Source of the DNA: an uncultured Bradyrhizobium sp.
GTDB taxonomy: Bacteria > Pseudomonadota > Alphaproteobacteria > Rhizobiales > Xanthobacteraceae
Reading direction: 5' to 3'
Assembly (NCBI RefSeq): GCF_947648125.1
Contig: NZ_CANSMR010000012.1
Coordinates: forward strand, 124,001-188,000
DNA length: 64,000 nucleotides
Positions 1 through 64,000 of this stretch are shown in pieces. The notes beneath the pieces are model-generated. The model worked only from the letters and a program-made list of their open reading frames with translations. It made no database searches and was not told the DNA's origin. The first letter of the stretch is position 1. The number at the start of each line of letters is the position of its first letter. The position numbers were made by a program, and so were the translations under genes.

Positions 1-340
1 CCTTCTCGGGCAACGGCCGCTGCCACGACGCCCTGAACTTGACGCGTTCGGTCCAGGTCGGGACCGTGAACGGGATCAACGTGCGATCGCCGACCTTCAG
101 GTTCTTTACTTCCGAGCCAGCCGCAACCACCCGCCCGACGCCCTCGATCCCGAGCGTCGCCGGCGGCGTCGGCAGATAGCCGTAGCGCCCGGCGATGATC
201 ATGAAATCCGAGTTGTTGATCGGCGCAGCCTCCACCGCGACCACGACCTCGTTGGGACCAGGGCTGCCGACGTCGGGCACCTCGTTGAGCTTGACCACAT
301 CCTGGGCACGTCCGAACGCAACGACCTGAACAGCTTTCAT
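1..340 (-). CDS. Zinc-type alcohol dehydrogenase / quinone oxidoreductase family protein (3' part outside window)
   Basis: The first 113 residues of a medium-chain dehydrogenase/reductase are visible. The start at 338-340 gives MKAVQVVAFGRAQDVVKLNE, followed by a GroES-like domain with APINNSDFMIIAGRYG and LGIEGVGRVV. That form resembles the trans-2-enoyl reductase/quinone oxidoreductase branch, which reduces enoyl or quinone substrates with NADPH. The Rossmann domain lies beyond the window edge. The gene is divergent from the TetR gene starting at 466, and a perfect inverted repeat lies between them, so repression by that regulator is likely. The exact substrate cannot be told from this part. 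Confidence 0.85.
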   Translation of the reverse strand, partial: MKAVQVVAFGRAQDVVKLNEVPDVGSPGPNEVVVAVEAAPINNSDFMIIAGRYGYLPTPPATLGIEGVGRVVAAGSEVKNLKVGDRTLIPFTVPTWTERVKFRASWQRPLPEK

Positions 341-363
341 GGCACGATCTCCCGATTTCATTA

Positions 364-379
364 TGTACTAGTAAGTACA
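364..379. promoter_or_regulatory. Probable TetR operator in divergent promoter region
   Basis: TGTACT-agta-AGTACA is a perfect 6-bp inverted repeat with a 4-bp centre. It lies 24 bp upstream of the oxidoreductase start at 340 and 86 bp upstream of the TetR start at 466. The size and position suit a TetR-family operator; assignment to this regulator is inference from adjacency. Confidence 0.6.
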
Positions 380-465
380 GAACGCAGTTGACGTCAATGG
401 TCCGAACTGCCTTCACGGCAAGGTGAAGGCTTCACATCCGACGCAGGAGTACATAAAAGGGCGGT

Positions 466-1041
466 ATGGCAAGGCCGCGCAGCTTCGATCCGGACGATGT
501 CCTGGAGATCGCCCGACAGGTATTCTGGCAGAAGGGCTTTCAGGCGACTTCGCTCGACGAGATCACGGCCGCGAGCGGCGTCGCCAAGCCCAGCCTCTAC
601 GCGGCGTTCGGCGACAAGAACGCGCTGTTCCTGAAAGTGCTCGACCGCTATCACGACGGCATTCTGGGCTGGGCCGAGCGCACCCTGGCACAGCCTGTGC
701 CCGCCTGTGAGGCGATCAGGCAGTGGCTCACCGGCTTCATCCCCTACTGCTCGGGTGAGAAGGGACAGCGCGGCTGCCTGTCGATCAATTCCGCGACCGA
801 CGGCTCGCTCGATCAGGCCGAGCTCCGCAAGAGCATCGAGCGCTACAACCGGCGGCTCGAAGAGCTGTTGCGCGCGCGGCTGCGCGCCGACCGCGCCGAG
901 TTCAGGAAGGGCTTTGATCCCGACGTCACCGCGCACACCATCATGGTGGTGCATGCCGGGCTGCTGGCGCTCGCTCACCAAAGGCCGGATTCAAAGCGTG
1001 TGAAGGCCGTGATCGACCAGGTGATGAGCTTGCTCGCCTGA
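466..1041 (+). CDS. TetR/AcrR family transcriptional regulator
   Basis: 191 aa, the usual family length. The N-terminal helix-turn-helix covers roughly residues 10-57 and includes TSLDEITAASGVAKPSLYAA followed by FGDKNALF. The C-terminal part is the variable ligand-binding domain, with the CLSINSATDG stretch seen in regulators of short-chain or zinc-type dehydrogenases. It most likely represses the divergent quinone oxidoreductase-type gene and itself through the palindrome at 364-379. The inducer is unknown. Confidence 0.9.
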   Translation: MARPRSFDPDDVLEIARQVFWQKGFQATSLDEITAASGVAKPSLYAAFGDKNALFLKVLDRYHDGILGWAERTLAQPVPACEAIRQWLTGFIPYCSGEKGQRGCLSINSATDGSLDQAELRKSIERYNRRLEELLRARLRADRAEFRKGFDPDVTAHTIMVVHAGLLALAHQRPDSKRVKAVIDQVMSLLA

Positions 1042-1097
1042 GTTCGCCGGCACCCGGCCCTGGCCCGGCGGCATGTCGCGCCCTCGCACGAATGTGA

Positions 1098-1116
1098 CTA
1101 TATGATAATCATCATC
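1098..1116. promoter_or_regulatory. Possible Fur-family (Fur/Mur-like) box
   Basis: The AT-rich stretch CTATATGATAATCATCATC matches 14 of 19 positions of the classical Fur consensus and stands out against GC-rich flanks. It lies about 70 bp upstream of the exported His/Cys-bearing protein starting at 1185, a plausible place for metal-dependent repression. Alphaproteobacterial Fur/Mur/Irr boxes vary, so this is tentative. Confidence 0.3.
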
Positions 1117-1184
1117 TTATTGATGTCACGCGCGTGATGACCATGTCCGGATTGGCTGCTGGGCTGTCCGGATCTGGGGATCAG

Positions 1185-1538
1185 ATGAACAAACCGTTTT
1201 GGCGTGCGATGCTTTTTGCCACCGGCTTACTGGCGTTGCCGGCGATCGGCCCGGTGCAAGCCCATGATCACCAGCATCCCGAGTTGAACGGCTGGTACGA
1301 GAGCTTGCACAGCGGCAAGGGACCCTGCTGCGACGGCAGCGACGCGCAGCGCGTCGACGATGCCGATTGGGACACCAGGGACGGCCACTATCGCGTCCGG
1401 CTCGAGGGTGAATGGGTCGACGTTCCCGATGAGGCCGTCGTCGCCGGCCCGAACCGCGCCGGCCGCACCATGGTCTGGCCGTATTACCTCGACGGCCACC
1501 CGCGGCCGCGTTGCTTCATGCCAGGCAGTATGGGCTGA
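1185..1538 (+). CDS. Small exported protein of unknown function
   Basis: 117 aa from the ATG at 1185, preferred over upstream starts because GGGGA precedes it by a few bases and it yields a clean signal peptide (MNKPFWRAMLFATGLLALPA, cleaved after VQA). The mature N-terminus is HDHQHPELNGWYESL followed by GPCCDGSDAQ, so histidines and a Cys pair cluster near the start. A further Cys lies near the C-terminus (RPRCFMPG). The protein is probably periplasmic. Metal binding is possible from composition only. The reading frame is intact and separate from the genes on both sides. Confidence 0.75.
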   Translation: MNKPFWRAMLFATGLLALPAIGPVQAHDHQHPELNGWYESLHSGKGPCCDGSDAQRVDDADWDTRDGHYRVRLEGEWVDVPDEAVVAGPNRAGRTMVWPYYLDGHPRPRCFMPGSMG

Positions 1539-1577
1539 ACGTCAGCGAAGACGTCGCGCGTCGACGAACTCGGCTGA

Positions 1578-3653
1578 TCAAAGATCCAGCTGGACCCGTC
1601 CCTCGCCGTCGCCATCCGGCTTCGCCGGCACGGCGCAGCAGATCAGCACCTCGTCGTCAGTCACCTCGGCAGTCGGCTCCTTCAGATAGGTCACGGCGCC
1701 TGCCAGCAATCGGGTTCGACAGGATCCGCAATTGCCTTCCCGGCAACTGAATGCGGGGCTGAGGCCGCGCTGCTCCGCCAGTTCGAGCAGCGTTCCCGAT
1801 TCCGGCGTCCAGCGCGCTTCCTTCATCGATGCGGTGAAGGCGACCGGGACCGGCGTGGTCGCAGGCGGCCGGCGCGGCGGCACTGTTGTGGCCACGTCCG
1901 GCTTCCGCACCAGCGACGATGGACCAAACGTCTCGGCGTGAATCCTGCCATCGGCAATGTTGTAGCCGCGCAACCCGTCATAGAGCGATTGGGTGAACTG
2001 CGGCGGCCCGCACAGATAGAAATCGTAATCGTTGAACGGCAGGACGCGCGACAGCAGCGCCATGTCGATCCGCCCTGCGGCGTCGTAGTCCGTGCCCTGC
2101 TCGGCGCCATCGACGTCACTGAGGACGCTGATGATCCGGACTGCGCCGCCTGCAGCATCGGCCAGTTGCTGCAATTCGTTGCCGAACGCGCGCTCGGGCC
2201 CGGCATGCGCGGCCTGGAACAGGAACGTCGGCCGGATGCCGCGGGTGCGCAGGCCCTCATAGACCACGTGGCGCAGCATCGCGAGCATCGGCGTGATGCC
2301 GACGCCGCCGGCGAGCAGCACCGCAGGCCGCTTCTCGCGCGCATCGATCGTGAAGCCGCCGCTCGGCGCCCGCGCCTCGATGATGTCGCCGACATGGATC
2401 GTGTCGTGGAGATGCCGCGACACCAGGCCGTCGCGCTTCACGCTGATGCGGTACATGCCGTCCGACGGCGCGACCGACAATGTGTAGGTGCGAATGACCG
2501 GTCTGTCGGAGCCCGGCAATGCGAGGCGGATCGGCAGATGCTGTCCGGCCTGGTGCGGCAGCAGCCCGGCGCCATCGTCCGGCTGCAGATGAAACGAGCG
2601 GATCGAGCGGCTCTCGTCGACGATATCAGTGACCTTGAACGGGCGCCATTGCGTCGCGCGCTCCGCCGCGCGGAGCCGGTCGGCGGCCTGCGCCCAATCA
2701 CCGGTCATCAGAGCATTCGGCGACCAACCTTCGGCCCGGAACGCCCAGCGCAGCGGCAGCGCGCCGCGCCGGCGCACCATACGGCGGACGCGGAAGCTCC
2801 AGAGCCGTTCGGCGCCCTGAAACGCCGCGATCTCCGGCGAGTCCAGGATCACCTCGGCATCGCCCGTCAGCTGCAGCATGTCGCCGGTTTCGAAATCGAC
2901 GAACAGCAGCCCAGCCTTGCCGTTGACGAGGATGTTGCCGAGCGTGTTGAAGAACAGATTGCCGGCGAAATCCGGGACCGTCAGCGTGCCGTCGGCGGCG
3001 ACGCGGACGAAACCCGCTCTGCCGCCACGATGCGAGACGTCGACCTGGCGGCGATCCTCGCGCTCGGCATAGGACGCCACGAAGAACGTATCCGCCGCCG
3101 CGATCGTGTCGCGCGCAGCCTGATCGAGCGTCGTGCCCTGCTCGACTTCTCCGGTGAAAGCTGCGTCCGGCTCGCGCACAAAGGCGAAATCGCGCAGCTG
3201 GATGTATTGCGGACAATTGCCAAAGCTCTGATCGAGTTCGAAGCTGAGCGCCTTGCCTGACGATGCACGGAGCAGCCCGTTGGCACGGTTGCGACGCCGG
3301 GTGTGCAATTCGATTCCCAGTAGCCCGATCGCATCGCCCTCGCGCATTCCTTCGCTTGCGGGATCGCTGGGCTCCGGCCGCGCCTCGATCTCGAGGCTGC
3401 GCGGCGTCGGCGAGGCGATAAAGCCGGGCCGGCCGGCCAGCAGCGAGGCCCAGACGTCGCCGCTGCGGTCCACGCTGCCGACCACGATGAAGGGAATCTG
3501 CGCGAAGAAATCGCGATGCTGGTCGGGCATGAAGTCCCGCACGGCGCGCTGGCCGACGGCCGCCATCTTCTCGGCGACGCCGACCTTCTGCTGGATCGCC
3601 ATCTCGCCGGCATGCCAGGTCGCGAGCTTGCTCTTGGTTCGCCTGTCGCTCAT
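1578..3653 (-). CDS. Pyridoxamine 5'-phosphate oxidase-like / flavin reductase / 2Fe-2S ferredoxin fusion protein
   Basis: 691 aa with three modules. Residues about 30-240 are a PNPOx-like FMN-binding split barrel (FFAQIPFIVVGSVDRSGDVW, NTLGNILVNGKAGLLFVDF). Residues about 330-570 are a ferredoxin-NADP reductase-type FAD/NAD(P) module (RTYTLSVAP for FAD, LLAGGVGITPMLAMLRHV for the nucleotide, YLCGPPQF). Residues 610-691 are a plant-type 2Fe-2S domain with C637, C642, C645 and C672/C673 as ligands. It should pass electrons from NAD(P)H through flavin to the iron-sulfur cluster; the partner of the PNPOx part is unknown. It lies 60 bp downstream of a GST gene on the same strand and probably shares its transcript. 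Confidence 0.9.
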   Translation of the reverse strand: MSDRRTKSKLATWHAGEMAIQQKVGVAEKMAAVGQRAVRDFMPDQHRDFFAQIPFIVVGSVDRSGDVWASLLAGRPGFIASPTPRSLEIEARPEPSDPASEGMREGDAIGLLGIELHTRRRNRANGLLRASSGKALSFELDQSFGNCPQYIQLRDFAFVREPDAAFTGEVEQGTTLDQAARDTIAAADTFFVASYAEREDRRQVDVSHRGGRAGFVRVAADGTLTVPDFAGNLFFNTLGNILVNGKAGLLFVDFETGDMLQLTGDAEVILDSPEIAAFQGAERLWSFRVRRMVRRRGALPLRWAFRAEGWSPNALMTGDWAQAADRLRAAERATQWRPFKVTDIVDESRSIRSFHLQPDDGAGLLPHQAGQHLPIRLALPGSDRPVIRTYTLSVAPSDGMYRISVKRDGLVSRHLHDTIHVGDIIEARAPSGGFTIDAREKRPAVLLAGGVGITPMLAMLRHVVYEGLRTRGIRPTFLFQAAHAGPERAFGNELQQLADAAGGAVRIISVLSDVDGAEQGTDYDAAGRIDMALLSRVLPFNDYDFYLCGPPQFTQSLYDGLRGYNIADGRIHAETFGPSSLVRKPDVATTVPPRRPPATTPVPVAFTASMKEARWTPESGTLLELAEQRGLSPAFSCREGNCGSCRTRLLAGAVTYLKEPTAEVTDDEVLICCAVPAKPDGDGEGRVQLDL

Positions 3654-3713
3654 CGCACTGCCCTCCCCTTCGGGGTTGGACGGGCGCGCCCGCGGGCACG
3701 CCCGATCGACCTA

Positions 3714-4331
3714 TCACGCAGCCGCAGCCAGGCCGGCGCGCGTCTTGGCAAAGGGCACGAAACCCGGCAACGCCTCGATCCGGCGCAGGAACGCGTTGAC
3801 GCGCGGATAGGCGGAGAGGTCGACGTTGCCTTCGGGCGCGCTCGACAGATAGCTGTAGAGCGCCACATCAGCGATCGTCGGCTGCGCGCCGACCAGCCAC
3901 TCGCGCTCGGCGAGATGGGCTTCGAGCCGCTTCAGCAGGACGTGGGCGCGGGCGATCACGTCGTCCGGATTGAACTTCGCGCCGAACACCGTGATCAGCC
4001 GCGCCGCGGCGGGCCCGAATGCGAGATCGCCGGCGGCGACCGACAGCCAGCGCTGCACCATGGCGGCACCCTTCGCATCCTGCGGCAGCCAGTCGGTGCG
4101 GCCGAACTTGGTCGCGAGGTAGACAAGGATCGCGTTGGAGTCGGCAATGATGGTGCCGTTATCGTCGAGCACCGGCAGCTGGCCGAACGGATTGAGCGCG
4201 AGGAATTCCGGCGTCTTGTGCGCTCCGGACCTGAGGTCGACGTCGACCACCTCGTGCGGAATGCCGAGCAGGGACATGAACAGCCGGGCGCGGTGTGCGT
4301 GGCCGGAGAGAGCGAAGTGATAGAGCTTCAT
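3714..4331 (-). CDS. Glutathione S-transferase family protein
   Basis: 205 aa, usual GST length. The N-terminal thioredoxin-fold domain (residues 1-80) begins [20 protein letters not shown] and contains [13 protein letters not shown] and the glutathione-binding [10 protein letters not shown] motif. The C-terminal helical domain carries [11 protein letters not shown]-like sequence ([13 protein letters not shown]). It may conjugate glutathione to electrophiles or act as a peroxidase. The gene directly precedes the PNPOx/reductase fusion on the same strand, which hints at joint stress or xenobiotic use. Confidence 0.92.
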
Positions 4332-4460
4332 GGTGCCGTTCCTGATGTCGTGGACGGGGTTATCCCGACCGCGACCTCAAGGTGGCCCATTGCACGTCAC
4401 ATTATAATCACCGACGACAGCACTTGATTGTTGCGTATTCTGCAATAAATACTCTCCCCC

Positions 4461-4548
4461 GTCATGGCCGGGCTTGTCCCGGCCATCCACGTCTTTCTCG
4501 CAGATGGCAATGAAGGCGTGGATGCCCGGGACTAGCCCGGGCATGACG
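4461..4548. repeat. Composite palindromic intergenic repeat
   Basis: GTCATGGCCGGGCTTGTCCC at the left is mirrored by a near inverted copy ending GCCCGGGCATGAC at the right. Each half is itself a hairpin (GGCCGGG..CCCGGCC and GCCCGGG..CCCGGGC), and the inner CCACG/CGTGG also pair. Such elements recur between genes in Bradyrhizobium relatives. It separates the Rieske gene from the GST gene and may end transcription. Confidence 0.8.
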
Positions 4549-4567
4549 AAGTGCGTACGCGTGTCCG

Positions 4568-4981
4568 TCACACCTCGACGATCACGTAATCGTCTTCGAT
4601 GTGCACCGGAAACGTCTCGGCGACATACGGCCCCTTCTGCAACTCGGCACCGCTCTCGACCGCGACCGGATAGGAGCGGATCCTGAATCGCTTGGGATCG
4701 AACCAGGACTGGCCGTTGCGCATGTCGAATTCCCAGCCGTGCCACGGACAGCGCAGCATCTCGCCGACACGGTCGCGCTGATAGATGCCGGGCTCCGGCG
4801 AGGTCAGGCGCGCGACGCAGGCCGCCTTCTCCAGCGGCGCGCCCTCATGCGGACAGCGATTGAGCAGCGCAAAGAACTCGCCATTGACGTGGAACACGAC
4901 GATGTCGCGGCCCTCGAGACCGAACACCTTGTTGCCGCCGGCAGGAATCTCACTGGTGCGCGCGACGATGTGACGGGTCAT
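4568..4981 (-). CDS. Rieske 2Fe-2S ferredoxin
   Basis: 137 aa from the ATG at 4979-4981, chosen because AGGA lies about 6 bases upstream and the start follows the preceding gene's stop by 7 bases. Rieske ligands are C43-P-H45 and C78-P-W-H81. The short length makes it a stand-alone electron carrier rather than an oxygenase alpha subunit. Such proteins pass electrons from a reductase to a ring-hydroxylating or other oxygenase, but no terminal oxygenase is seen nearby. It is the last gene of a three-gene minus-strand set with the two amidohydrolases. Confidence 0.9.
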   Translation of the reverse strand: MTRHIVARTSEIPAGGNKVFGLEGRDIVVFHVNGEFFALLNRCPHEGAPLEKAACVARLTSPEPGIYQRDRVGEMLRCPWHGWEFDMRNGQSWFDPKRFRIRSYPVAVESGAELQKGPYVAETFPVHIEDDYVIVEV

Positions 4982-4988
4982 TGCAATC

Positions 4989-6101
4989 CTAGAACTTGTA
5001 GACTGCGCGGGCATTGCTGTTGAAGATCTTGCGCCGCTCGGCGTCGGTCAGCGGCGTCTTGAAGGCGTAGCGCGCGTCGTCATAGTCCCAGTGCGGATAG
5101 TCCGACGAGAACAGCAGCCGGTCGATCCCGACCCATTCGATCAGCTGACGCAGGTGCTTCGCTTCATCCGGCTCGTCGATCGGCTGGGTCGTGAACCAGA
5201 AATGCTCCTTCACATACTCGCTCGGCTTGCGCTTCAGATGCGGCACCTCGCTGCGGAAGCGCTCGAAATGCTGATCCATCCGCCACATCGTCGCCGGGAT
5301 CCAGCCGAAGCCGCCCTCGATGAACACGATCTTCAGCTTCGGGAAGCGCTCGGGAACGCCCTCCAGCACGAGGCTGGTCAGGTTCGAGGCGACCGTATGC
5401 GCGTTCGACTGATGCTCCTCGCAATAATAGGACGGCCAGCCGCCGCCGGTCGGCGCATGCCCGCCATAGCCGCCGACATGGATACCGAGCGGCAGATCGA
5501 GCTCTTGCGCGCGCTCGTAGATCGGCCAGTAGCGGCGGCGGCCGAGCGGCTCGTTGGCGCGCGGCGAGACGTTGATCTGGATGTACTCACCGGTTTTGGC
5601 GCAACGGTCGATCTCGGCGAGGCCGAGGTCGGAGCCGTCCTGCCCGACCAGGATCGAGGCCTTCAGGCGGGGATCGCGATGCGCCCAGAACGCGAGCTGC
5701 CAGTCGTTGATGGCGCGCTGGATCGCGGCGCCGAATTCCAGATTCTGCTGCGAGAAGATGAAGAGGTCGAGCACCTGCAGGATTCCAAACTCGACATCGA
5801 ACGGATCGAGATGCTGCTTGCGCATGAAATCGAGATCGGAGCCCGGCACGCCGCCGGTCGGCGGCCACGCGTCGCGCCGCGCGATCAGCGGCGAAGAGCG
5901 CGGATACGGCGTGGTGCCGATATAGGGCGTGCGCAGATGGCTGCCATATTCCTTGAGATGCTGCTGCCAGCGCTTCGGCAGAAATTCGTTGAGATCACTG
6001 TGCGCGTGAATGCTCGGATGGATGTCGCAATCGATGATCTTCAGCCGCGTCGCCGCGGTGGTCTCCTGGTCGAGCATCGGGCGGTCGATGACGTCACTCA
6101 T
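4989..6101 (-). CDS. Amidohydrolase family protein (COG2159/ACMSD-like)
   Basis: 370 aa from the ATG at 6099-6101, preferred over one four codons upstream because GAGGAT sits just before it. The DCDIHP motif near the N-terminus, LGIHVGGYG in the middle and LLFSSDYPHWDYDD near the C-terminus mark a TIM-barrel metal-dependent hydrolase/decarboxylase fold of the aminocarboxymuconate-semialdehyde decarboxylase type. Related enzymes act on aromatic ring-cleavage products or phenolic acids. A homologous gene lies immediately upstream and a Rieske ferredoxin immediately downstream. The substrate cannot be assigned. Confidence 0.88.
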   Translation of the reverse strand: MSDVIDRPMLDQETTAATRLKIIDCDIHPSIHAHSDLNEFLPKRWQQHLKEYGSHLRTPYIGTTPYPRSSPLIARRDAWPPTGGVPGSDLDFMRKQHLDPFDVEFGILQVLDLFIFSQQNLEFGAAIQRAINDWQLAFWAHRDPRLKASILVGQDGSDLGLAEIDRCAKTGEYIQINVSPRANEPLGRRRYWPIYERAQELDLPLGIHVGGYGGHAPTGGGWPSYYCEEHQSNAHTVASNLTSLVLEGVPERFPKLKIVFIEGGFGWIPATMWRMDQHFERFRSEVPHLKRKPSEYVKEHFWFTTQPIDEPDEAKHLRQLIEWVGIDRLLFSSDYPHWDYDDARYAFKTPLTDAERRKIFNSNARAVYKF

Positions 6102-6121
6102 GCGATCCTCCATTTTGTTTG

Positions 6122-6170
6122 GCGCATGATCTATTCGGAAAACCGGTTCCCACTTTTCCGGATCATGCGC
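6122..6170. repeat. Short palindromic repeat between two amidohydrolase genes
   Basis: GCGCATGATC at the left end is matched by GATCATGCGC at the right, with GGAAAA and TTTTCC pairing inside, giving a 49-bp near-complete inverted repeat. It occupies most of the 74-bp gap between the two amidohydrolase genes and could form an mRNA stem-loop affecting expression of the downstream gene. Confidence 0.8.
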
Positions 6171-6175
6171 GCGAA

Positions 6176-7240
6176 TTACGAGTCCAGCTTCAGGCGTGGA
6201 AAGGTTTCCAACGGATTATCTTCGCACATCCGCTTGACGATGCTCGCCGACAGATGCGGCGGGACAGGATCGTCACCGTCGAACTGCCAATGCGGATAGT
6301 CGGACGCGAACAGGAACATCTTGTCGGAGCCGATCTGGTCGATGATGTCGGCGACGCCGGTTGCGTCCATCGGCGCATCGAACGGCTGCATGGTAACACG
6401 GAAATGGTCGCGGATGATCGCGGCCGGCTCGCGCTCCACCCACGGCACCTCGACGCGGACGCCGCGCCAGGTCTTGTTGGCACGCCACATGAAGGCCGGT
6501 AGCCAGCTGACACCCGACTCCATCAACACGACCGTCAATCCCGGATACTTCCCGAACACGCCCTCATAGATCAGGCTCAGCGTCTGCGCCTGGAACGCCT
6601 GCGCCTCGGCCAGATAATATTCGTAGCGATAGGACGGCCAGCCGATCGAGCTCGGCGCGCCGCGATAAGCGCTGCCGGCGTGGATCGCAATCGGCAGTTT
6701 GTACTTCTCGGCGGCCTGATAGATCGGCCAGTAATGCCGCCGCCCGAGCAGCATCTCGCCCTGCGAGGGCACCAGCACGGAGACGAAGCGATTGTCGCCG
6801 GCGCGGCGCTCGATCTCCTCGACCGCAAGGTCCGGCGCCTGGATCGGCACCACGATCGAGGCGCGCAGCCGCGTGTCCCTGGCCAGCCACTCGGCCGCGA
6901 TCCAGTCGTTGATCGCCTTGCAGAAGTCCGCCGCCATGTAGGGATCGAACACCGCCTGCGCGCCGTAAACGACGTTGCAGATGGCATGGCTGGCGCCGAG
7001 CTGGTCGAACGCGCCGCGCTGCACCATGGCGAGATCGCTGCCCGGCTTGCGGCCGTCGGCCGGCCGCCAGTCGGCGCGGCCCGACAGCGGCATCGACGGC
7101 GGATAGGAGTTGAGATCCAGCCCGTCGATGGCGCGACTGACGACCTGTTCCTTCCAGTGATCGCTCAGATAAGGCAGCAGCGTGGTGCGCGTTCCCCCCA
7201 CCGCGGGATGGATGTCGCAGTCGATGCGCGTGGCCGCCAT
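6176..7240 (-). CDS. Amidohydrolase family protein (COG2159/ACMSD-like)
   Basis: 354 aa from the ATG at 7238-7240, which has AGGGAG upstream and starts directly before the conserved RIDCDIHPAV motif; longer in-frame starts add only non-conserved sequence. It has the same landmarks as the next gene: DCDIHP, LPIAIHAGSAYRG, and MFLFASDYPHWQFDGDD with the metal-site Asp. The two proteins are clearly paralogous but differ throughout, so they probably form a heteromeric enzyme or act on successive intermediates. It is the first gene of the minus-strand group. Confidence 0.88.
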   Translation of the reverse strand: MAATRIDCDIHPAVGGTRTTLLPYLSDHWKEQVVSRAIDGLDLNSYPPSMPLSGRADWRPADGRKPGSDLAMVQRGAFDQLGASHAICNVVYGAQAVFDPYMAADFCKAINDWIAAEWLARDTRLRASIVVPIQAPDLAVEEIERRAGDNRFVSVLVPSQGEMLLGRRHYWPIYQAAEKYKLPIAIHAGSAYRGAPSSIGWPSYRYEYYLAEAQAFQAQTLSLIYEGVFGKYPGLTVVLMESGVSWLPAFMWRANKTWRGVRVEVPWVEREPAAIIRDHFRVTMQPFDAPMDATGVADIIDQIGSDKMFLFASDYPHWQFDGDDPVPPHLSASIVKRMCEDNPLETFPRLKLDS

Positions 7241-7476
7241 GATGCTCCCTAGATGTTCCGTTCCTCGGACTGATCGTCTTGTCTTGGTTGTTGGCGGCAT
7301 CGCTGCCGCAAAGCGGACTGTGACGCCGAAGGCGCGATCGTGCAAGCCGGTCCACGCGGGGCCGCCCTGCCCTGTGCGCGCACCGCCCTCACGCGAAGTT
7401 GCGGGCTGGCATGTGAACGGCATCACCCATTCAGGTCACAAGGCGTGCTAGCGATTCCGCGCCGCGGAAGGCGAAG

Positions 7477-7995
7477 ATGCAGGAGACGGGAATGAGACTT
7501 GGAATGAGACTTGAAATGAGACTTGGCCGATTGACGATCCTCGCATGTTCATTGTCGCTGGCCTCGTCCTCCGCATGGGCTGCGCCCGCGACCACGTCCG
7601 GCTCGGTCGCACTTGCGCTCGCCGGCGTCGTGGCGCCCTATTCCTCGCTGCCGGCCAGGGAGAAGAAGGCGGTCGCCGCGTTCTTTGGCGGCGACAGCAA
7701 TGTCCGCATCACCAGGAAGATCACCGTCACCGCCGACAAGGTCGTCTGCCGCGCCAGCAATGTCGACATCACCTCGCGCTCCTGCGCGCTGACTTTCGGC
7801 AGCAGGACCCACACCGTGAAGGGCAGCGGAGCCAACGCGATCTACGCGACCGTGGCGCTCGCCGGCGTTCCCGGCGACGGAGCCGCCGGGACGATCTACG
7901 AGGCGCTGTCGAAATTGTCCTGCACGCTCGATCCCGCCGCGATCAAGGACAAGGCCGGCGGCGGCGCCGACTGCAGCTTCGAGCCGGGGAATTAG
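7477..7995 (+). CDS. Exported protein of unknown function
   Basis: Up to 172 aa. The N-terminus carries a signal peptide (LTILACSLSLASSSAWA, cut before APATT). The mature part, with VALALAGVVAPYSSLPAREK, KVVCRASNVDITSRSCALTF and LSKLSCTLDP, holds four Cys that could form two disulfides in the periplasm. Three 12-bp direct repeats at 7491-7526 each contain an in-frame ATG, so starts at 7477, 7492, 7504 or 7516 are all possible. The one at 7492 has GGAGACGGG in front. The gene is convergent with the PfpI gene, with a 7-bp gap. Function unknown. Confidence 0.72.
   Translation: MQETGMRLGMRLEMRLGRLTILACSLSLASSSAWAAPATTSGSVALALAGVVAPYSSLPAREKKAVAAFFGGDSNVRITRKITVTADKVVCRASNVDITSRSCALTFGSRTHTVKGSGANAIYATVALAGVPGDGAAGTIYEALSKLSCTLDPAAIKDKAGGGADCSFEPGN
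7491..7526 (+). repeat. Three tandem 12-bp repeats at a start-codon region
   Basis: The unit AATGAGACTTGG occurs three times head to tail (the second copy ends GA). Each copy supplies an ATG and encodes MRLG or MRLE. The unit is four codons long, so changes in copy number keep the frame while changing signal-peptide length and the number of start codons. Confidence 0.9.
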
Positions 7996-8002
7996 TCCGG
8001 GC

Positions 8003-8713
8003 TCAAGCTCCCACGACGAGGCCCAGCCTGGCGGCCACGCGGCGTGCGGTTTCCTCCCGCTGCGCCGTGATCGCGCGCACGGCCTCGCGCGTCTGCTGCA
8101 GGATCTCCGGTGGCGCGGTTTCCGGCGTGCCGCACTCGAACGGCGGCTCCGGCGCATACGCCATATAGAGCTGGATCGCGCGCGCGGCATCGTCGCCGCG
8201 CAATTCAGCCGCGAGCCGCAATGCCCCATCGATGCCTGCCGTGACCCCGGCGGCAAAGACGAAGCTTCCGTCCACCACCACGCGTTGGTTCACGGGCGTA
8301 GCGCCGAAGAACGGCAGCAGATGAAACGACGCCCAATGCGTCGTCGCCCTGCGCCCCTTCAGAAGGCCGGCCGCTCCGCAGATCAGCGCGCCCGTGCAAA
8401 CCGAGAAGATGCGGCACGCCCCCGCCGCCTGCCGGCTGATCCAGCCGAGCACTTCCGCGTCCTCCATCAAGGCTTGCTGACCGAAGCCGCCCGGCACATG
8501 CAGCACATCGAGCGGCGGCGCTTCGGCCAGCGTCGCATCCGGGGTCAGCCGCAATCCCTTGATGTCGCGGACGGGCTCGGCGGTCTTGCCGTAGATGCGG
8601 TAGGTCGAATTCGGAATCCGCGACAGCACCTCGAACGGCCCGGTCAAATCGATTTGATCGACGCCTTCGAACAGCAGTGATCCGATCCGCAAGTGGACAT
8701 CGTGAGCAATCAT
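8003..8713 (-). CDS. DJ-1/PfpI family protein (isonitrile hydratase-like)
   Basis: 236 aa. The class I glutamine amidotransferase-like fold shows LLFEGVDQIDLTGPFEVLS near the N-terminus, VPGGFGQ, and the nucleophile elbow SVCTGAL with C106, followed by LLKGRRATTHW. This pattern is typical of InhA-type isonitrile hydratases and related PfpI hydrolases; the reaction here is not proven. The gene is divergent from a GlxA-type regulator that carries the same fold at its N-terminus, so the two probably form a regulator-enzyme pair. That regulator is now broken. Confidence 0.88.
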   Translation of the reverse strand: MIAHDVHLRIGSLLFEGVDQIDLTGPFEVLSRIPNSTYRIYGKTAEPVRDIKGLRLTPDATLAEAPPLDVLHVPGGFGQQALMEDAEVLGWISRQAAGACRIFSVCTGALICGAAGLLKGRRATTHWASFHLLPFFGATPVNQRVVVDGSFVFAAGVTAGIDGALRLAAELRGDDAARAIQLYMAYAPEPPFECGTPETAPPEILQQTREAVRAITAQREETARRVAARLGLVVGA

Positions 8714-8752
8714 CGAACTTCCCTCAAACTTCGCGTGAACTTTCCCTGCACT

Positions 8753-9784
8753 ATGGACAAAGCGAATCTAGCGCGGCACGTTTCGGCGATGACGCCAACC
8801 AGCCCACGTTTCTCGCCAAACGGCCGCCGCCTGATCGAAGTGCTGGCTTATCCGGCGGTGCAGTTGCTCGATGTCACCGGGCCATTGCAGGTGTTCGCAT
8901 CCGCCAACGCGCTGGCGGCCAGGGCGGGCAACGCCGAACCTTATGAGGTCCGCGTCGTCGCCAAGGACGGGCCCACGATCGAAGCATCGGCCGGTGTCGG
9001 GCTCGCGGTGCACCCGCTGCCCGCCGTCAGCACAGCGGTCGACACGCTGGTGATTCCGGGCGGCGACGGCGTCAACGCAGCGGCGGCCGATCGCGTCCTG
9101 GTGGACTGGGTGCGCGGACGCGCCCGGCATGCACGCCGCACCGCATCGGTCTGCACCGGCGCGTTCCTGCTCGCCGCATCGGGCGTTCTCGATGGCCGGC
9201 GTGCCGCGACGCATTAGCAATTCTGTTCGGAACTCGCCGAGCGCTTTCCCGATGTTCGTGTCGAGTCCGATCCGATCTTCGTGCGCGACGGATCGTTCTG
9301 GACGTCGGCCGGCGTCACGTCCGGCATCGATCTCGCGCTGGCACTGTTGGAGGAAGACCTCGGCCGCGCGGCGGCGCTTGCCGTCGCTCGCTATCTCGTG
9401 GTGTTCTTCAAGCGGCCGGGCGGACAGGCACAGTTCAGCGAAATCCTGTCGCTGCAAACGACCGACGACAGGTTCGGCGCGCTGCATGACTGGATCAGCG
9501 GCCATCTGGCCGACGACCTCTCGCTTTCGACGCTGGCGAAACAGGCCGGCATGAGCGAGCGCAGCTTCAGCCGGCACTACGCCGATGCAACCGGGTTGAC
9601 GCCGGCACGTGCGATCGAGCGTTTGCGGGTCGAGGGCGCCCGGCACCTGCTCTCGGAGACGCGCCTGCCGGTCAAGCGAATCTCGCAGCGCTGCGGCTTC
9701 GGGTCCGAGGAGACCATGCGCCGCAGCTTCCTGCGCGTGCTGTCGACCACACCGCAGGATTACCGCGCCAGGTTTGCGCGCTGA
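8753..9784 (+). pseudogene. GlxA-type AraC regulator with DJ-1/PfpI domain, interrupted by an in-frame amber codon
   Basis: The frame from 8753 encodes a DJ-1/PfpI domain (VLAYPAVQLLDVTGPLQVF, VIPGGDG, SVCTGAF) up to DGRRAATH, then TAG at 9215-9217. The same frame continues with QFCSELAERFPDVRVESDPI and an AraC double helix-turn-helix to 9784 (LSLSTLAKQAGMSERSFSRH, RISQRCGFGSEETMRRSFLR). In relatives THW is followed by the equivalent sequence, as in the neighbouring PfpI protein (TTHW). A TGG to TAG change is therefore the simplest explanation. Without suppression only a 154-aa piece lacking DNA-binding is made. A sequencing error cannot be excluded. Confidence 0.85.
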
Positions 9785-9787
9785 AGC

Positions 9788-9990
9788 ATGATGAAGTTTG
9801 GTTGAACTGGCGACGCGAAGACGCTGCCCTCCCTCTCCCGCTTGCGGGGGAGGGTTGGGGTGGGGGTATCACCGCGAATCGCATAGTGGAGAGAGCCCCC
9901 ACCCGCCGCGCTATGCGCGGCGGCCTCCCCCGCAAGCGGGAGAGGCGAAGCGCGTCTGGGGGTAAGACCAATTCAACCAAAAATCATTAT
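9788..9990. repeat. Nested inverted-repeat element of about 200 bp
   Basis: The outer arms ATGATGAAGTTTGGTTGAAC (9788 on) and their near inverted copy at 9968-9990 bracket inner arms. CCCTCTCCCGCTTGCGGGGG at about 9830 pairs with CCCCCGCAAGCGGGAGAGG at about 9926, and each inner arm is also a hairpin. There is no coding content. It looks like a non-autonomous repeat unit or a large bidirectional terminator between the regulator remnant and the convergent CMD-family gene. Confidence 0.75.
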
Positions 9991-10043
9991 GCTCGAGAAC
10001 GGAAGCGTACGCCGGCCCATGGCCGGCGCGCAGTGTTTGACAC

Positions 10044-10592
10044 TCAGCCATTCCAGGCATGCGCCTGCAATCCCGCCTCCAGCGGCGGATTGGTCACGCT
10101 GCCCGTGTAATTCGTGATGGTCGACGCAGCCACGATGGTGATCACTTCAAGCACGAGGTCCTTGTAGAACCCGGCCGCCAGGAATCGTTCGATCTCCTCA
10201 TCGTCGAGCCGCCCGCGCTTTTCGATCAGCGACCTTGCCAGCGTCGAAAGCGCGCCGAGAGTTTTGTCGGCAGGCGAGCGGCCGGCACGCATCGCGTCGA
10301 CATCGGCCGGATCGAGGCCGGCCTGCAAGCCGAGCGCGGAATGCAGTGCGACCGCCCAGGTGCAGCCATTGGTCACCGCATCGGTGAGCAGCACGGTCTG
10401 GATCTGCTGCTCGGTGAAGCTGCCGCCGTGAACCTTGTCGAAAATGCCGATGAAGCTCTGGATCAGCACGGGTGACGTCGCCATCGTCGCCGCAAGGTTC
10501 GGGATCATGCCAAACCGCGCCCCGACGTCACGCAGGGCGGGCTTCGAGGCTTCCGGGGCGGAGTCGATCGTATGGACCGGAAAACGTGCCAT
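10044..10592 (-). CDS. Carboxymuconolactone decarboxylase / AhpD-like family protein
   Basis: 182 aa from the ATG at 10590-10592, which has AAAGGCAG upstream. The all-helical CMD-like body includes FTEQQIQTVLLTDAVTNGC and ALHSALGLQAGL. Family members with CxxC act as peroxidase partners; here the motif reads NGCTWAVALHS, so the first Cys and the His remain but the second Cys is absent. A standard AhpD disulfide relay is therefore unlikely. A transcript of its own is probable: the LysR gene on the same strand lies about 190 bp upstream. Confidence 0.82.
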   Translation of the reverse strand: MARFPVHTIDSAPEASKPALRDVGARFGMIPNLAATMATSPVLIQSFIGIFDKVHGGSFTEQQIQTVLLTDAVTNGCTWAVALHSALGLQAGLDPADVDAMRAGRSPADKTLGALSTLARSLIEKRGRLDDEEIERFLAAGFYKDLVLEVITIVAASTITNYTGSVTNPPLEAGLQAHAWNG

Positions 10593-10784
10593 TGAACTGC
10601 CTTTCACTGTGGTGATTGAACCCGAGGCCGCCGGACGCAACCGAGCTGTTGCGATCGACGCGCCGGCCTCAGAGTTCGATGGGAGCTATCTAGCCGCGCG
10701 GTGGCGTGAGCGTTCGCCAAACTCCCCACATTCCACGCCATCAAGTGGCAGCGCCGGGGGCCGGCTACATCACACGGAACACGA

Positions 10785-11702
10785 TCAAACCCCGGCGCGA
10801 TCCTTCACCCGCCGCGTCACGATCCCGAGCAGGCGGCCCAGCGTGCCGCCGGCGGGGCCCTTCTTGCGCGCCAGCGCGAGCGGCGCGACGAGGCCCGTGG
10901 CGCGGTCGAGGCGGAGATAGGACACGCCTGCGGTCTCCAGCCGCGCCATCGATTCCGGCACGATCGAAATGCCGAGCCCCGCTGCGACGAGGCTGAGCGT
11001 CGACACCATCCGCGTCGCCTCCTGCGCCACTTTCGGGCTGAAGCCCGCCGCGCGGCAGGCGGCGATGATGCTGTCGTAAAGGCCCGGCCCGGTCGGACGG
11101 CGGTAGAGGATCAGCGGCTCGTCGGCGAGCGAGGCCAGCGAAATCCGCCGGCGCGGGTCCTTGCGGGCGCGTGGATGATGATCGGGCAACGCCACCAGCA
11201 TCTCCTCGTCGAGCAGATGCGTGATCGTGAGATTCTCCAGCCGCTCGCTCGGCGAGCGCACGAAGGCGGCATCGAGGCGGTCGGCCTCCACCGCCTCGAT
11301 CAGCTCGCCGGTCGAGGCTTCCTCGAGCGACAACGTGATCGCCGGCGCGCGCTCGCGCATTTCGCGCATCACGCCGGTGACGAAGGGATGGAAGGCGGCC
11401 GATGAGGTGAAGCCGATCGCAAGCTGGCCTTCCTGGCCGCGGCTCGCGCGGCGCGCGGCTTCCACGGCGAGCTCGGTATCGCGCAGGATCGCGCGCGCCT
11501 TGCCGACGAAGGCCCGGCCAGCGGCGGTCAGCTCGACCCCGCGCGGCTGCCGGCGAAACAGCGGCGCCCCGATCGCGGCCTCCAGCGCGCGGATCTGCTG
11601 GCTCAGCGGCGGCTGCTGGATGCCGAGCCGCGCGGCGGCGCGGGTGATATGGCCTTCCTCGGCGACCGCGACGGCATAGCGGAGATGGCGCAGCTCGATC
11701 AT
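10785..11702 (-). CDS. LysR family transcriptional regulator
   Basis: 305 aa from the ATG at 11700-11702 (MIELRHLRYAVAVAEEGHIT). The helix-turn-helix (AARLGIQQPPLSQQIRALE) lies in residues 18-40, followed by the usual effector-binding domain. The gene is divergent from the chrA pair, with 113 bp between. Direct repeats ATATGCAA and an ATCCA-N5-TGGAT palindrome in that gap are candidate binding sites. Control of the chromate transporter is inferred from this layout. The CMD gene downstream is on the same strand but well separated. Confidence 0.9.
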   Translation of the reverse strand: MIELRHLRYAVAVAEEGHITRAAARLGIQQPPLSQQIRALEAAIGAPLFRRQPRGVELTAAGRAFVGKARAILRDTELAVEAARRASRGQEGQLAIGFTSSAAFHPFVTGVMREMRERAPAITLSLEEASTGELIEAVEADRLDAAFVRSPSERLENLTITHLLDEEMLVALPDHHPRARKDPRRRISLASLADEPLILYRRPTGPGLYDSIIAACRAAGFSPKVAQEATRMVSTLSLVAAGLGISIVPESMARLETAGVSYLRLDRATGLVAPLALARKKGPAGGTLGRLLGIVTRRVKDRAGV

Positions 11703-11713
11703 CAGGACGATCC

Positions 11714-11755
11714 ATATGCAATAGATATGCAAATTCCCGTATCCATATATTGGAT
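11714..11755. promoter_or_regulatory. Candidate LysR-binding region between lysR and chrA
   Basis: ATATGCAA occurs at 11714-11721 and again at 11725-11732, one helical turn apart. The inverted repeat ATCCA-tatat-TGGAT lies at 11741-11755. This AT-rich block sits just upstream of the LysR start and 60-100 bp upstream of chrA, the usual place for autorepression and activation by LysR proteins. Confidence 0.5.
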
Positions 11756-11815
11756 ATTTGGCACGCGGCCAACTAAAGTGAGCTCAACAAAGAACGAACT
11801 GGAGCCGCCCCGCCG

Positions 11816-12382
11816 ATGGACGCCATACCCGCCGCGCAAACCACCAAGCATCACACACCTGATGTCGGCGAGTTGTTCATGGGCTTCTTCATCCTCGGAC
11901 TGACCGGTTTCGGCGGCGTGCTGCCGCTGGCGCGCCACATGATGGTGGAGAAGCGCGGCTGGCTGACAGGGGCCGAGTTCACCGACCTGCTCGGGCTCTG
12001 CCAGTTCCTGCCCGGCGGCAACATCATCAACATGTCGGTGGCGGTCGGGCTGAAGTTCCGCGGCATTCCCGGCGCATTCGCTTCGATCCTCGGCCTGATC
12101 GCGGTGCCGACCGCGGCCGTGATCGGCCTCGGCGTGATCTATGGCCGCTTCGCCGACGATCCGGTGGTGCGTCATTTGTTCGGCGGTCTCGCTGCCGCGG
12201 CCGCCGGGCTCCTGATCTCCACCGCGATCAAGATCGCCTGGCCGTTGCGGCGCGATGTGCTCGGCCTATTCATCGGCGCGCTCTGCGTACTGGCGATCGC
12301 GGTGTTCAGGTTGCCGCTGCTGCCGACCTTGTTGACGCTCGCGCCGCTCAGCATTTTCCTCCGATCGAGGCAGGCGTCATGA
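11816..12382 (+). CDS. chrA: Chromate transporter, first half-size subunit
   Basis: 188 aa, a single CHR domain. LFMGFFILGLTGFGGVLPLA and LGLCQFLPGGNIINMSVAVG are hallmark motifs of the ChrA family, with about five hydrophobic segments. Short CHR proteins usually work as pairs of homologous subunits in opposite membrane orientation and export chromate or a related oxyanion. The gene overlaps the second subunit by 4 bp (ATGA), implying translational coupling. It lies opposite a LysR gene that probably controls it. Confidence 0.9.
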   Translation: MDAIPAAQTTKHHTPDVGELFMGFFILGLTGFGGVLPLARHMMVEKRGWLTGAEFTDLLGLCQFLPGGNIINMSVAVGLKFRGIPGAFASILGLIAVPTAAVIGLGVIYGRFADDPVVRHLFGGLAAAAAGLLISTAIKIAWPLRRDVLGLFIGALCVLAIAVFRLPLLPTLLTLAPLSIFLRSRQAS

Positions 12383-12909
12383 CGGCAACCCTGGTCACGC
12401 TCGCCCTGATCTTCGCCGAGCTCTCGCTGCTCGCCTTCGGTGGCGGCAACACCATACTGCCGGAGATGCAGCGTCAGGTGGTCGACATCCATCACTGGAT
12501 GACGGCGCAGGAGTTCGGCGCGCTGTTCGCGCTGGCGCAGGCCGCACCGGGACCGAACATGATGGTGGTCCCGCTGGTCGGCTGGCATGTCGCCGGCTTC
12601 TCCGGCGTATTGGTGACCTCGCTCGCCAAGTTCGGGCCGTCGTCGCTCGTCACCGGCTTCGCACTGCGGCTCTGGGAACGCTTCAAGGACCGGCCATGGC
12701 GCCGCACGGTGCAGGCCGGGCTGGTTCCGGTGACCGCCGGCCTCGTCACCGCCAGCGCCATCGTCATCACCCATTCGTCGACCTCGAGCTGGGGCACAAT
12801 CCTGATCGCGGCCATGGTCGCGATCGCCACCACCACGACCCGGATCCATCCGCTGCTCGCACTCGCCGCCGGCGCGATGCTCGGCCTCACCGGCATCGGC
12901 CAGCCCTGA
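12379..12909 (+). CDS. chrA: Chromate transporter, second half-size subunit
   Basis: 176 aa, homologous to the preceding gene. LSLLAFGGGNTILPEMQRQV and LFALAQAAPGPNMMVVPLVG are the CHR-domain motifs, with hydrophobic segments through to the C-terminus. It starts in a 4-bp overlap with the first subunit. The two together correspond to one full-length ChrA and should form one membrane transporter. Chromate itself need not be the natural substrate; sulfate-like oxyanions are alternatives. Confidence 0.9.
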   Translation: MTATLVTLALIFAELSLLAFGGGNTILPEMQRQVVDIHHWMTAQEFGALFALAQAAPGPNMMVVPLVGWHVAGFSGVLVTSLAKFGPSSLVTGFALRLWERFKDRPWRRTVQAGLVPVTAGLVTASAIVITHSSTSSWGTILIAAMVAIATTTTRIHPLLALAAGAMLGLTGIGQP

Positions 12910-13191
12910 TACGGCGCATGCGCGCTTTCGCCGCAATGGATGCGACGTGATCAGCGGCTATGTTGATGGTGCCATGATCGACACCTTGAGCATCGACACC
13001 CGCATCGCGCGCCTCGGTTTGCGCGCTGGACGTCTGCACGCAGGCACTTAGCCGGCCGGCGATCGCGCGCCGTCCGGATTTTCGTCGTCGTCAATTCATA
13101 ACACTATCAAATCATTCGGCCCGTTGCGTCGCGCCAGACATCCGCGCGCCGGCGTCGCCGTACCTGCGATCAACCGCAAAGATCATCCGAC

Positions 13192-13611
13192 ATGACCCGA
13201 ACCATTCAGAACAACTTTACCGCGGCCGCATTGCCGCCGATCGTGATCACCGCGAGCGAGGCGCATCGCCTCAGCGCGCTGGCCGATTCCAGCATGGCGG
13301 TGTTTCCCCGCGTGGCCCAGTTCCTGGCACGCGAGACCGACCGGGCCCGGGTCGTCGCCGACGATTCCGAACTGCCCGACGTGGTCCGCATGGGTGCGCG
13401 CGTGCGCTACCGCGACGACGAGACCGGCGACGTCAGGGAAGTCGTGCTGGTGTACCCGCACGAAGCCGACATCGCGCTCCGGCGCATCTCGGTGCTGACG
13501 CCGGTCGGCGCCGCGCTGATCGGTTTGTCGGTCGGCCAGACGATCGATTTCCAGACACCGAGCCACCAGACGCGCTCGGTGACGATTTTGGCCGTGAAGC
13601 AGCAGAGTTAG
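13192..13611 (+). CDS. rnk: Regulator of nucleoside diphosphate kinase (Rnk), GreA/GreB C-terminal fold
   Basis: 139 aa. A short N-terminal segment (VITASEAHRLSALADSSM) precedes a GreA/B-like C-terminal domain with ETDRARVV, PDVVRMGARVRYRDDETGDV, REVVLVYPHEAD and SVLTPVGAALIGLSVGQTID. Proteins of this family bind RNA polymerase near the secondary channel but lack the long coiled coil needed for transcript cleavage. Their cellular role is loosely tied to nucleotide pools. It is a single gene with about 280 bp of non-coding sequence upstream. Confidence 0.9.
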   Translation: MTRTIQNNFTAAALPPIVITASEAHRLSALADSSMAVFPRVAQFLARETDRARVVADDSELPDVVRMGARVRYRDDETGDVREVVLVYPHEADIALRRISVLTPVGAALIGLSVGQTIDFQTPSHQTRSVTILAVKQQS

Positions 13612-13615
13612 CGGC

Positions 13616-13810
13616 CTACGCCGCTAGATGGCACTGCCCCATCTCGAGACCGTGCCGGCGTCCGCGCGCGATGCCCTCAGCGATCGCCTTCACGACGATC
13701 TCAGCGTCGTCGGGGGAAAGATGGTCGAGCGGCTGCCAGGCGCGCATGATGTCGCGCGCGCGATCGAGGTCGCCATAGATTGCAAGGAGAGGAAGCGATT
13801 TGATCGGCAT
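13616..13810 (-). CDS. Small conserved-looking protein of unknown function
   Basis: 64 aa from the ATG at 13808-13810 (MPIKSLPLLAIYGDLDRARD). The sequence is well-formed, with a hydrophobic start, an acidic middle (HLSPDDAEIVVKAIAEGIAR) and a basic, His-containing end. It contains no known motif. It is convergent with rnk, its stop lying 4 bp from the rnk stop. Codon use looks like that of neighbours, which favours a real gene. Confidence 0.55.
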   Translation of the reverse strand: MPIKSLPLLAIYGDLDRARDIMRAWQPLDHLSPDDAEIVVKAIAEGIARGRRHGLEMGQCHLAA

Positions 13811-13952
13811 GTGCGTGGCTCCCAACTGCAACTGCGCGAGCCTACCTCACCTGGCTAGGCGGAGCCATGCGTTCGGCATCCGCGATTGCGTGCTTTGCTG
13901 ATCGCCGATGCATGGCGAGGGCGCCTCCTGCCCCCGCCACGAGCGCATTCCG

Positions 13953-15017
13953 TTACTGGGCGCTCGAGCCGCCCTGCACGATCTTCTCGTTCAGCTTCTG
14001 ATCGACGGTCTCGACGGTGCGGTCGATCTCGGCGCTCGGCGTGCCGAGCTGGTGCGAGATCAGCTTCACCAGCAGATCGACGCGCTCGATGAAGGGTGCG
14101 CCGGCGGCGACCGCGCGGGCCGCCGATGACGGCTTGAGCAGGCTTTCCGCGGCCTTGGCGTATTTCGCGAACGGCACCTGATCCGCAGGATCGGCGCCGA
14201 GCTTCCGCGCGATGCCGTCGACATGGTCATAGATCGCCTGCGAGCGGGTCAGATCACTGTGGACGGCGTCGCGGATCGATTGCGGCTCTGATGGTGTGAT
14301 GCAGCGATAATTGCCGGTCAGCAGCATCGACCATTTCGCCAGCGGCACGAACAACGAATCGAACACCTTCAGCTTCACCGGAACGTCCTGGCCGTCGAGC
14401 GTCACCGCGTCGATGTCGGCTTCGAGCTCGCGCAGCACCTTGTTGTGCTTGTCGTCGGCGAAGGCCGAAGCCTTGAAGTTGGTCGGCAGGCCGACATGCA
14501 GCACGTTGGCCTTCTCCTCCGGCGGACGGAACGCCTGCGGATCCGGCGAGCACAGCGTGACGAGGCCCGGCTCGAAGCGCTCCCAGACCTGGGCGTTGGT
14601 GTAGGCCTCCTCGAGGTCCATGCCGGCGAGCGCGGGGATCCGCTTCAGATACGGCAGCGGCGGCATGTTCATGATCGACAGGCAGGGCAGCTTCGCCGCC
14701 GCGATCTTGATCATCAGCACGCGAACCGTGTGGTTGGTGTATTGCGGCTCCTGCATCGCAAGGCCGACCATGTCGTAGCGCGACACGTCGACATCGGCGG
14801 GCGTGACGGCGTCGAGCTTGCCCGGCAGGTCACGCGAGAAGATCGAGCGGTGCTCCTTCTCGTCCCGCAGCTTGATGCGCACTTCGGTGCCATCGCGGTT
14901 GATCAGGTCGGCGGTGTTCTTGCGGCACACCAGGGACACGTTGTGCCCAGCCATCAGAAGCTTGGTCCCCAGCAGGGAGCCGTAGGAAGCCCCAAGGATC
15001 AGAATGTTGCGCGCCAT
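13953..15017 (-). CDS. Ketopantoate reductase-like (ApbA/PanE N-terminal domain) protein
   Basis: 354 aa with GGAGAGAGC as ribosome-binding site. The N-terminal Rossmann motif (NILILGASYGSLLGTKLLMA, then HNVSLVCRKN) is that of 2-dehydropantoate 2-reductase relatives. The C-terminal half, with KWSMLLTGNYRCITP, fits the all-helical domain but is diverged from PanE, so another NADP-dependent 2-oxoacid or hydroxy-acid reaction is as likely as pantoate synthesis. It is divergent from the tandem TetR gene, and a palindrome sits 18 bp upstream of its start. Confidence 0.78.
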   Translation of the reverse strand: MARNILILGASYGSLLGTKLLMAGHNVSLVCRKNTADLINRDGTEVRIKLRDEKEHRSIFSRDLPGKLDAVTPADVDVSRYDMVGLAMQEPQYTNHTVRVLMIKIAAAKLPCLSIMNMPPLPYLKRIPALAGMDLEEAYTNAQVWERFEPGLVTLCSPDPQAFRPPEEKANVLHVGLPTNFKASAFADDKHNKVLRELEADIDAVTLDGQDVPVKLKVFDSLFVPLAKWSMLLTGNYRCITPSEPQSIRDAVHSDLTRSQAIYDHVDGIARKLGADPADQVPFAKYAKAAESLLKPSSAARAVAAGAPFIERVDLLVKLISHQLGTPSAEIDRTVETVDQKLNEKIVQGGSSAQ

Positions 15018-15034
15018 GCTCTCTCCAAAAGCGA

Positions 15035-15053
15035 CTGGTGTATGGTATACCAG
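15035..15053. promoter_or_regulatory. Probable operator of the tandem-domain TetR regulator
   Basis: CTGGT and ACCAG bracket a core containing the perfect 10-bp palindrome TGGTATACCA (15043-15052). It lies 18 bp upstream of the reductase start at 15017 and about 85 bp upstream of the regulator start, so occupation would block the reductase promoter. Confidence 0.6.
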
Positions 15054-15138
15054 CGTCTATCGCAGATCGACAAGCTGCTGCCAAGGGGATTATCTCGCGT
15101 GCGGATTTTCGTTCCGCGATCAGGAAGGGCAATCGAGC

Positions 15139-16365
15139 TTGCAAGTCGCCGCCGACCCGACGGATCGGGCTGAAGAAATCCTCGTCTCAGCCTCCCGGCT
15201 GTTTGCCCGCCACTCCTACGCGAACGTGACGATGGAGCAGGTCGCGGCTTCCGTTCAGGCCGTGCCGGGCGCGCTGTACCATTATTTCCGCGACAAGGAA
15301 GATCTGATCTTCCACTGCTATCTGCGGGGACTAGCGATCTATCGGCACGAGATCGAAGCGGCGGCCGAGCCCGGTATCGACGGGCTCGAGATCGTCAGGC
15401 GCTTTGTGCGCGGCAGGCTGCGGTCCGAAGCCCAGCGCATGATCCTGTTCACCGATATCGATGCGCTTGCTGCGCCCTACAGCAGCGAAGTCCATGCCAA
15501 GCGCTGGCAGAATGCCGCATGGCTTGCGGACATTCTGGATCGGGGCGTGGCCGACGGCTCGATCGCCTGCGACGAACCGCTGCTCACGGCGGTGGCGCTG
15601 ATCTCCATCCTGGACTGGGTGCCGTTCTGGCTGTCCGAACGCGACTACTACACGCGTCAGCAGGCGATCGATGCCATCGATGACATCATCACGCATGGCG
15701 TTTACCGGCGCGAGATCGCGGTTCCCGAGATGCCCGAACCGCTCAGCCTCGCACCTTTCCTGGAGTCGCGCGCGGCGTTGAACAAGCGGGCCGCAAAGTT
15801 CGACAGGATGCTTTCGATTGCCTCCGACAGCTTCAACCGCAGGGGCGCGTCGGGCACGTCGCTCGAAAGCATCGCCGTGGATGCAGGCATGACCCGCGCC
15901 GGCATCTACTATCACTTCAGCGAAAAGGAGAGCCTGTTGCTGGCTTGCCTGCGACGCGGGCTCGCCGGCGAGATCAGCATTCGCGAGCACCTGCAAGAGC
16001 ACAGCCTCGGGGCATTCGAACACATCGTGCAGAGGATCCGCTTGCTGTTGATGCTGCACGACACGCCCTGCGGCCCGAAGGCGACCTACCACAACATCAA
16101 CTATCTCAACGACGTCGACCGGAAAGCCTATGTCGGCGAGGTGCTGGCGACGATCCGACAGGACCAGGACAGCTATCAGCGCTGGATCGACGAGGGCCGC
16201 TTCCGCCGCATCGATACCTACTTCGCCGAGCGTATTCTGACCGGAATGGGCCACTGGTATCCGATCTGGTTCAAGACCAGGCGCGACTGGTCACCAACAG
16301 AGATCGCCGATCATTTCGCGCGGTTGTTTCTCGCAGGCCTCAAGCCGCGCCGGCATCCGGCCTGA
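15139..16365 (+). CDS. Tandem-domain TetR family regulator (two HTH units in one polypeptide)
   Basis: 408 aa if translation starts at the TTG at 15139, chosen because AGGAAGGG lies 9 bases upstream; the in-frame upstream ATGs fall in the operator region. The first TetR helix-turn-helix is near residues 10-60 (NVTMEQVAASVQAVPGALYH, then YFRDKEDL). The second is near residues 218-270 (TSLESIAVDAGMTRAGIYYH, then FSEKESLL). Each is followed by its own helical ligand domain, making twice the usual family length. One chain could behave like a ready-made dimer. It is divergent from the ApbA-like gene, its probable target. Confidence 0.85.
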   Translation: MQVAADPTDRAEEILVSASRLFARHSYANVTMEQVAASVQAVPGALYHYFRDKEDLIFHCYLRGLAIYRHEIEAAAEPGIDGLEIVRRFVRGRLRSEAQRMILFTDIDALAAPYSSEVHAKRWQNAAWLADILDRGVADGSIACDEPLLTAVALISILDWVPFWLSERDYYTRQQAIDAIDDIITHGVYRREIAVPEMPEPLSLAPFLESRAALNKRAAKFDRMLSIASDSFNRRGASGTSLESIAVDAGMTRAGIYYHFSEKESLLLACLRRGLAGEISIREHLQEHSLGAFEHIVQRIRLLLMLHDTPCGPKATYHNINYLNDVDRKAYVGEVLATIRQDQDSYQRWIDEGRFRRIDTYFAERILTGMGHWYPIWFKTRRDWSPTEIADHFARLFLAGLKPRRHPA

Positions 16366-16758
16366 TCCGTCGCGGTAGCGATCCCGGTTTGCTCCTTCCC
16401 CCTGAAAGGGGGAAGGTCGGGATGGAGGTCAACCGCAGGCTATGCTGTCTGCGGAGAGAGCCGATCCCCACCCGCTTCGCTCTGGCGAGCGAAGCGAGCT
16501 GCCCTTTTCAAGGGGAGGTTAGAGTCGACGTCAGTTCCAAAAAGTGAGCCAGCGTGCGAGCGCAGGTCTCATCCAAAAGTTTACCTGTAATTCAAAACAG
16601 CGACCAATTCCGAAGACATATAGCCTATAACATCATACTACCTTCCGCTAAAACTTGACGCCGTATTCAAAGCGAAAGTTGCGAAGGCGCGGCAATTGGG
16701 GTTATGAGACGGCCTCGATCGCTGAAGATCAAGAAACACGAGCAAGGGAGAACGCGCG
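16366..16758. other. Non-coding gap of 393 bp upstream of the first Liv operon
   Basis: No convincing gene. The left part holds a palindromic repeat (16391-16523). The right part, about 16560-16740, is relatively AT-rich and should contain the promoter of the binding-protein gene, but no clear -35/-10 or -24/-12 match was picked out. GAGCAAGGGAGAA before 16759 serves as ribosome-binding site. Confidence 0.6.
16391..16523. repeat. Palindromic intergenic repeat
   Basis: CTTCCCCCTGAAAGGGGGAA at 16394 and CCCTTTTCAAGGGG at 16502 are hairpins at the two ends, with ATCCCCACCCGCTTCGC and GCGAGCGAAGCGAG between. It resembles in style the nested repeat at 9788-9990 (GAGAGAGCC followed by CCCCACCCGC is shared), so both belong to one repeat class. 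Confidence 0.7.
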
Positions 16759-17997
16759 ATGCATAAGCTGATCGTTGCCGCCGCGGCAGCGCTGACGGTG
16801 TTGGGAGGCGCGGCGTCCGCGCAGGAAACCATCAAGATCGGCTATATCGATCCGCTCTCCGGCGGCGGCGCCAGCGTTGGCGAAGGCGGCCTGAAGACGT
16901 TTCAGTATCTCGCCGACGAATTGAACGCCAAGGGCGGCATCCTCGGCCACAAGGTCGAGATCGTCCCGCTCGACAACAAGACCAATCCGCAGGAAAGCCT
17001 GGTGCAGGCGCAGAAGGCGGTCGACGCCGGCATCCACTACATCACCCAGGGCAACGGCTCGTCGGTCGGTGCGGCGCTTGAAGACTTCGTCACCAAGAAC
17101 AATTCGCGCAACCCCGGCAAGGAAGTGCTCTACTTCAACTACGCCGCGGTCGATCCGAGCATGACCAACGAGAAGTGCAGCTACTGGCATTTCCGCTGGG
17201 ATGCGAACTCGGACATCAAGATGGCCGCGCTGACCAACTACATGAAGGGCCAGCCGTCCATCAAGAAGGTCTATCTGATCAACATGGACTATTCGTTCGG
17301 CCAGTCGGTGCGCTCAGAAGCGCGCAAGATGCTGGGCGAAAAGCGTCCGGATATCCAGATCGTCGGCGACGAATTGCACCCGATGCTCAAGGTCACCGAC
17401 TTCTCGCCCTACATCGCCAAGATCAAGGCGTCCGGCGCCGACACGGTCGTGACCGGCAACTGGGGACAGGACTTCGCGCTGCTGCTGAAGGCCGCGGCTG
17501 ACGCCGGCCTCAAGGTCAACTGGTACACCTATTATGCCGGTGGCGCCGGTGGACCGACCGCGATCAAGCAGACCGGCCTCGACCACCAGGTGTTCCAGAT
17601 CAGCGAGGGCATTCCGAATTCCGGCAACAAGGCGGCGATGGATTTCGAGAAGGACTTCCGCGCCAAGACCGGCATTTCCGTGTGGTATCCGCGCGCCGTC
17701 AATGAGATGCGGATGTTCAAGGCCGCCGCCGAGAAAGCCAATTCGATCGATCCGGTGAAAGTTGCAGCCGCACTCGAGGGCATGAAGTTCGAAGTGTTCG
17801 ACGGCGGCGAGGGCTTCATGCGCAAGGATGACCATCAGTTCTTCCAGCCGATCATCATCTCCTCGTTCGGAACCTTGGCCGACAAGGCCAAGGAGCCGTT
17901 CGACGAAGAGAACACCGGCTGGGGTTGGCACCCCGTCTTCAAGATCGACACCGATCAGACGATGCTTCCGACCACCTGCAACATGAAGCGGCCCTGA
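16759..17997 (+). CDS. ABC transporter substrate-binding protein, branched-chain amino acid (LivK/HAAT) type
   Basis: 412 aa. The signal peptide is MHKLIVAAAAALTVLGGAAS, cleaved near AQETIKIGYI. The periplasmic binding fold shows IGYIDPLSGGGASVGEGGL, NPQESLVQAQKAVDAGIHYI and VTGNWGQDFALLLKAAADAG. It captures the substrate for the permease pair and ATPases encoded downstream. Such proteins bind branched-chain amino acids, amides, or aromatic and short-chain acids; this one cannot be assigned from sequence alone. A hairpin follows the gene, consistent with higher expression of the binding protein than of the membrane parts. Confidence 0.93.
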   Translation: MHKLIVAAAAALTVLGGAASAQETIKIGYIDPLSGGGASVGEGGLKTFQYLADELNAKGGILGHKVEIVPLDNKTNPQESLVQAQKAVDAGIHYITQGNGSSVGAALEDFVTKNNSRNPGKEVLYFNYAAVDPSMTNEKCSYWHFRWDANSDIKMAALTNYMKGQPSIKKVYLINMDYSFGQSVRSEARKMLGEKRPDIQIVGDELHPMLKVTDFSPYIAKIKASGADTVVTGNWGQDFALLLKAAADAGLKVNWYTYYAGGAGGPTAIKQTGLDHQVFQISEGIPNSGNKAAMDFEKDFRAKTGISVWYPRAVNEMRMFKAAAEKANSIDPVKVAAALEGMKFEVFDGGEGFMRKDDHQFFQPIIISSFGTLADKAKEPFDEENTGWGWHPVFKIDTDQTMLPTTCNMKRP

Positions 17998-18012
17998 TCG
18001 GCCGCTGCAAGG

Positions 18013-18042
18013 CGCCTCCGCGACCACGGGGTTGCGGAGGCG
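18013..18042 (+). terminator. Intercistronic hairpin after the binding-protein gene
   Basis: CGCCTCCGC and GCGGAGGCG form a perfect 9-bp stem with a 12-nt loop, 15 bp after the binding-protein stop. Only a weak T-rich tail (TTCGTCTT) follows, so it is more likely an mRNA stabiliser or partial terminator inside the operon than a full stop. Confidence 0.55.
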
Positions 18043-18132
18043 TTCGTCTTCCGGCAGCGTGACGGCGCCGTAGTTCATTTCACCGACAGGTTATCGATCA
18101 CGTGAACCCTTCCAGTCTCAAGCGGGTGCGCC

Positions 18133-19080
18133 GTGGCTGAGCTCATCGTCATCTCGACGCTCAATGGCGTCCTGTTCGGCATGCTGTTGTTTCTGCTGTC
18201 CAGCGGGCTCACCGTCATCTTCAGCATGATGGGCGTGCTCAACTTCGCGCATGCGAGCTTCTACATGCTGGGCGCGTTCTTCGGCTTTCAGCTCACCCGC
18301 TGGATCGGCTTCTGGCCGGCGCTGGTGATCGCACCGCTCTTGGTCGGCGTGGTCGGCATGGGCGTCGAGCGCTACGGCCTGCGCAACACCCACAAGCACG
18401 GCCATGTCGCCGAGCTGCTGCTGACCTTCGGTCTCGCCTTCGCCATCGAGGAAATCGTCTCGATGATCTGGGGCAAGAGCCCGGTCGACTACCGGGTTCC
18501 GGCGGCACTCGACTTTCCGGCCTTCACCGTGTTCTCCACCAACTACCCCGCCTACAAGATCTTCATGCTGGTGGTCTCGGTCGTGATCTTCATCGCGCTG
18601 CTGGTCACCCTGAAGCGGACGCGGGTCGGCCTCATCGTGCAGGCCGCGCTGACTCATCCGAGCATGGTCGGCCATCTCGGTCACAATGTCGGCCGCGTGT
18701 TCATGCTGGTGTTCGGCGTCGGCAGCGCGCTGGCGGGTCTCGCCGGCGTCATCGCCGGCCCCTCGCTGGTGACGCAGTCCGACATGGCCGCGCTGCTCGG
18801 CCCGATCCTGTTCGTCGTCATCGTGTTCGGCGGCCTCGGCTCGCTGCCCGGCGCCTTCATCGCTTCGCTCCTGATCGGGCTGATCCAGACTTTTGCGGTC
18901 GCGCTCAACGGTTCGCTCGCCAGCGTGTTCGGTCCGCTCGATCCGAGCCTCGGCGCTTCGCCGCTCACCGACATCTGGAACGTCACGATCGCGCAGATCG
19001 CGCCGATCCTGCCCTATCTGCTGCTGGTGCTGGTGCTGATCTTCCGCCCCATGGGCCTGTTGGGGACGCGCGAGTCATGA
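18133..19080 (+). CDS. Branched-chain amino acid-type ABC transporter permease, LivH family
   Basis: 315 aa from a GTG start. It is strongly hydrophobic with about eight membrane segments. NGVLFGMLLFLLSSGLTVIF, MMGVLNFAHASFYMLGAFFG and FVVIVFGGLGSLPGAFIASL are the LivH landmarks. It forms the inner-membrane channel with the LivM protein, whose gene begins within its stop codon (ATGA overlap at 19077-19080). Confidence 0.93.
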   Translation: MAELIVISTLNGVLFGMLLFLLSSGLTVIFSMMGVLNFAHASFYMLGAFFGFQLTRWIGFWPALVIAPLLVGVVGMGVERYGLRNTHKHGHVAELLLTFGLAFAIEEIVSMIWGKSPVDYRVPAALDFPAFTVFSTNYPAYKIFMLVVSVVIFIALLVTLKRTRVGLIVQAALTHPSMVGHLGHNVGRVFMLVFGVGSALAGLAGVIAGPSLVTQSDMAALLGPILFVVIVFGGLGSLPGAFIASLLIGLIQTFAVALNGSLASVFGPLDPSLGASPLTDIWNVTIAQIAPILPYLLLVLVLIFRPMGLLGTRES

Positions 19081-20369
19081 CGAACGCTGTGACCCCCGCT
19101 CCCGCAATGGCCAAAGAAGAGTCCAGCAGCGCCCTGAGCTTCTATGGCATCTGGCTGGTCGCAGCCGCCGCGCTCGTCGTGCTGCCGCTGATCTTCTCCT
19201 CCGGCGGCTCGCTGACCTCGTTCAGCCTGATCGGCATCGCGATCATCTTCGCGCTGTCCTACAACATCCTGCTCGGCCAGACCGGCCTCTTGTCGTTCGG
19301 CCACGCCGTGCAGTACGGCCTCGGCGGCTTCCTCGCCGTGCACGCCATGAATGCGGTCGCGAGCCACAACTGGCCGATCCCGCTGCCGGTGATCCCGCTG
19401 ATGGGCGGCATCGGCGGCATGGCCTTCGCATTGCTGGTCGGCTGGGTCATGACCAAGCGCGCCGGCACCGTGTTTGCGATGATCTCGCTCGGCATCGGCG
19501 AACTGGTCGCCTCGTCGTCGCTGATCCTGCGCAGCGTGTTCGGCGGCGAATCCGGCATCACCACCGACCGCACCGCGCTGATGCCGCTGTTCGGCTGGAC
19601 CTTCGGGCCTCAGATCCAGGTCTACTACCTGATCGCGTTCTGGGTGATGGTCTCGGCGATCGCGATGTACGCGCTGACCCGCACGCCGCTCGGGCGCATC
19701 TGCAACGCGGTGCGCGACAATCCGGAGCGCGTCGAGTTCATCGGCTACGATCCGCATGTGGTGCGTTACCTCGCCTACATGTTCGCCGGCTTCTTCGCCG
19801 GCATCGCCGGCGGGCTGACCGCGATCAACTTCGAGATCGCCAACTCGGCCTATCTCGGCGCGACGCAGTCGGGCCTCGTGCTGTTCTCCGCGTTCATCGG
19901 CGGCACCGCCTATTTCTTCGGTCCGATCCTCGGCGCCATCCTCGTGACCTATCTGCAGCTCGGTCTGACCAACGTCACCTCGGTCTGGCAGCTCTATTTC
20001 GGCATCATCTTCATCGCCATCGTGATGTACGCGCCGGGCGGCATCGCCGGCATCTTGATGAAGCACCGTCCGCTGATCCGCGCCGGCACGCTTCGTTCCG
20101 TGATCCCGTCCTATCTGGTCGCGGCGATCCCGACGCTGGCGCTGGCGCTCGGCATCATCCTGACCATCGAAACCGTCGCACGCTTCTCCGGTGGCGATGT
20201 GATCAATCTGCTCGGCATTCCCTTCGTCGCAACCGCGCCGACGACCTGGGCGGCTGCCGCCGTTCTCGTGGTCGGCGGCTTCCTGGTCGCGCGCATCACC
20301 TGGCGGCGCATCGCGGAAGCCTGGGATCGCGCCGCGACGGTGGCCCGTGATCGGGGGTATCTCGCATGA
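19077..20369 (+). CDS. Branched-chain amino acid-type ABC transporter permease, LivM family, with C-terminal extension
   Basis: 430 aa. The core holds LivM motifs YNILLGQTGLLSFGHAVQYG and LIGIAIIFALSYN near residues 50-90, and FAGFFAGIAGGLTAINFEIA and VLFSAFIGGTAYFFGPILGA later. After the usual end at about residue 330 (APGGIAGILMKHRPLI) there is an extra stretch of about 95 residues with two further hydrophobic segments and a charged tail. It is translationally coupled at both ends by 4-bp overlaps. Confidence 0.92.
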   Translation: MTNAVTPAPAMAKEESSSALSFYGIWLVAAAALVVLPLIFSSGGSLTSFSLIGIAIIFALSYNILLGQTGLLSFGHAVQYGLGGFLAVHAMNAVASHNWPIPLPVIPLMGGIGGMAFALLVGWVMTKRAGTVFAMISLGIGELVASSSLILRSVFGGESGITTDRTALMPLFGWTFGPQIQVYYLIAFWVMVSAIAMYALTRTPLGRICNAVRDNPERVEFIGYDPHVVRYLAYMFAGFFAGIAGGLTAINFEIANSAYLGATQSGLVLFSAFIGGTAYFFGPILGAILVTYLQLGLTNVTSVWQLYFGIIFIAIVMYAPGGIAGILMKHRPLIRAGTLRSVIPSYLVAAIPTLALALGIILTIETVARFSGGDVINLLGIPFVATAPTTWAAAAVLVVGGFLVARITWRRIAEAWDRAATVARDRGYLA

Positions 20370-21115
20370 CCGCGGCCATCCAAGTCAACGCCGTCGAGAA
20401 GAGCTTCGGCAATGTCGCCATCATCCGCGATCTCAATTTGAGCGTCGCCAAGGGCGAGCGTCACGCCATCATCGGCCCTAACGGCGCCGGCAAGTCGACG
20501 ACGTTCAACCTGATCAGCGGCCACATCAAGCCGACCTCGGGCGAGATCCGGCTGAACGGCGAAGTCACCTCGGGCCTGCGGCCGTTCGAGATCAACCGGC
20601 GCGGCCTGTCGCGCTCGTTCCAGGTCACCAACGTGTTCGCCCGCATGACGGTGTGGGAGAACGTCCGCTGCGCCGTGCTGTGGGCGACCGGCCACCGCTA
20701 CGCGTTCTGGAAGAACGTCGACAACCTGCCCGAGGTGAAGCAGCGCACCGCGCAGATCCTCGACGACATCCATCTCAGCCATCGCCGCGACGTGCCGGCG
20801 GGCCTCTTGACCTATGCCGAGCAGCGCGAGCTCGAGATCGGCATCACGATTGCGGGCGGCGCCAGCGTCATCATGCTGGACGAGCCGACCGCGGGCATGA
20901 GCCACGCCGAGACCGAGCGCGCCGTCGCGTTGATCCGCCGCCTCACCGAAGGCCGCACGCTCGTGATCGTCGAGCACGACATGAGCGTGGTGTTCGGCCT
21001 CGCCGACCGCATCTCGGTGCTGGTCTACGGCCACATCATCGCCTCCGGCACCCCGGAGGAGATCCGCGGCAATCCGAAGGTCAAGGAAGCCTATCTCGGC
21101 GAGGAGGTCGACTGA
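20366..21115 (+). CDS. ABC transporter ATP-binding protein, LivG family
   Basis: 249 aa. Walker A is GPNGAGKST, Walker B is VIMLDEPTAGMS, the signature region is LTYAEQRELEIGI, and the H-loop is VEHDMSVV. The C-terminal VKEAYLGEEVD is typical of LivG. It starts in a 4-bp overlap with the LivM gene and ends overlapping the LivF start by one base (TGATG). It should power the importer together with LivF. Confidence 0.93.
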   Translation: MTAAIQVNAVEKSFGNVAIIRDLNLSVAKGERHAIIGPNGAGKSTTFNLISGHIKPTSGEIRLNGEVTSGLRPFEINRRGLSRSFQVTNVFARMTVWENVRCAVLWATGHRYAFWKNVDNLPEVKQRTAQILDDIHLSHRRDVPAGLLTYAEQRELEIGITIAGGASVIMLDEPTAGMSHAETERAVALIRRLTEGRTLVIVEHDMSVVFGLADRISVLVYGHIIASGTPEEIRGNPKVKEAYLGEEVD

Positions 21116-21810
21116 TGCTCGAGGTCAGGAATCTCCACGCCTATTACGGCAAGAGCCACATCCTGCAGGGTGTCGATCTCGACATCGCTGCCGGCGAGGT
21201 CGTGAGCCTGCTCGGGCGCAACGGCGTCGGCCGCTCGACCACCGTCAAGGCGATCATGGGCGAGGTGCCGCCACAGGGCACCATCCGTTTCAAGGGCAAG
21301 GACATCGCGGGCCTGCCGAGCCACAAGATCGCCCGCCTCGGGCTCGGCTACGTGCCCGAGCATCGCGACATCTTCCCAAGCCTGACGGTTCGCCAGAACC
21401 TGATCCTCGGCATCAAGGACCCGCGCCGTCCCGGCAAGTGGCGGCTGCAGGAGATGCTCGACATGTTTCCGAACCTCGCCCGCCGCGCCGACACGCCGGC
21501 CGGCGTACTCTCGGGCGGCGAGAAGCAGATGCTGACCACCTGCCGCACGCTGCTCGGCGATCCTGAATTGATGATGATCGACGAGCCGACCGAAGGTCTG
21601 GCACCGCTGATCGTGCAGCAGGTCGGCGAGCTGATCGCGCGGATCGCCAAGGCCGGCGTCGCCATCCTCCTCGTCGAGCAGAAGCTCTCGATCGCGATGA
21701 AGATATCGAACCGGGTCTACATCATGGGCCACGGCCGCGTCGTGTTCGAAGGCACCCCCGAGCAGTTGAAGGCGAATGCCGCCATTCGCGAGGAATGGCT
21801 GGAGGTTTGA
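21115..21810 (+). CDS. ABC transporter ATP-binding protein, LivF family, with Arg in Walker A
   Basis: 231 aa. LivF landmarks are LGLGYVPEHRDIFPSLTVRQ, the signature VLSGGEKQM, Walker B LMMIDEPTEGLAPLIVQQV and the H-loop-equivalent LVEQKLSIAMK (Gln replaces the usual His, as is common in LivF). The P-loop reads GRNGVGRST, so the nucleotide-binding Lys is Arg. The partner LivG keeps an intact GKS, so the pair may work asymmetrically. It is the last gene of the operon and is convergent with the cyclase gene. Confidence 0.92.
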   Translation: MLEVRNLHAYYGKSHILQGVDLDIAAGEVVSLLGRNGVGRSTTVKAIMGEVPPQGTIRFKGKDIAGLPSHKIARLGLGYVPEHRDIFPSLTVRQNLILGIKDPRRPGKWRLQEMLDMFPNLARRADTPAGVLSGGEKQMLTTCRTLLGDPELMMIDEPTEGLAPLIVQQVGELIARIAKAGVAILLVEQKLSIAMKISNRVYIMGHGRVVFEGTPEQLKANAAIREEWLEV

Positions 21811-21857
21811 GGCGGGACGGCGGGCCGCGTGTCATCCGGGCCGACAACGTCCGTAAC

Positions 21858-23588
21858 CTAGCTTGACGACGGCAACCCGGCTTCCGTCAGGGCCTGGTGA
21901 AAAAGCTGTTGTGCAGCCTTCGGCCGCACGGGCTGGATGGGCATCGATCTGATCGACAAGCGCGGCAGCGCCGCCAGCAAGGCGCCACATGCGGTTGCCG
22001 CCTCACTGGTCTTGCCGACGATCTGAAGACTTGCAGTCAAGAGCGCGTGCGCCACCCAGTAGTCGGGCTTCCGTTCGATCGAAGATCGCGCCCACTTTGC
22101 TGCCTCCGAATAATCCGCCAGCAAGAAATGCGAGATGGACAGCACGGTGTAGCGAAAGAAGATGCTGGGATCTTTTGGATTGAGCTTGATCGCGAACTTC
22201 GTCGTTTCGATGCTTTCCTGCGCGCGGCCGCCATAGGCGAGAATGGTGCCCAATGTCCCATAACCGAGTGAAAAGTTTGGATTGATTTCAATCGAGCGTT
22301 GAAGGGCTCCGATTGCCTCGTCAATCCGGTCGTTCAGGGTACCGAATACAATTCCAAGGCCCCAATAGACATGCTCGTCGTTGACTGACAGCTTCAGGGC
22401 CGTTCGGATTGATTGCTCCGCTTCGGACTTGAACTCCTCCGCATTCGAAGCAAAACCCATGAACACCAGGTGGCTCGTGACGAGGGACAACAGCTTATAG
22501 CCTTCCGGGCTCGCCGGGAAATCGACCGTCATTTGCCTTGCAAGGTCCCGAGACTTTTCCAGACTATCCCGATTGAGGCCGTAAAACTCCCTCCAAGCCT
22601 TCTTGTTCGCGGTCCAAATATCAAGGCCTGCTGAGGATGTTCGATCTATCAGGCTCCCTTCCAGGAAGATCAGCTCGGTCTGGAGTGTCGCAACGACCCG
22701 CTTCGTGATGTCATCCTGCAGGTCGAAGATATCGACCAGGTCCCCGTCGTATCGCTCGGCCCAGACGTGACCGCCCGTCTCCACATTGATCAACTGAGCA
22801 TTGATACGCACGCGCTGGCCGGAGCGCCGGACACTGCCTTCCAGGATGTACTTGACGCCCAGCTCCGCTCCGATCTTCTTGATGTCGACGGGCTTGCCCT
22901 TGTAGGTGAAGGTCGAGTTGCGCGCGATGACGAGCAGCCCCTTGAAACGAGAAAGCTCGGTGATGATGTCTTCCGTGATGCCGTCGGCAAAGAAATCCTG
23001 CTCGGGGTCGCTGCTCATATTGTTGAACGGCAAGACCGCAATGGATGGCGTTGCTTCCAGGGTGACGACCACGGGGCCCGAGCTCTGCACCCCCTTCCCG
23101 ACCGAGTAGGCGCGAATAGGCTTGCCGATGTTCTTGAGCTTCAACTCACCGCGATCCTCGAACCGGACGTCGATCTTACGGACCACTTCGGAATAGAGTT
23201 TTTCAGATACCAGGATCGTTCCCGGCTCGCACAATCCTTCCAGGCGGGCGGCGATGTTCACGCCTTCCCCATAGACATCGCCATCGTCCTGGATGATCAC
23301 ATCACCCAGATTAAGGCCGATCCGAAGTTGCAGAGGCAGCGTGAGCCGCGAAACTTCTTCTTGAATTGTGATGGCGCTTCGGAGCGCGGCCATCGGGCTT
23401 GCAAATTCGGCGAGGAATCCATCTCCCGTCGTCTTGATGAGACGTCCATGCTCCTCGTGGAGACTGGGTTCGATAACTTCGGTCCGCAGTTGAGTAACAC
23501 GCGCAACAGTGCCTTCTTCGTTCTCCTCCATGAGGGCCGAGAAGCCAACGACATCGGCTGCCAGAATAACAGCTAGGCGCCTCAACAT
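21858..23588 (-). CDS. Class III adenylate/guanylate cyclase with FlgO-like and TPR regions
   Basis: 576 aa from the ATG at 23586-23588. Residues 1-170 are a class III cyclase domain: VILAADVVGFSAL with the first metal Asp (D12), KTTGDGFLAEF with the second, and NIAARLEGL. Residues about 190-320 are the SIAVLPFNNMSSDPEQDFFA domain often joined to such cyclases. The remainder is TPR-like (SIEINPNFSLGYGTLGTILA). No membrane segment is obvious, so it is probably cytoplasmic and makes cAMP under control of its C-terminal half. A paralogous central domain occurs in the protein at 55844-57397. Confidence 0.9.
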   Translation of the reverse strand: MLRRLAVILAADVVGFSALMEENEEGTVARVTQLRTEVIEPSLHEEHGRLIKTTGDGFLAEFASPMAALRSAITIQEEVSRLTLPLQLRIGLNLGDVIIQDDGDVYGEGVNIAARLEGLCEPGTILVSEKLYSEVVRKIDVRFEDRGELKLKNIGKPIRAYSVGKGVQSSGPVVVTLEATPSIAVLPFNNMSSDPEQDFFADGITEDIITELSRFKGLLVIARNSTFTYKGKPVDIKKIGAELGVKYILEGSVRRSGQRVRINAQLINVETGGHVWAERYDGDLVDIFDLQDDITKRVVATLQTELIFLEGSLIDRTSSAGLDIWTANKKAWREFYGLNRDSLEKSRDLARQMTVDFPASPEGYKLLSLVTSHLVFMGFASNAEEFKSEAEQSIRTALKLSVNDEHVYWGLGIVFGTLNDRIDEAIGALQRSIEINPNFSLGYGTLGTILAYGGRAQESIETTKFAIKLNPKDPSIFFRYTVLSISHFLLADYSEAAKWARSSIERKPDYWVAHALLTASLQIVGKTSEAATACGALLAALPRLSIRSMPIQPVRPKAAQQLFHQALTEAGLPSSS

Positions 23589-23739
23589 CGGGACACCGGG
23601 AGCGTGAGCAAATTTGATCAAGAATATAAGGTCTGATCATACCTGCTCATCCCAGGTTGTAAATCGACTATTCCCGTGAGCTGGCATCTCGCTAAGACCC
23701 GCGATCCCCTCTCGCTTGTCTGTTGAGGGCGAAAAGGAA

Positions 23740-23822
23740 CTACGCCGGCCGGATCAACGCCACCGATGTAATCCTGCCCGCGCCTGGCGCGGCACGCTGA
23801 TCTCCATCTTCATGGACTCGAC
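23740..23822 (-). pseudogene. Degenerate copy of the urea/guanidine carboxylase 3' end (biotin-domain remnant)
   Basis: On the minus strand this reads ESMKMEISV, the biotin-attachment motif, and then frameshifts. The DNA matches the 3' end of the carboxylase gene (25585-25709) base for base over long stretches, apart from scattered changes and about 42 bp lost between short repeats. It has no start and no upstream domain. To its right on the plus strand lies an unrelated short frame ending LDVPVKPAAKPPKLA and a stop, probably the broken end of another gene. Confidence 0.8.
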
Positions 23823-23923
23823 GGCGGCTGGTCGCGCCACGCTGGATGTGCCGGTCAAGCCGGCGGCCAAGCCGCCCAAGCTCGCTTGAAACGCCGCATC
23901 CGGGCAAAGCCGCCCGGATCGGG

Positions 23924-24838
23924 TCAGGCCGGAGCGCGCGCGGGCTTCCTGTATTCCGCGGTCTCGGCGCGAAGCAGGTCGCAGAATTCGAGCGCAAGAC
24001 GGCTGCGCGGCCGTTGCGACGGAAACAGCAGCACGGTGGTGAGCTCCAGCCGCGGCTTGAACGGCTTGAGCACGATCCGGGCGCTGGCAAAATCCCGCGC
24101 CACGACCGGATCGACGATCGAGAAGCCCAGCCCCTGCGCAACCAGAGCGCAGCGCTGCATGCTGTACTGAATCTCCGCCACCGTTCTGACCTCGGCCCCG
24201 GCGTCTTCGAAGGCGCGTTCGAGGCGCGTTCGATGCGGCGCGCCTGGGGCTGGCGCAATCATCGCCTCGCCGTGCAGGTCCTTCGGCATGATCAATCGCT
24301 TGGACTGCAGCCGGTGCTGACGCGGCAGCACGCAGATGGCGTCGGTCGTCATCAGCAGCTCGTCGTCGACCGCTGCAAAACCCGACTGGGGTCGCGCCAG
24401 CCCGACATCGCACTGGCCCGCGGCAACCAGACTCCAGACGCGTTCAGGGCTGTGCACGGCGACCGACAGCATGATGCCGGGGTTCTTCCTGGAGAAGTTG
24501 CTGACGATCCGCGGCATCAACGAATAGGTGAATGCCGGAAGGCAGGCGATCCTCAGCGTCCCGCTGCCTCGCGCGCGAATGCCGCGCGCCGCACGCGCCA
24601 GATACTCCAGCCCTGCCTGGTTGCGCTCCACCTCATGCAGGAATATCTCGCCTTCCGGCGTCAACGTGACGCCGCCGCGGCCGCGTTCGAACAGCGCGAA
24701 GCCGATCTCGCGCTCCAGCCGCGCGATGGCGCGACTGACGAAGGGCTGCCCGATCCGCAGGCTCAGGGCCGCCTTGGTGATTCCGTTGTGACGCACGACC
24801 TCGCGAAACAGGTCAACGTGTCTCGGATTCAGGGACAT
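23924..24838 (-). CDS. LysR family transcriptional regulator
   Basis: 304 aa from the ATG at 24836-24838 (MSLNPRHVDLFREVVRHNGI). The helix-turn-helix is in ALSLRIGQPFVSRAIARLER, followed by GFALFERGRGGVTLTPEGE. The effector domain contains GTLRIACLPAFTYSLMPRIV. It is divergent from a GNAT gene, with 68 bp between them, and probably regulates it. The pair sits between the carboxylase gene and a remnant copy of that gene's tail, so it may have arrived by rearrangement. Confidence 0.9.
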   Translation of the reverse strand: MSLNPRHVDLFREVVRHNGITKAALSLRIGQPFVSRAIARLEREIGFALFERGRGGVTLTPEGEIFLHEVERNQAGLEYLARAARGIRARGSGTLRIACLPAFTYSLMPRIVSNFSRKNPGIMLSVAVHSPERVWSLVAAGQCDVGLARPQSGFAAVDDELLMTTDAICVLPRQHRLQSKRLIMPKDLHGEAMIAPAPGAPHRTRLERAFEDAGAEVRTVAEIQYSMQRCALVAQGLGFSIVDPVVARDFASARIVLKPFKPRLELTTVLLFPSQRPRSRLALEFCDLLRAETAEYRKPARAPA

Positions 24839-24906
24839 GACCAATCCGCATATGAACTGCCATTTCGGTCATTTGACGGCATATCGGTTCGATGCGTCAA
24901 TAGGGC

Positions 24907-25524
24907 ATGCAATTCGCAGACAGCCATGCCGCCTTGGCCACCGACCGCATCCTGCTGACCAGGATCCACGGTTCCGAGATCTCGCGGGTCAAGCCGCTCG
25001 GGGACGCCGGCATGCTTCGGCAGCTCGATCGCGGCGGCTCCGGCCGGGCGGCGGCCGCGCGCATGGCAGCCACGTTGAGCTGCGCGAACGTCACGGCCGC
25101 GTTCGCGATCGAGGACGCCGGGTCAGGCGACATTATTGGCCTTACCGCTTTCGCGGCGCTCGAGCCGGAGGAGAAGCGGGCGACGCTTGCGCCGATCTGG
25201 AGCAGCGGACGAATGGACGATGTCCTGCTCATGAGCCATATCGCACATCTCATGACGCGGTATGCGTTCGAGGTGCTCGCCGTCGAGCGGGCCGAGGTGC
25301 ATCTGGATTGGCGCCTGCGGCGTACGCTCGAGCTCTACACCGGCCTCGGCTTCCACTGCGAAGGACGGCTTCGCGCCTATTTTGCTTGCGATGAAGGTCC
25401 ATCCGCCGACGCTGCGGTCCTCAGCGTGGTACGCTCCGGATGGCCTGCCATCACCGACCGACAGCGCCGGCTCCTTGCCAACGAGGCGTGGCGCTATCGG
25501 CTTCCGTCCGATCGTCCCCCATAG
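24907..25524 (+). CDS. GNAT-like N-acetyltransferase
   Basis: 205 aa. The C-terminal half shows GNAT-style features: AFAIEDAGSGDIIGLTAFAA, a strand with TLAPIWSSGRMDDVLLMSHI, and RTLELYTGLGFHCEGRLRAY, where GLGF plus the following strand marks the late GNAT motif. The acetyl-CoA loop (R/QxxGxG/A) is weak, so it may be a diverged or RimJ-like member. The promoter probably lies in the short gap shared with the LysR gene (TTGACG with GTCAAT 17 bp later). Confidence 0.65.
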   Translation: MQFADSHAALATDRILLTRIHGSEISRVKPLGDAGMLRQLDRGGSGRAAAARMAATLSCANVTAAFAIEDAGSGDIIGLTAFAALEPEEKRATLAPIWSSGRMDDVLLMSHIAHLMTRYAFEVLAVERAEVHLDWRLRRTLELYTGLGFHCEGRLRAYFACDEGPSADAAVLSVVRSGWPAITDRQRRLLANEAWRYRLPSDRPP

Positions 25525-25584
25525 CACAATGACGGGGACAGGACCCCAGCAGATCGGCATGAGAGGCTCGTGACGCGGTCGAAT

Positions 25585-28500
25585 CTACTCCGGCCGGATC
25601 AACGCCACGACATCGCCCGCGCGCAGCGTCTGGCCGGGCTTGACCGGCACCGACGCAATCCTGCCCGCGCTTGGCGAATGCACGCTGATCTCCATCTTCA
25701 TGGACTCGATGATGGCAAGCACGTCGCCGGCCGCGACCACGGCGCCCTCCTCGACCAGGATCTTCCAGATGTTACCCGGCACTTCCGAAAAGGCGCCGAC
25801 CTGGCCGTCGGGAACGCCCGTCGAGGCGACACCCGCATCGATCGATTCAACCAACGTCTCGTCAAGCTTCATCTCGCGCCAGCGCTGGCGCTCGGCATCG
25901 AACGCGGCCTGCTGTGTCGCCTTGAACGCGGCGATCGACGGCTGCGCGTCGGCCAATGTCCTGGCATAGTCGGCGTAGGAGAACTCGTTCTGCTCGATCC
26001 TGATGTCGTATTGCCCGTGCGGGAATGCGGCGCGTGCATCCAGCAATTCATCGGCGTCGACCGGAAAGAAACGGATCTTGTCGAAGAACCGCAACAGCCA
26101 GGGATGACCGGGTTCGAACACCCGCGTGGTGCGCCAGGTGTTCCAGACCTGGATGGTGCGGCCGAACAGCTGGTAGCCGCCCGGCCCTTCCATGCCATAG
26201 ATGCACATATAGGCGCCGCCGATTCCGACCGCGTTCTCCGGCGTCCAGGTCCGTGCCGGATTGTACTTCGTGGTCACCAGCCGGTGCCGCGGATCGAGCG
26301 GGGTCGCCACCGGCGCGCCGAGATAGACGTCACCGAGGCCGAGCACGAAATAGTCGGCATCGAACACGATGCGGCGGACATCGTCCTCACTCGCAAGTCC
26401 GTTGATGCGCCGGATGAACTCGACATTCGACGGACACCACGGCGCATCGGCGCGGACCAGCTCCTGATATTTGCGCATCGCCAGCTCGGCCTCTGGATCC
26501 CGCCACGACAGCGGCAGATGCACGGTGCGGCTCGGCACCCGCATGGCGTCGACCGGCGGCAGGTCGCGCTCGATCCGCCTGAGCACATCGAGCAGCTTCG
26601 TTCGCGACAGCGCCGTGCCGTCATAATGGATCTGCAACGAGCGGATGCCGGGCGTCAGATCGATCAGGCCGCCGAGCTTCGCTTCCTCCAGCGCCTGCGC
26701 CAGTACATGGACGCGCAGCCGCAGCGCGATGTCGAGCTCCATCGGACCGTATTCGACCAGCAGATTTTCGTCGCCGGCGCGGCGGTAGACCACCGGGATC
26801 GGGCCATCATCATTGCGTCCGACAACTGCCGAGCCGAGCTCGGGCGCGCGCAGCACGGTTGGGCCGGCAACCGGATCGTTGCGTTCCACCGGCACGAAGC
26901 GGACGGTGTCGCCGGGCCGGAGCTGGCCGATCTTCCAGAGCTCGTCGCGCGCGACGACCGCCGGACAGACGAAGCCGCCGAGACTCGGTCCGTCCGGGCC
27001 GAGAATGATCGGCATGTCGCCGGTGAAATCGATCGAGCCCACCGCATAGGCGTTGTCGTGAATGTTCGACGGATGCAGCCCGGCCTCGCCGCCATCGGCG
27101 CGGGCCCAGCGCGGCTTCGGTCCGATCAGCCGCACGCCGGTCCGCGCGCTGTTGAAGTGCACCTCGTAGCTCGATGCGAACAGTGTTTCGATGTCCTCGT
27201 CGAGGAAGAAGTCCGGCGCACCATGCGGGCCATAGACCACGCCGATCTGCCACGCCGAAGTCAGCTCTGGCCGCTCGTCCTCCGCAGCGCGTCGCGGCGC
27301 GGCAAGGCTCGACGGCTCGGCGCCGATATGCAGCACGTCGCCGGCCTTCAGCGAGCCCGTCGCATGGCCGCCGAAGGCGCCGAGCGCGAACACGGCGCGC
27401 GATCCCAGGATCTCGGGCACGTCGATGCCGCCGCGCACGGCGAGATACGCGCGTTGGCCCGGGCCCCTGATACTGCCGAGGACGAGCGTCTGGCCTGCGC
27501 GTACCGCGACCGGCTCGTCATAGCCGACATCGGCGCCGTCGAGCGATGCCTTCATGCGTGCGCCCGACAGCGCGACGATCGATTCGGTATTGAAGCGCAA
27601 GGTCGGGCCGTTGACCGTCAGCTCCAGCGCCGTCGTTACTTCCGGATTTCCGACCACACGGTTGGCGAGACGAAACGACCGCTCGTCCATCGGCCCGCTC
27701 GGCGGCACGCCGACATGCCAGAGATGCAGGCGGCCGGGCAATTCCTGCACCCCGCTCTGCGCACCCGGTGCGACGACGTCGATGGTGCGGGGGCGATAGG
27801 CGAACGCGCCGAGCACGCTGGTTGCCACCTGCCCGCTGCGGAACACATCGGACGCGGCGATGGCGCGGAGATAGTCGAGATTGGTCTCGATCCCGGCGAC
27901 CACCGTGTCGTCCAGCGCCTGCGCCAGCTTCGCGATCGCGGCATTGCGCGTCTCGGCCGAGACGATGATCTTGGCCAGCATCGGATCATAGAACGGCGAC
28001 ACCTCGGTGCCGGTCTCGATCCAGCCGTCGATCCGCGCGTCCGGTGAAAAGCTGACCTGCGTCAGCCGGCCCGCGCTTGGGCGGAAGCCCGCGCCCGGAT
28101 TCTCGGCATAGAGCCGCACCTCGATCGCCGCGCCTTTTGGCGTCAGCGTGCCGACCTGGCCCAGCACGTCCTCGCCGGCCGCCTGCCGGATCATCCATTC
28201 GACGAGGTCGACGCCGGTGACCTGCTCGGTGACGGGGTGCTCGACCTGGAGACGGGTGTTGACCTCGAGGAAGTAGAAATCCTCGCGCGCGACATCATAG
28301 ATGAACTCCACCGTGCCGGCGGATTCGTAGGACACCGCCTTGCCGAGCGACACAGCAGCCGCGTGCAGCCGCCGGCGGATGTCCGCTGAAAGGCCCGGCG
28401 CGGGGGTCTCCTCAAAAACCTTCTGGTTGCGCCGCTGCAGCGAGCAGTCGCGTTCGCCGAGCGCGACCACATCGCCCTTGCCGTTGCCGAAGATCTGCAC

Positions 28501-29127
28501 CTCGATGTGCCGCGCGCGCGCCACGAACCGTTCGAGATAGACCCGGGCATCACCGAAGCTCGCGCGTGCCGTGCGCTGCACGGATTCGAACCGCTCGCGC
28601 AGCGTCGCCATGTCGTGGCAGAGCTGCATGCCGATGCCGCCGCCGCCCGCGGTGCTCTTCAGCATCACCGGAAAGCCGATCGCTTCCGCCTGTTGCACCG
28701 CCTCGTCGATCGTCTCCAGCAGGCCGGAGCCCGGCAGCAGCGGCACGCCGCTGCGCTCGGCGATCTCGCGCGCGCGGTGCTTGAGGCCGAAGGTGTCAAG
28801 ATGCTCCGGCCGCGGCCCGATGAACTTGATGCCATGCTCGGCGAGCCGCTCGGCAAAGCGGCGGTTCTCCGACAGGAAGCCATAGCCGGGATGGACCGCC
28901 TGCGCGCCGGTCGCGAGGCACGCCGCCATGATCGCATCGACGTTGAGATAGCTCTCCGCCGCCGGCGCCGGGCCAATGCGCACCGCCTCGTCAGCCTCCA
29001 GCACCGGCCGCGTGAAGCGGTCGGCGTCGGAATAGACCGCGACCGAGCCGATGCCCATGCGGTGCAATGTTCTGCCGATCCGCCCGGCGATCTCGCCGCG
29101 GTTGGCAATCAGGACCTTGCTGAACAT
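25585..29127 (-). CDS. uca: Biotin-dependent urea carboxylase family enzyme, probably guanidine carboxylase
   Basis: 1180 aa. Residues 1-450 are biotin carboxylase (KVLIANRGEIAGRIGRTLHR, STAGGGGIGMQL, FLEVNTRLQVEHPVTE). Residues about 460-770 are a KipA/AHS2 domain (WHVGVPPSGPMDERSFRLAN). Residues about 775-1000 are a KipI/AHS1 domain. The C-terminal biotinyl domain has K1144 in ESMKMEIS. The family carboxylates urea to allophanate or guanidine to carboxyguanidine with ATP and bicarbonate. The guanidine-I riboswitch in the leader and the adjacent DUF1989 pair argue for guanidine. It is the last gene of the operon, and no allophanate hydrolase follows. Confidence 0.92.
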   Translation of the reverse strand: MFSKVLIANRGEIAGRIGRTLHRMGIGSVAVYSDADRFTRPVLEADEAVRIGPAPAAESYLNVDAIMAACLATGAQAVHPGYGFLSENRRFAERLAEHGIKFIGPRPEHLDTFGLKHRAREIAERSGVPLLPGSGLLETIDEAVQQAEAIGFPVMLKSTAGGGGIGMQLCHDMATLRERFESVQRTARASFGDARVYLERFVARARHIEVQIFGNGKGDVVALGERDCSLQRRNQKVFEETPAPGLSADIRRRLHAAAVSLGKAVSYESAGTVEFIYDVAREDFYFLEVNTRLQVEHPVTEQVTGVDLVEWMIRQAAGEDVLGQVGTLTPKGAAIEVRLYAENPGAGFRPSAGRLTQVSFSPDARIDGWIETGTEVSPFYDPMLAKIIVSAETRNAAIAKLAQALDDTVVAGIETNLDYLRAIAASDVFRSGQVATSVLGAFAYRPRTIDVVAPGAQSGVQELPGRLHLWHVGVPPSGPMDERSFRLANRVVGNPEVTTALELTVNGPTLRFNTESIVALSGARMKASLDGADVGYDEPVAVRAGQTLVLGSIRGPGQRAYLAVRGGIDVPEILGSRAVFALGAFGGHATGSLKAGDVLHIGAEPSSLAAPRRAAEDERPELTSAWQIGVVYGPHGAPDFFLDEDIETLFASSYEVHFNSARTGVRLIGPKPRWARADGGEAGLHPSNIHDNAYAVGSIDFTGDMPIILGPDGPSLGGFVCPAVVARDELWKIGQLRPGDTVRFVPVERNDPVAGPTVLRAPELGSAVVGRNDDGPIPVVYRRAGDENLLVEYGPMELDIALRLRVHVLAQALEEAKLGGLIDLTPGIRSLQIHYDGTALSRTKLLDVLRRIERDLPPVDAMRVPSRTVHLPLSWRDPEAELAMRKYQELVRADAPWCPSNVEFIRRINGLASEDDVRRIVFDADYFVLGLGDVYLGAPVATPLDPRHRLVTTKYNPARTWTPENAVGIGGAYMCIYGMEGPGGYQLFGRTIQVWNTWRTTRVFEPGHPWLLRFFDKIRFFPVDADELLDARAAFPHGQYDIRIEQNEFSYADYARTLADAQPSIAAFKATQQAAFDAERQRWREMKLDETLVESIDAGVASTGVPDGQVGAFSEVPGNIWKILVEEGAVVAAGDVLAIIESMKMEISVHSPSAGRIASVPVKPGQTLRAGDVVALIRPE

Positions 29128-29130
29128 GCC

Positions 29131-29769
29131 TCACGCCTCCGGCTCGAAGATCGCGACCTGCACGGGCGTCGGGAAGAAGCCGTTGCAGGGATTGTTGATC
29201 TGCGGGCAGTTCGAGATCAGGCACAGCACATCCATCTCGGCAACCAGCTCGATCGCATCACCGGGCTTGGAGACGCCGTCGACCACGGTGAAATTGCCGG
29301 CGGGATCGATCGGCACGTTCATGAAGAAGTTCAAATTCGGCACGATGTCACGCTTCGACATGCCGTATTTCGCAGCTTCCAGCACGAAGTTCTCGCGGCA
29401 GGCGTGCTGGTAGCGGGTCTGGTGCCCGAACCGCACGGTGTTGCTTTCGCAGGAGCAGGCGCCGGCCGAGGTATCATGCAGGCCGCAACTATCAACCGTG
29501 ACGCGCAGCATCACCCGGCCTTCATTGGACATGACCCGGGTGCCGAGCCCGACATAGGCCGAGCCCTGCGCGCGCAGCGTATCCTGGCCGCTGTAGCGCT
29601 CGCCAAGATCGTCGGCGCGATAGAACAGCGTATCGACCGCCTGCTGGCCATGGGTATCCGTGATCCGCAGCGTCTGCCCCTTGCGGATGACGGAGGACCA
29701 CGGCTTGCGTGCGGGAATTTCCACGTCGAGAACGATGCGGCCGCGGGTCTGAGCGGATTGCGTGGTCAT
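29131..29769 (-). CDS. DUF1989 protein UAAP2 type, probable carboxyguanidine deiminase subunit
   Basis: 212 aa. It shares the DUF1989 core with the next gene upstream: VIRKGQTLRITDTHGQQAVD, YSGQDTLRAQGSAYVGLGTR, the Cys-rich CGLHDTSAGACSCESNTV, LNFFMNVPIDPAGNFTVVDG and a C-terminal LISNCPQINNPCNGFFPTPV with likely metal-binding Cys/His. Proteins once called urea carboxylase-associated have been reassigned as the two subunits of carboxyguanidine deiminase, which turns carboxyguanidine into allophanate and ammonia. It starts in a 4-bp overlap with its partner and ends 3 bp before the carboxylase gene. Confidence 0.88.
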   Translation of the reverse strand: MTTQSAQTRGRIVLDVEIPARKPWSSVIRKGQTLRITDTHGQQAVDTLFYRADDLGERYSGQDTLRAQGSAYVGLGTRVMSNEGRVMLRVTVDSCGLHDTSAGACSCESNTVRFGHQTRYQHACRENFVLEAAKYGMSKRDIVPNLNFFMNVPIDPAGNFTVVDGVSKPGDAIELVAEMDVLCLISNCPQINNPCNGFFPTPVQVAIFEPEA

Positions 29770-30611
29770 TGCACGGCTCCTTCGCTGGTCTCGCCGAGAT
29801 ACAGCGCATTGTTCTCATAAGCGCGGATCGCCTCGGCCGTCGCGGTGCGGCACAGATCATCGGCGGCGGGCGCGCCCGCGCGATAGCGCACGATCTCCAC
29901 GCTCGCTCGCGGATAGCTTTCCGCGGGATCGAGCGGATGCGGGCAGTTCGACAGCGCAATGAGCAGGTCCATCTCCGCGCGCAGATCGACGAAATCTCTC
30001 TTTTGCCGACGCGCGTCGGACCAGGCAAACTTGCCGTCCGCGTCGATCGCAACCGGTGCAAAGAAGCTGACGCAGGGATGGACGTCGCGGCGATCGAGCC
30101 CGAGCTTGGCCGCAGCCAGGACGAAATTGTCGCGCGTATTGCGGAAACTCCCTTCGCCGTACTTCGCCAGGTTGGTCGCCGCGGTCGAGCCGCCGACCAC
30201 GGCATCATGCGCGGCGCTGCTGTCCTCGGTGATGCCGAGCAGCGCGCGCCCCATGTCCGACAGCAATACGCGTCCCTTCTGCAAGCGCGCCGCCCACTGC
30301 ACCTTGATTGTGTCGGCGTGGTTAAGCCGCTCGATGGGATCGGCGGCATTCCAGGCGAGTAGGCTGACGGTCGATGTCCCCAGCGTGTTGACGATGCGCA
30401 GCGTATCGCCGCGGTTCAGCCTGGTCGTCCAGTACCAGCCGGCCGGAATCACCTCCCGATGAATGATCGTGTCGGCGGCGATTGGCGCAGCGGCGCGCGA
30501 GGTCGGCGCCGGCAGCGCACGCGGAGCATGCTCCTGCCCTGCCGCCTTCAGCTCGTTGTAGCGTCGCGCATGCGCGGCGATCTCGGCCTTCTGTTCCTCT
30601 GTGAGGATCAT
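29766..30611 (-). CDS. DUF1989 protein UAAP1 type, probable carboxyguanidine deiminase subunit
   Basis: 281 aa, the longer of the two DUF1989 paralogues. Core motifs include VIPAGWYWTTRLNRGDTLRI, RLQKGRVLLSDMGRALLGIT, HPCVSFFAPVAIDADGKFAW and ALSNCPHPLDP. The N-terminal 45 residues are an extra helical, charged segment (EEQKAEIAAHARRYNELKAA). It should form a heteromer with the UAAP2-type protein and act on the product of the carboxylase. It overlaps the ATPase gene upstream and the UAAP2 gene downstream by 4 bp each. Confidence 0.88.
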   Translation of the reverse strand: MILTEEQKAEIAAHARRYNELKAAGQEHAPRALPAPTSRAAAPIAADTIIHREVIPAGWYWTTRLNRGDTLRIVNTLGTSTVSLLAWNAADPIERLNHADTIKVQWAARLQKGRVLLSDMGRALLGITEDSSAAHDAVVGGSTAATNLAKYGEGSFRNTRDNFVLAAAKLGLDRRDVHPCVSFFAPVAIDADGKFAWSDARRQKRDFVDLRAEMDLLIALSNCPHPLDPAESYPRASVEIVRYRAGAPAADDLCRTATAEAIRAYENNALYLGETSEGAVQ

Positions 30612-31441
30612 GGTTGCTCCTTCAAGACGAGAGCGCCGGGCCGTCCCGGCTGATGCTCCTGGTCTGACCGGGTCGTCCCGATCGGAGCTGGTTGAACTGG
30701 TGACCGCAGCTCGGCGCTGCGGCGTGGAAAGATCTCGAGGTCGCGCGACACCGTGGCGCCGTAGCGCTCGCGCTCCTCCGGGCGGTTGCGCTGTCGCTCC
30801 AGCGCGATCACACGCGTTGCGAGACCGAAGGCCTCGCTGAGGTCATGCGTCACCATCACGACCGTCAGATGGGTCTCGTTCCAGAGCCGCTTCATCAACA
30901 GATGGATGTCGGCGCGAATGCCCGGATCGAGCGCGCCGAACGGCTCGTCGAGCAGCAGGATCTTTGGCTCGCGCATGATCGCCTGCGCCAGCGCGAGGCG
31001 CTGCTGCATGCCGCCCGACAGCGCGGAGGGATATTTACTCTCCTGACCGGCGAGTCCGACCTCGGCGAGCAGCTTCATGGCCTCGTCGGTCGCGGCACGC
31101 CGCGCGGCGCCGAACAGCCGGGCGGTGAATTTGGCGTCGCGCAATTCGCGGCCGAGCATGACGTTTTGCAGCACGGTCAGATGCGGAAACACCGAGTAGC
31201 GCTGGAACACCACGCCGCGATCGGCATCCGGCTCGGCACGCAACGGCTTGCCGTCGACCAAAATCTGCCCGCGGCTCGGCTGCTCCTCGCCGAGCAGCAT
31301 CCGCAGCAGCGTGGTCTTGCCGCAGCCGGACGGACCGACCAGCGCAATGAAGGCGCGCGGCTCGACCTCCATCGTGATGCGCTCGAGCACGATGTGATCG
31401 CCGTATTCCTTCCAGACGTCGTCGAACCGGATCGCGCTCAT
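30608..31441 (-). CDS. ABC transporter ATP-binding protein (SsuB/TauB type) of the guanidine operon
   Basis: 277 aa from the ATG at 31439-31441; a longer open frame upstream merely reads through the permease gene in the wrong frame. Walker A is GPSGCGKTT, the signature is LSGGMQQRLALA, Walker B is ILLLDEPFGALDP, and the H-loop is MVTHDLSEAFG. About 45 residues at the C-terminus (after NRPEERERYGATVSRDLEIF) are a non-conserved tail. It overlaps both neighbours by 4 bp, so it is translationally coupled to the permease and the UAAP1 gene. Confidence 0.92.
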   Translation of the reverse strand: MSAIRFDDVWKEYGDHIVLERITMEVEPRAFIALVGPSGCGKTTLLRMLLGEEQPSRGQILVDGKPLRAEPDADRGVVFQRYSVFPHLTVLQNVMLGRELRDAKFTARLFGAARRAATDEAMKLLAEVGLAGQESKYPSALSGGMQQRLALAQAIMREPKILLLDEPFGALDPGIRADIHLLMKRLWNETHLTVVMVTHDLSEAFGLATRVIALERQRNRPEERERYGATVSRDLEIFPRRSAELRSPVQPAPIGTTRSDQEHQPGRPGALVLKEQP

Positions 31442-32256
31442 TCCGCCCTCACCGACGCAAACCAGGGAAACAGCCTGCGCTGCATGACGCGCAGGCCGAC
31501 ATCGATCAGGAACGCCAGCAGCGTGATCCAGGCGACGTAGGGGATGATGACGTCCATCGCGAGATAGCGACGCACCAGGAATATCCGGTAGCCGAGCCCG
31601 GAGTCGGATGCGATCGCCTCGGCCGCGATCAGGAACAGCCAGGCCGGGCCGAGCTGCAGACGCAGCACGTCGATCAGCCGCGGCAGGGTTTGCGGCATCG
31701 CAACGCGCAGCGCGATCTGCCAGGTCGAGGCGCCGAGCGTCTGCGCCTTGACGATCTGCTCGCGCGGCAGCTCCTGCACCTTCATGGCGAGGTCGCGGAT
31801 CATGCAGGGCAGCGTCCCGATCACGATCAGCGCAATCTTCGAATTCTCCCCGAGGCCCATCACGATGAACAAGATCGGCAACAGCGCCAGCGGCGGCACC
31901 ATCGAAGTCACCGACACGAACGGCCCGAGCAGGGCATTGGCGCCCGGCAACAGGCCGATCACGATGCCGAGAACGAGCGCCGCCACCGTCGAGATCGCCA
32001 GCGCCGACCCCAGCCGCCCCAAGCTGGCGACGGTGTCGGAGGCCATCAGATAGCTGCTGGTGCGCGGATCGACCTCGAACGCCATCTGCTTGACGGCCTG
32101 CACCATGTTCGGCAGCGCCGGCAGCAGCTTGTCGTTCGGGTTTTGCGCGAGCCGCGCGCTGGAGCCGACGAAGTAGGCGATTGCGACCAACAGGAACGGC
32201 AGCGCGAGCAGATAGAATCGCGTCTGCCGTCCCGGCCGTATGTTCACAAGTCGCAT
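31438..32256 (-). CDS. ABC transporter permease (SsuC/TauC type) of the guanidine operon
   Basis: 272 aa with about six membrane segments. The first is near residues 10-30 (FYLLALPFLLVAIAYFVGSS). The BPD-type coupling loop is recognisable in AQTLGASTWQIALRVAMPQT. The family moves small nitrogen or sulfur compounds across the inner membrane. Position between the binding protein (46 bp upstream) and the ATPase (4-bp overlap) indicates one complete importer, and the operon's riboswitch suggests guanidine or a guanidino compound as cargo. Confidence 0.92.
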   Translation of the reverse strand: MRLVNIRPGRQTRFYLLALPFLLVAIAYFVGSSARLAQNPNDKLLPALPNMVQAVKQMAFEVDPRTSSYLMASDTVASLGRLGSALAISTVAALVLGIVIGLLPGANALLGPFVSVTSMVPPLALLPILFIVMGLGENSKIALIVIGTLPCMIRDLAMKVQELPREQIVKAQTLGASTWQIALRVAMPQTLPRLIDVLRLQLGPAWLFLIAAEAIASDSGLGYRIFLVRRYLAMDVIIPYVAWITLLAFLIDVGLRVMQRRLFPWFASVRAE

Positions 32257-32302
32257 GTCCGGCTCCTGCTTGAGGCAACGCGATGCGCGTCAGGGCTTGG
32301 CG

Positions 32303-33376
32303 TCAGAGCTTGCCTTTGGCGGCTTCGTCCATCCAGGTCGGGTCGAAGCGCAGCTTGACGTTCGACTTGTCGCCCAGCACCGACTTGTCGGCGAGCTCGA
32401 TCCCGACCGCGTCGACCGACTTCGCGCCCTTGCCGAGCAGGTCCTTCTCGAACAGGAACTTGCGCACCCGATCCATGGTCACGCCGATGGTCTGGCTGCG
32501 CGTAAACGCTTCCGCGTCCGTTGCCTTGTCGAACAGTTTTGTGGTCGAGAGCTGGCTGTCGAAGCCGGCGAGATCGGTGCCGGAGGCCTTGGCCATCGCC
32601 TCCTTGGCGGCCTTCGCCGCGGGATCGTTCGCCGTCATCCTGGAGAGCGTCTCGTACCAGATGCCGACCAGCGCCTTGGCGAAATCCGGATTGTCCTTGG
32701 CGACCGCCGTGTTGACCACCATCAGGTCCATGATCTCGCCGGGAATCTGCGAGGAATCGAACACCTTCTTCGCATCAGGCGAGCCGAGGATTTCCGTCAC
32801 GATCGGATTCCAGGTCACGACCGCATTGACGTCGGGCGTCTTGTAGGCGGCGGCGATATCGGCATCGGACGTGTTGACGACCTTGACGTCCTTCTCGCTC
32901 AGCTTGCTGGTCTCGAGCGCGCGGGCGAGCAGATAGTGCGACACCGAGAATTCGACCAGGTTGACCGTCTGTCCCTTGATCGCGGCGAGATCCGACTTGT
33001 TCTTGAGGATCACGGCATCGTTGCCGTTGGAGAAATCGCCCATCACGACCGCGGTGGTGTCGACGCCACCGGCGGCCGGGATCGACAGCGCGTCCATGTT
33101 GGTGATGGTGACGGCGTCATAGCCGCCGGCGGTGTACTGGTTGATCGATTCGACGTAGTCGTTGAATTGCTTGACCTCGATCGTGATGCCGTATTTGTCG
33201 GCCCACTTCTTGACGATGCCGGTGTCGGCCGCATAGCCCCACGGCATCCACCCGACATAGATCGACCAGGCGACCTTGAAGCTTTTCTTCGGTGCGGCGT
33301 CAGCGACGGATGCGGCCGCGAGCACGATCGCGCAGCCGATGACAACAGAGCGGAGGAAGAAAGAGAACTTGTTCAT
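32303..33376 (-). CDS. ABC transporter substrate-binding protein (NMT1/TauA-like) of the guanidine operon
   Basis: 357 aa from the ATG at 33374-33376, with GAGGG about 8 bases upstream. The signal peptide is MNKFSFFLRSVVIGCAIVLA, cleaved near ADAAPKK. The mature protein has KVAWSIYVGWMPWGYAADTG, typical of the taurine/urea/nitrate-type binding proteins of this operon class, and VTITNMDALSIPAAGG. It is the first gene after the riboswitch leader. Ligand assignment to guanidine is inferred from that leader and the enzymes downstream. Confidence 0.92.
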   Translation of the reverse strand: MNKFSFFLRSVVIGCAIVLAAASVADAAPKKSFKVAWSIYVGWMPWGYAADTGIVKKWADKYGITIEVKQFNDYVESINQYTAGGYDAVTITNMDALSIPAAGGVDTTAVVMGDFSNGNDAVILKNKSDLAAIKGQTVNLVEFSVSHYLLARALETSKLSEKDVKVVNTSDADIAAAYKTPDVNAVVTWNPIVTEILGSPDAKKVFDSSQIPGEIMDLMVVNTAVAKDNPDFAKALVGIWYETLSRMTANDPAAKAAKEAMAKASGTDLAGFDSQLSTTKLFDKATDAEAFTRSQTIGVTMDRVRKFLFEKDLLGKGAKSVDAVGIELADKSVLGDKSNVKLRFDPTWMDEAAKGKL

Positions 33377-33402
33377 TGCCGATCCCTCTTGCGAAACTTC
33401 AC

Positions 33403-33444
33403 AAAAAGGGACTGGCGAAAAGACCATCGCTCCGCCAATCCCTT
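33403..33444 (-). terminator. Intrinsic terminator forming the riboswitch expression platform
   Basis: On the minus strand AAGGGATTGGCG (33444-33433) pairs with CGCCAGTCCCTT (33417-33406), a 12-bp stem with one G-U pair, and TTTTT follows. The first two bases of its 5' arm are also the end of aptamer stem P1. Ligand-stabilised P1 would therefore disfavour the terminator, giving an ON switch. Confidence 0.85.
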
Positions 33445-33561
33445 GGCTAACGAGGTCTCCCGGGCTTTTATCCCGCCGTGCACCTGCGGGGATGTCTCCC
33501 CCGCAAGCGGCTGCTCTCGGACCAGCACCTTGTGTATCAAGGTCGGAACCCTAGCGGCCAA
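33443..33561 (-). promoter_or_regulatory. Guanidine-I (ykkC) riboswitch aptamer
   Basis: Reading the minus strand, the conserved ykkC elements occur in order: GCTAGGGTTCCG (about 33555-33544), CTGGTCCGAGAG (about 33526-33515), then ACGGCGGGATAAAAGCCCGG (about 33479-33460) followed by GAGA. Flanking TTGGC (33561-33557) and GCCAA (33447-33443) form stem P1. This is the established consensus of the guanidine-I class. It sits between a sigma-54-like promoter and the binding-protein gene of the operon and is followed by a terminator. Confidence 0.95.
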
Positions 33562-33575
33562 CTCGACGCCATTGA

Positions 33576-33591
33576 TGCACGAGGCGTGCCA
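33576..33591 (-). promoter_or_regulatory. Sigma-54 (RpoN) promoter of the guanidine operon
   Basis: The minus strand reads TGGCACGCCTCGTGCA, matching TGGCACG-N4-TTGCA except for one T to G, with GG and GC elements at the required 12-nt phase. Transcription would start near 33565, just before aptamer stem P1 at 33561. This agreement of promoter and aptamer positions supports both calls and implies NtrC-type nitrogen control. Confidence 0.82.
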
Positions 33592-33606
33592 CAGCACCGG
33601 CGTTTG

Positions 33607-33620
33607 AATCTCATGAGATT
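33607..33620. promoter_or_regulatory. Perfect 14-bp palindrome upstream of the sigma-54 promoter
   Basis: AATCTCATGAGATT reads the same on both strands and lies about 45 bp upstream of the predicted transcription start, AT-rich in GC-rich surroundings. It could bind a regulator. It is not an NtrC consensus site. Confidence 0.45.
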
Positions 33621-34291
33621 TTTCGGCGCGCGTGGCGCGGCTGCGAGAACGCTCTGCTTAAAAACTACGCAGGCCTGCTCAGATTTGGCTCTGTCATTCC
33701 GCCGGTGACGTCAGCAGGATGCCTGCGATCGCTGATGTCGAGGGGACGTTCGATGCAAATGCTCTTGAGTGCCCTCTGGCGCGGACTGCATGGCCGCTAC
33801 GGCCTGACGCCGCAATGCGACGTCGGCGGTCCGAACAGGACCGGGACGCGGGCTCACCGATACGCAGCCATACCCTGATCGATGCGAGTTGGACGAGCGC
33901 AGGGTAGATGGCAGCAAGCCTGTCCTATCGCGTCGCGCCCCGACGACGTCGCTTTAATCTATTGACCTGGGGCTCGCAGTTCGAACGACGGAGACTCTGT
34001 TCTCGCGCTCAGCCCGTCAGAGATGAGGCTCGCCGGGCATTGGGGCTACCCCTTCTGAGCCGACCAGCCTGCTGGCAGAAACGTTCTTGATCGGTTGGCT
34101 GCAAGATTCGCTTCGGGAATTGGCGGCCAGTCCGCCCTGCCGGAGGACTGCCCCGTAATCCGGACTTGTAGGACTCTCGATCCGCTGTCATGTTGGAACA
34201 TGCGGAACTCGCATGGCTGTTGCCCAAAACGGGCCGGCGCCACCATAAGCAGGGGCGAACCAACGCGCCGGTTTTTGGGATCGAGACCGAC
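33621..34291. other. Non-coding stretch of about 670 bp between divergent operons
   Basis: No protein-coding gene could be supported. A 41-codon plus-strand frame at 33753-33878 has no clear ribosome-binding site support and no recognisable motif. Enhancer sites for the sigma-54 promoter should lie in the left part, and the promoter of the acyl-CoA synthetase operon in the right part. TCCGGACTTGTAGGACTCTC near 34158 and the AT-poor flanks show nothing decisive. Confidence 0.5.
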
Positions 34292-36258
34292 ATGGCCGGT
34301 GGCGGATCGTTTGACACGTTCCCCAAATTGCTGCTGCGGAATGCAGCGCAGTTAGGCACGCGTCCGGCGTTTCGGCACAAGGATCTTGGCATCTGGCAGA
34401 GCTGGACCTGGGCTCAAGTTGCCGAGATCGTGCGCGCCTACGCCGCGGGCTTGCATCGTCTCGGTTTGCAGCCGGGCGACACGATTGCCGTGGTCGGCTC
34501 CAATCGGCCGAAGCTTTACTGGACCATGATGGCAGCGCAGGTGCTGTGCGCTATTCCCGTTCCGGTCTACTCCGATGCGGTGGCCGACGAGCTTGCGTTT
34601 GTGCTCGCTCACGCCGAGGCGAAGTTTGTCGCAGCGCAAGACCAGGAGCAGGTCGACAAGATCCTGTCGGTGTCCGACCGACTGCCGCAACTCAGCAAGA
34701 TTGTCTATGACGAGCGGCGCGGCCTTGAGGGCTACGACCACAGTCGGATCATCGCAATCGGCGATGTCATCGAGGACGGCCGCGCAGCGCTTGCAGCCGA
34801 CGCCGCGCTTGGTGCACGGATTGACGAATTCGTTAGAGCAGCTAAAGGCTCGGACATCGCGATCATTCTCTACACCTCGGGAACGACCGGCGCGCCGAAG
34901 GGTGTCATGCTGTCGGCGCGAGGCTGCATCGATGCTGCGACCGACACCACGCGGTTCGACAGACTGACTGACAGGGACGTGGTGCTCGCCTATCTGCCGT
35001 TGGCCTGGGCCGGCGATCATTACGTCAGCTACGTGCAAGGCCTTGTGGCCGGCTTCTGCATAGCGTGTCCCGAGAGCGGCGACACGATTGAGCAGGATCG
35101 GCGTGAGATCGGACCAACCTTCTACTTGGCCCCACCACGCGGTTTCGAGGCCATGCTGACACGGCTGATGGTCCGGATGGAGGACGCAGCGCCGATCAAG
35201 CGGCGATTGTTCAGCTACTTTCTGGACGTCGCGTGGCGGTATGGCGAGCAAGTCTTGACGGGACGTCCGGTGCCGCTGTCAGGCCGATTGCTCTATGGGC
35301 TCGGGCGCTGGCTGGTCTACGAGCCTCTCAAGAACGTTCTTGGCCTGTCTCTGGTGCGCGTTGCATACACTGGAGGCGAAGCGATCGGTCCGGAACTGTT
35401 CGCGTTCTACCGTTCGATCGGACTGAATCTGAAACAGCTCTACGGCCAGACCGAAGCGTTCCTTTATGTAACGTGCCAGCCTGATGGCGAGATCTACTCG
35501 GATACGGTTGGTCCGCGGGCGCCCAATGTTGACATTCGCATTGCGGAATCGGGCGAAGTGCAGTTTCGATCGCCCGGCATGTTCCTAGGATATTTCAAGG
35601 ATCAGGCAAAGACCGCGGAAGCCATGACGTCCGACGGATACGTCAGGACTGGTGACGCGGGCTTTTTCGACGAGAAGACCGGGCATCTGAAGATCATCGA
35701 CCGCGCGAAGGACGTCGGTCGGCTGGCGGACGGCACGATGTTTGCCCCGAAATATCTCGAGAACAGACTGAAGTTCTATCCCAATATCAAGGAAGCGGTC
35801 ACTTTCGGTGACTCCCGGGATTTTGTTTGCGCGATGCTCAACATCGACCCGGTCGCCGTCGCAAATTGGGCGGAACGCAACAACGTTGCCTACGGTTCGT
35901 ATCAGGAACTGGCCGGGCATCCGCTGGTCTACGACATGGTCGCGAAAGACGTTGCCGAGGTGAACCGCTCGCTTGCCAAGGAAACGGTGCTGGCCGGCGC
36001 GCAGGTTCGCCGCTTCCTCATCCTGCCCAAGGAGCTCGACGCGGATGACGGCGAGTTGACCCGCACGCAGAAGGTGCGCCGCCGGTTCATTGCCGAGCGC
36101 TATGCGCCGCTGGTCACGGCGCTCTACAACGGCTCGCAGGAAGCCGACATTTCCACCGAGGTCACGTTGGAGGATGGTCGCAAAGGTACGATCGCGGCAC
36201 GGGTCAAGGTTCGCGACATGCAAGTCATCGGTCCGGCAGAATCGTTGGGAATAGCAGC

Positions 36259-36262
<4 letters not shown>
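34292..36262 (+). CDS. AMP-binding long-chain-type acyl-CoA synthetase
   Basis: 656 aa from the ATG at 34292 (MAGGGSFDTFPKLLLRNAAQ), preferred because sequence upstream is not family-like. The adenylation P-loop is IILYTSGTTGAPKGVML. YGQTEAFLYV and GYVRTGDAGFFDEKTGHLKI are further ANL-family motifs. The protein activates a carboxylic acid to its CoA thioester with ATP. The gene overlaps a LivG gene by 4 bp and leads a complete Liv-type ABC operon, so the imported compound is probably its substrate. Long-chain fatty acids are only one possibility; aromatic or branched acids fit as well. Confidence 0.9.
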
Positions 36263-37044
<782 letters not shown>

Positions 37045-37053
37045 GGTGCGTCT

Positions 37054-37983
37054 ATGATCGCACTGGGTCAGTTTCTCGAGGTCCTGATCGGCGGATTGAT
37101 GTCCGGCGTGCTCTATTCGCTGGTCGCGCTCGGCTTCGTGCTGATCTTCAAGGCATCCGGCGTATTCAATTTTGCTCAGGGAGCAATGGTATTGCTCGCG
37201 GGATTGGCGCTGGTTCGCGCCCTCGACCTCCTGGTCGCCAACGGCCTTCCGCTTTGGGTCGCGGTCGTCCTCGCGATCGGCTTTGCCGCCGTGATCATGG
37301 CGGCAACGGCCTGGCTCATCGAGCGGTTCGTGATCGGACCTCTTGTCAACCAGGATGGCCTGACGCTGTTCATGTCGACGATCGGCGTGACATTCGTCAT
37401 CGAGGGCGCCGCGGAGATGATCTTCGGATCGGATGTCTATCCGTTGCGGCTGTTCCCGACCGACGCCTGGTTCTTGTTTGAAGGCCTGTTCCCGGGTGGG
37501 ATTCTCGTCAACAAGCTGGATGTCTGGGGCGCGTTGATCGCAGGCGTCCTGGTCGCCGGCCTCGCCGTCTTCTTTCAGCGCACCAAGACCGGTCGCGCTC
37601 TCAGAGCCGTGGCCGATGACCATTTGGCCGCGCATTCAGTCGGTATCCCGATCAGTTGGATCTGGTTTGTCGTCTGGCTTGCCGCCGGCCTCGTTGCGCT
37701 GGTCGCGGCGACCGTGTGGGGGACCAAGCTCGGCGTGCAGTTCTCCATCACTTTTCTCGCACTAAAGGCGCTGCCGGTTCTGATCATCGGGGGCCTCACC
37801 TCGATTCCGGGAGCCATCGTCGGCGGGCTTATCGTGGGGGCGGGCGAGAAGCTTGCCGAGGCGTATCTAGGGCCGTCCATCGGCGGCGGTATCGAATATT
37901 GGTTTGCGTTTGTGCTGGCGTTGGCGGTGCTGCTCGTACGGCCGCAGGGGCTGTTCGGCGAGCGGATCATCGAACGTATCTGA
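37054..37983 (+). CDS. Branched-chain amino acid-type ABC transporter permease, LivH family
   Basis: 309 aa with about eight membrane segments. GGLMSGVLYSLVALGFVLIF, KASGVFNFAQGAMVLLAGLA and KALPVLIIGGLTSIPGAIVG correspond to LivH landmarks. The end LLVRPQGLFGERIIERI is characteristic of the family. It forms the channel with the LivM protein encoded 15 bp downstream. Confidence 0.92.
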   Translation: MIALGQFLEVLIGGLMSGVLYSLVALGFVLIFKASGVFNFAQGAMVLLAGLALVRALDLLVANGLPLWVAVVLAIGFAAVIMAATAWLIERFVIGPLVNQDGLTLFMSTIGVTFVIEGAAEMIFGSDVYPLRLFPTDAWFLFEGLFPGGILVNKLDVWGALIAGVLVAGLAVFFQRTKTGRALRAVADDHLAAHSVGIPISWIWFVVWLAAGLVALVAATVWGTKLGVQFSITFLALKALPVLIIGGLTSIPGAIVGGLIVGAGEKLAEAYLGPSIGGGIEYWFAFVLALAVLLVRPQGLFGERIIERI

Positions 37984-37998
37984 AGCAAGGAGTTCGTC

Positions 37999-39126
37999 GT
38001 GCTTTATCGCGAGGCCGGCCAGTTCAAGACGAGCTACGCGGAGGACATGGCGATCTTTCCGATCCGTCAGGACCGTATTGCGCTTGCCGTCTTGCTCGCG
38101 ATCGCTTTCGTTGGCGTGCCGCTGTTGGCCACCTTCCATATCTGGCCGTTCCGCACCGACTATCTGTTGTGGGCGATCCTGCTGCCCTTCCTTATCCTGG
38201 CGCTCGCCGCCATCGGCACGAACATACTTGTCGGCTATTGCGGCCAGATTTCGCTAGGCAGCGGCGCGTTCATGGCCATCGGCGCCTATTCCGCCTACAA
38301 GCTGGCGACAGGCGTTCATATCCCGCTTGCCTGGCTTGGCTTCGCGATCTCGATCCCGCCATTGCCCGTGCTGGCATCCATTCTGCTTGGCGGGTTTATG
38401 GCGGCGGGTGCCGGAATCCTGTTCGGCATTCCCAGTTTGCGGATCAAGGGTCTCTACCTGGCGGTCGCAACGCTCGCCGCGCAGTTCTTCTTCGATTGGG
38501 CGTTCCTGCGAATTCCGTGGTTCACCAACTACGCCCCGTCGGGATCGGTCAATGCGCCGGCGCTGGATTTCTTCGGCATGGTCGTTCGCACGCCGGTCGA
38601 GCGCTACCTGCTGTGCCTGCTCTTCGCGACCGTGATGGCGGTGTTGGCGAAGAATCTCGTTCGCGGCAATCTCGGCAGGCAGTGGATGGCGATCCGCGAC
38701 ATGGATATCGCCGCCGAACTGATCGGTATCCGGCCGCTCTATGCCAAGCTCACGGCGTTCGCGGTCTCTTCCTTCATCATCGGGGTGGCGGGTGCGCTCT
38801 GGGCGTTCGTCTACCTCGGTTCATGGGAGCCGCTTGCGTTCTCGATCGACCGCTCGCTCGAGCTTCTGTTCATGGTCATCATCGGCGGGCTCGGATCGAT
38901 CATGGGTTCGTTCATCGGGGCGGCTTTCATCCTCATCGCGCCGATCATGCTGAATGTGATTCCAACCGAACTCGGCCTGCCACTGTCGACGCAAACGATC
39001 ACGCACCTCCAGTTCATCATCTTCGGATCCTTGATTTGTTATCTGCTGATCAAGGAACCCCATGGCTTCGCCCGGCTGATATCGATCGGCAAGGAGAAGC
39101 TTAGACTTTGGCCGTTTCCCTATTGA
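37999..39126 (+). CDS. Branched-chain amino acid-type ABC transporter permease, LivM family
   Basis: 375 aa from a GTG start preceded by AAGGAG. About 45 soluble residues precede the first membrane segment. GTNILVGYCGQISLGSGAFM is the LivM hallmark, and FIIGVAGALWAFVYLGSWEP and LFMVIIGGLGSIMGSFIGAA follow. The C-terminus (LIKEPHGFARLISIGKEKLR) is a basic cytoplasmic tail. It is the second membrane subunit of the operon. Confidence 0.92.
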   Translation: MLYREAGQFKTSYAEDMAIFPIRQDRIALAVLLAIAFVGVPLLATFHIWPFRTDYLLWAILLPFLILALAAIGTNILVGYCGQISLGSGAFMAIGAYSAYKLATGVHIPLAWLGFAISIPPLPVLASILLGGFMAAGAGILFGIPSLRIKGLYLAVATLAAQFFFDWAFLRIPWFTNYAPSGSVNAPALDFFGMVVRTPVERYLLCLLFATVMAVLAKNLVRGNLGRQWMAIRDMDIAAELIGIRPLYAKLTAFAVSSFIIGVAGALWAFVYLGSWEPLAFSIDRSLELLFMVIIGGLGSIMGSFIGAAFILIAPIMLNVIPTELGLPLSTQTITHLQFIIFGSLICYLLIKEPHGFARLISIGKEKLRLWPFPY

Positions 39127-39232
39127 AGGAACGATCGCGCCTCGGTTGCAACGCGGATGGCGGCCGCTGACAGCGGAGAGGAAGCAAGCATCGCGGACGG
39201 GAATGAGGGACTCTAAAGAGGAGGATATCAAT

Positions 39233-40558
39233 ATGGCAAGCATTGCACGCAGTGTATTGGTACTAGCGACCGCCTTGGCCGGCGCCGCGTTTAGCGCACC
39301 GGCCGCAGCGCAAAACGAGCAGTTCATCCCGATTCTGTCCTACCGGACCGGACCGTACGCCGTAAACGGCGCGCCGTATGCGAACGGCGTGGCCGACTAT
39401 TACAACCTGATCAACGAGCGCGACGGCGGCATCAACGGCGTCAAGCTTCTGGTCGAGGAGTGCGAGACCGCCTACGCGACCGACAAAGGCGTCGAGTGCT
39501 ATGAGCGTCTCAAGAGCAAGGGTCCAACCGGCGCGGCCTTCATCAATCCGCTGTCGACCGGCATCACCTTCGCGCTCACCGAAAAGACCGCGACCGACAA
39601 GATCCCGATCATCACGATGGGGTACGGCCGCGCCGATTCCAAGAACGGCGCGGTGTTCCCGTACAACTTCCCGCTGCTCGGCACCTACTGGTCCGCGGCA
39701 GATATCGCGATTCAGCACGCCGCCAAGGAGCTCGGCGGGTTCGACAAGCTGAAGGGCAAGAAGATTTCGCTGCTGTATCACGACAGCCCGTATGGCAAGG
39801 AGCCGATCCCAATGCTGCAGGTGTTGGCGCAGAAATACGGCTTTGAGTTCACGCCGATCCCGGTCACCCACCCCGGTGTCGAGCAGAAGTCGCAATGGCT
39901 GGCGATCCGCCAGAATCGGCCGGACTATGTGCTGGTCTGGGGCTGGGGCGTCATGAACAGCACGGCAATCAAGGAAGCGGCCGCCGTCGCCTATCCGCGC
40001 GACAGGATGATCGGTGTCTGGTGGTCGGGCGCAGAGCCGGATGTGACGCCGGCAGGTGATCAGGCCGCTGGCTACAAGTCGCTGATGCTTCAGCATGGTG
40101 CAGGAAAATATCCCGTTCACACTGACATAGAGAAGTACGTCTACGCCAAGGGCAAGGGTTCGACAGAACCTGGCAAGATCGGCGAAGTTCTCTACAACCG
40201 CGGCATGACGAACGCCATGCTCGGCGTGGAGGCGATCCGCAAGGCGCAGGAGAAGTTCGGCAAGAAACCGCTGACGGGCGAGCAGGTCCGTTGGGGGCTT
40301 GAGAACCTCATCCTCACCGCTGATCGTATCAAGGAACTCGGCTTTGAGGGGATGTTGAAGCCGGTGAGCATTTCCTGCTCCGACCACGAGGGCGCGCGCT
40401 ACGGGCGCGTCCAGCAATGGGACGGCAAGGGTTGGAGAGTGATCTCCGACTGGTACACGGCCGACGAATCGCTCATCGAACCGCTCGTGGCCGACGTGTC
40501 CGCGAAGTATGCCGCGGAGAAGAAGATCGCGCCGCGCGACTGCGCAAAAGAAACCTGA
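39233..40558 (+). CDS. ABC transporter substrate-binding protein, branched-chain amino acid type
   Basis: 441 aa from the ATG at 39233, with AGAGGAGGAT upstream. The signal peptide is MASIARSVLVLATALAGAAF, cleaved after PAAA. The mature protein starts QNEQFIPILSYRTGPYAVNG, and NDGGINGVKLL-like (ERDGGINGVKLLVEECETAY) and GLENLILTADRIKELGFEGM occur later. This subgroup accompanies AMP-ligase/Liv clusters linked to organic-acid or aromatic catabolism, and the PYANGVADYYN form differs from classical LivK. Gene order (ligase, G, H, M, binding protein, F) is that of a single operon. Confidence 0.9.
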   Translation: MASIARSVLVLATALAGAAFSAPAAAQNEQFIPILSYRTGPYAVNGAPYANGVADYYNLINERDGGINGVKLLVEECETAYATDKGVECYERLKSKGPTGAAFINPLSTGITFALTEKTATDKIPIITMGYGRADSKNGAVFPYNFPLLGTYWSAADIAIQHAAKELGGFDKLKGKKISLLYHDSPYGKEPIPMLQVLAQKYGFEFTPIPVTHPGVEQKSQWLAIRQNRPDYVLVWGWGVMNSTAIKEAAAVAYPRDRMIGVWWSGAEPDVTPAGDQAAGYKSLMLQHGAGKYPVHTDIEKYVYAKGKGSTEPGKIGEVLYNRGMTNAMLGVEAIRKAQEKFGKKPLTGEQVRWGLENLILTADRIKELGFEGMLKPVSISCSDHEGARYGRVQQWDGKGWRVISDWYTADESLIEPLVADVSAKYAAEKKIAPRDCAKET

Positions 40559-40634
40559 GCCGGTGCAAGTGATCCGGGAGGCAGGTTTGCCTGCTCCCGG
40601 ATCCAGGACCCTGTTCCAGTTTGGAGGTCTGCGC

Positions 40635-41477
40635 GTGTCAATCGCCAAGGTCGTCACCGCTGCGACGGAAACGGCAGCTCTGATTCTATCGGTCAACAAT
40701 ATCGAGGTTGTCTACGATCACGTCATCCTCGTGTTGAAGGGAGTCTCGCTGGAGGTCCCGCGAGGCGGCATTGTCGCGCTTCTCGGCGCCAACGGCGCCG
40801 GCAAGACGACGACGCTGAAGGCGATCTCCAATCTGCTGCACGCAGAGCGCGGCGAGGTCACCAAGGGCTCGATCCTGTTCAACGGCGTCGAGGTGAAGTC
40901 CCTGTCGCCAAACGACGTGGTGCGACGCGGCTGCATTCAGGTGATGGAGGGCCGGCGCGCCTTCCCTCATCTTACGGTCGAGGAGAACATCCTGACCGGC
41001 GCCTTTACGCGGACGGATGGCAAGTTCGCGATCGCGCAGGATCTGGAACGGGTCTACGCGTATTTTCCCCGTCTAAAGGAACGGCGCGGCTCCACCGCCG
41101 GCTATACATCCGGCGGTGAGCAACAGATGTGTGTGATCGGGCGCGCGCTGATGTCGCGCCCGAAGATGATCCTGCTCGACGAACCTTCGATGGGCCTCGC
41201 GCCGCAGATCGTCGAGGAGATATTTGACATCGTGAAGGATCTCAACGTCAAAGAAGGTGTATCGTTTCTTCTCGCCGAACAGAACACCAATATGGCGCTT
41301 AGATATGCGAGCCACGGCTACATCCTCGAGAACGGCCGCGTGGTGATGGATGGCGAAGCGCGCGCCCTCGCCGACAACGAGGACGTCAAGGAGTTCTATC
41401 TTGGCATCGCCGGCGACAAGCGAAAATCATATCGCGATGTGAAGCACTACAAGCGGCGCAAGCGTTGGCTCGCTTAG
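40635..41477 (+). CDS. ABC transporter ATP-binding protein, LivF family
   Basis: 280 aa from the GTG at 40635 with GGAGG 7 bases upstream. Walker A is GANGAGKTT, the signature is TSGGEQQMCVIGRAL, Walker B is MILLDEPSMGLAPQIVEEI, and LAEQNTNMALR is the LivF version of the H-loop. A basic C-terminal tail (SYRDVKHYKRRKRWLA) extends beyond the usual end. It completes the second Liv-type importer. Confidence 0.92.
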   Translation: MSIAKVVTAATETAALILSVNNIEVVYDHVILVLKGVSLEVPRGGIVALLGANGAGKTTTLKAISNLLHAERGEVTKGSILFNGVEVKSLSPNDVVRRGCIQVMEGRRAFPHLTVEENILTGAFTRTDGKFAIAQDLERVYAYFPRLKERRGSTAGYTSGGEQQMCVIGRALMSRPKMILLDEPSMGLAPQIVEEIFDIVKDLNVKEGVSFLLAEQNTNMALRYASHGYILENGRVVMDGEARALADNEDVKEFYLGIAGDKRKSYRDVKHYKRRKRWLA

Positions 41478-41532
41478 CCGATGGCAACGTTTGCCTTTGA
41501 GCGGCCAAGGAGGCCCTGACGCGTGTCACCGA

Positions 41533-42177
41533 TCAGACCTTCACGGTGTTGATCGCGACACTTTCCTTGTAGGCCGGCCGCGCCGTGACGCGGTCGAGAT
41601 AGGGCGTTGCGACCTCGCAAACCCCGACACCGTAATCGATCGCCCATACCAGGCAAGTCGTCAGCAGGATATCCGCGCTGGTGAATTGATCGCCCATCAG
41701 ATACTGGCGGCCGTCCGACAAGGCGACTTCGACATGGCGAAGCTGCTGGCGAAAATACTCGGCCGCTTTCACGACCACATCCGGAGCATGGCCGTAGATA
41801 TGGGCGAGGCCTTGGACGTCATGGCGGCGCATCACATAGAGGCTGGTCGAGTCCAGCTCAGCCACGATGAAGAAGCACCATTCCAGCCATCGCGCAAAGT
41901 CGCGCTCTTCGACCGGCACGAGCGAAATGTTCGGGTTGGAGTAATGGCGCGCCAGATAGGCGACGATGGCCGCACTCTCCCCGATCGTAAAGTCGCCGTC
42001 CTGCAGCAGCGGAATTTTCTGCCGCGGATTGAGCAGCGTGTATTCCGGCGTCTTGGTCTCGCCCGAACGCGGCAGGATCGGCTTGCAGTGATAGTCCAGC
42101 CCCAATTCGTGCAACGCCCAATGGGCCCGGATCGTCCGCGATGTCCCCACCCCCCATAACGTCAGCGTCTCCGGCAT
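41533..42177 (-). CDS. Glutathione S-transferase family protein
   Basis: 214 aa from the ATG at 42175-42177, which starts 4 bp after the SDR stop. Thioredoxin-fold part: LTLWGVGTSRTIRAHWALHE, NPRQKIPLLQDGD and the glutathione-binding GESAAIVAYLARHY. The helical domain holds FTSADILLTTCLVWAI. It lies last in a minus-strand set with an SDR and a CoA-transferase, where it may process a reactive CoA-pathway intermediate; that role is inference. Confidence 0.9.
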   Translation of the reverse strand: MPETLTLWGVGTSRTIRAHWALHELGLDYHCKPILPRSGETKTPEYTLLNPRQKIPLLQDGDFTIGESAAIVAYLARHYSNPNISLVPVEERDFARWLEWCFFIVAELDSTSLYVMRRHDVQGLAHIYGHAPDVVVKAAEYFRQQLRHVEVALSDGRQYLMGDQFTSADILLTTCLVWAIDYGVGVCEVATPYLDRVTARPAYKESVAINTVKV

Positions 42178-42181
42178 GACG

Positions 42182-42925
42182 TCACCATTTCTCGACGGAG
42201 GGACGCAGATCCAGTTCATGGCTCCATCCGTCGCGGCTCTGCTGGTGCACGAACCAGTAGGCCTCCGCGATCGAGGACGTGCGGGTCAGCGAATCCGGGG
42301 GGATCTCTGATGCGTCGACGCCCGTGGCGGCTTTCATCCGCTGGTGGATGGCCGGGCTGTCGACACCGGCATCGATCAGGAGATGAGCGACATGGATGTT
42401 TTTCGGCCCGAGCTCGCGCGCCATCGCCTGGGCAACCGCGCGCAGGCCGAACTTGGCGGATGCGAATGCCGCAAAGCCGCTGCTGCCGCGCACGCTCGCG
42501 GTCGCGCCGGTGAACAGCATGGTGCCGCGGCCATGCCGCAGCATGTGCCGGGTCGCCTCGCGCCCGACCAGGAAGCCGGCGAAGCAGGCGAGCTCCCAGG
42601 CCTTGAAGAACAGTTTTTCGCTGGTCTCGTGCAGCTCCTTCTTGACGTTCGAGCCGGCGTTGAACAGGCAGACCTCGATCGGCCCGATCTCGCGTTCGAC
42701 CCGCTCGCACAGCTCCTGCACCTCGGTCTCGCGCCGCGCGTCGACACTGAACGCATGCACCCGGCTGCCGGCGCCGGTCAGCTCCTCCACCAAGGCGCCC
42801 GATTTCGCCGCATCGCGTCGCGCGATGCAGACCGAATAGCCGCCGGCGGCGAAGCGCCGCGCCACCGCGGCACCGATCGCATCGCCCGCACCCACCAATA
42901 AGGCAGTCTTGTTTGTCTCGGCCAT
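42182..42925 (-). CDS. Short-chain dehydrogenase/reductase family protein with Phe at the catalytic Tyr position
   Basis: 247 aa. The nucleotide-binding motif is VGAGDAIGAAVARRF (residues 11-25) and the NAG motif appears as FNAGS. The active-site region reads TGATASVRGSSGFAAFASAK, so F154 stands where YxxxK normally has Tyr, while K158 remains. The same change is seen in a distinct SDR subgroup, so the protein is probably folded and functional but not as a standard Tyr-dependent oxidoreductase. It lies between CoA-transferase and GST genes on one transcript. Confidence 0.88.
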   Translation of the reverse strand: MAETNKTALLVGAGDAIGAAVARRFAAGGYSVCIARRDAAKSGALVEELTGAGSRVHAFSVDARRETEVQELCERVEREIGPIEVCLFNAGSNVKKELHETSEKLFFKAWELACFAGFLVGREATRHMLRHGRGTMLFTGATASVRGSSGFAAFASAKFGLRAVAQAMARELGPKNIHVAHLLIDAGVDSPAIHQRMKAATGVDASEIPPDSLTRTSSIAEAYWFVHQQSRDGWSHELDLRPSVEKW

Positions 42926-42989
42926 AGGACATCTCCCACCGACGGCGGTTGTTCAGTTCAGCAATGGTGACGTTGCGTGGCGCGGTCGC

Positions 42990-44186
42990 TCAGACCGCTC
43001 GCACGGCCTTCTGCTCGATCATCTCTGCGATCGCGGCATCGCCGTAACCGAGATCGCGCAGCACCTGTCTCGTATGCTGGCCGATGCGCGGGGCCGGGCC
43101 GCCGATCGCAGCGGCGTCGACCTCGAAGCGCGCCGCAGGTTTCGGCTGCCGCACCGTGCCGACCCCGGGCTGTTCCAGCTCGGCGATCAGCCCGCGGGCA
43201 ACCACCTGCTCGTTGGCGATGATTTCGCCACGCCGCAGGATCGGCGCGCAGGGCACGTCGGCCGCATCGAGCCGCACCAGCCATTCGGCGGTGGTGTGCC
43301 TGCCGATATAGTCCTGCATCTTGTTGATGCGCGCCGTTGCGTTGACCGAGCGCGAAGCCGGCGTGGCGAAGCGTTCATCTCTGGCAAGCTCCGGATCGCC
43401 CGTGGCCTTGCAGAAGCCCTGCCATTCGGAATCGGAGATGGTCCCGCAGGTCAGATAGCCGTCCGAGGTCTGGAACACGAGATCGGGACGATCGTTCGGA
43501 TCGGCCGTCGCCTGCTCGCGGCCGACCACCGTGTATTGCATCATGCCTTCCGGCCAGAGATAAGCGATCATCGCATCGAGCATCGCCACCTGGATATGCT
43601 GGCCGCTGCCGGATTTTTCCCGCGCGTAGAGCGCTGCCGTGATCGCCTGCGCGGCATAGACCGCCGTCGTCTTGTCGGCCACGATGGTCCGGATCATCTG
43701 CGGACGGTTGGTCACCGGCTGCGCCTGGATATCGCAGAACCCCGACAGCGCTTGCACGATGGGGTCGTAGACGCGCTTCTTGGCGTATGGACCGTCTTCG
43801 CCGACGCCGCTGATCGAGACATAGATCAGCCGCGGATTCTTCTTGCGCACCTCGTCCGGACCGAGCCCGAGACGTTCCATCGTGCCGGGCCGGAAATTCT
43901 GCACCAGCACGTCGGACTGCATGACCAGCTTGTCCAGCACGTCCCGGCCGGCGTTGGTCTTCATGTCGATCGAGAGCGAACGCTTGCCGCGGTTCGACGA
44001 GATGAACAGCGCCGAGAACTCACCCGTCTTGTCGACATTGGCCCGGCTGCGGCGGGTGATGTCGCCGCCGATCGGTTCGACTTTCAGAACGTCCGCGCCC
44101 TGATCGGCCAGAAACATCGTCGCAAACGGGCCCGAAACGACACCGGTCAGATCAAGTACGCGAACTCCCGCCAATGGCCCTGGCAT
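42990..44186 (-). CDS. CaiB/BaiF family CoA-transferase (class III)
   Basis: 398 aa, the usual length. MPGPLAGVRVLDLTGVVSGP, then LADQGADVLKVEPIGGD and NRGKRSLSIDMKT are family motifs. The conserved catalytic Asp is probably D141 in VYDPIVQALSG. Class III enzymes move CoA between carboxylic acids, as in carnitine, formyl/oxalate or succinyl/benzylsuccinate systems. With the SDR and GST genes downstream and an AraC gene upstream it forms a small acid-catabolism cluster. Confidence 0.92.
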   Translation of the reverse strand: MPGPLAGVRVLDLTGVVSGPFATMFLADQGADVLKVEPIGGDITRRSRANVDKTGEFSALFISSNRGKRSLSIDMKTNAGRDVLDKLVMQSDVLVQNFRPGTMERLGLGPDEVRKKNPRLIYVSISGVGEDGPYAKKRVYDPIVQALSGFCDIQAQPVTNRPQMIRTIVADKTTAVYAAQAITAALYAREKSGSGQHIQVAMLDAMIAYLWPEGMMQYTVVGREQATADPNDRPDLVFQTSDGYLTCGTISDSEWQGFCKATGDPELARDERFATPASRSVNATARINKMQDYIGRHTTAEWLVRLDAADVPCAPILRRGEIIANEQVVARGLIAELEQPGVGTVRQPKPAARFEVDAAAIGGPAPRIGQHTRQVLRDLGYGDAAIAEMIEQKAVRAV

Positions 44187-44306
44187 GCTTTGCTTCCTTC
44201 TCCAATGCGCGGACGGGACCGAACCTTGAGCGCAATCCCGGCATACGATGGACGGTGCGCCGGCGCTTGCTGGAAAGCGCCTCGACTTGCAAAAAAGCGC
44301 CGAAAC

Positions 44307-45179
44307 TCACGCCCGGCCCTGCTGCCGGAACACCGACGGACTGACACCCGTGACTTGCCTGAACGTCGACGAGAAATGCTGGGCGTGACTGAACCCCGAC
44401 GCCAGCGCGATGCTGGTCAGGCTCTCATCGGTGTCGCTGAGGCGACGCTTGGCCACCTCGATGCGCAGGCCGAGCACATAGCGATGCGGGCTGGTGCCCA
44501 TGCTCTCCTGGAACGCGCGCAGGAAATGCCGCTTGCTCAGGCCGGCAACATCTGACAGTGCCGACAACGAGATCGTCTCGCCAAGATTGGCCCGGACGAA
44601 TTCCTCGATCCGCCGCAGCTTGAGCGCCGGCAGTCCACCGCGGCTCAATGCCTTCGCCGGTTCCGCGCCGCGCGACAGCCGCGCCATATGGGCCAGCGCC
44701 TGACTGGCCCAGCCTTCGGCGAACAGATCGAACAGATTGTCCGGCGCGGTCGCTTCCTGGCAAAGTTCGGAGAGACCACGACAGAGCTGGTCATGGCCGA
44801 ACGCAATCGCTGATGTTTCGATCAAACCATTGAGACGGCTCTGCACGAATTTCGGGTCGACGAAGACGACCACATAGTCGAACGCCGGCCCGACCGACCA
44901 CTCACCCTCGATCTCGGTACCTGCCGGAAACAGCGCCAGGTTGGCCGCCCTGGAGAAATCATATTCAACCGGACGGCCGTTGATCGTGGCCTGCAACCGC
45001 GAGCAGCCGTTGCGGAACCAGAACAACGTCAATTCGGGCTGGCGGAAATGCCAGTTCATGCGCGGCCGCGAGGTCCGGCTGAGCAGCTCGACCCTGATCG
45101 GCTCCGACCGCGCGATGACGGACGACACCAGCTCACCGCCGACCTTGCGGACAAACCGCTCCGGACGCGCTTCCTCCAT
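44307..45179 (-). CDS. AraC family transcriptional regulator
   Basis: 290 aa. The C-terminal 100 residues hold both helix-turn-helix units (ISLSALSDVAGLSKRHFLRA and SLTSIALASGFSHAQHFSST, then FRQVTGVSPSVFR). The N-terminal domain is an uncharacterised sensor. It lies 120 bp upstream of the CoA-transferase gene on the same strand and probably activates that gene set. Confidence 0.9.
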   Translation of the reverse strand: MEEARPERFVRKVGGELVSSVIARSEPIRVELLSRTSRPRMNWHFRQPELTLFWFRNGCSRLQATINGRPVEYDFSRAANLALFPAGTEIEGEWSVGPAFDYVVVFVDPKFVQSRLNGLIETSAIAFGHDQLCRGLSELCQEATAPDNLFDLFAEGWASQALAHMARLSRGAEPAKALSRGGLPALKLRRIEEFVRANLGETISLSALSDVAGLSKRHFLRAFQESMGTSPHRYVLGLRIEVAKRRLSDTDESLTSIALASGFSHAQHFSSTFRQVTGVSPSVFRQQGRA

Positions 45180-45394
45180 GGGACATCTCCTCCGCGTTTG
45201 GCACGGATGGTAAGTTCCAAATCAGAATTGACTATCCACGACCAGAAATCCAGCCCTTTGATGGCTGATCGCCAAGATGTTAGCGGGCAGGTTCGGCGGA
45301 TAGCGCACGCGGGGGATCGCGCCGCGATGGCCAGGCGCCTTGCAGAGGAGAGGTAGATGCGAGGAGGCAGGCGCCCGGCGCAGCTCGCGCCGAG

Positions 45395-46075
45395 TTAGCC
45401 GGCGACCCGGAGCGCGGTCACCGCGACGCAGGCGTTGCCGAACGGAATCAGCACCACCTGCGCGCCGTTCGGCAGCGCGATCGTCGCGAGGTCACCGAGC
45501 GCGCCGTTCTGCCCGTTGAGCTTGGCGAGCTCGGCTGCAACTGTCGGGCAGCTTTCCGCGCTCGGCGTCACCCGCACCAGATTGCCTTCGCAGGACGACC
45601 CGACCGGCGCGGCAAACACGATGCCGGCGGCGCGCTGGGCAGCGCTGCCCTGCGGCGCCTGGTTTGGCGCGAGCGCGACCAGCGACTGCACCGAATGCGA
45701 ATTGCCGGCCTTTGCATCCCACTGCGACTGCGCGGTGTAGTTCGAGTTCGTCGCCAGACCCCGGCCGAGCAACCCGAACAGATTGGCGCAGGTCGCGATG
45801 TTGCCCTGCCGCGCGTGATCGTCGAACACGGTCGGCTGCTGCCCCGCCTGCTGCTGCGGAACGGATGCCGCGGCTGCCGCTGGCGTCTGCGCCTCCTGCG
45901 GTCGCTGCTTGTGCGGCTGCGGCTTCGCGGCGGCGGCAGCAGGCTTCTTGGCCGGCGCAGGTACGGCCGGCTGCAAGGGTACAGGTTGCGTTTGCTGCGC
46001 GTAGACCACGACGCCGGCAGCACCGAGCGCGGCCACGACGACCGCAACAAAGATCAATCCAAGGGTGCGCCGCAT
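45395..46075 (-). CDS. Ala/Pro-rich exported protein, third gene of the adhesin operon
   Basis: 226 aa from the ATG at 46073-46075. An N-terminal signal or anchor segment (LGLIFVAVVVAALGAAGVVV) is followed by about 65 residues rich in Pro, Ala, Gln and Lys that look like a flexible periplasmic linker. A compact domain follows with paired Cys (ATCANLFG, SSCEGNLVRV, AESCPTVAAEL, GNACVAV). The family was not recognised. It lies 80 bp after the IalB-family gene on the same strand, so an accessory role for the trimeric adhesin is plausible but inferred. Confidence 0.7.
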   Translation of the reverse strand: MRRTLGLIFVAVVVAALGAAGVVVYAQQTQPVPLQPAVPAPAKKPAAAAAKPQPHKQRPQEAQTPAAAAASVPQQQAGQQPTVFDDHARQGNIATCANLFGLLGRGLATNSNYTAQSQWDAKAGNSHSVQSLVALAPNQAPQGSAAQRAAGIVFAAPVGSSCEGNLVRVTPSAESCPTVAAELAKLNGQNGALGDLATIALPNGAQVVLIPFGNACVAVTALRVAG

Positions 46076-46154
46076 CGACAATCCGTCCTTTTCACTTCGC
46101 ACTTCAGTTTCGAGCCGGACGCCGGAATCCCACATCCGCATGTCCGACCTCGCT

Positions 46155-46733
46155 TCATTTCAGTTTCGCCAGCACACCGGACAGTCCGTCGAGCGGCGCC
46201 GCCAGCACGATCGGCCCTGCTTGCGGAAGCTGATAGGACACAAGGCACGGCGTCGCCGCGCGGATGTGCCGCCTCAACACATTGCCGATCGCGATCGTGG
46301 CAAAGCAGAAATTGCCTTCGCAGCGATCGGTCTGCGCGACGATGCGGTCCGGACTATCGCCCATCGCGAGCTCGATCTGCGCGCCGACCCCGGCAGCTGC
46401 GGGAATCCGCATCGCCATCAGCGGCTTGCCGTCGGCGGTCGCAATCAGCGACCAGTTGAAGGCGACCGCGCCCTGCGCGTTGACGATCGACTGCGTGACG
46501 TTGCAGACGCGGCGCCTCGATTTCAGGCTCTCGTCGCAGATCAAGGTCCAGTTCTTGAACGGCTGGATCATCCGCCTGAACTCGCCGAGCGTCTCGCCTT
46601 CCGGCACCGCGACGTCCGACGGCTTCACGGTGTAGGCGGCCGGCGGCGCGCCCTGCGCGACCGCGCTCGCTGCCGCGCAGAGCCAGATCGCCAAAGCCAG
46701 ACACGCCAGCCGCCTCGTCGCCGCCAGGGTCAA
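46155..46733 (-). CDS. Invasion-associated locus B (IalB) family periplasmic protein
   Basis: 192 aa. The signal peptide is LACLALAIWLCAAASAVA, cut before QGAPP. The IalB domain shows FKNWTLICDESLKSRRRVCN, QGAVAFNWSLIATADGKPLM, and DRCEGNFCFATIAIGNVLRR with its Cys pairs. The family is named for a Bartonella erythrocyte-invasion factor but is widespread in rhizobia, with no settled biochemical role. Its start overlaps the stop of the adhesin gene by 4 bp, so the two are co-translated. Confidence 0.87.
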   Translation of the reverse strand: MTLAATRRLACLALAIWLCAAASAVAQGAPPAAYTVKPSDVAVPEGETLGEFRRMIQPFKNWTLICDESLKSRRRVCNVTQSIVNAQGAVAFNWSLIATADGKPLMAMRIPAAAGVGAQIELAMGDSPDRIVAQTDRCEGNFCFATIAIGNVLRRHIRAATPCLVSYQLPQAGPIVLAAPLDGLSGVLAKLK

Positions 46734-49700
46734 TTGAGCGTCAGGCTCACGCCGGCGCTGACGCCCCAGTCGCTGCCGGCGGTGGTCGCCGCCAAATTGC
46801 TGCGCAGCCGGCTGTTCTCGCTGGTGTAACCGATGCCGAAGGCAAGCGCGCCCTGGCTGCGCCAGACGCCGCCGCCGGCCGATGCGCTGATCTTGCCGGG
46901 CCGGTCGTCATAGCGCAGCGATGCCGCAGCCATGCCGATCGCGGCGGCGCGCCAGGCGTCCTGCCGAACTTCGCCGATCTGGCCGTTGAGCTGCTGGAAC
47001 GCGCTGTTGAGCTGGTTGACGTTGACCGCATCGGTGCCGGCGACACCCGCCGCCACGTTGCTGATGGTGACCGGCCCGGTACTGCCGCTGTTCAGCGTCA
47101 CCTTGTTGGTGGTGTTCCCTGAGGCATCGGTGTCGTAGCGGATCGAGCTACTGGCAACCGCCTGCAGCTGGCTCACATTGACCGCATCCGTCGCAGCCGA
47201 GCCTGCGGCAACATTGGTGACGCGGCGTTCAGCCCCGGACGAGCCGACCGACACTTCGCCGGTCGCAACCCCCGCGACGCTCTTGCCGACGACGGGCGTA
47301 TAGGCCGCATCGCTCAGATTGGCCGTGGTGGTCGAGTTCGCGCCGAGCGCCAGCGAGTTGGCCGAAGTCGCCTTGGCACCAGCGCCGATCGCGACCGAGT
47401 TGGCGCCCGACGCGGCGGAGCCGTTGCCCATCGACACTGCGTTCGCGCCGCTTGCGACCGACTGCGGTCCGATCGCGACACTCTCCGCGCCGGTGGCGGA
47501 CGAATCCGCCGCGGTCGAGTTGGCGTGGAAGTACTTGATGCCTCCGCTGCCGGTAGAGATGTTGTTGACCGTGGTATAGAGCGCGTCGAGCGAGGTGTTG
47601 GTGGCCCAGAGCTGCGAGCCGTTGATCGCGTCCGTCGAGGTCGAGCTGATCTGGCCGGCGGCGACGTTGGTGACGGTGCGTTCCGCCCCGACGCTGCCGA
47701 CGCTGACGGTTGAGGTCGGCGCCGTGCCGGCGAAGGCGTAGGCGGTGCCACCAATCGATGTGCTCTTGGTCTGGACCACCGTCGAGGTTGTCGAATTGGC
47801 GCCGAGCGCGACGTCGCCGGCCTGCGCCGTCGCCTTGGCATTCGGACCGAGCGCAACGCTGGTCGGGTTGGAGGTCTGCGATCCGGCGCCGATCGACACC
47901 GACTGGATGCCGCTGGCCTGCGCATTCGTTCCGAACGCGATCGAGTCGGCGAAGTTGGATACCGAATTCTGGCCGATCGCGATGCCGCCGGGCGCGGTCT
48001 GCGCCACGGTTGCGCCAAAGCCCATGCCGATGCCGTTGTCGCCATTGACCACGGTCTGCGGTCCGACCGCGACGGAATTGTTGCCGACCGCGAGCGAGTC
48101 GGCGAGCGTCGAATTGGCGTGGAAGTATTTCGTGGTCGTGGTCGCGAACGAGGTGAGCGCGCCGGTCAGCTGTCGCACGGTGACGGCGTCGCTCGACTGG
48201 GTGCCGTCGGCCACATTGGTGATCTGGCGATAGCTCGTCGCGTTGCCGACCGACACCGCGCCGAGCAGCGCGAGATCGGTGGTGTTGTAGGGAATGATGG
48301 TGCCGCCGATCGTGCCGGAAGCCGGCGCGAGCGCGCGGTTCGAGATCGAGCCCGAGCCGATCGCAACGCCGCCGGCGACCGTGGCCTGGGTGTTGAAGCC
48401 GAGCGCGGTGGAGTTTGCAGCGGTTGCCGACGCGGCGATGCCGGCAGCCATCGAATTCGCACCGGTCGCGCCGTTGTTGGTGTAGTTCGCCAGCTGGGTG
48501 CCACCGTCGTTGACGCTGTAATAATGCGTCAGGCCGTTGCTGACGACGGTCGACAGGCTGTCGATCGCCTGCGTCGCGGCAAACAGCTGCGAGCCATTGA
48601 TCGCATCGGTCGAGCCGTTGCTGATCCGTCCCGCGGCGACGTTGGTGATGGTGCGTTCGTGGCCGACCGTGCCGACGCTGACGGTCGAGAGCGGCGCCGT
48701 GCCGGCGAAGCTGTAGGCGGTGGTGCCGATGGTGATGCCTGACGTGCCGACCGCCGTGGTGGTCTGGCTGCCGGAGCCGAGCGCGATGTCGTTGGCATTC
48801 GTGGCGGTCGCGCCATTGCCGATCGACACCGAGCCGCTGCCGGTCGCGGTCGACACCGGCCCGATCGCAACCGAATTCGTCCCGGCGGCCGACGAGTCGG
48901 CCAGCGTCGAATTGGCGTGGAAATACTTGATGCCGCCGCCGGTGTTGATGTTGTTAACGGTGGTCGCGAGACCGTCGACCGCCTGGTTGGTGGACCAGAG
49001 CTGGGAGCCGTTGACCGCATCCGTCGAGCCGTTGTTGAGCCGTCCCGCGGCCACGTTGGTGATGGTGCGCTCGGCACCGACCGCACCGACGCTCACCGTC
49101 GAGGCCGGCGTGGTGCCGGCAAAGCTGTAGGTGGTGCCGTTGATCACGGTGTTCGGGGTGCCGACCGCGGCTGACGTGACGCTGCCGAAGCCGAGCGCGA
49201 CGGCGCCGGCATTGCTGGCGTTGGCATTGGCGCCAAGCGCGAGCGAATTCGCGGCACCGGCACTCGAATTGACACCGAGAGAGGTCGCCTGAACATCGGA
49301 GGCCGCTGCATTCTGGCCGATCGCGGTGCTGGACGTGGCCGAGGCCTGGGCATTGGGTCCGATCGCGGTGCTGAACTGGCCTGTCGCCTTGGAGATGTAT
49401 CCCAAGGCCACTGCGTCGAGCGCCGATGCAGTCGATTGGTAGCCGGCGGCGATCGCATTGTCGCCGCTGGCGGCCGAAGCGTTACCGACCGAGATTGCGT
49501 TGGCGCCGGTCGCGGTCGACACCGGACCGACCGCAACCGAGTTGGTTCCGACGGCTGACGAATCGGCCAGCGTCGAATTGGCGTGGAAATACTTGATGCC
49601 GCCGCCGGCGTTGATGTTTTCGATCGCCTGGTTGGTGGCAAACAGCTGCGACCCGTTGACCGCATCCGTCGACCCGTTGTTGAGCCGCCCCGCCGCGACA

Positions 49701-52700
49701 TTGGTGATGGTGCGCTCGGCGCCGACCGCGCCGACGCTGACCGTCGAGGCCGGCGTCGTGCCGGCGAAGCTGTAGGTGGTGCCGTTGATCACCGTGTTCG
49801 GCGTGCCGACCGCAGCGGTCGTCACGCTGCCGAAGCCGAGCGCGACGGCGCCGGCATTGCTGGCGTTGGCATTGGCGCCAAGCGCGAGCGAATTCGTGAA
49901 GCCGGCACTCGAATTCACACCGAGAGCGCTCGACTGAAAGCCGGACGCCGCCGCATTCTGGCCGATCGCGGTGCTCGACGTGGCTGAGGCTTGGGCATTG
50001 GGTCCGATCGCGGTGCTGTATTGGCCTGTGGCCTTGGCGATGAATCCAAACGCCGTTGCGTCGAGGGCCGATGCCACGGAAGCGGCGCCGGTGGCGATCG
50101 CATTGTCGCCGGTGGCGGACGAGGCGTTACCAACCGAGATGGCGCTGGTGCCGGTCGCCGTCGACAGCGGGCCGACCGCAACCGAGTCGGTCCCAACCGC
50201 AGAGGAATCGGCCAGCGTCGAATTGGCGTGGAAATACTTGATGCCGCCGCCATTGTTGATGTTGTTGACGGTGGTGCCAAGGGTGCCGACAGCCTGGTTG
50301 GTGGCGAACAGCTGCGAACCGTTGACCGCATCGGTCGAGCCGTTGTTGAGCCGTCCCGCCGCGACATTGGTGATGGTGCGCTCGGCGCCGACGGCGCCGA
50401 CGCTGACCGTCGAGGCCGGCGTGGTGCCGGCAAAGCTGTAGGTGGTGCCGTTGATCACCGTATTCGGGGTACCGACCGCCGCGGTGGTCACGCTGCCGAA
50501 GCCTAGCGCGACGGCGCCGGCATTGCTGGCGTTGGCATTGGCGCCAAGCGCGAGCGAATTCGCGGCACCGGCACTCGAATTGACACCGAGAGAGGTCGCC
50601 TGAACATCGGAGGCCGCTGCATTCTGGCCGACCGCAGTGCTGGACGTGGCCGAGGCCTGGGCATTGGGTCCGATCGCCGTGCTGAATTGGCCGGTCGCCT
50701 TGGCTATGTATCCAACCGCGACGGCGTCCACGCCGGACGCCGCAGCGCTCACTCCTGCCGCAAGCGCATTGGCGCCTGTGGCTCCAGCGTTGTTGTAGTT
50801 GGTATCCGTGCCCGTGCTCACGCTGTTGACGCTGTAGTCGTGGATCGCGCCGGCGGTGATCTGGCTCGAGAGCGTATTGGCAACGCTGTAGAGCTGCGAA
50901 CCGTTGATGGCGTCCGTGCTCGACGTGCTGATCCGCCCGGCCGCGACGTTGGTGATGGTGCGTTCCGCGCCAACCGCCCCGACGCTGACCGTCGAGCCCG
51001 GCGTGGTGCCGGCGAAGCCCGAATAGGTGATGCCGTTGATCACCGCATTTGGCGTGCCGACCGCGGCAACGGTGACGCTGCCGGAGCCGAGCGCGACATC
51101 GCCGGATTTTGCCGCCGCGGTTGCGCCGTTACCCAGTGCGATGTTGCCGGCGAGACCGGCGGCGCCCGCGGTGGAGCCATTGCCGAGCGCCACGGAGCCC
51201 TGCCCGATCGCCTTGTTGTTGTTGCCGATCGCAACCGCGCCGTTGGCCTGGTTGGCGGCGGTGGCGGAGGCGGTGCCATCACTGTTGGCGATGTTGTTCG
51301 CGCCGCCGGTGAAGGCGCCGGTGCCGCTGGCATAGCTGGGATCGCCGATCGCCACCGCGCCGTTGCCAAAGGCGGTGTTGTTCGCGCCGATGGAAACGGC
51401 CTGGCCGCCTGTGGCCGTCGAATTGGTGCCCAAGGCCACCGCGTTGGCGGAACTGGCCGCGGCATTGTTGCCGATGGCAATGGCGCTCGTGGCCGACGCC
51501 TTGGCGCCGATGCCGAGTGCGGTACTGGCGGTTCCGCTGGCGTTGGCGCTGACGCCGGCCGCGAGAGAGTTGTCTCCTGCCGCGCTCGCTCCAGACCCGA
51601 ATGAGGAGGAGTTTTGGCCGCTGGCAACGGCTGCGTTGCCAACCGCAGTGCTGGCGGCGGCACTCGCATTTGAGGCAGTGCCGATCGCCAGCGAGCTCGT
51701 GCCGGCGGCACTGGCCCCAACGCCGGTCGCGATCGAACTGATGCCGGCGGATGCCGCATTGTTGCCGAGTGCGATGCCGCCCGTCGCTGCACTGTTGACG
51801 ATTGCGCCCGATCCGATCGCGACCGAGCCCCCGGTGCTCAGCGCCTGCGCCTGATTACCCAACGCGACGGCGAAATCCGCTGACGCCTTGGCGAGGTTGC
51901 CGGCGGCCAACGAACTGATGCCCGACGCGGCCGACTGGATGCCAAAGGCGGCGGCGCTGGAGCCGCTGGCATTGGCGAGGTATCCCACGGCTGCGGCCCC
52001 TACCGCGGAAGCGGTCGCCCCATTACCAACTGCGGTGGCCTGATTTGCCGACGCGGTGGCCGACGTCCCGAAGGCGCTGGCTCCTGTGCCCGTCGCTGAA
52101 GCGCTTGGGCCGACACTGGTTGACCAAGCCCCCGTGGCGGTGGAACCGGTGCCAAGCGCAACAGCCTCGAACGTGAAGCCGGCAGGTGCGGTCCCGCTGG
52201 CATTGGCATTTGTGCCGATGGCGATTGGAGACCCGCCGCCGGTTCCGGCGTTTGCCTTGGCGCTGACGCCGATGGCGGTGCCCGAACCGTTTGAAGATGA
52301 GGCGGAGGATGACAATCCAATCGCGATCGAGGCACCACCGGAGGCGCTCGCCGTCGAGCCCAGCGCCAAGGCACCCACCCCATTTGCAGTGGTGTTGACG
52401 CCGAAGGATGAGGATCCGTCCCCGGTGGAGTGCGCGTTTCCGCCTATGGCGAGGGCATTGGTGCCGGTCGCGTTCGCAAACACACCCATACCGATCGCAT
52501 TAAGGCCGTTCACGGAGTTGGAATAGCCCACGATGATCGAACCATCGCCGGTCGCGGTGTTCGAATCGCCGATCGCCAGGGAGTTCTGGCCATTCGCATT
52601 GGTATTGGCGCCAATGGCGGTTGCGGTGGTCCCGGCGGCGTGGGCGCCGCAACCAATAGCCGTGCTGCCTGCAGTTGCAGCGGTGGGATTGGTGCAGTTG

Positions 52701-52990
52701 GCGGGGTTGCTCAAAACACCATTGCCGATGGCAACCTGCGCGAATGCCGCCTGCGGGATCATGATCCCCATGACGACGAGCAGCGCACCGACCGCTCCGC
52801 TAGCGCCGAGCGAACCAAGCCCTAGCCGCTCGCGCTTTACGCCGAGCCTGCGATGCGCCTCACGCAGCACCGCGATCAGCCGCCGCCGCAGCGAACGGCT
52901 GCCCGCATCGCCCGATGCGACCCAGCTCCGGACGAAGCCGGTGCGGCCTTGACGCTTCAGCGATTCGGTTGAGTTGCGTGCGACAACCAT
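46730..52990 (-). CDS. Trimeric autotransporter adhesin (YadA-like, type Vc secretion)
   Basis: About 2,086 aa from the ATG at 52988-52990, which has GGGG upstream; an ATG 12 bp earlier is possible. A long signal peptide of about 84 residues ends MGIMIPQAAFA. The head consists of very many YadA-type repeats of about 14 residues (S/A-x-AIG-x-x-A-x-A-x-G). These alternate with connector/stalk units VSVGAVGAERTITNVAAGR and TDAVNGSQL. The last 75 residues form the membrane anchor (AWRAAAIGMAAASLRYDDRP to WGVSAGVSLTLN). Three homologous internal units of about 215-230 residues occur. It should trimerise and mediate surface attachment. An AraC gene lies upstream; an IalB gene overlaps its 3' end. 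Confidence 0.95.
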   Translation of the reverse strand: MVVARNSTESLKRQGRTGFVRSWVASGDAGSRSLRRRLIAVLREAHRRLGVKRERLGLGSLGASGAVGALLVVMGIMIPQAAFAQVAIGNGVLSNPANCTNPTAATAGSTAIGCGAHAAGTTATAIGANTNANGQNSLAIGDSNTATGDGSIIVGYSNSVNGLNAIGMGVFANATGTNALAIGGNAHSTGDGSSSFGVNTTANGVGALALGSTASASGGASIAIGLSSSASSSNGSGTAIGVSAKANAGTGGGSPIAIGTNANASGTAPAGFTFEAVALGTGSTATGAWSTSVGPSASATGTGASAFGTSATASANQATAVGNGATASAVGAAAVGYLANASGSSAAAFGIQSAASGISSLAAGNLAKASADFAVALGNQAQALSTGGSVAIGSGAIVNSAATGGIALGNNAASAGISSIATGVGASAAGTSSLAIGTASNASAAASTAVGNAAVASGQNSSSFGSGASAAGDNSLAAGVSANASGTASTALGIGAKASATSAIAIGNNAAASSANAVALGTNSTATGGQAVSIGANNTAFGNGAVAIGDPSYASGTGAFTGGANNIANSDGTASATAANQANGAVAIGNNNKAIGQGSVALGNGSTAGAAGLAGNIALGNGATAAAKSGDVALGSGSVTVAAVGTPNAVINGITYSGFAGTTPGSTVSVGAVGAERTITNVAAGRISTSSTDAINGSQLYSVANTLSSQITAGAIHDYSVNSVSTGTDTNYNNAGATGANALAAGVSAAASGVDAVAVGYIAKATGQFSTAIGPNAQASATSSTAVGQNAAASDVQATSLGVNSSAGAANSLALGANANASNAGAVALGFGSVTTAAVGTPNTVINGTTYSFAGTTPASTVSVGAVGAERTITNVAAGRLNNGSTDAVNGSQLFATNQAVGTLGTTVNNINNGGGIKYFHANSTLADSSAVGTDSVAVGPLSTATGTSAISVGNASSATGDNAIATGAASVASALDATAFGFIAKATGQYSTAIGPNAQASATSSTAIGQNAAASGFQSSALGVNSSAGFTNSLALGANANASNAGAVALGFGSVTTAAVGTPNTVINGTTYSFAGTTPASTVSVGAVGAERTITNVAAGRLNNGSTDAVNGSQLFATNQAIENINAGGGIKYFHANSTLADSSAVGTNSVAVGPVSTATGANAISVGNASAASGDNAIAAGYQSTASALDAVALGYISKATGQFSTAIGPNAQASATSSTAIGQNAAASDVQATSLGVNSSAGAANSLALGANANASNAGAVALGFGSVTSAAVGTPNTVINGTTYSFAGTTPASTVSVGAVGAERTITNVAAGRLNNGSTDAVNGSQLWSTNQAVDGLATTVNNINTGGGIKYFHANSTLADSSAAGTNSVAIGPVSTATGSGSVSIGNGATATNANDIALGSGSQTTTAVGTSGITIGTTAYSFAGTAPLSTVSVGTVGHERTITNVAAGRISNGSTDAINGSQLFAATQAIDSLSTVVSNGLTHYYSVNDGGTQLANYTNNGATGANSMAAGIAASATAANSTALGFNTQATVAGGVAIGSGSISNRALAPASGTIGGTIIPYNTTDLALLGAVSVGNATSYRQITNVADGTQSSDAVTVRQLTGALTSFATTTTKYFHANSTLADSLAVGNNSVAVGPQTVVNGDNGIGMGFGATVAQTAPGGIAIGQNSVSNFADSIAFGTNAQASGIQSVSIGAGSQTSNPTSVALGPNAKATAQAGDVALGANSTTSTVVQTKSTSIGGTAYAFAGTAPTSTVSVGSVGAERTVTNVAAGQISSTSTDAINGSQLWATNTSLDALYTTVNNISTGSGGIKYFHANSTAADSSATGAESVAIGPQSVASGANAVSMGNGSAASGANSVAIGAGAKATSANSLALGANSTTTANLSDAAYTPVVGKSVAGVATGEVSVGSSGAERRVTNVAAGSAATDAVNVSQLQAVASSSIRYDTDASGNTTNKVTLNSGSTGPVTISNVAAGVAGTDAVNVNQLNSAFQQLNGQIGEVRQDAWRAAAIGMAAASLRYDDRPGKISASAGGGVWRSQGALAFGIGYTSENSRLRSNLAATTAGSDWGVSAGVSLTLN
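48900..50740 (-). repeat. Long internal repeats of the adhesin gene
   Basis: Three consecutive units of about 640-670 bp are recognisable, each bounded by the conserved codons for GGIKYFHANSTLADSS (plus-strand landmarks near 48907, 49573 and 50217). The first and third are nearly identical over long DNA stretches, such as the block at 49253-49385 and its copy at 50562-50695, while the middle one differs more. Such repeats invite recombination and length change. Confidence 0.8.
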
Positions 52991-53002
52991 GGTGCGCCCC
53001 AT

Positions 53003-53326
53003 TCATGACATCTGGTCCAGACGTCGGGGGTGCCATGCCGCGGACTGTGCCGACATGCGTGTCCTTTGGGACCGCATGTGGAGATATGAAGACCGCGCGA
53101 TGCGTGCGCGCCTTCCAGTCCTGGCCAACGATGTGTCGAACTCAACGAGCGCGATCTTGCCACCCAGCGCTCGCTCGACTGCCCCATCAATGTGCCCCGA
53201 GTCGTCATATCAAAAATGATAGACACATATTTGACAACGTCACTCAGCAGGCCGTCCAAATAGCGCGCAGATCGTCTCACAAGTTGAATGATTTGCTCGA
53301 TGCACCGTGGGGTAATCCGCAAATCT
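53003..53326. other. Non-coding gap of 324 bp upstream of the adhesin gene
   Basis: No gene seen. It must hold the adhesin promoter and leader. The AT-rich block at about 53200-53250 contains the palindrome TATCA-aaaa-TGATA (53208-53221), a candidate regulator site, and minus-strand hexamers resembling -35/-10 elements, though no spacing of 16-18 bp was convincing. Confidence 0.5.
53208..53221. promoter_or_regulatory. AT-rich palindrome upstream of the adhesin gene
   Basis: TATCA-aaaa-TGATA is a perfect 5-bp inverted repeat in an AT-rich patch, about 220 bp before the adhesin start. It may be a regulator site or the centre of the promoter region. Confidence 0.4.
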
Positions 53327-54379
53327 TCAACCGGCAGTTGACCTGCGGCGCACGCGTTCACGCATCTCGCGCGGACTGACGCCGAACTCGCGGCGAAACG
53401 CGCGCGTGAAATCCGACGCCAGCTTGAAGCCGTGACGGTAGGCGATCTCCTGCACCTGCCTGTCGGTGGACGCGACCAGTTCGGCATGCGCGGCGCGCAG
53501 CCGCTTGCGCAGGATATATCCGGCGACGCCGCCGACGCTCTCGAATGCACGGTAGAGGGCAGAGCGCGAGATGCGCAATTGCTGCGCAATGCGATCCGGC
53601 GTCAGATCGAAGTCGCCGAGATGCGTCTCTATATAAAGACGGGCACGCTCGAACAGCACCGATTCGATGGCGCCGCGCGCCTGCTCCAGCCGGTCCGAGG
53701 ACAGCTGAATGCATGCGGCGATCATCTGCGCGGTCGCTCGGCCTGCCTGCCGCAGTTCCTCCGGCGACATCAGGACCAGGCGCGTTTCGAGTCTGTCGAG
53801 ATAGTCGGACAGCAGTTCGATCAGATTGCCCGAGAGCAGAACGTTGCAGGCGTCGTTAAGCTGATCGGCGACATCCGCGAATGACCGGCGCGGCAAAGCC
53901 AGCACCAGGCCATCATAGTCGGTGATGCTGCCGCGGAAATCGTCGTCGAGCGAGATCAGGAACATCGCGCCTGGCCCGGCGTGGACGCGCCGCTCTGCGG
54001 TTTCGAAGCGGGCCTCGCCGGAGCGCAGGCGGAACAGCCACCAGGTATCGACCGGCGCGCCTTGTGACGGCTCGGCGGCGCGCGCGAATGTTTGTGCGGC
54101 CATGCGTCCGGATGTGAAGACGACATCGGCCATGTTGCAGGTCAGGTACTCCACCTCGAATCCCTGCGCTGGGCTGTAGCCATCGGGCGGCGCGACGTCG
54201 ATCAGCGAGGCCATGCGCGTTTTCCAGACCTCGAACTGTTCCGACGGCGGATAGAGTCGTGTCGTGAAGAGCCGCGGGATCGCCGGGACGATGTCCCTGA
54301 TGTTCCGGGGTTCGCGCGGCAAGGGAACTTGTTCCAGGAGCTTCGCTGCGCTCGCCGGCCTATTGTCGTCTTCTTGCAT
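53327..54379 (-). CDS. AraC family transcriptional regulator (AraC-binding-like N-terminal domain)
   Basis: 350 aa. The N-terminal 200 residues match the cupin-like sensor of the AraC_binding_2 type (QFEVWKTRMASLIDVAPPDG, GPGAMFLISLDDDFRG). The C-terminus carries two helix-turn-helix units (LTPDRIAQQLRISRSALYRA and VQEIAYRHGFKLASDFTRAF, then RREFGVSPREMRERV). It lies upstream of the giant adhesin gene on the same strand with 324 bp between, so it is the best local candidate for its regulator. Confidence 0.9.
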   Translation of the reverse strand: MQEDDNRPASAAKLLEQVPLPREPRNIRDIVPAIPRLFTTRLYPPSEQFEVWKTRMASLIDVAPPDGYSPAQGFEVEYLTCNMADVVFTSGRMAAQTFARAAEPSQGAPVDTWWLFRLRSGEARFETAERRVHAGPGAMFLISLDDDFRGSITDYDGLVLALPRRSFADVADQLNDACNVLLSGNLIELLSDYLDRLETRLVLMSPEELRQAGRATAQMIAACIQLSSDRLEQARGAIESVLFERARLYIETHLGDFDLTPDRIAQQLRISRSALYRAFESVGGVAGYILRKRLRAAHAELVASTDRQVQEIAYRHGFKLASDFTRAFRREFGVSPREMRERVRRRSTAG

Positions 54380-55119
54380 GTAGTTTCGTCCCCGGTTGTC
54401 GCGACGAACGTCGTCTCAACGGAGGCGCATTCCCAAGGTTGCGTCGCCGGCCGCTGGCGGGCAGGCGATTTTCAGGCGGACAAGGAAGCAGCATTTTCGG
54501 ATACGGACGCCACCCGCTTACGCCGGCCGCTCCTGATAGGGCCGATGGGTCCTGCGGCAGTCGGGCTCACACATGGCATTCATCATTGTCGCGTCATAGC
54601 CGGATCCGGCCCGGAAGCTCCGTCACCGAGTCGGCCTGACTGATCTAGAGAACAATCTGTGCGAGAACCAGAGCGGCAGCAACGTGCGCCGTGAAGAAAT
54701 CCAAGATTGCGTTCATGCGATGCGATCGGGCAACGCATCATCGCAGAGACTTCAGAAAATTTTCTCGATCCTCGCGCCGAGACGAAATGAATGTCGCGAG
54801 AGCGCAGCAACCTAAGCACGGTACATGACACATCGCGAATCCCGCGCACGGGATTCGCGTCGACCGCGCCGGAAGACGCTTGCCTAATCATGCGGCATTC
54901 CACCACGTGCGACGTCGATGCGATTGATGGGAACGGATCACGCGCGCCGCACGAGGGCGCACATGTTGTGGCACGCTGCGGCATTTTCATATGAACGTCG
55001 AGATGACGAAAGTAATGATGGCTCATGACATTCGTCGATCAACACACCCGCTATGCCGGAGGGCGAGCCTGATCGCACGCCGGCGACGGAGCATGCGGTC
55101 CTCGATCGGCGCCGCCCGG
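54380..55119. other. Non-coding stretch of about 740 bp
   Basis: No gene could be supported on either strand; open frames here have no recognisable composition or motif. A strong perfect hairpin lies at 54834-54859. The rest may hold the AraC promoter at the left and degraded sequence. Confidence 0.55.
54834..54859. repeat. Perfect 11-bp inverted repeat (hairpin)
   Basis: CGCGAATCCCG and CGGGATTCGCG flank a 4-base loop. There is no T-tract on either side, so it is not a classical terminator. It stands alone in a gene-free region and may be a protein site or an RNA structure. Confidence 0.65.
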
Positions 55120-55554
55120 CTATGCCTTGGCTTGCCCGATCCCGTCGAGCCATGCCGCAAAGCGCGGATGCTTCGCGAACCTGCCTTGCACAACCGCCAA
55201 CTCCTGCTGGAAGACCGGCAGCAAGAGCACCCGTTCGATGTCGGGCTCCCTGATCTTCCAGATTCCCGGCGGAACGAAACCATGCACCTTGAGCTCATAG
55301 AGCTCAAAGATCGAGAAGATGACTTCATGCACAATTCGGCGCTCGTCCGGCGTCATCTCAATGGTGCCGCCGGTGCCCTCGTCATGGAACGCCGCCGTTG
55401 GCAGGCGACGCCGCAGATCGGAAATGCGTTCGGAATATCTGAGGAAGATGTCGGCTCCCAGACGCCGGTTGTTGGTGTGCAGTGCCGTGTAGATCGCGGT
55501 GATGCCGACGATGATGGTCCCGAGCGTCATGAACTTCAGGATATGATCGAGCAC
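55120..55554 (-). CDS. Membrane-anchored protein of unknown function
   Basis: 144 aa. One N-terminal membrane segment (FMTLGTIIVGITAIYTALHT) is followed by a soluble helical region with NNRRLGADIFLRYSERISDL, RRIVHEVIFSIFELYELKVH and RFAKHPRFAAWLDGI. Small membrane proteins of this layout are common in rhizobia and unannotated. The DUF4760-like layout (one helix, then LRYSERIS) is suggestive only. The gene stands alone. Confidence 0.65.
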   Translation of the reverse strand: MLDHILKFMTLGTIIVGITAIYTALHTNNRRLGADIFLRYSERISDLRRRLPTAAFHDEGTGGTIEMTPDERRIVHEVIFSIFELYELKVHGFVPPGIWKIREPDIERVLLLPVFQQELAVVQGRFAKHPRFAAWLDGIGQAKA

Positions 55555-55843
55555 TGCGATGTCTCCTTCGACCTTCCGTGATCGCGCCAGGAGCCCTGTG
55601 CAAGCTGTGCTCCTCGCCCTTTATTGCCCGAGGCGCAGTAATCGTCGAGATGTGGATCACGGGTTTGCCTGGCGGCGCTCGGTCCGGGCGTCGCCGACAA
55701 CCATACTTTCGCCGGGGAAGCGTGGCTTGACCGCAGCCGTCCGTCCGGCCGCGCGCCGCGAACTTGTTCAGGAGAACTTCGATGCCTTCGCATCGCGGAT
55801 ACGCGCCTAGAGGGGTCGCGTTGCGGAGGGAGCCCGGCGTGGT

Positions 55844-57397
55844 TCAATCGGGAAAGCCTGCCTTGCGCAGTCCTTCCGCGACGCGATCGGCATCGGCCAG
55901 CCGTGCGAACCGATGCAATTCCAGCCATTTTCCGATCGTGAACGCGCGATCGCGACGAAGCACGATGACCACCGCGTCGCGAGCTTCCTCCTGATTGCCG
56001 AGCTGCGCAGCCGTGGCGGCCAGCCATACGAATGTCGGACGAAACGTAGGCAAGCGTCGCGCCGCTGCCCGAAGACTCTCGATCGCGTCGGAATAGCGGC
56101 CGATGAAGTAGTAGGCGTTGCCCAGGAATGTTTGGCAGGCGGGCGGATGGAAGGGATCAAGCCGCATGATCCGCTCCAGATGCTCCAATCCATCTTCGAG
56201 GCGCCCCCAATGAATGAGCGCGAGTCCGTAGCGATAATCCACCAGGTTGGGATTCAGCTCATAGGCACGTGCGAACTCCGCCTGGCTCTCCGCCGGACGA
56301 TGCAGCCAGCGCAAAATATGGGCAAGCGCAACGCGTGCGTCGGGCAAATGCGGATCCAGCTCGACGGCTCTTTGCGCCAGCATCAGGCCCCGCTCCTGGG
56401 TGGCTCGCCGCTGATACTCCGCTGCAAGCATCTCGCACGGTTCGATCCAGGCGGCATGGCATGTCGAGGCGAGGCCGTGCACCGGCGGCGCATAGTTGCT
56501 GTCTGCCGCGATCGCCTGTTCAAAGAACGAGCGGGCGGCAATGATGGTCTGCCCGGTCGGATCGCCATGCGACGTCTTCATGATGGCGCTGCCGCGCAAC
56601 CAACAGTCATACGCAGAGAATGCGCCGGGCGGCTTGGCCATCGCGCGCTCGACTTCGAATCGCGAGATGTGCGCAACCAGGCTTCCGACGATCTTCTGCG
56701 TCACCTCATCCTGGACCGCAAAGATGCCCGTCAGCTCACGATCATAATACTCAGCCCACAGCTGCTCGCGGGTCGCGGCATCGACGAACTCGGCCGTGAT
56801 GCGAACCCGCGCGGCATCGTGGCGGACGCTGCCGAGCAGCAGGTAGCGGACACCGAGTTCGGCCCCGATTTGCCGCGCATCGAGGTTGGCGCCGCGATAG
56901 CGGAACGACGAGTGCCGCGCGATCACGAACAAGCCGGCAAACTTGGACAGGCTGGTGACAATATCCTCCGAGATGCCGTCGCTGAAATAATCCTGCTGAG
57001 GATCGCCGCTGAGGTTGGTGAACGGGAGAACGGCGATAGACGGGCGATCGGGAAGCGGCAGCCCCGCGCGGACGACGGGGCGGCTGACGGGCACGGCGAT
57101 CATGTAGCCCCGTCTCGGGATCGTCTTGATGATGCTCTGATCGGCGTCGCCGAGCGCAAGCCGAACATCACTCATGCAGCGCGCAAGAGAATCGTCGGAA
57201 ACGACGACGTTGGGCCAGACCGCGCCGACAATTTCTTCCTTGGAGAGCAGCCGCTCGGCGTTCTCGACGAGATGGCGCAGCACCTCGAAGCTCTTCGGCC
57301 GCAATTCGATGTCTTGCCCGTCGGCGCGGAGGCGGCAGCGCGCCAGGTCGAGCGTAAACCGGCCGAACTGAAGATTGCTCGTCGCGGAGCCGTTCAT
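55844..57397 (-). CDS. Winged-helix (OmpR/ToxR-type) regulator with FlgO-like and TPR regions
   Basis: 517 aa from the ATG at 57395-57397. Residues 8-105 are a Trans_reg_C winged helix (RFTLDLARCRLRADGQDIEL, PKSFEVLRHLVENAERLLSK, IKTIPRRGYMIAVPV). Residues 120-245 are the same SIAVLPFTNLSGDPQQDYFS domain found in the cyclase at 21858-23588. Residues about 300-480 are TPR-like (AVELDPHLPDARVALAHILR). There is no membrane helix, unlike CadC. It is divergent from the Bug-type binding-protein gene, with 146 bp between, and may control it. Confidence 0.88.
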   Translation of the reverse strand: MNGSATSNLQFGRFTLDLARCRLRADGQDIELRPKSFEVLRHLVENAERLLSKEEIVGAVWPNVVVSDDSLARCMSDVRLALGDADQSIIKTIPRRGYMIAVPVSRPVVRAGLPLPDRPSIAVLPFTNLSGDPQQDYFSDGISEDIVTSLSKFAGLFVIARHSSFRYRGANLDARQIGAELGVRYLLLGSVRHDAARVRITAEFVDAATREQLWAEYYDRELTGIFAVQDEVTQKIVGSLVAHISRFEVERAMAKPPGAFSAYDCWLRGSAIMKTSHGDPTGQTIIAARSFFEQAIAADSNYAPPVHGLASTCHAAWIEPCEMLAAEYQRRATQERGLMLAQRAVELDPHLPDARVALAHILRWLHRPAESQAEFARAYELNPNLVDYRYGLALIHWGRLEDGLEHLERIMRLDPFHPPACQTFLGNAYYFIGRYSDAIESLRAAARRLPTFRPTFVWLAATAAQLGNQEEARDAVVIVLRRDRAFTIGKWLELHRFARLADADRVAEGLRKAGFPD

Positions 57398-57543
57398 AAG
57401 CAGCCTCAAGAAGGTGACCACAGTTCAGGATAGCCAACGTTCAGCGCAATTTCAGCCAAATTGGAGCGTGCTTTCAGGACTATTGGTGCGGCGCTCCCTA
57501 CGATGGCCTCTGCGCTACCCCGTGCCCCAATGGGAGAAGACCG

Positions 57544-58524
57544 ATGAATGGGCGGAAATCCATCCTGATGCTGGCGTCGCTGGTGAGCGCGTTCGCAGCA
57601 TTCGACCCTGCCAGCAGGGCGGACGGCAACCACGGGGGACCGGTCAAGATCGTCGTGCCCTATCCAGCCGGCGGCCCTGTCGATTTCGTCGGCCGCATAG
57701 TCGCGCAAAAGCTGACGGAAAAGGCGGGCGCGAGGTTCTATGTCGAGAACCAGCCGGGCGCCGGAGGCGCAATCGGCGCAGCATCGGTGGCGCATGCGCC
57801 GGCGGATGGCCGGACAATTTTGTTGGTAAATCAGGATTTCGTCGTCGAGCCCGCCGTCAAGGCAAAAGTGCCGTTCGACCCGTTCAAGGACTTTGCGCCG
57901 GTCATCGAGATCGCGACCGCACCAGAGATGATTTCCGTCAATCCATCGCTGCCGGCGAGCAACATGAAGGAGCTCTTTGCGCTCCTGAAAGCCAACCCCG
58001 GAAAGTACAACTACGCGACGCCGGGTTATGGAACCTCACCGCATCTTGGCGCCGAATGGCTTTTCAGGCTCAGCTACGGCCTCGACGTTCTCGCCATCCC
58101 GTTCCAGGGCGCCGTACCCGCCGTGCAGGCGACGCTCGCGGGCGATACGCAGATCATTCCTATCGTGGTGACGGCGGTCGCGCCCTTGATCGCGGACGGC
58201 AAGCTGCGCGGTCTTGCGGTCGCAGCGCACAAGCGTTCGCCGGTGGTCCCCGACGTGCCGACACTCGAGGAGCAAGGCATCCAGGGCCACGAGATCGGAT
58301 TCTGGATTGGAGCCGTGGTGCCGGCCGGCACCCCGAAGGCGATGGTCGACCTACTCCACGACCAGATCGCGGAAGCGATGGTGCAGCCCGAGGTTCAGAA
58401 ACGTCTCGCCGAGATTGGCTTCGAACCGGCTGTGGGCACGTCCCAGGACTTCATGACCTTCACCAAAGCCGAATCCGACAAGTGGAAGAAAGTCGTCAGC
58501 GACGCGCATATCCACATCGACTGA
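57544..58524 (+). CDS. Bug/TctC family tripartite tricarboxylate transporter substrate-binding protein
   Basis: 326 aa. The signal peptide is in MNGRKSILMLASLVSAFAAF, cut before DGNHGG. The family motifs are VKIVVPYPAGGPVDFVGRIV, FYVENQPGAGGAIGAASVAH and GYGTSPHLGAEWLF. Bug proteins bind carboxylates or other small acids in the periplasm, often as orphans without the TctAB membrane partner; none is seen here. It may be controlled by the divergent winged-helix/TPR protein. Confidence 0.9.
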   Translation: MNGRKSILMLASLVSAFAAFDPASRADGNHGGPVKIVVPYPAGGPVDFVGRIVAQKLTEKAGARFYVENQPGAGGAIGAASVAHAPADGRTILLVNQDFVVEPAVKAKVPFDPFKDFAPVIEIATAPEMISVNPSLPASNMKELFALLKANPGKYNYATPGYGTSPHLGAEWLFRLSYGLDVLAIPFQGAVPAVQATLAGDTQIIPIVVTAVAPLIADGKLRGLAVAAHKRSPVVPDVPTLEEQGIQGHEIGFWIGAVVPAGTPKAMVDLLHDQIAEAMVQPEVQKRLAEIGFEPAVGTSQDFMTFTKAESDKWKKVVSDAHIHID

Positions 58525-58577
58525 TGAGCGGGAGCCGTCGATGACCGGGTTCACGCGCCGAGTCTGGGAGAATTGCA

Positions 58578-58871
58578 ATGGTCGACACAGCCACCTTCAC
58601 GAACACTCAGACACGTTATCGTCTTTTGTATTTGACATTTGCTGCCGCGCTGGCGGCCGGCGGCCTATGGGCGGCCTTGATCGGCGGACCGGCCATGCGA
58701 GCAAGCGCTCAAGAGCAATTCGATCGCGAGATCACTGCCGAAAATCTTGGTTTCTGCGAGAAGTTCGGAATGCGCTCCGGAACAAGCGAGCTTGTCGCCT
58801 GCACCGGGGAGCTGGCGATCGTCAGGCAAAGGCAGGCTGACCGCGACCGCGCCGCCGAGATTGGCCTCTGA
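58578..58871 (+). CDS. Small single-span membrane or exported protein of unknown function
   Basis: 97 aa with GGGAGA 7 bases before the ATG. One hydrophobic segment (LYLTFAAALAAGGLWAALIG) is followed by a short charged tail with two Cys (NLGFCEKFGMRS, LVACTGELA) that could form a disulfide. The family was not recognised. It is 53 bp downstream of the Bug-type gene on the same strand and may be co-transcribed. Confidence 0.62.
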   Translation: MVDTATFTNTQTRYRLLYLTFAAALAAGGLWAALIGGPAMRASAQEQFDREITAENLGFCEKFGMRSGTSELVACTGELAIVRQRQADRDRAAEIGL

Positions 58872-59550
58872 TAACACGGTCACATCGCGACAGCGCCCGG
58901 CCCGCGCGTGCGAGGCAGTTCAGAACACGGATCACTGAGTTGCCCGACGGCGCAAGCCCCCCGTCCGATCAGCCCCCATGGCGCCCGCAACGCATGGCTC
59001 GCGGCGGGAAGCCTGGCGTGACGGGGCCCGGACTTCCTGCGGACCTGCGACCGCTCCGCGACCTCCTCGGTGCAGGCGCGCCGCCACTTGCAACCAATGC
59101 CACGCGATCGCGGCCCGATGCCGCCGAAGCAACCATTCCGGTGGCCGGTCATCCGTTCGATCACGGCGGCAAGTTTGCCCTCGACGAAAGTCTCAATAAA
59201 TGGGCCGCGCGCCTGTCGTCGATTTGTAACCATCTTGCAAATCGCATTGACTCATCGCCGCGCCAACAACCTCGATGTCGTCCCTGCCCAGTGCGCAATT
59301 GCGCACCAGGCAGGGACGACGCCGGGAGAAGCCGCGGCCTCTCGGCTCAAGCACAAGCGTCTCTGGAATGCTGGATCACCCGCATGCGCTTGCGCGGGTG
59401 ATGACACTGAGCAAGCTGTTTGAGAGGTTGAATCAGAAGCCCGCCGTCATGGCGCAGCCTGGCTTGCCGAGCCGTAGCTCGCGGCCAAAGGCCCGCCTTC
59501 GCCCTTTGGGCTTCGGCGCGGCATCCTTCTCTCGCTTCGCGAGCGAAGGA
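58872..59550. other. Gene-free region of about 680 bp with palindromic repeats, next to tRNA-Val
   Basis: No protein gene seen. The right half holds a 44-bp palindrome (59277-59320), a second hairpin element (about 59374-59406) and a GC-rich hairpin directly next to the tRNA (CATCCTTC with GAAGGATG, 59522-59552). The left half may be degraded coding sequence. Confidence 0.55.
59277..59406. repeat. Composite palindromic intergenic repeat
   Basis: GTCGTCCCTGCC and GGCAGGGACGAC enclose the perfect palindrome GTGCGCAATTGCGCAC, making a near-perfect 44-bp inverted repeat at 59277-59320. A second hairpin, TGGATCACCCGC with GCGGGTGATGA, follows at about 59374-59404. Its make-up (two hairpins, VALINE tRNA nearby) is like the element at 4461-4548. 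Confidence 0.75.
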
Positions 59551-59625
59551 TGGTGGGTGCGACAGGGATCGAACCTGTGACCCCTACCATGTCAAGGTAG
59601 TGCTCTCCCGCTGAGCTACGCACCC
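59551..59625 (-). tRNA. tRNA-Val (anticodon GAC)
   Basis: 75 nt including an encoded CCA. Acceptor stem GGGTGCG pairs with CGCACCC; D-arm GCTC-AGCGGGA-GAGC; anticodon arm CTACC-TTGACAT-GGTAG with anticodon GAC at the loop centre; T-arm ACAGG-TTCGATC-CCTGT. All stems pair. It lies next to cpdR on the same strand, 3' of it. Confidence 0.97.
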
Positions 59626-59704
59626 AAAGCCGTGTTTGGATCGGGTCCCTATAACGGACCCGGACGGGGCAGGCAAGGACGCAAAGTGAAGGTTTTTTGG
59701 CGAA

Positions 59705-60064
59705 TCAGGCCGCCAGCAACTTGTTCACTTCGCTAACCAATTCCCTGAGGTGCACGGGCTTGGCCAGCACCTTGGCGTTTTTCGGCGCCTCCGAATCGGA
59801 ATTGAGGGCCACCGCGGCAAAGCCGGTGATGAACATGATCTTGATATCGGGATCGAGTTCCGAGGCACGGCGCGCCAGCTCGATGCCGTCCATCTCGGGC
59901 ATCACGATGTCGGTGAGCAGCATTTCGAACGGCTCCTCACGCAGCCGCTGATAGGCCGACATGCCGTTGTCGTGCGGCGAGACCTTGAAACCCGCGTTTT
60001 CCAGCGCCTTGACCAGGAAGCGGCGCATATCGGTGTCGTCTTCGGCGAGAAGAATTTTCGGCAT
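59705..60064 (-). CDS. cpdR: Single-domain response regulator CpdR
   Basis: 119 aa from the ATG at 60062-60064; the longer open frame upstream is not family-like. It is a stand-alone receiver domain: acidic pair D9/D10 in LLAEDDTDMRRF, phospho-acceptor D52 in LLTDIVMPEMDG, and K102 in LAKPVHL. There is no output domain. CpdR in alphaproteobacteria, when unphosphorylated, delivers ClpXP to cell-cycle substrates and is controlled by the CckA-ChpT relay. The neighbourhood with tRNA-Val, hutG and hisN supports this assignment. Confidence 0.93.
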   Translation of the reverse strand: MPKILLAEDDTDMRRFLVKALENAGFKVSPHDNGMSAYQRLREEPFEMLLTDIVMPEMDGIELARRASELDPDIKIMFITGFAAVALNSDSEAPKNAKVLAKPVHLRELVSEVNKLLAA

Positions 60065-60369
60065 GGCAGGGATCGTCGAATCCGGCTTGAGGAGCAGTCC
60101 GAACAGTAAGCCCGACAGACGGTAAATTTCGGGTGAAATTTGCGTCAAGCCAGCGGCAAATGCGCGCCAGCCATTTGTGGACCGAACCACGCATCGAATC
60201 AACCTTGTGCGGCATTTCACGCCTTTAAGACGCGTTCCAGGCGGCGCCGCACTCTTTTCACTTGGCAGAATGATCGCGATTACCGACAATGCCCGCCCAT
60301 AAATCTCCGCTTTTCCGGCAGAATCAGTTCTTGCGGGGCGAGGCGGACGCAAGGGACGGCGCCAAGGGA
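60065..60369. other. Intergenic region between divergent cpdR and hutG (305 bp)
   Basis: It holds both promoters. An in-frame ATG at 60289 would extend the HutG protein by 27 residues of non-conserved, charged sequence; the start at 60370 is preferred. Nothing else recognisable. Confidence 0.5.
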
Positions 60370-61257
60370 ATGACCGAATTTGCTGGCGAGTTGTCGCCCC
60401 CGTTCGAGATCGTTGAGCCGCAGGCCTGGCGTGCGCCGATCATCTTCAATTCCCCGCATTCGGGCTCGGTCTACCCGGCCGAATTCCTCGAAGCGTCGCG
60501 AATCGATGTGGCGTCGCTGCGCCGCTCCGAAGACTCCTTCATGGACGAGTTGATCGCCGGATTGAGCGATCGCGGCTTTCCGATCATCCGGGTCAACTTC
60601 CCGCGTTCCTATGTCGACGTGAACCGCGAGCCCTATGAGCTCGACCCGCGGATGTTCACCGGGCGGCTGCCGAGCTTTGCCAATACCCGCTCGATGCGGG
60701 TGGCCGGCGGCCTCGGCACTATCCCGCGCGTGGTCGGCGACGGGCAGGAGATCTACCGCGAGCGGCTCGACGTCGACGAGGCGCTGCGGCGGATCGAGGT
60801 GCTCTACAAGCCCTATCACCGCGCACTGCGCCGGCTGATCAACAAGGCGCACCAGGCATTCGGCGCCGTGATTTTGGTCGATTGCCATTCGATGCCGTCG
60901 GTCGGGGTATCGCGCGACGAGCCGCGCCGGCCCGACGTCGTGATCGGCGACCGCTACGGCACGAGCTGCGCGCCGCTGCTGCCCGATCTGGTCGAGGAGA
61001 TGATGAGTTCGCTCGGCTATTCGGTCGGCCGTAACAAGCCCTATGCCGGCGGCTTCATCACCGAGCATTACGGCAATCCGGCGAGCGGCCTGCACACGGT
61101 GCAGATCGAGCTCAACCGCGCGGTCTATATGGATGAGCGCCAACGCGAGCGCGGACCGCGCTTCGCCCAGGTGGCGGCCGACTTCGCGACGCTTGCGGAT
61201 GCGCTCGCGAAAATTCCGTTCGGAGATCTCGGCCCGTTCCAGGCGGCGGCGGAGTAA
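60370..61257 (+). CDS. hutG: N-formylglutamate amidohydrolase family protein
   Basis: 295 aa from the ATG at 60370 (MTEFAGELSPPFEIVEPQAW), where family similarity begins; AAGGGA precedes it. Motifs include PIIFNSPHSGSVYP, FPRSYVDVNREPYELDPRMF, VILVDCHSMPS (metal His) and GFITEHYGNP. The family hydrolyses N-formyl-L-glutamate to glutamate and formate in the long histidine-degradation route, but members outside hut operons may act on other N-acyl amino acids. No other hut gene is nearby. It precedes the sRNA candidate and hisN. Confidence 0.88.
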   Translation: MTEFAGELSPPFEIVEPQAWRAPIIFNSPHSGSVYPAEFLEASRIDVASLRRSEDSFMDELIAGLSDRGFPIIRVNFPRSYVDVNREPYELDPRMFTGRLPSFANTRSMRVAGGLGTIPRVVGDGQEIYRERLDVDEALRRIEVLYKPYHRALRRLINKAHQAFGAVILVDCHSMPSVGVSRDEPRRPDVVIGDRYGTSCAPLLPDLVEEMMSSLGYSVGRNKPYAGGFITEHYGNPASGLHTVQIELNRAVYMDERQRERGPRFAQVAADFATLADALAKIPFGDLGPFQAAAE

Positions 61258-61369
61258 ATTGTTCATCGGCCACCGTGATGCCGATGAAGCCTTGAACGCA
61301 GAATACAAATTGGCGATCCGACAAGCGCCGAATTGGATTCTCAGTTCACTCCGAGAAAGACGGTCCAAG

Positions 61370-61401
61370 AAAAAAGGGCCGCTTGAATGAACAAGCGGCC
61401 C
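61370..61401 (-). terminator. Rho-independent terminator of the small-RNA candidate
   Basis: GGGCCGCTTG and CAAGCGGCCC (61376-61401) form a perfect 10-bp stem with a 6-nt loop. On the minus strand TTTTTT follows directly (61375-61370). On the plus strand no T-tract follows, so it ends a minus-strand transcript, and no protein gene on that strand leads into it. Confidence 0.88.
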
Positions 61402-61457
61402 AAGTCTAGGGAGGAAACGCCCAAGGAGGGCAGCGATAGCGCGAGGCGCTACCGCAC
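61370..61457 (-). ncRNA. Candidate trans-acting small RNA with anti-Shine-Dalgarno CCUCC motifs
   Basis: About 88 nt between a promoter-like pair and a terminator. Predicted structure from the 5' end: stem TAGCGC/GCGCTA with a 3-nt loop; stem GCCC/GGGC whose loop exposes CCTCCTT as GCCC-TCCTT-GGGC; a single-stranded TTTCCTCCC; then the terminator hairpin. Exposed CCUCC in loops and linkers is a hallmark of alphaproteobacterial sRNAs that bind ribosome-binding sites. Specific family membership was not determined. Confidence 0.7.
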
Positions 61458-61463
61458 CGCAAC

Positions 61464-61492
61464 AATATGCGACCGCGCTGCACAAAACGCAA
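61464..61492 (-). promoter_or_regulatory. Sigma-70-type promoter of the small-RNA candidate
   Basis: On the minus strand TTGCGT (61492-61487), a 17-bp spacer and CATATT (61469-61464) form a plausible -35/-10 pair. The start would be near 61457, giving a transcript ending at the terminator at 61370. Confidence 0.55.
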
Positions 61493-61563
61493 GAACTTTC
61501 GAAACATTTCTTCTGTAATGTTGGTAAGTCTGGCGAAACTGCAACACGGCCAGAGAGCCAAAT

Positions 61564-61588
61564 TAAGATGTTTAATATCAACATCTTA
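61564..61588. repeat. AT-rich 9-bp inverted repeat
   Basis: TAAGATGTT and AACATCTTA flank a 7-base loop. It is unusually AT-rich for this genome and lies between the sRNA promoter and hisN, so it may be a regulator site. Confidence 0.6.
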
Positions 61589-61815
61589 CGCGAGAAATTC
61601 AGATCGGACAGCGTTCAGCGCATAGCTTGTATACCAGAACTCGCAACTTCGTGATCCGCCTCGAAGCCAGAGAGACTTTCGAATCGAAGCCAAATCGAAA
61701 GTCCGGAACCGGGGCATCAGGCTGGGATAACACTCCGTTAATCGTGCGCGCCGCATCGGATTGAGCTAGGCAAGAACGCATCTATCGCGTCGTTTGCGCA
61801 TTTCAGGGACATGCC

Positions 61816-62595
61816 GTGACGGTCATCGACTTTACCGCCTTCATCGGCCGCCTCGCGACCGCATCCGGCGAAACCATCCTGCCTTTCTTCCGCACCTCGC
61901 TTTCGGTCGACAACAAGAGCTCGAGCGATTTCGATCCGGTCACCGAAGCCGACCGGGCCGCCGAAGCCGTGATGCGCCGGCTGATCAAGGCGAACTTCCC
62001 CCAGCACGGCATCGTCGGCGAGGAATTCGGCAATGAGCGCGAGGATGCTGACTATGTCTGGGTGCTCGACCCGATCGACGGCACGAAGTCCTTCATCGCC
62101 GGCTTTCCGATCTGGGGCACGCTGATCGCGCTGCTGCATAAAGGTACGCCGGTATTCGGCATGATGCACCAGCCCTATATCGGCGAGCGCTTCTCCGGCG
62201 ACAACGGCTCGGCGAACTACTCCGGGCCGTCGGGCGAGCGGAGGCTCTCGGCGCGGCGCTGCGCCTCGCTGAAGGAGGCGACCGTCTTCACCACCAGCCC
62301 GCTGCTGATGAATCCGGATGACCGCGCCCGCTTCGGCCGCGTCGAGCATGCGGCGCGCCTGTCGCGCTACGGCGGCGACTGCTACTCCTATTGCATGCTC
62401 GCGGCCGGCCATCTCGACCTCGTGGTCGAGACCGAGCTGAAACCCTACGACATTGCCGGCCTGATCCCGATCGTCACCGGCGCCGGCGGCGTCGTCACCA
62501 CTTGGGACGGCAAGCCGGCACAAGCTGGCGGCCGCATCATCGCAGCCGGCGATCCGCGCGTGCACGAAGCCGCGATGAAGCTGCTCAACGCCTGA
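61816..62595 (+). CDS. hisN: Inositol monophosphatase-family histidinol-phosphatase
   Basis: 259 aa from a GTG with CAGGGA upstream. Metal-dependent phosphatase motifs are PVTEADRAAEAVMR, GEEFGNE, WVLDPIDGTKSFIAGFPIWG and, near the C-terminus, KPYDIAGLIPIVTGAGGVVT. Alphaproteobacteria use this HisN type for histidinol-phosphate dephosphorylation in histidine synthesis. Sequence alone cannot exclude inositol phosphates or 3'-phosphoadenosine compounds, but FPIWGTLIAL and the neighbourhood favour HisN. Confidence 0.88.
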   Translation: MTVIDFTAFIGRLATASGETILPFFRTSLSVDNKSSSDFDPVTEADRAAEAVMRRLIKANFPQHGIVGEEFGNEREDADYVWVLDPIDGTKSFIAGFPIWGTLIALLHKGTPVFGMMHQPYIGERFSGDNGSANYSGPSGERRLSARRCASLKEATVFTTSPLLMNPDDRARFGRVEHAARLSRYGGDCYSYCMLAAGHLDLVVETELKPYDIAGLIPIVTGAGGVVTTWDGKPAQAGGRIIAAGDPRVHEAAMKLLNA

Positions 62596-62682
62596 ACTTT
62601 TCTCCGGCTGATTTCTTGAGTTGCCGGGCGATTGATCTGCGCCCATCCTGACGGCAACGAGAAAAGTCAGGGATGGGCGCAC

Positions 62683-63651
62683 ATGACGATTTGCGGCAGG
62701 CTGCTGGCAGCCATTCTCCTGCTTCTCGCGACCGTCACCGCTAGCGCCCAGCAGTTCCCAACCAAGCCGATCCGGCTGATCGTACCGTTCCCGCCCGGCG
62801 GGCCGAACGACATCATTGCGCGGGTGATCGGGCAGAAGATCTCGGAACTCACAAAGCAGCCGATCATCGTCGACAACCGCGCCGGCCAGGGCGGCGTGCT
62901 CGGCACCGATGCGGTCGCGAAGGCCGCACCCGACGGCTACACGGTTGCGATCGCGAGCGCCGGTGCACTGGCGATCAGCCCGAGCATGGAGAAGGTCGCC
63001 TACGACACGCTGAAGGACCTCGCGCCGGTGACGCTGGTCGCGACCGTGCCGGAGATGCTGGTTGTCGCCACCGACGTGCCGGCAAAGAACATGAGCGAGC
63101 TGGTCGCGCTCGCCAAAGCGCAGCCGGGCAAGCTCAACTTCGCCTCCTCCGGCCCCGGCAGCCTGCCGCATCTGGCCTGCGAATTGTTCAAGCTGACGGC
63201 GAAGATTGACATCATGCATGTGCCCTATCGCGGCGCGGCACCGGCGGTGAACGATCTCCTGGGCCAGCAGGTGCAGATGACCTTCCTCGACCTGCCGGTG
63301 ATCCTGCCGCAGATCAAGGCGGGCACGCTGCGGCCGATCGCGGTCGGCGGCCGCCAGCGCGCCCCGACCGCACCCGACGTGCCGACCACGACAGAGGCCG
63401 GCATGCCCGACCTGATCATCGAGAACTGGTACGGCATGGTCGCCCCCGCCGGAACGCCGCCGGCGATCGTCACCAGACTGAACCAGATCGCGACCGAGGC
63501 GATGGCTGATCCGGCGGTCAAGGCAAAACTCGCCGAGCAAGGCCTGACACTGGTCGGGGACACACCGGAGCATTTCCGCGACTTCGTCGCCGCCGACATC
63601 AAGCGATGGGCGAAGGTGATCCAGGACGCCGGCGTGGTGACGGCGAAGTAG
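62683..63651 (+). CDS. Bug/TctC family tripartite tricarboxylate transporter substrate-binding protein
   Basis: 322 aa from the ATG at 62683. The signal peptide MTICGRLLAAILLLLATVTA is cut before QQFPT. Motifs are RLIVPFPPGGPNDIIARVIG, DNRAGQGGVLGTDAVAKAAP and SSGPGSLPHLACELF, with VPYRGAAPAVNDLLGQQVQM. It is an orphan periplasmic carboxylate-binding protein without membrane subunits nearby. It is a second Bug paralogue in this window. Convergent with the GST gene at the window end, 2 bp between stops. Confidence 0.9.
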   Translation: MTICGRLLAAILLLLATVTASAQQFPTKPIRLIVPFPPGGPNDIIARVIGQKISELTKQPIIVDNRAGQGGVLGTDAVAKAAPDGYTVAIASAGALAISPSMEKVAYDTLKDLAPVTLVATVPEMLVVATDVPAKNMSELVALAKAQPGKLNFASSGPGSLPHLACELFKLTAKIDIMHVPYRGAAPAVNDLLGQQVQMTFLDLPVILPQIKAGTLRPIAVGGRQRAPTAPDVPTTTEAGMPDLIIENWYGMVAPAGTPPAIVTRLNQIATEAMADPAVKAKLAEQGLTLVGDTPEHFRDFVAADIKRWAKVIQDAGVVTAK

Positions 63652-63653
63652 GT

Positions 63654-64000
63654 TTAGTTGTCGAGCCGGCCGCGCAGCTCCTCGAACGGAAGCATGACGT
63701 GCTGACGAAACGGCGGGCGCTGCTGCAGCCTCTGATACCAACGCCCGACCGCTGGCAGCGACGGGCGCGCGATCTCAAGCCCGAAATAGCGATAGAGCGA
63801 GGTTCCCGCGGTGATGTCCGCGAGCGACAGCGTCTCGCCGAGCAGGAACGGATTGGCGTCGAGAAGCTGTTCGAGCTTGGCAAAATGCTGCTCGCAGCGG
63901 GCAAGCGCCTTGTGAATCGCCGGCCAGTCGCGCTGGCTTTCGGGTGTGCGGAAAAATCCCCAGAACACGCCGCCGAGAAAATCCGGCTGCAGCGCGGTCT
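63654..64000 (-). CDS. Glutathione S-transferase family protein (5' part outside window)
   Basis: The last 115 residues are visible, reading without a stop to the window edge. They are the C-terminal helical domain: LARCEQHFAKLEQLLDANPF, LLGETLSLADITAGTSLYRY (the N-capping Asp motif), and LPAVGRWYQRLQQRPPFRQH. An internal Met at 63966-63968 is not the real start. It is the third GST gene of this window. Substrate unknown. Confidence 0.88.
   Translation of the reverse strand, partial: TALQPDFLGGVFWGFFRTPESQRDWPAIHKALARCEQHFAKLEQLLDANPFLLGETLSLADITAGTSLYRYFGLEIARPSLPAVGRWYQRLQQRPPFRQHVMLPFEELRGRLDN

Follow-up and report, generated by a model that had tools for sequence, protein, structure and literature searches.

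A sigma-54 promoter, a Guanidine-I leader and an internal Guanidine-II aptamer in a putative guanidine assimilation operon of Bradyrhizobium sp.

Genes and elements of the operon

The window (the whole stretch of 64,000 nucleotides of an uncultured Bradyrhizobium sp. that was analysed) was found to contain one operon on the minus strand, in which the gene of a substrate-binding protein was followed by the presence of genes for a permease, an ATPase, UAAP1, UAAP2 and a 'urea' carboxylase of 1180 residues (Table 1). The first ATG of the frame was chosen as the start of the ATPase gene (31441). The enzyme genes, the two aptamers and the promoter at its conserved position were established by sequence comparison. 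The UAAP family is the one which we take to be COG3665.

The operon shared 89.9% identity across 7.1 kb with a locus of Bradyrhizobium pachyrhizi and 92.7% identity across 3.2 kb with B. tropiciagri (L211, L219). By profile matches, the genome contained the complete pathway set of importer, carboxylase, two deiminase subunits and allophanate hydrolase. The allophanate hydrolase, which catalyses the last step, was located outside the operon on another contig (G000:C7:180887-182548, L315; 801 bits), and a sigma-54 site matching 12/12 positions was found near its putative start. A single rpoN match was present in the genome, together with one NtrC protein over the NCBIfam curated cut-off and other NtrC-like proteins of 408, 373 and 342 bits, all below it. 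Guanidine carboxylase and carboxyguanidine deiminase are the present names of such proteins (Schneider et al. 2020, as given in the available text of PMC12508155); the guanidine specificity of the enzymes is taken from the literature, the NCBIfam names reading urea.

The Guanidine-I match was the sole copy found by the Rfam scan of the 8.57-Mb genome. The RF00442 covariance search bore out the ykkC/Guanidine-I aptamer of the original prediction, which had been made from the letters of the DNA, and the aptamer would be expected to bind guanidine.

Table 1. Coordinates of the operon genes and of the elements upstream of and within the operon
Feature	Position	Strand	Remarks
NtrC-type dyad TGCGTAGTTTTTAAGCA (TGC-N11-GCA)	33655..33671	-	centre at about -98 from the expected start
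Sigma-54 -24/-12 promoter TGGCACGCCTCGTGCA	33576..33591	-	11/12 scored positions of TGGCAYRN4TTGCW
Guanidine-I riboswitch aptamer	33455..33565	-	RF00442, 95.3 bits, gathering 63, E 4.9e-16, model 1-107 (full length)
P4 hairpin (GGAGACC...GGUCUUUU)	33418..33460	-	takes up the conserved 3' GGAGA of the aptamer; proposed OFF state
Strand A AAGGGAUUGGCG	33433..33444	-	pairs with B (proposed ON state); 5' arm of the originally predicted terminator
Strand B CGCCAGUCCCUU	33406..33417	-	pairs with A or C; U-run 33407..33403
Strand C CAAGAGGGAUCGGC	33378..33391	-	Shine-Dalgarno region of the first gene, from folds and leader comparison
Substrate-binding protein of ABC importer	32303..33376	-	TIGR03427 'putative urea ABC transporter', 552.1 bits, cut-off 333.9
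ABC permease	31438..32256	-	taurine/nitrate-type permease models, scores below their cut-offs
ABC ATPase	30608..31441	-	frame passes through the Guanidine-II aptamer; its TGA overlaps the next ATG
GCUCC, predicted anti-Shine-Dalgarno	30684..30688	-	pairs with GGAGC 30620..30616; energy folds only
Guanidine-II riboswitch aptamer	30636..30684	-	RF01068, 42.5 bits, gathering 32; within the ATPase frame
UAAP1	29766..30611	-	TIGR03425, 287.4 bits, cut-off 205.95; carboxyguanidine deiminase subunit by current naming
UAAP2, second deiminase subunit	29131..29769	-	TIGR03424, 323 bits, cut-off 284.7
'Urea' carboxylase, guanidine carboxylase by context	25585..29127	-	TIGR02712, 1829.7 bits, cut-off 1303.85

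Alternative pairings in the Guanidine-I leader

Strands A and B were found to form a 12-bp hairpin (AAGGGATTGGCG/CGCCAGTCCCTT, 33444..33433 with 33417..33406) followed by the presence of five T nucleotides. The hairpin was present in the minimum-energy fold of the RNA cut at 33400, whereas in the fold including the Shine-Dalgarno sequence and the start codon it was replaced by P4 and by the B-C pairing, which covers the Shine-Dalgarno sequence. The A-B hairpin was not listed by a simple terminator scan, its 15-nt loop being over the limit of the scan.

The pairings were compared among 20 leaders beginning with ACCTC or GCCTC, which were used from 64 non-redundant leaders out of 120. Pairing within each leader was found to exceed pairing swapped between leaders for A-B (p <= 0.00005), B-C (p <= 0.0002) and P4 (p <= 0.00025), whereas in the same-sense control A-C the own pairing was no better than the swapped one in these 20 leaders (p = 0.53). 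An alternative motif-filter run, in which L082 (similar to L062) was added, gave A-B <= 0.00005, B-C 0.00015, P4 0.00015 and A-C 0.66. L088 was cut at a chosen start codon, and the starts as detected gave p <= 0.00055 for B-C. With 8 leaders, B-C (p = 0.0013) and A-B (p = 0.033) were supported and P4 was unsupported (p = 0.14). On these comparative grounds, A-B on the one side and B-C with P4 on the other were established as mutually exclusive pairings. Of the minimum-energy folds of the 20 tails, 15 contained B-C, 3 contained A-B and 2 contained neither pairing, and a U-run of at least four nucleotides after the hairpin was found in 5/20 leaders and was absent in 15/20.

Since the own A-B, B-C and P4 pairings were supported and the U-run was scarce, the conserved switching logic looks translational, and the predicted 'terminator' appears better explained as one arm of a device that regulates translation through the Shine-Dalgarno sequence of the first gene. 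The Guanidine-I platform thus seems to act here on translation rather than on termination. The A-B conformer would be the ON state with guanidine bound, the energy folds being silent on the ligand-bound conformer.

In the original prediction the same hairpin was read as a terminator; in a termination switch of this kind, A-B and the U-run would terminate transcription without guanidine and would not do so with it. Such a switch would agree with the usual role of Guanidine-I as a transcriptional ON switch (available text of PMC12186494), with the 12-bp stem and the five T of this clade, formed in the shorter fold, and with the five leaders that retain a U-run. It is considered unlikely, however, since the U-run is absent from the other fifteen, the complementarity between strand B and the Shine-Dalgarno sequence is kept from lineage to lineage, and the hairpin is missing from the fold that includes the start codon. 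Of the prediction, the hairpin and its five T were borne out and the terminator as a conserved output was unsupported; termination at the U-run could coexist with translational control in this clade. The original prediction also had the terminator share two bases with P1. The overlap helix X-X' (UUGGC/GCCAA), tried as a switching contact, showed no lineage-specific pairing (p = 0.69 with 8 leaders and p = 0.96 with 20) and was rejected in this role; probably neither the terminator nor the P1 overlap is the device that switches.

A second leader type with GTGC... at the 5' end of the aptamer was found in 17 non-redundant leaders (L077, L080, L090, L091, L094, L096 and others). An outer helix was visible in these leaders, as was, in 12/17, a TCCCGG stretch complementary to the 3' end of the aptamer, and they probably contain another platform.

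The sigma-54 promoter and the upstream dyad

The promoter was found to contain the letters TGGCACG-CCTC-GTGCA, with GTGC instead of TTGC in the -12 element and with the GG and GC dinucleotides at the fixed spacing (TGGCAC-N5-TTGC context). The near-consensus TGGCACG-N4-gTGCA promoter of the original prediction was thus recovered, with its place conserved among the loci. The position of C(-12), 33577, places the expected +1 at 33565, where the Rfam match begins, 6 nt ahead of P1. This distance is close to the 'about 4' bases originally claimed, and transcription would start at the first aptamer base or at most a few bases away. A sigma-70 promoter was sought as the source of the transcript, and none was found in 33350..33800. 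A perfect palindrome, AATCTCATGAGATT (33607..33620), was located upstream of the -24 element and centred about 49 nt before the expected start; it was exact in 8/11 clade loci and absent in L065 and L082, and it could be the site for a further regulator.

The recurrence of the promoter was scored at 100 Guanidine-I loci, consisting of 48/49 matches from relatives (G097 excluded) and 52/58 from a phylum draw, those not already included, with tandem copies within one genome counted separately. The own class (Alphaproteobacteria) and the other classes were assigned by the kinship labels of the locus matches. To assign gene classes, the first five predicted frames were clustered by BLAST, and the clusters were named by the proteins of the window and by a few Pfam scans (two EamA-cluster members and one arginase-cluster member; cluster c5 had no Pfam match). 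Loci encoding importer, deiminase, carboxylase or arginase-family genes were taken as assimilation loci (n = 85), and a sigma-54 site was called at 10/12 positions or more with invariant GG and GC in the 100 nt that precede the aptamer.

A sigma-54 site was found in 74/85 assimilation loci vs 0/14 EamA loci and 0/1 other (Fisher p = 1.2e-10), a contrast that confounds gene function with aptamer subclass because the aptamers of all 14 EamA loci and of L183 scored below the RF00442 cut-off and those of all 85 assimilation loci above it. By non-redundant groups the site was present in 50/61 assimilation vs 0/6 comparison groups (p = 1.2e-4), and by class in 37/45 assimilation loci of the own class and 37/40 of the other classes. 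Control searches gave 0-1/85 in shifted windows and 0-4/85 with wrong spacers. In a narrower window of -60..+5 (65 nt) the site was found in 43/100 loci, compared with 0-5 for wrong spacers (spacer 5 gave 5), 1 on the reverse strand and 0-1 in shifted windows, and shuffled upstream windows gave a mean of 0.36 per 100 with a maximum of 3 (at least 10/12). The distance from C(-12) to the aptamer was 13-17 nt in 37/37 own-class positives and 36-86 nt in the 37 other-class loci. The site was below threshold in 11/85 assimilation loci (L086, L089, L153, L159, L160, L167, L172, L173, L177, L180 and L181), and of these L167 and L180 share the operon layout described here.

The same promoter-riboswitch pairing recurs, by sequence, in most assimilation loci examined from relatives, and the probable double gate, which the original prediction held to be more unusual than either part, is widespread among them (74/85) and no oddity of this genome. 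The EamA-family leaders contain the same or a related aptamer class, some of them in the same genus, and differ in being without the sigma-54 site. The 14 Guanidine-I-like aptamers ahead of EamA genes (L097-L101, L182, L184-L191) scored 36.6-58.4 bits, below the RF00442 gathering threshold, and may represent a divergent subclass. Among 17 Guanidine-II loci outside the operon, no sigma-54 site was found (at least 9/12, within 200 nt); 14 of the 17 precede an SMR/gdx-like frame as judged by eye. The second Guanidine-II aptamer of this genome likewise precedes a gdx-like frame (by eye).

Upstream of the promoter, the dyad TGC-N11-GCA, presumably the geometry of NtrC dyads, was found in 23/37 own-class sigma-54 loci, compared with 1-7/37 for other spacings (N7-N10, N12-N15). 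In the other-class sigma-54 loci it was present in 11/37 vs 2-8 with other spacings, and by non-redundant groups in 19/50 vs 2-6. A stricter NtrC-type consensus, TGCACY-N5-RGTGCA, was matched at 10/12 or more in 17/74 sigma-54 loci vs 0-5 for six other spacers; all 17 matches were in the other classes and none in the own-class loci, and the best score of the EamA loci was 8/12. A search of the own genome with TGCNNNNTTTTTNNGCA gave 4 matches vs 3 for the reversed control, and no clear nitrogen gene was seen beside the remaining three matches. The upstream regions of the three P-II genes of the genome were mixed, L193 being without the exact dyad and without a sigma-54 site.

NtrC is the likely activator of the operon promoter. 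Nitrogen-scavenging promoters of the glnK-amtB, ure and nas type are known to depend on sigma-54 and NtrC, and the -24/-12 element, the upstream dyad and the nitrogen targets are common to these promoters and the present one. Unlike in those promoters, the transcript is here expected to start at a ligand-binding aptamer, so that promoter and ligand sensor would act in series. Another activator (e.g. NtrX or a local enhancer-binding protein), with which the second input would not be general nitrogen limitation, would accommodate the departure of the own-class dyad from the stricter consensus, the lack of the dyad in 31/50 groups and the extra NtrC-like proteins below the cut-off; the enrichment of the TGC-N11-GCA geometry, the nitrogen-scavenging nature of the targets and the allophanate hydrolase with its own sigma-54 site argue against it, and it is considered rather improbable.

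The Guanidine-II aptamer and the proposed regulation

The Rfam scan of the window revealed a Guanidine-II aptamer, missed in the original prediction, ahead of the deiminase genes, 25 nt before the UAAP1 start and 2.8 kb downstream of Guanidine-I. Its hairpin loops were found to contain ACGA and ACGG (ACGR type). A Guanidine-II aptamer at or above gathering was present at the ATPase-UAAP1 junction in 20/20 own-class loci read with UAAP1 directly after the ATPase. In 16/20 the ATPase frame spans the entire aptamer (L062-L064, L066-L072, L078, L081, L167, L170, L171 and L180); in the remaining four, the ATPase stops in the linker (L065, L082) or the aptamer is outside the frame (L087, L092). By pattern, no Guanidine-II was seen in own-class loci of other layout (L085, L086, L088, L093), and in the other classes a Guanidine-II-like loop pair was found after UAAP2 in 20 loci, 11 of the 12 scanned with Rfam passing gathering.

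In 11 own-clade loci the UAAP1 Shine-Dalgarno sequence was predicted to be almost completely sequestered by an upstream GCUCC (unpaired probability 0.00-0.01), in 7 others it was partly open (0.24-0.54), and ribosomes reading on from the ATPase could counteract the sequestration. Among the 25 codons from aptamer to stop in 11 aligned loci, 6 were variable, all of them amino-acid-changing and none synonymous only, compared with 121/147 variable codons synonymous only and 26/147 amino-acid-changing in the ATPase core (p = 5.6e-5); since all changes there are nonsynonymous, it is the RNA and not the protein that is conserved in this stretch. The ATPase stop and the UAAP1 start overlap as ATGA in the 11 own-clade loci and in L081, L170 and L171, a coupling layout by which UAAP1 expression could be set with the aptamer idle, as a remnant or a decay element, and this is considered very unlikely given the aptamer at or above gathering in all 20 loci and the codon pattern pointing to RNA conservation.

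The linkers of L065 and L082 were found to contain a Shine-Dalgarno-like GGGAGC or AGGAGC followed by the presence of ATGA. The linker ATG is in frame into UAAP1 in L065 and out of frame in L082, where it opens a 15-codon frame ending at the UAAP1 start.

The operon is best explained, with a probability of roughly 0.7 for the explanation as a whole, as one for the uptake and degradation of guanidine under three gates in series. At the first gate, transcription by sigma-54 RNA polymerase, for which NtrC acting under nitrogen limitation is the most likely activator, would start at the first base of the Guanidine-I aptamer, give or take a few bases. At the second, guanidine would let A pair with B and free the Shine-Dalgarno sequence (C) of the first importer gene; in its absence the 3' end of the aptamer would fold into P4 and B would pair with C, so that translation would be off. 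At the third, the Guanidine-II aptamer in the end of the ATPase gene would hide or free the UAAP1 Shine-Dalgarno sequence and so control the translation of deiminase and carboxylase. Ligand binding and the effects on expression of the operon are those expected from the elements found in the DNA. The double gate of the original prediction, sigma-54 transcription and guanidine together, is likely right, with strong comparative support from the recurrence at the loci, the right spacer only, the fixed place and the dyad, and it is incomplete in that the Guanidine-II aptamer would add the third gate.

The guanidine carboxylase operon of Vreelandella boliviensis contains a Guanidine-I leader and an internal Guanidine-II, both aptamers having been probed with guanidine (available text of PMC12508155), and two-riboswitch guanidine operons have been published in gammaproteobacteria, including enterobacteria (available text of PMC12186494). 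The same pathway genes and both riboswitch classes are found there in one operon, as here. Guanidine-II is located between cgdB and gca in those operons, whereas the Guanidine-II of the present operon precedes UAAP1 and is embedded in the ATPase frame; their position matches the other-class candidates after UAAP2 in the present comparison. A sigma-54 promoter is not mentioned in the available parts of these operon descriptions (PMC12508155, PMC12186494). In a 2025 study of the sigma-54 regulon, 102 COG3665 genes of alpha-, beta- and gammaproteobacteria are given in the available text as being under sigma-54 control, with 'urea carboxylase' as the annotation of 59% of them, and nitrate-type ABC genes are listed as well, the word guanidine being absent from that text (PMC12316311). 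The terms 'urea carboxylase', 'urea amidolyase' and 'riboswitch' were absent from the available text of a Bradyrhizobium RpoN paper (PMC13207237), and the term search gave no match in that of a P. stutzeri NtrC paper (PMC8443478). A link between sigma-54 or NtrC and guanidine was not found in print in the open-licence papers searched.

Guanidine riboswitches serve detoxification and feeding alike. From the comparison, feeding operons seem to have a nitrogen-control promoter in addition (74/85), which the transporter-only loci examined are without (0/14, with the aptamer confound, and 0/17 for the Guanidine-II loci outside the operon). As a tentative rule for Pseudomonadota, held at somewhat less than even odds, assimilation would use a sigma-54 (NtrC) promoter leading into a guanidine riboswitch, export would respond to guanidine alone, and alphaproteobacteria would have a three-layer AND gate. 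If the rule is true, the sigma-54 promoter fires straight into the riboswitch, so that nitrogen hunger and guanidine must coincide, and the assimilation genes of Pseudomonadota are predicted to be silent in ammonium even with guanidine present. The Guanidine-II aptamer of alphaproteobacteria would then sense within a translated frame, where enzyme synthesis would depend jointly on guanidine and on the ribosomes arriving from the importer gene, and would be an example from nature of a translational riboswitch within a coding region.

Scanning of named genomes for the pattern, a search that picks out its own target and so cannot serve as a test, gave at least 119 stretches, with Acinetobacter, Mesorhizobium, Rhizobium, Devosia, Azospirillum and Pseudomonas among the matches listed. 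Elsewhere in the window, a suhB/mmgR small RNA (RF00519) was matched by Rfam on the minus strand at 61438..61362 with 74.3 bits.
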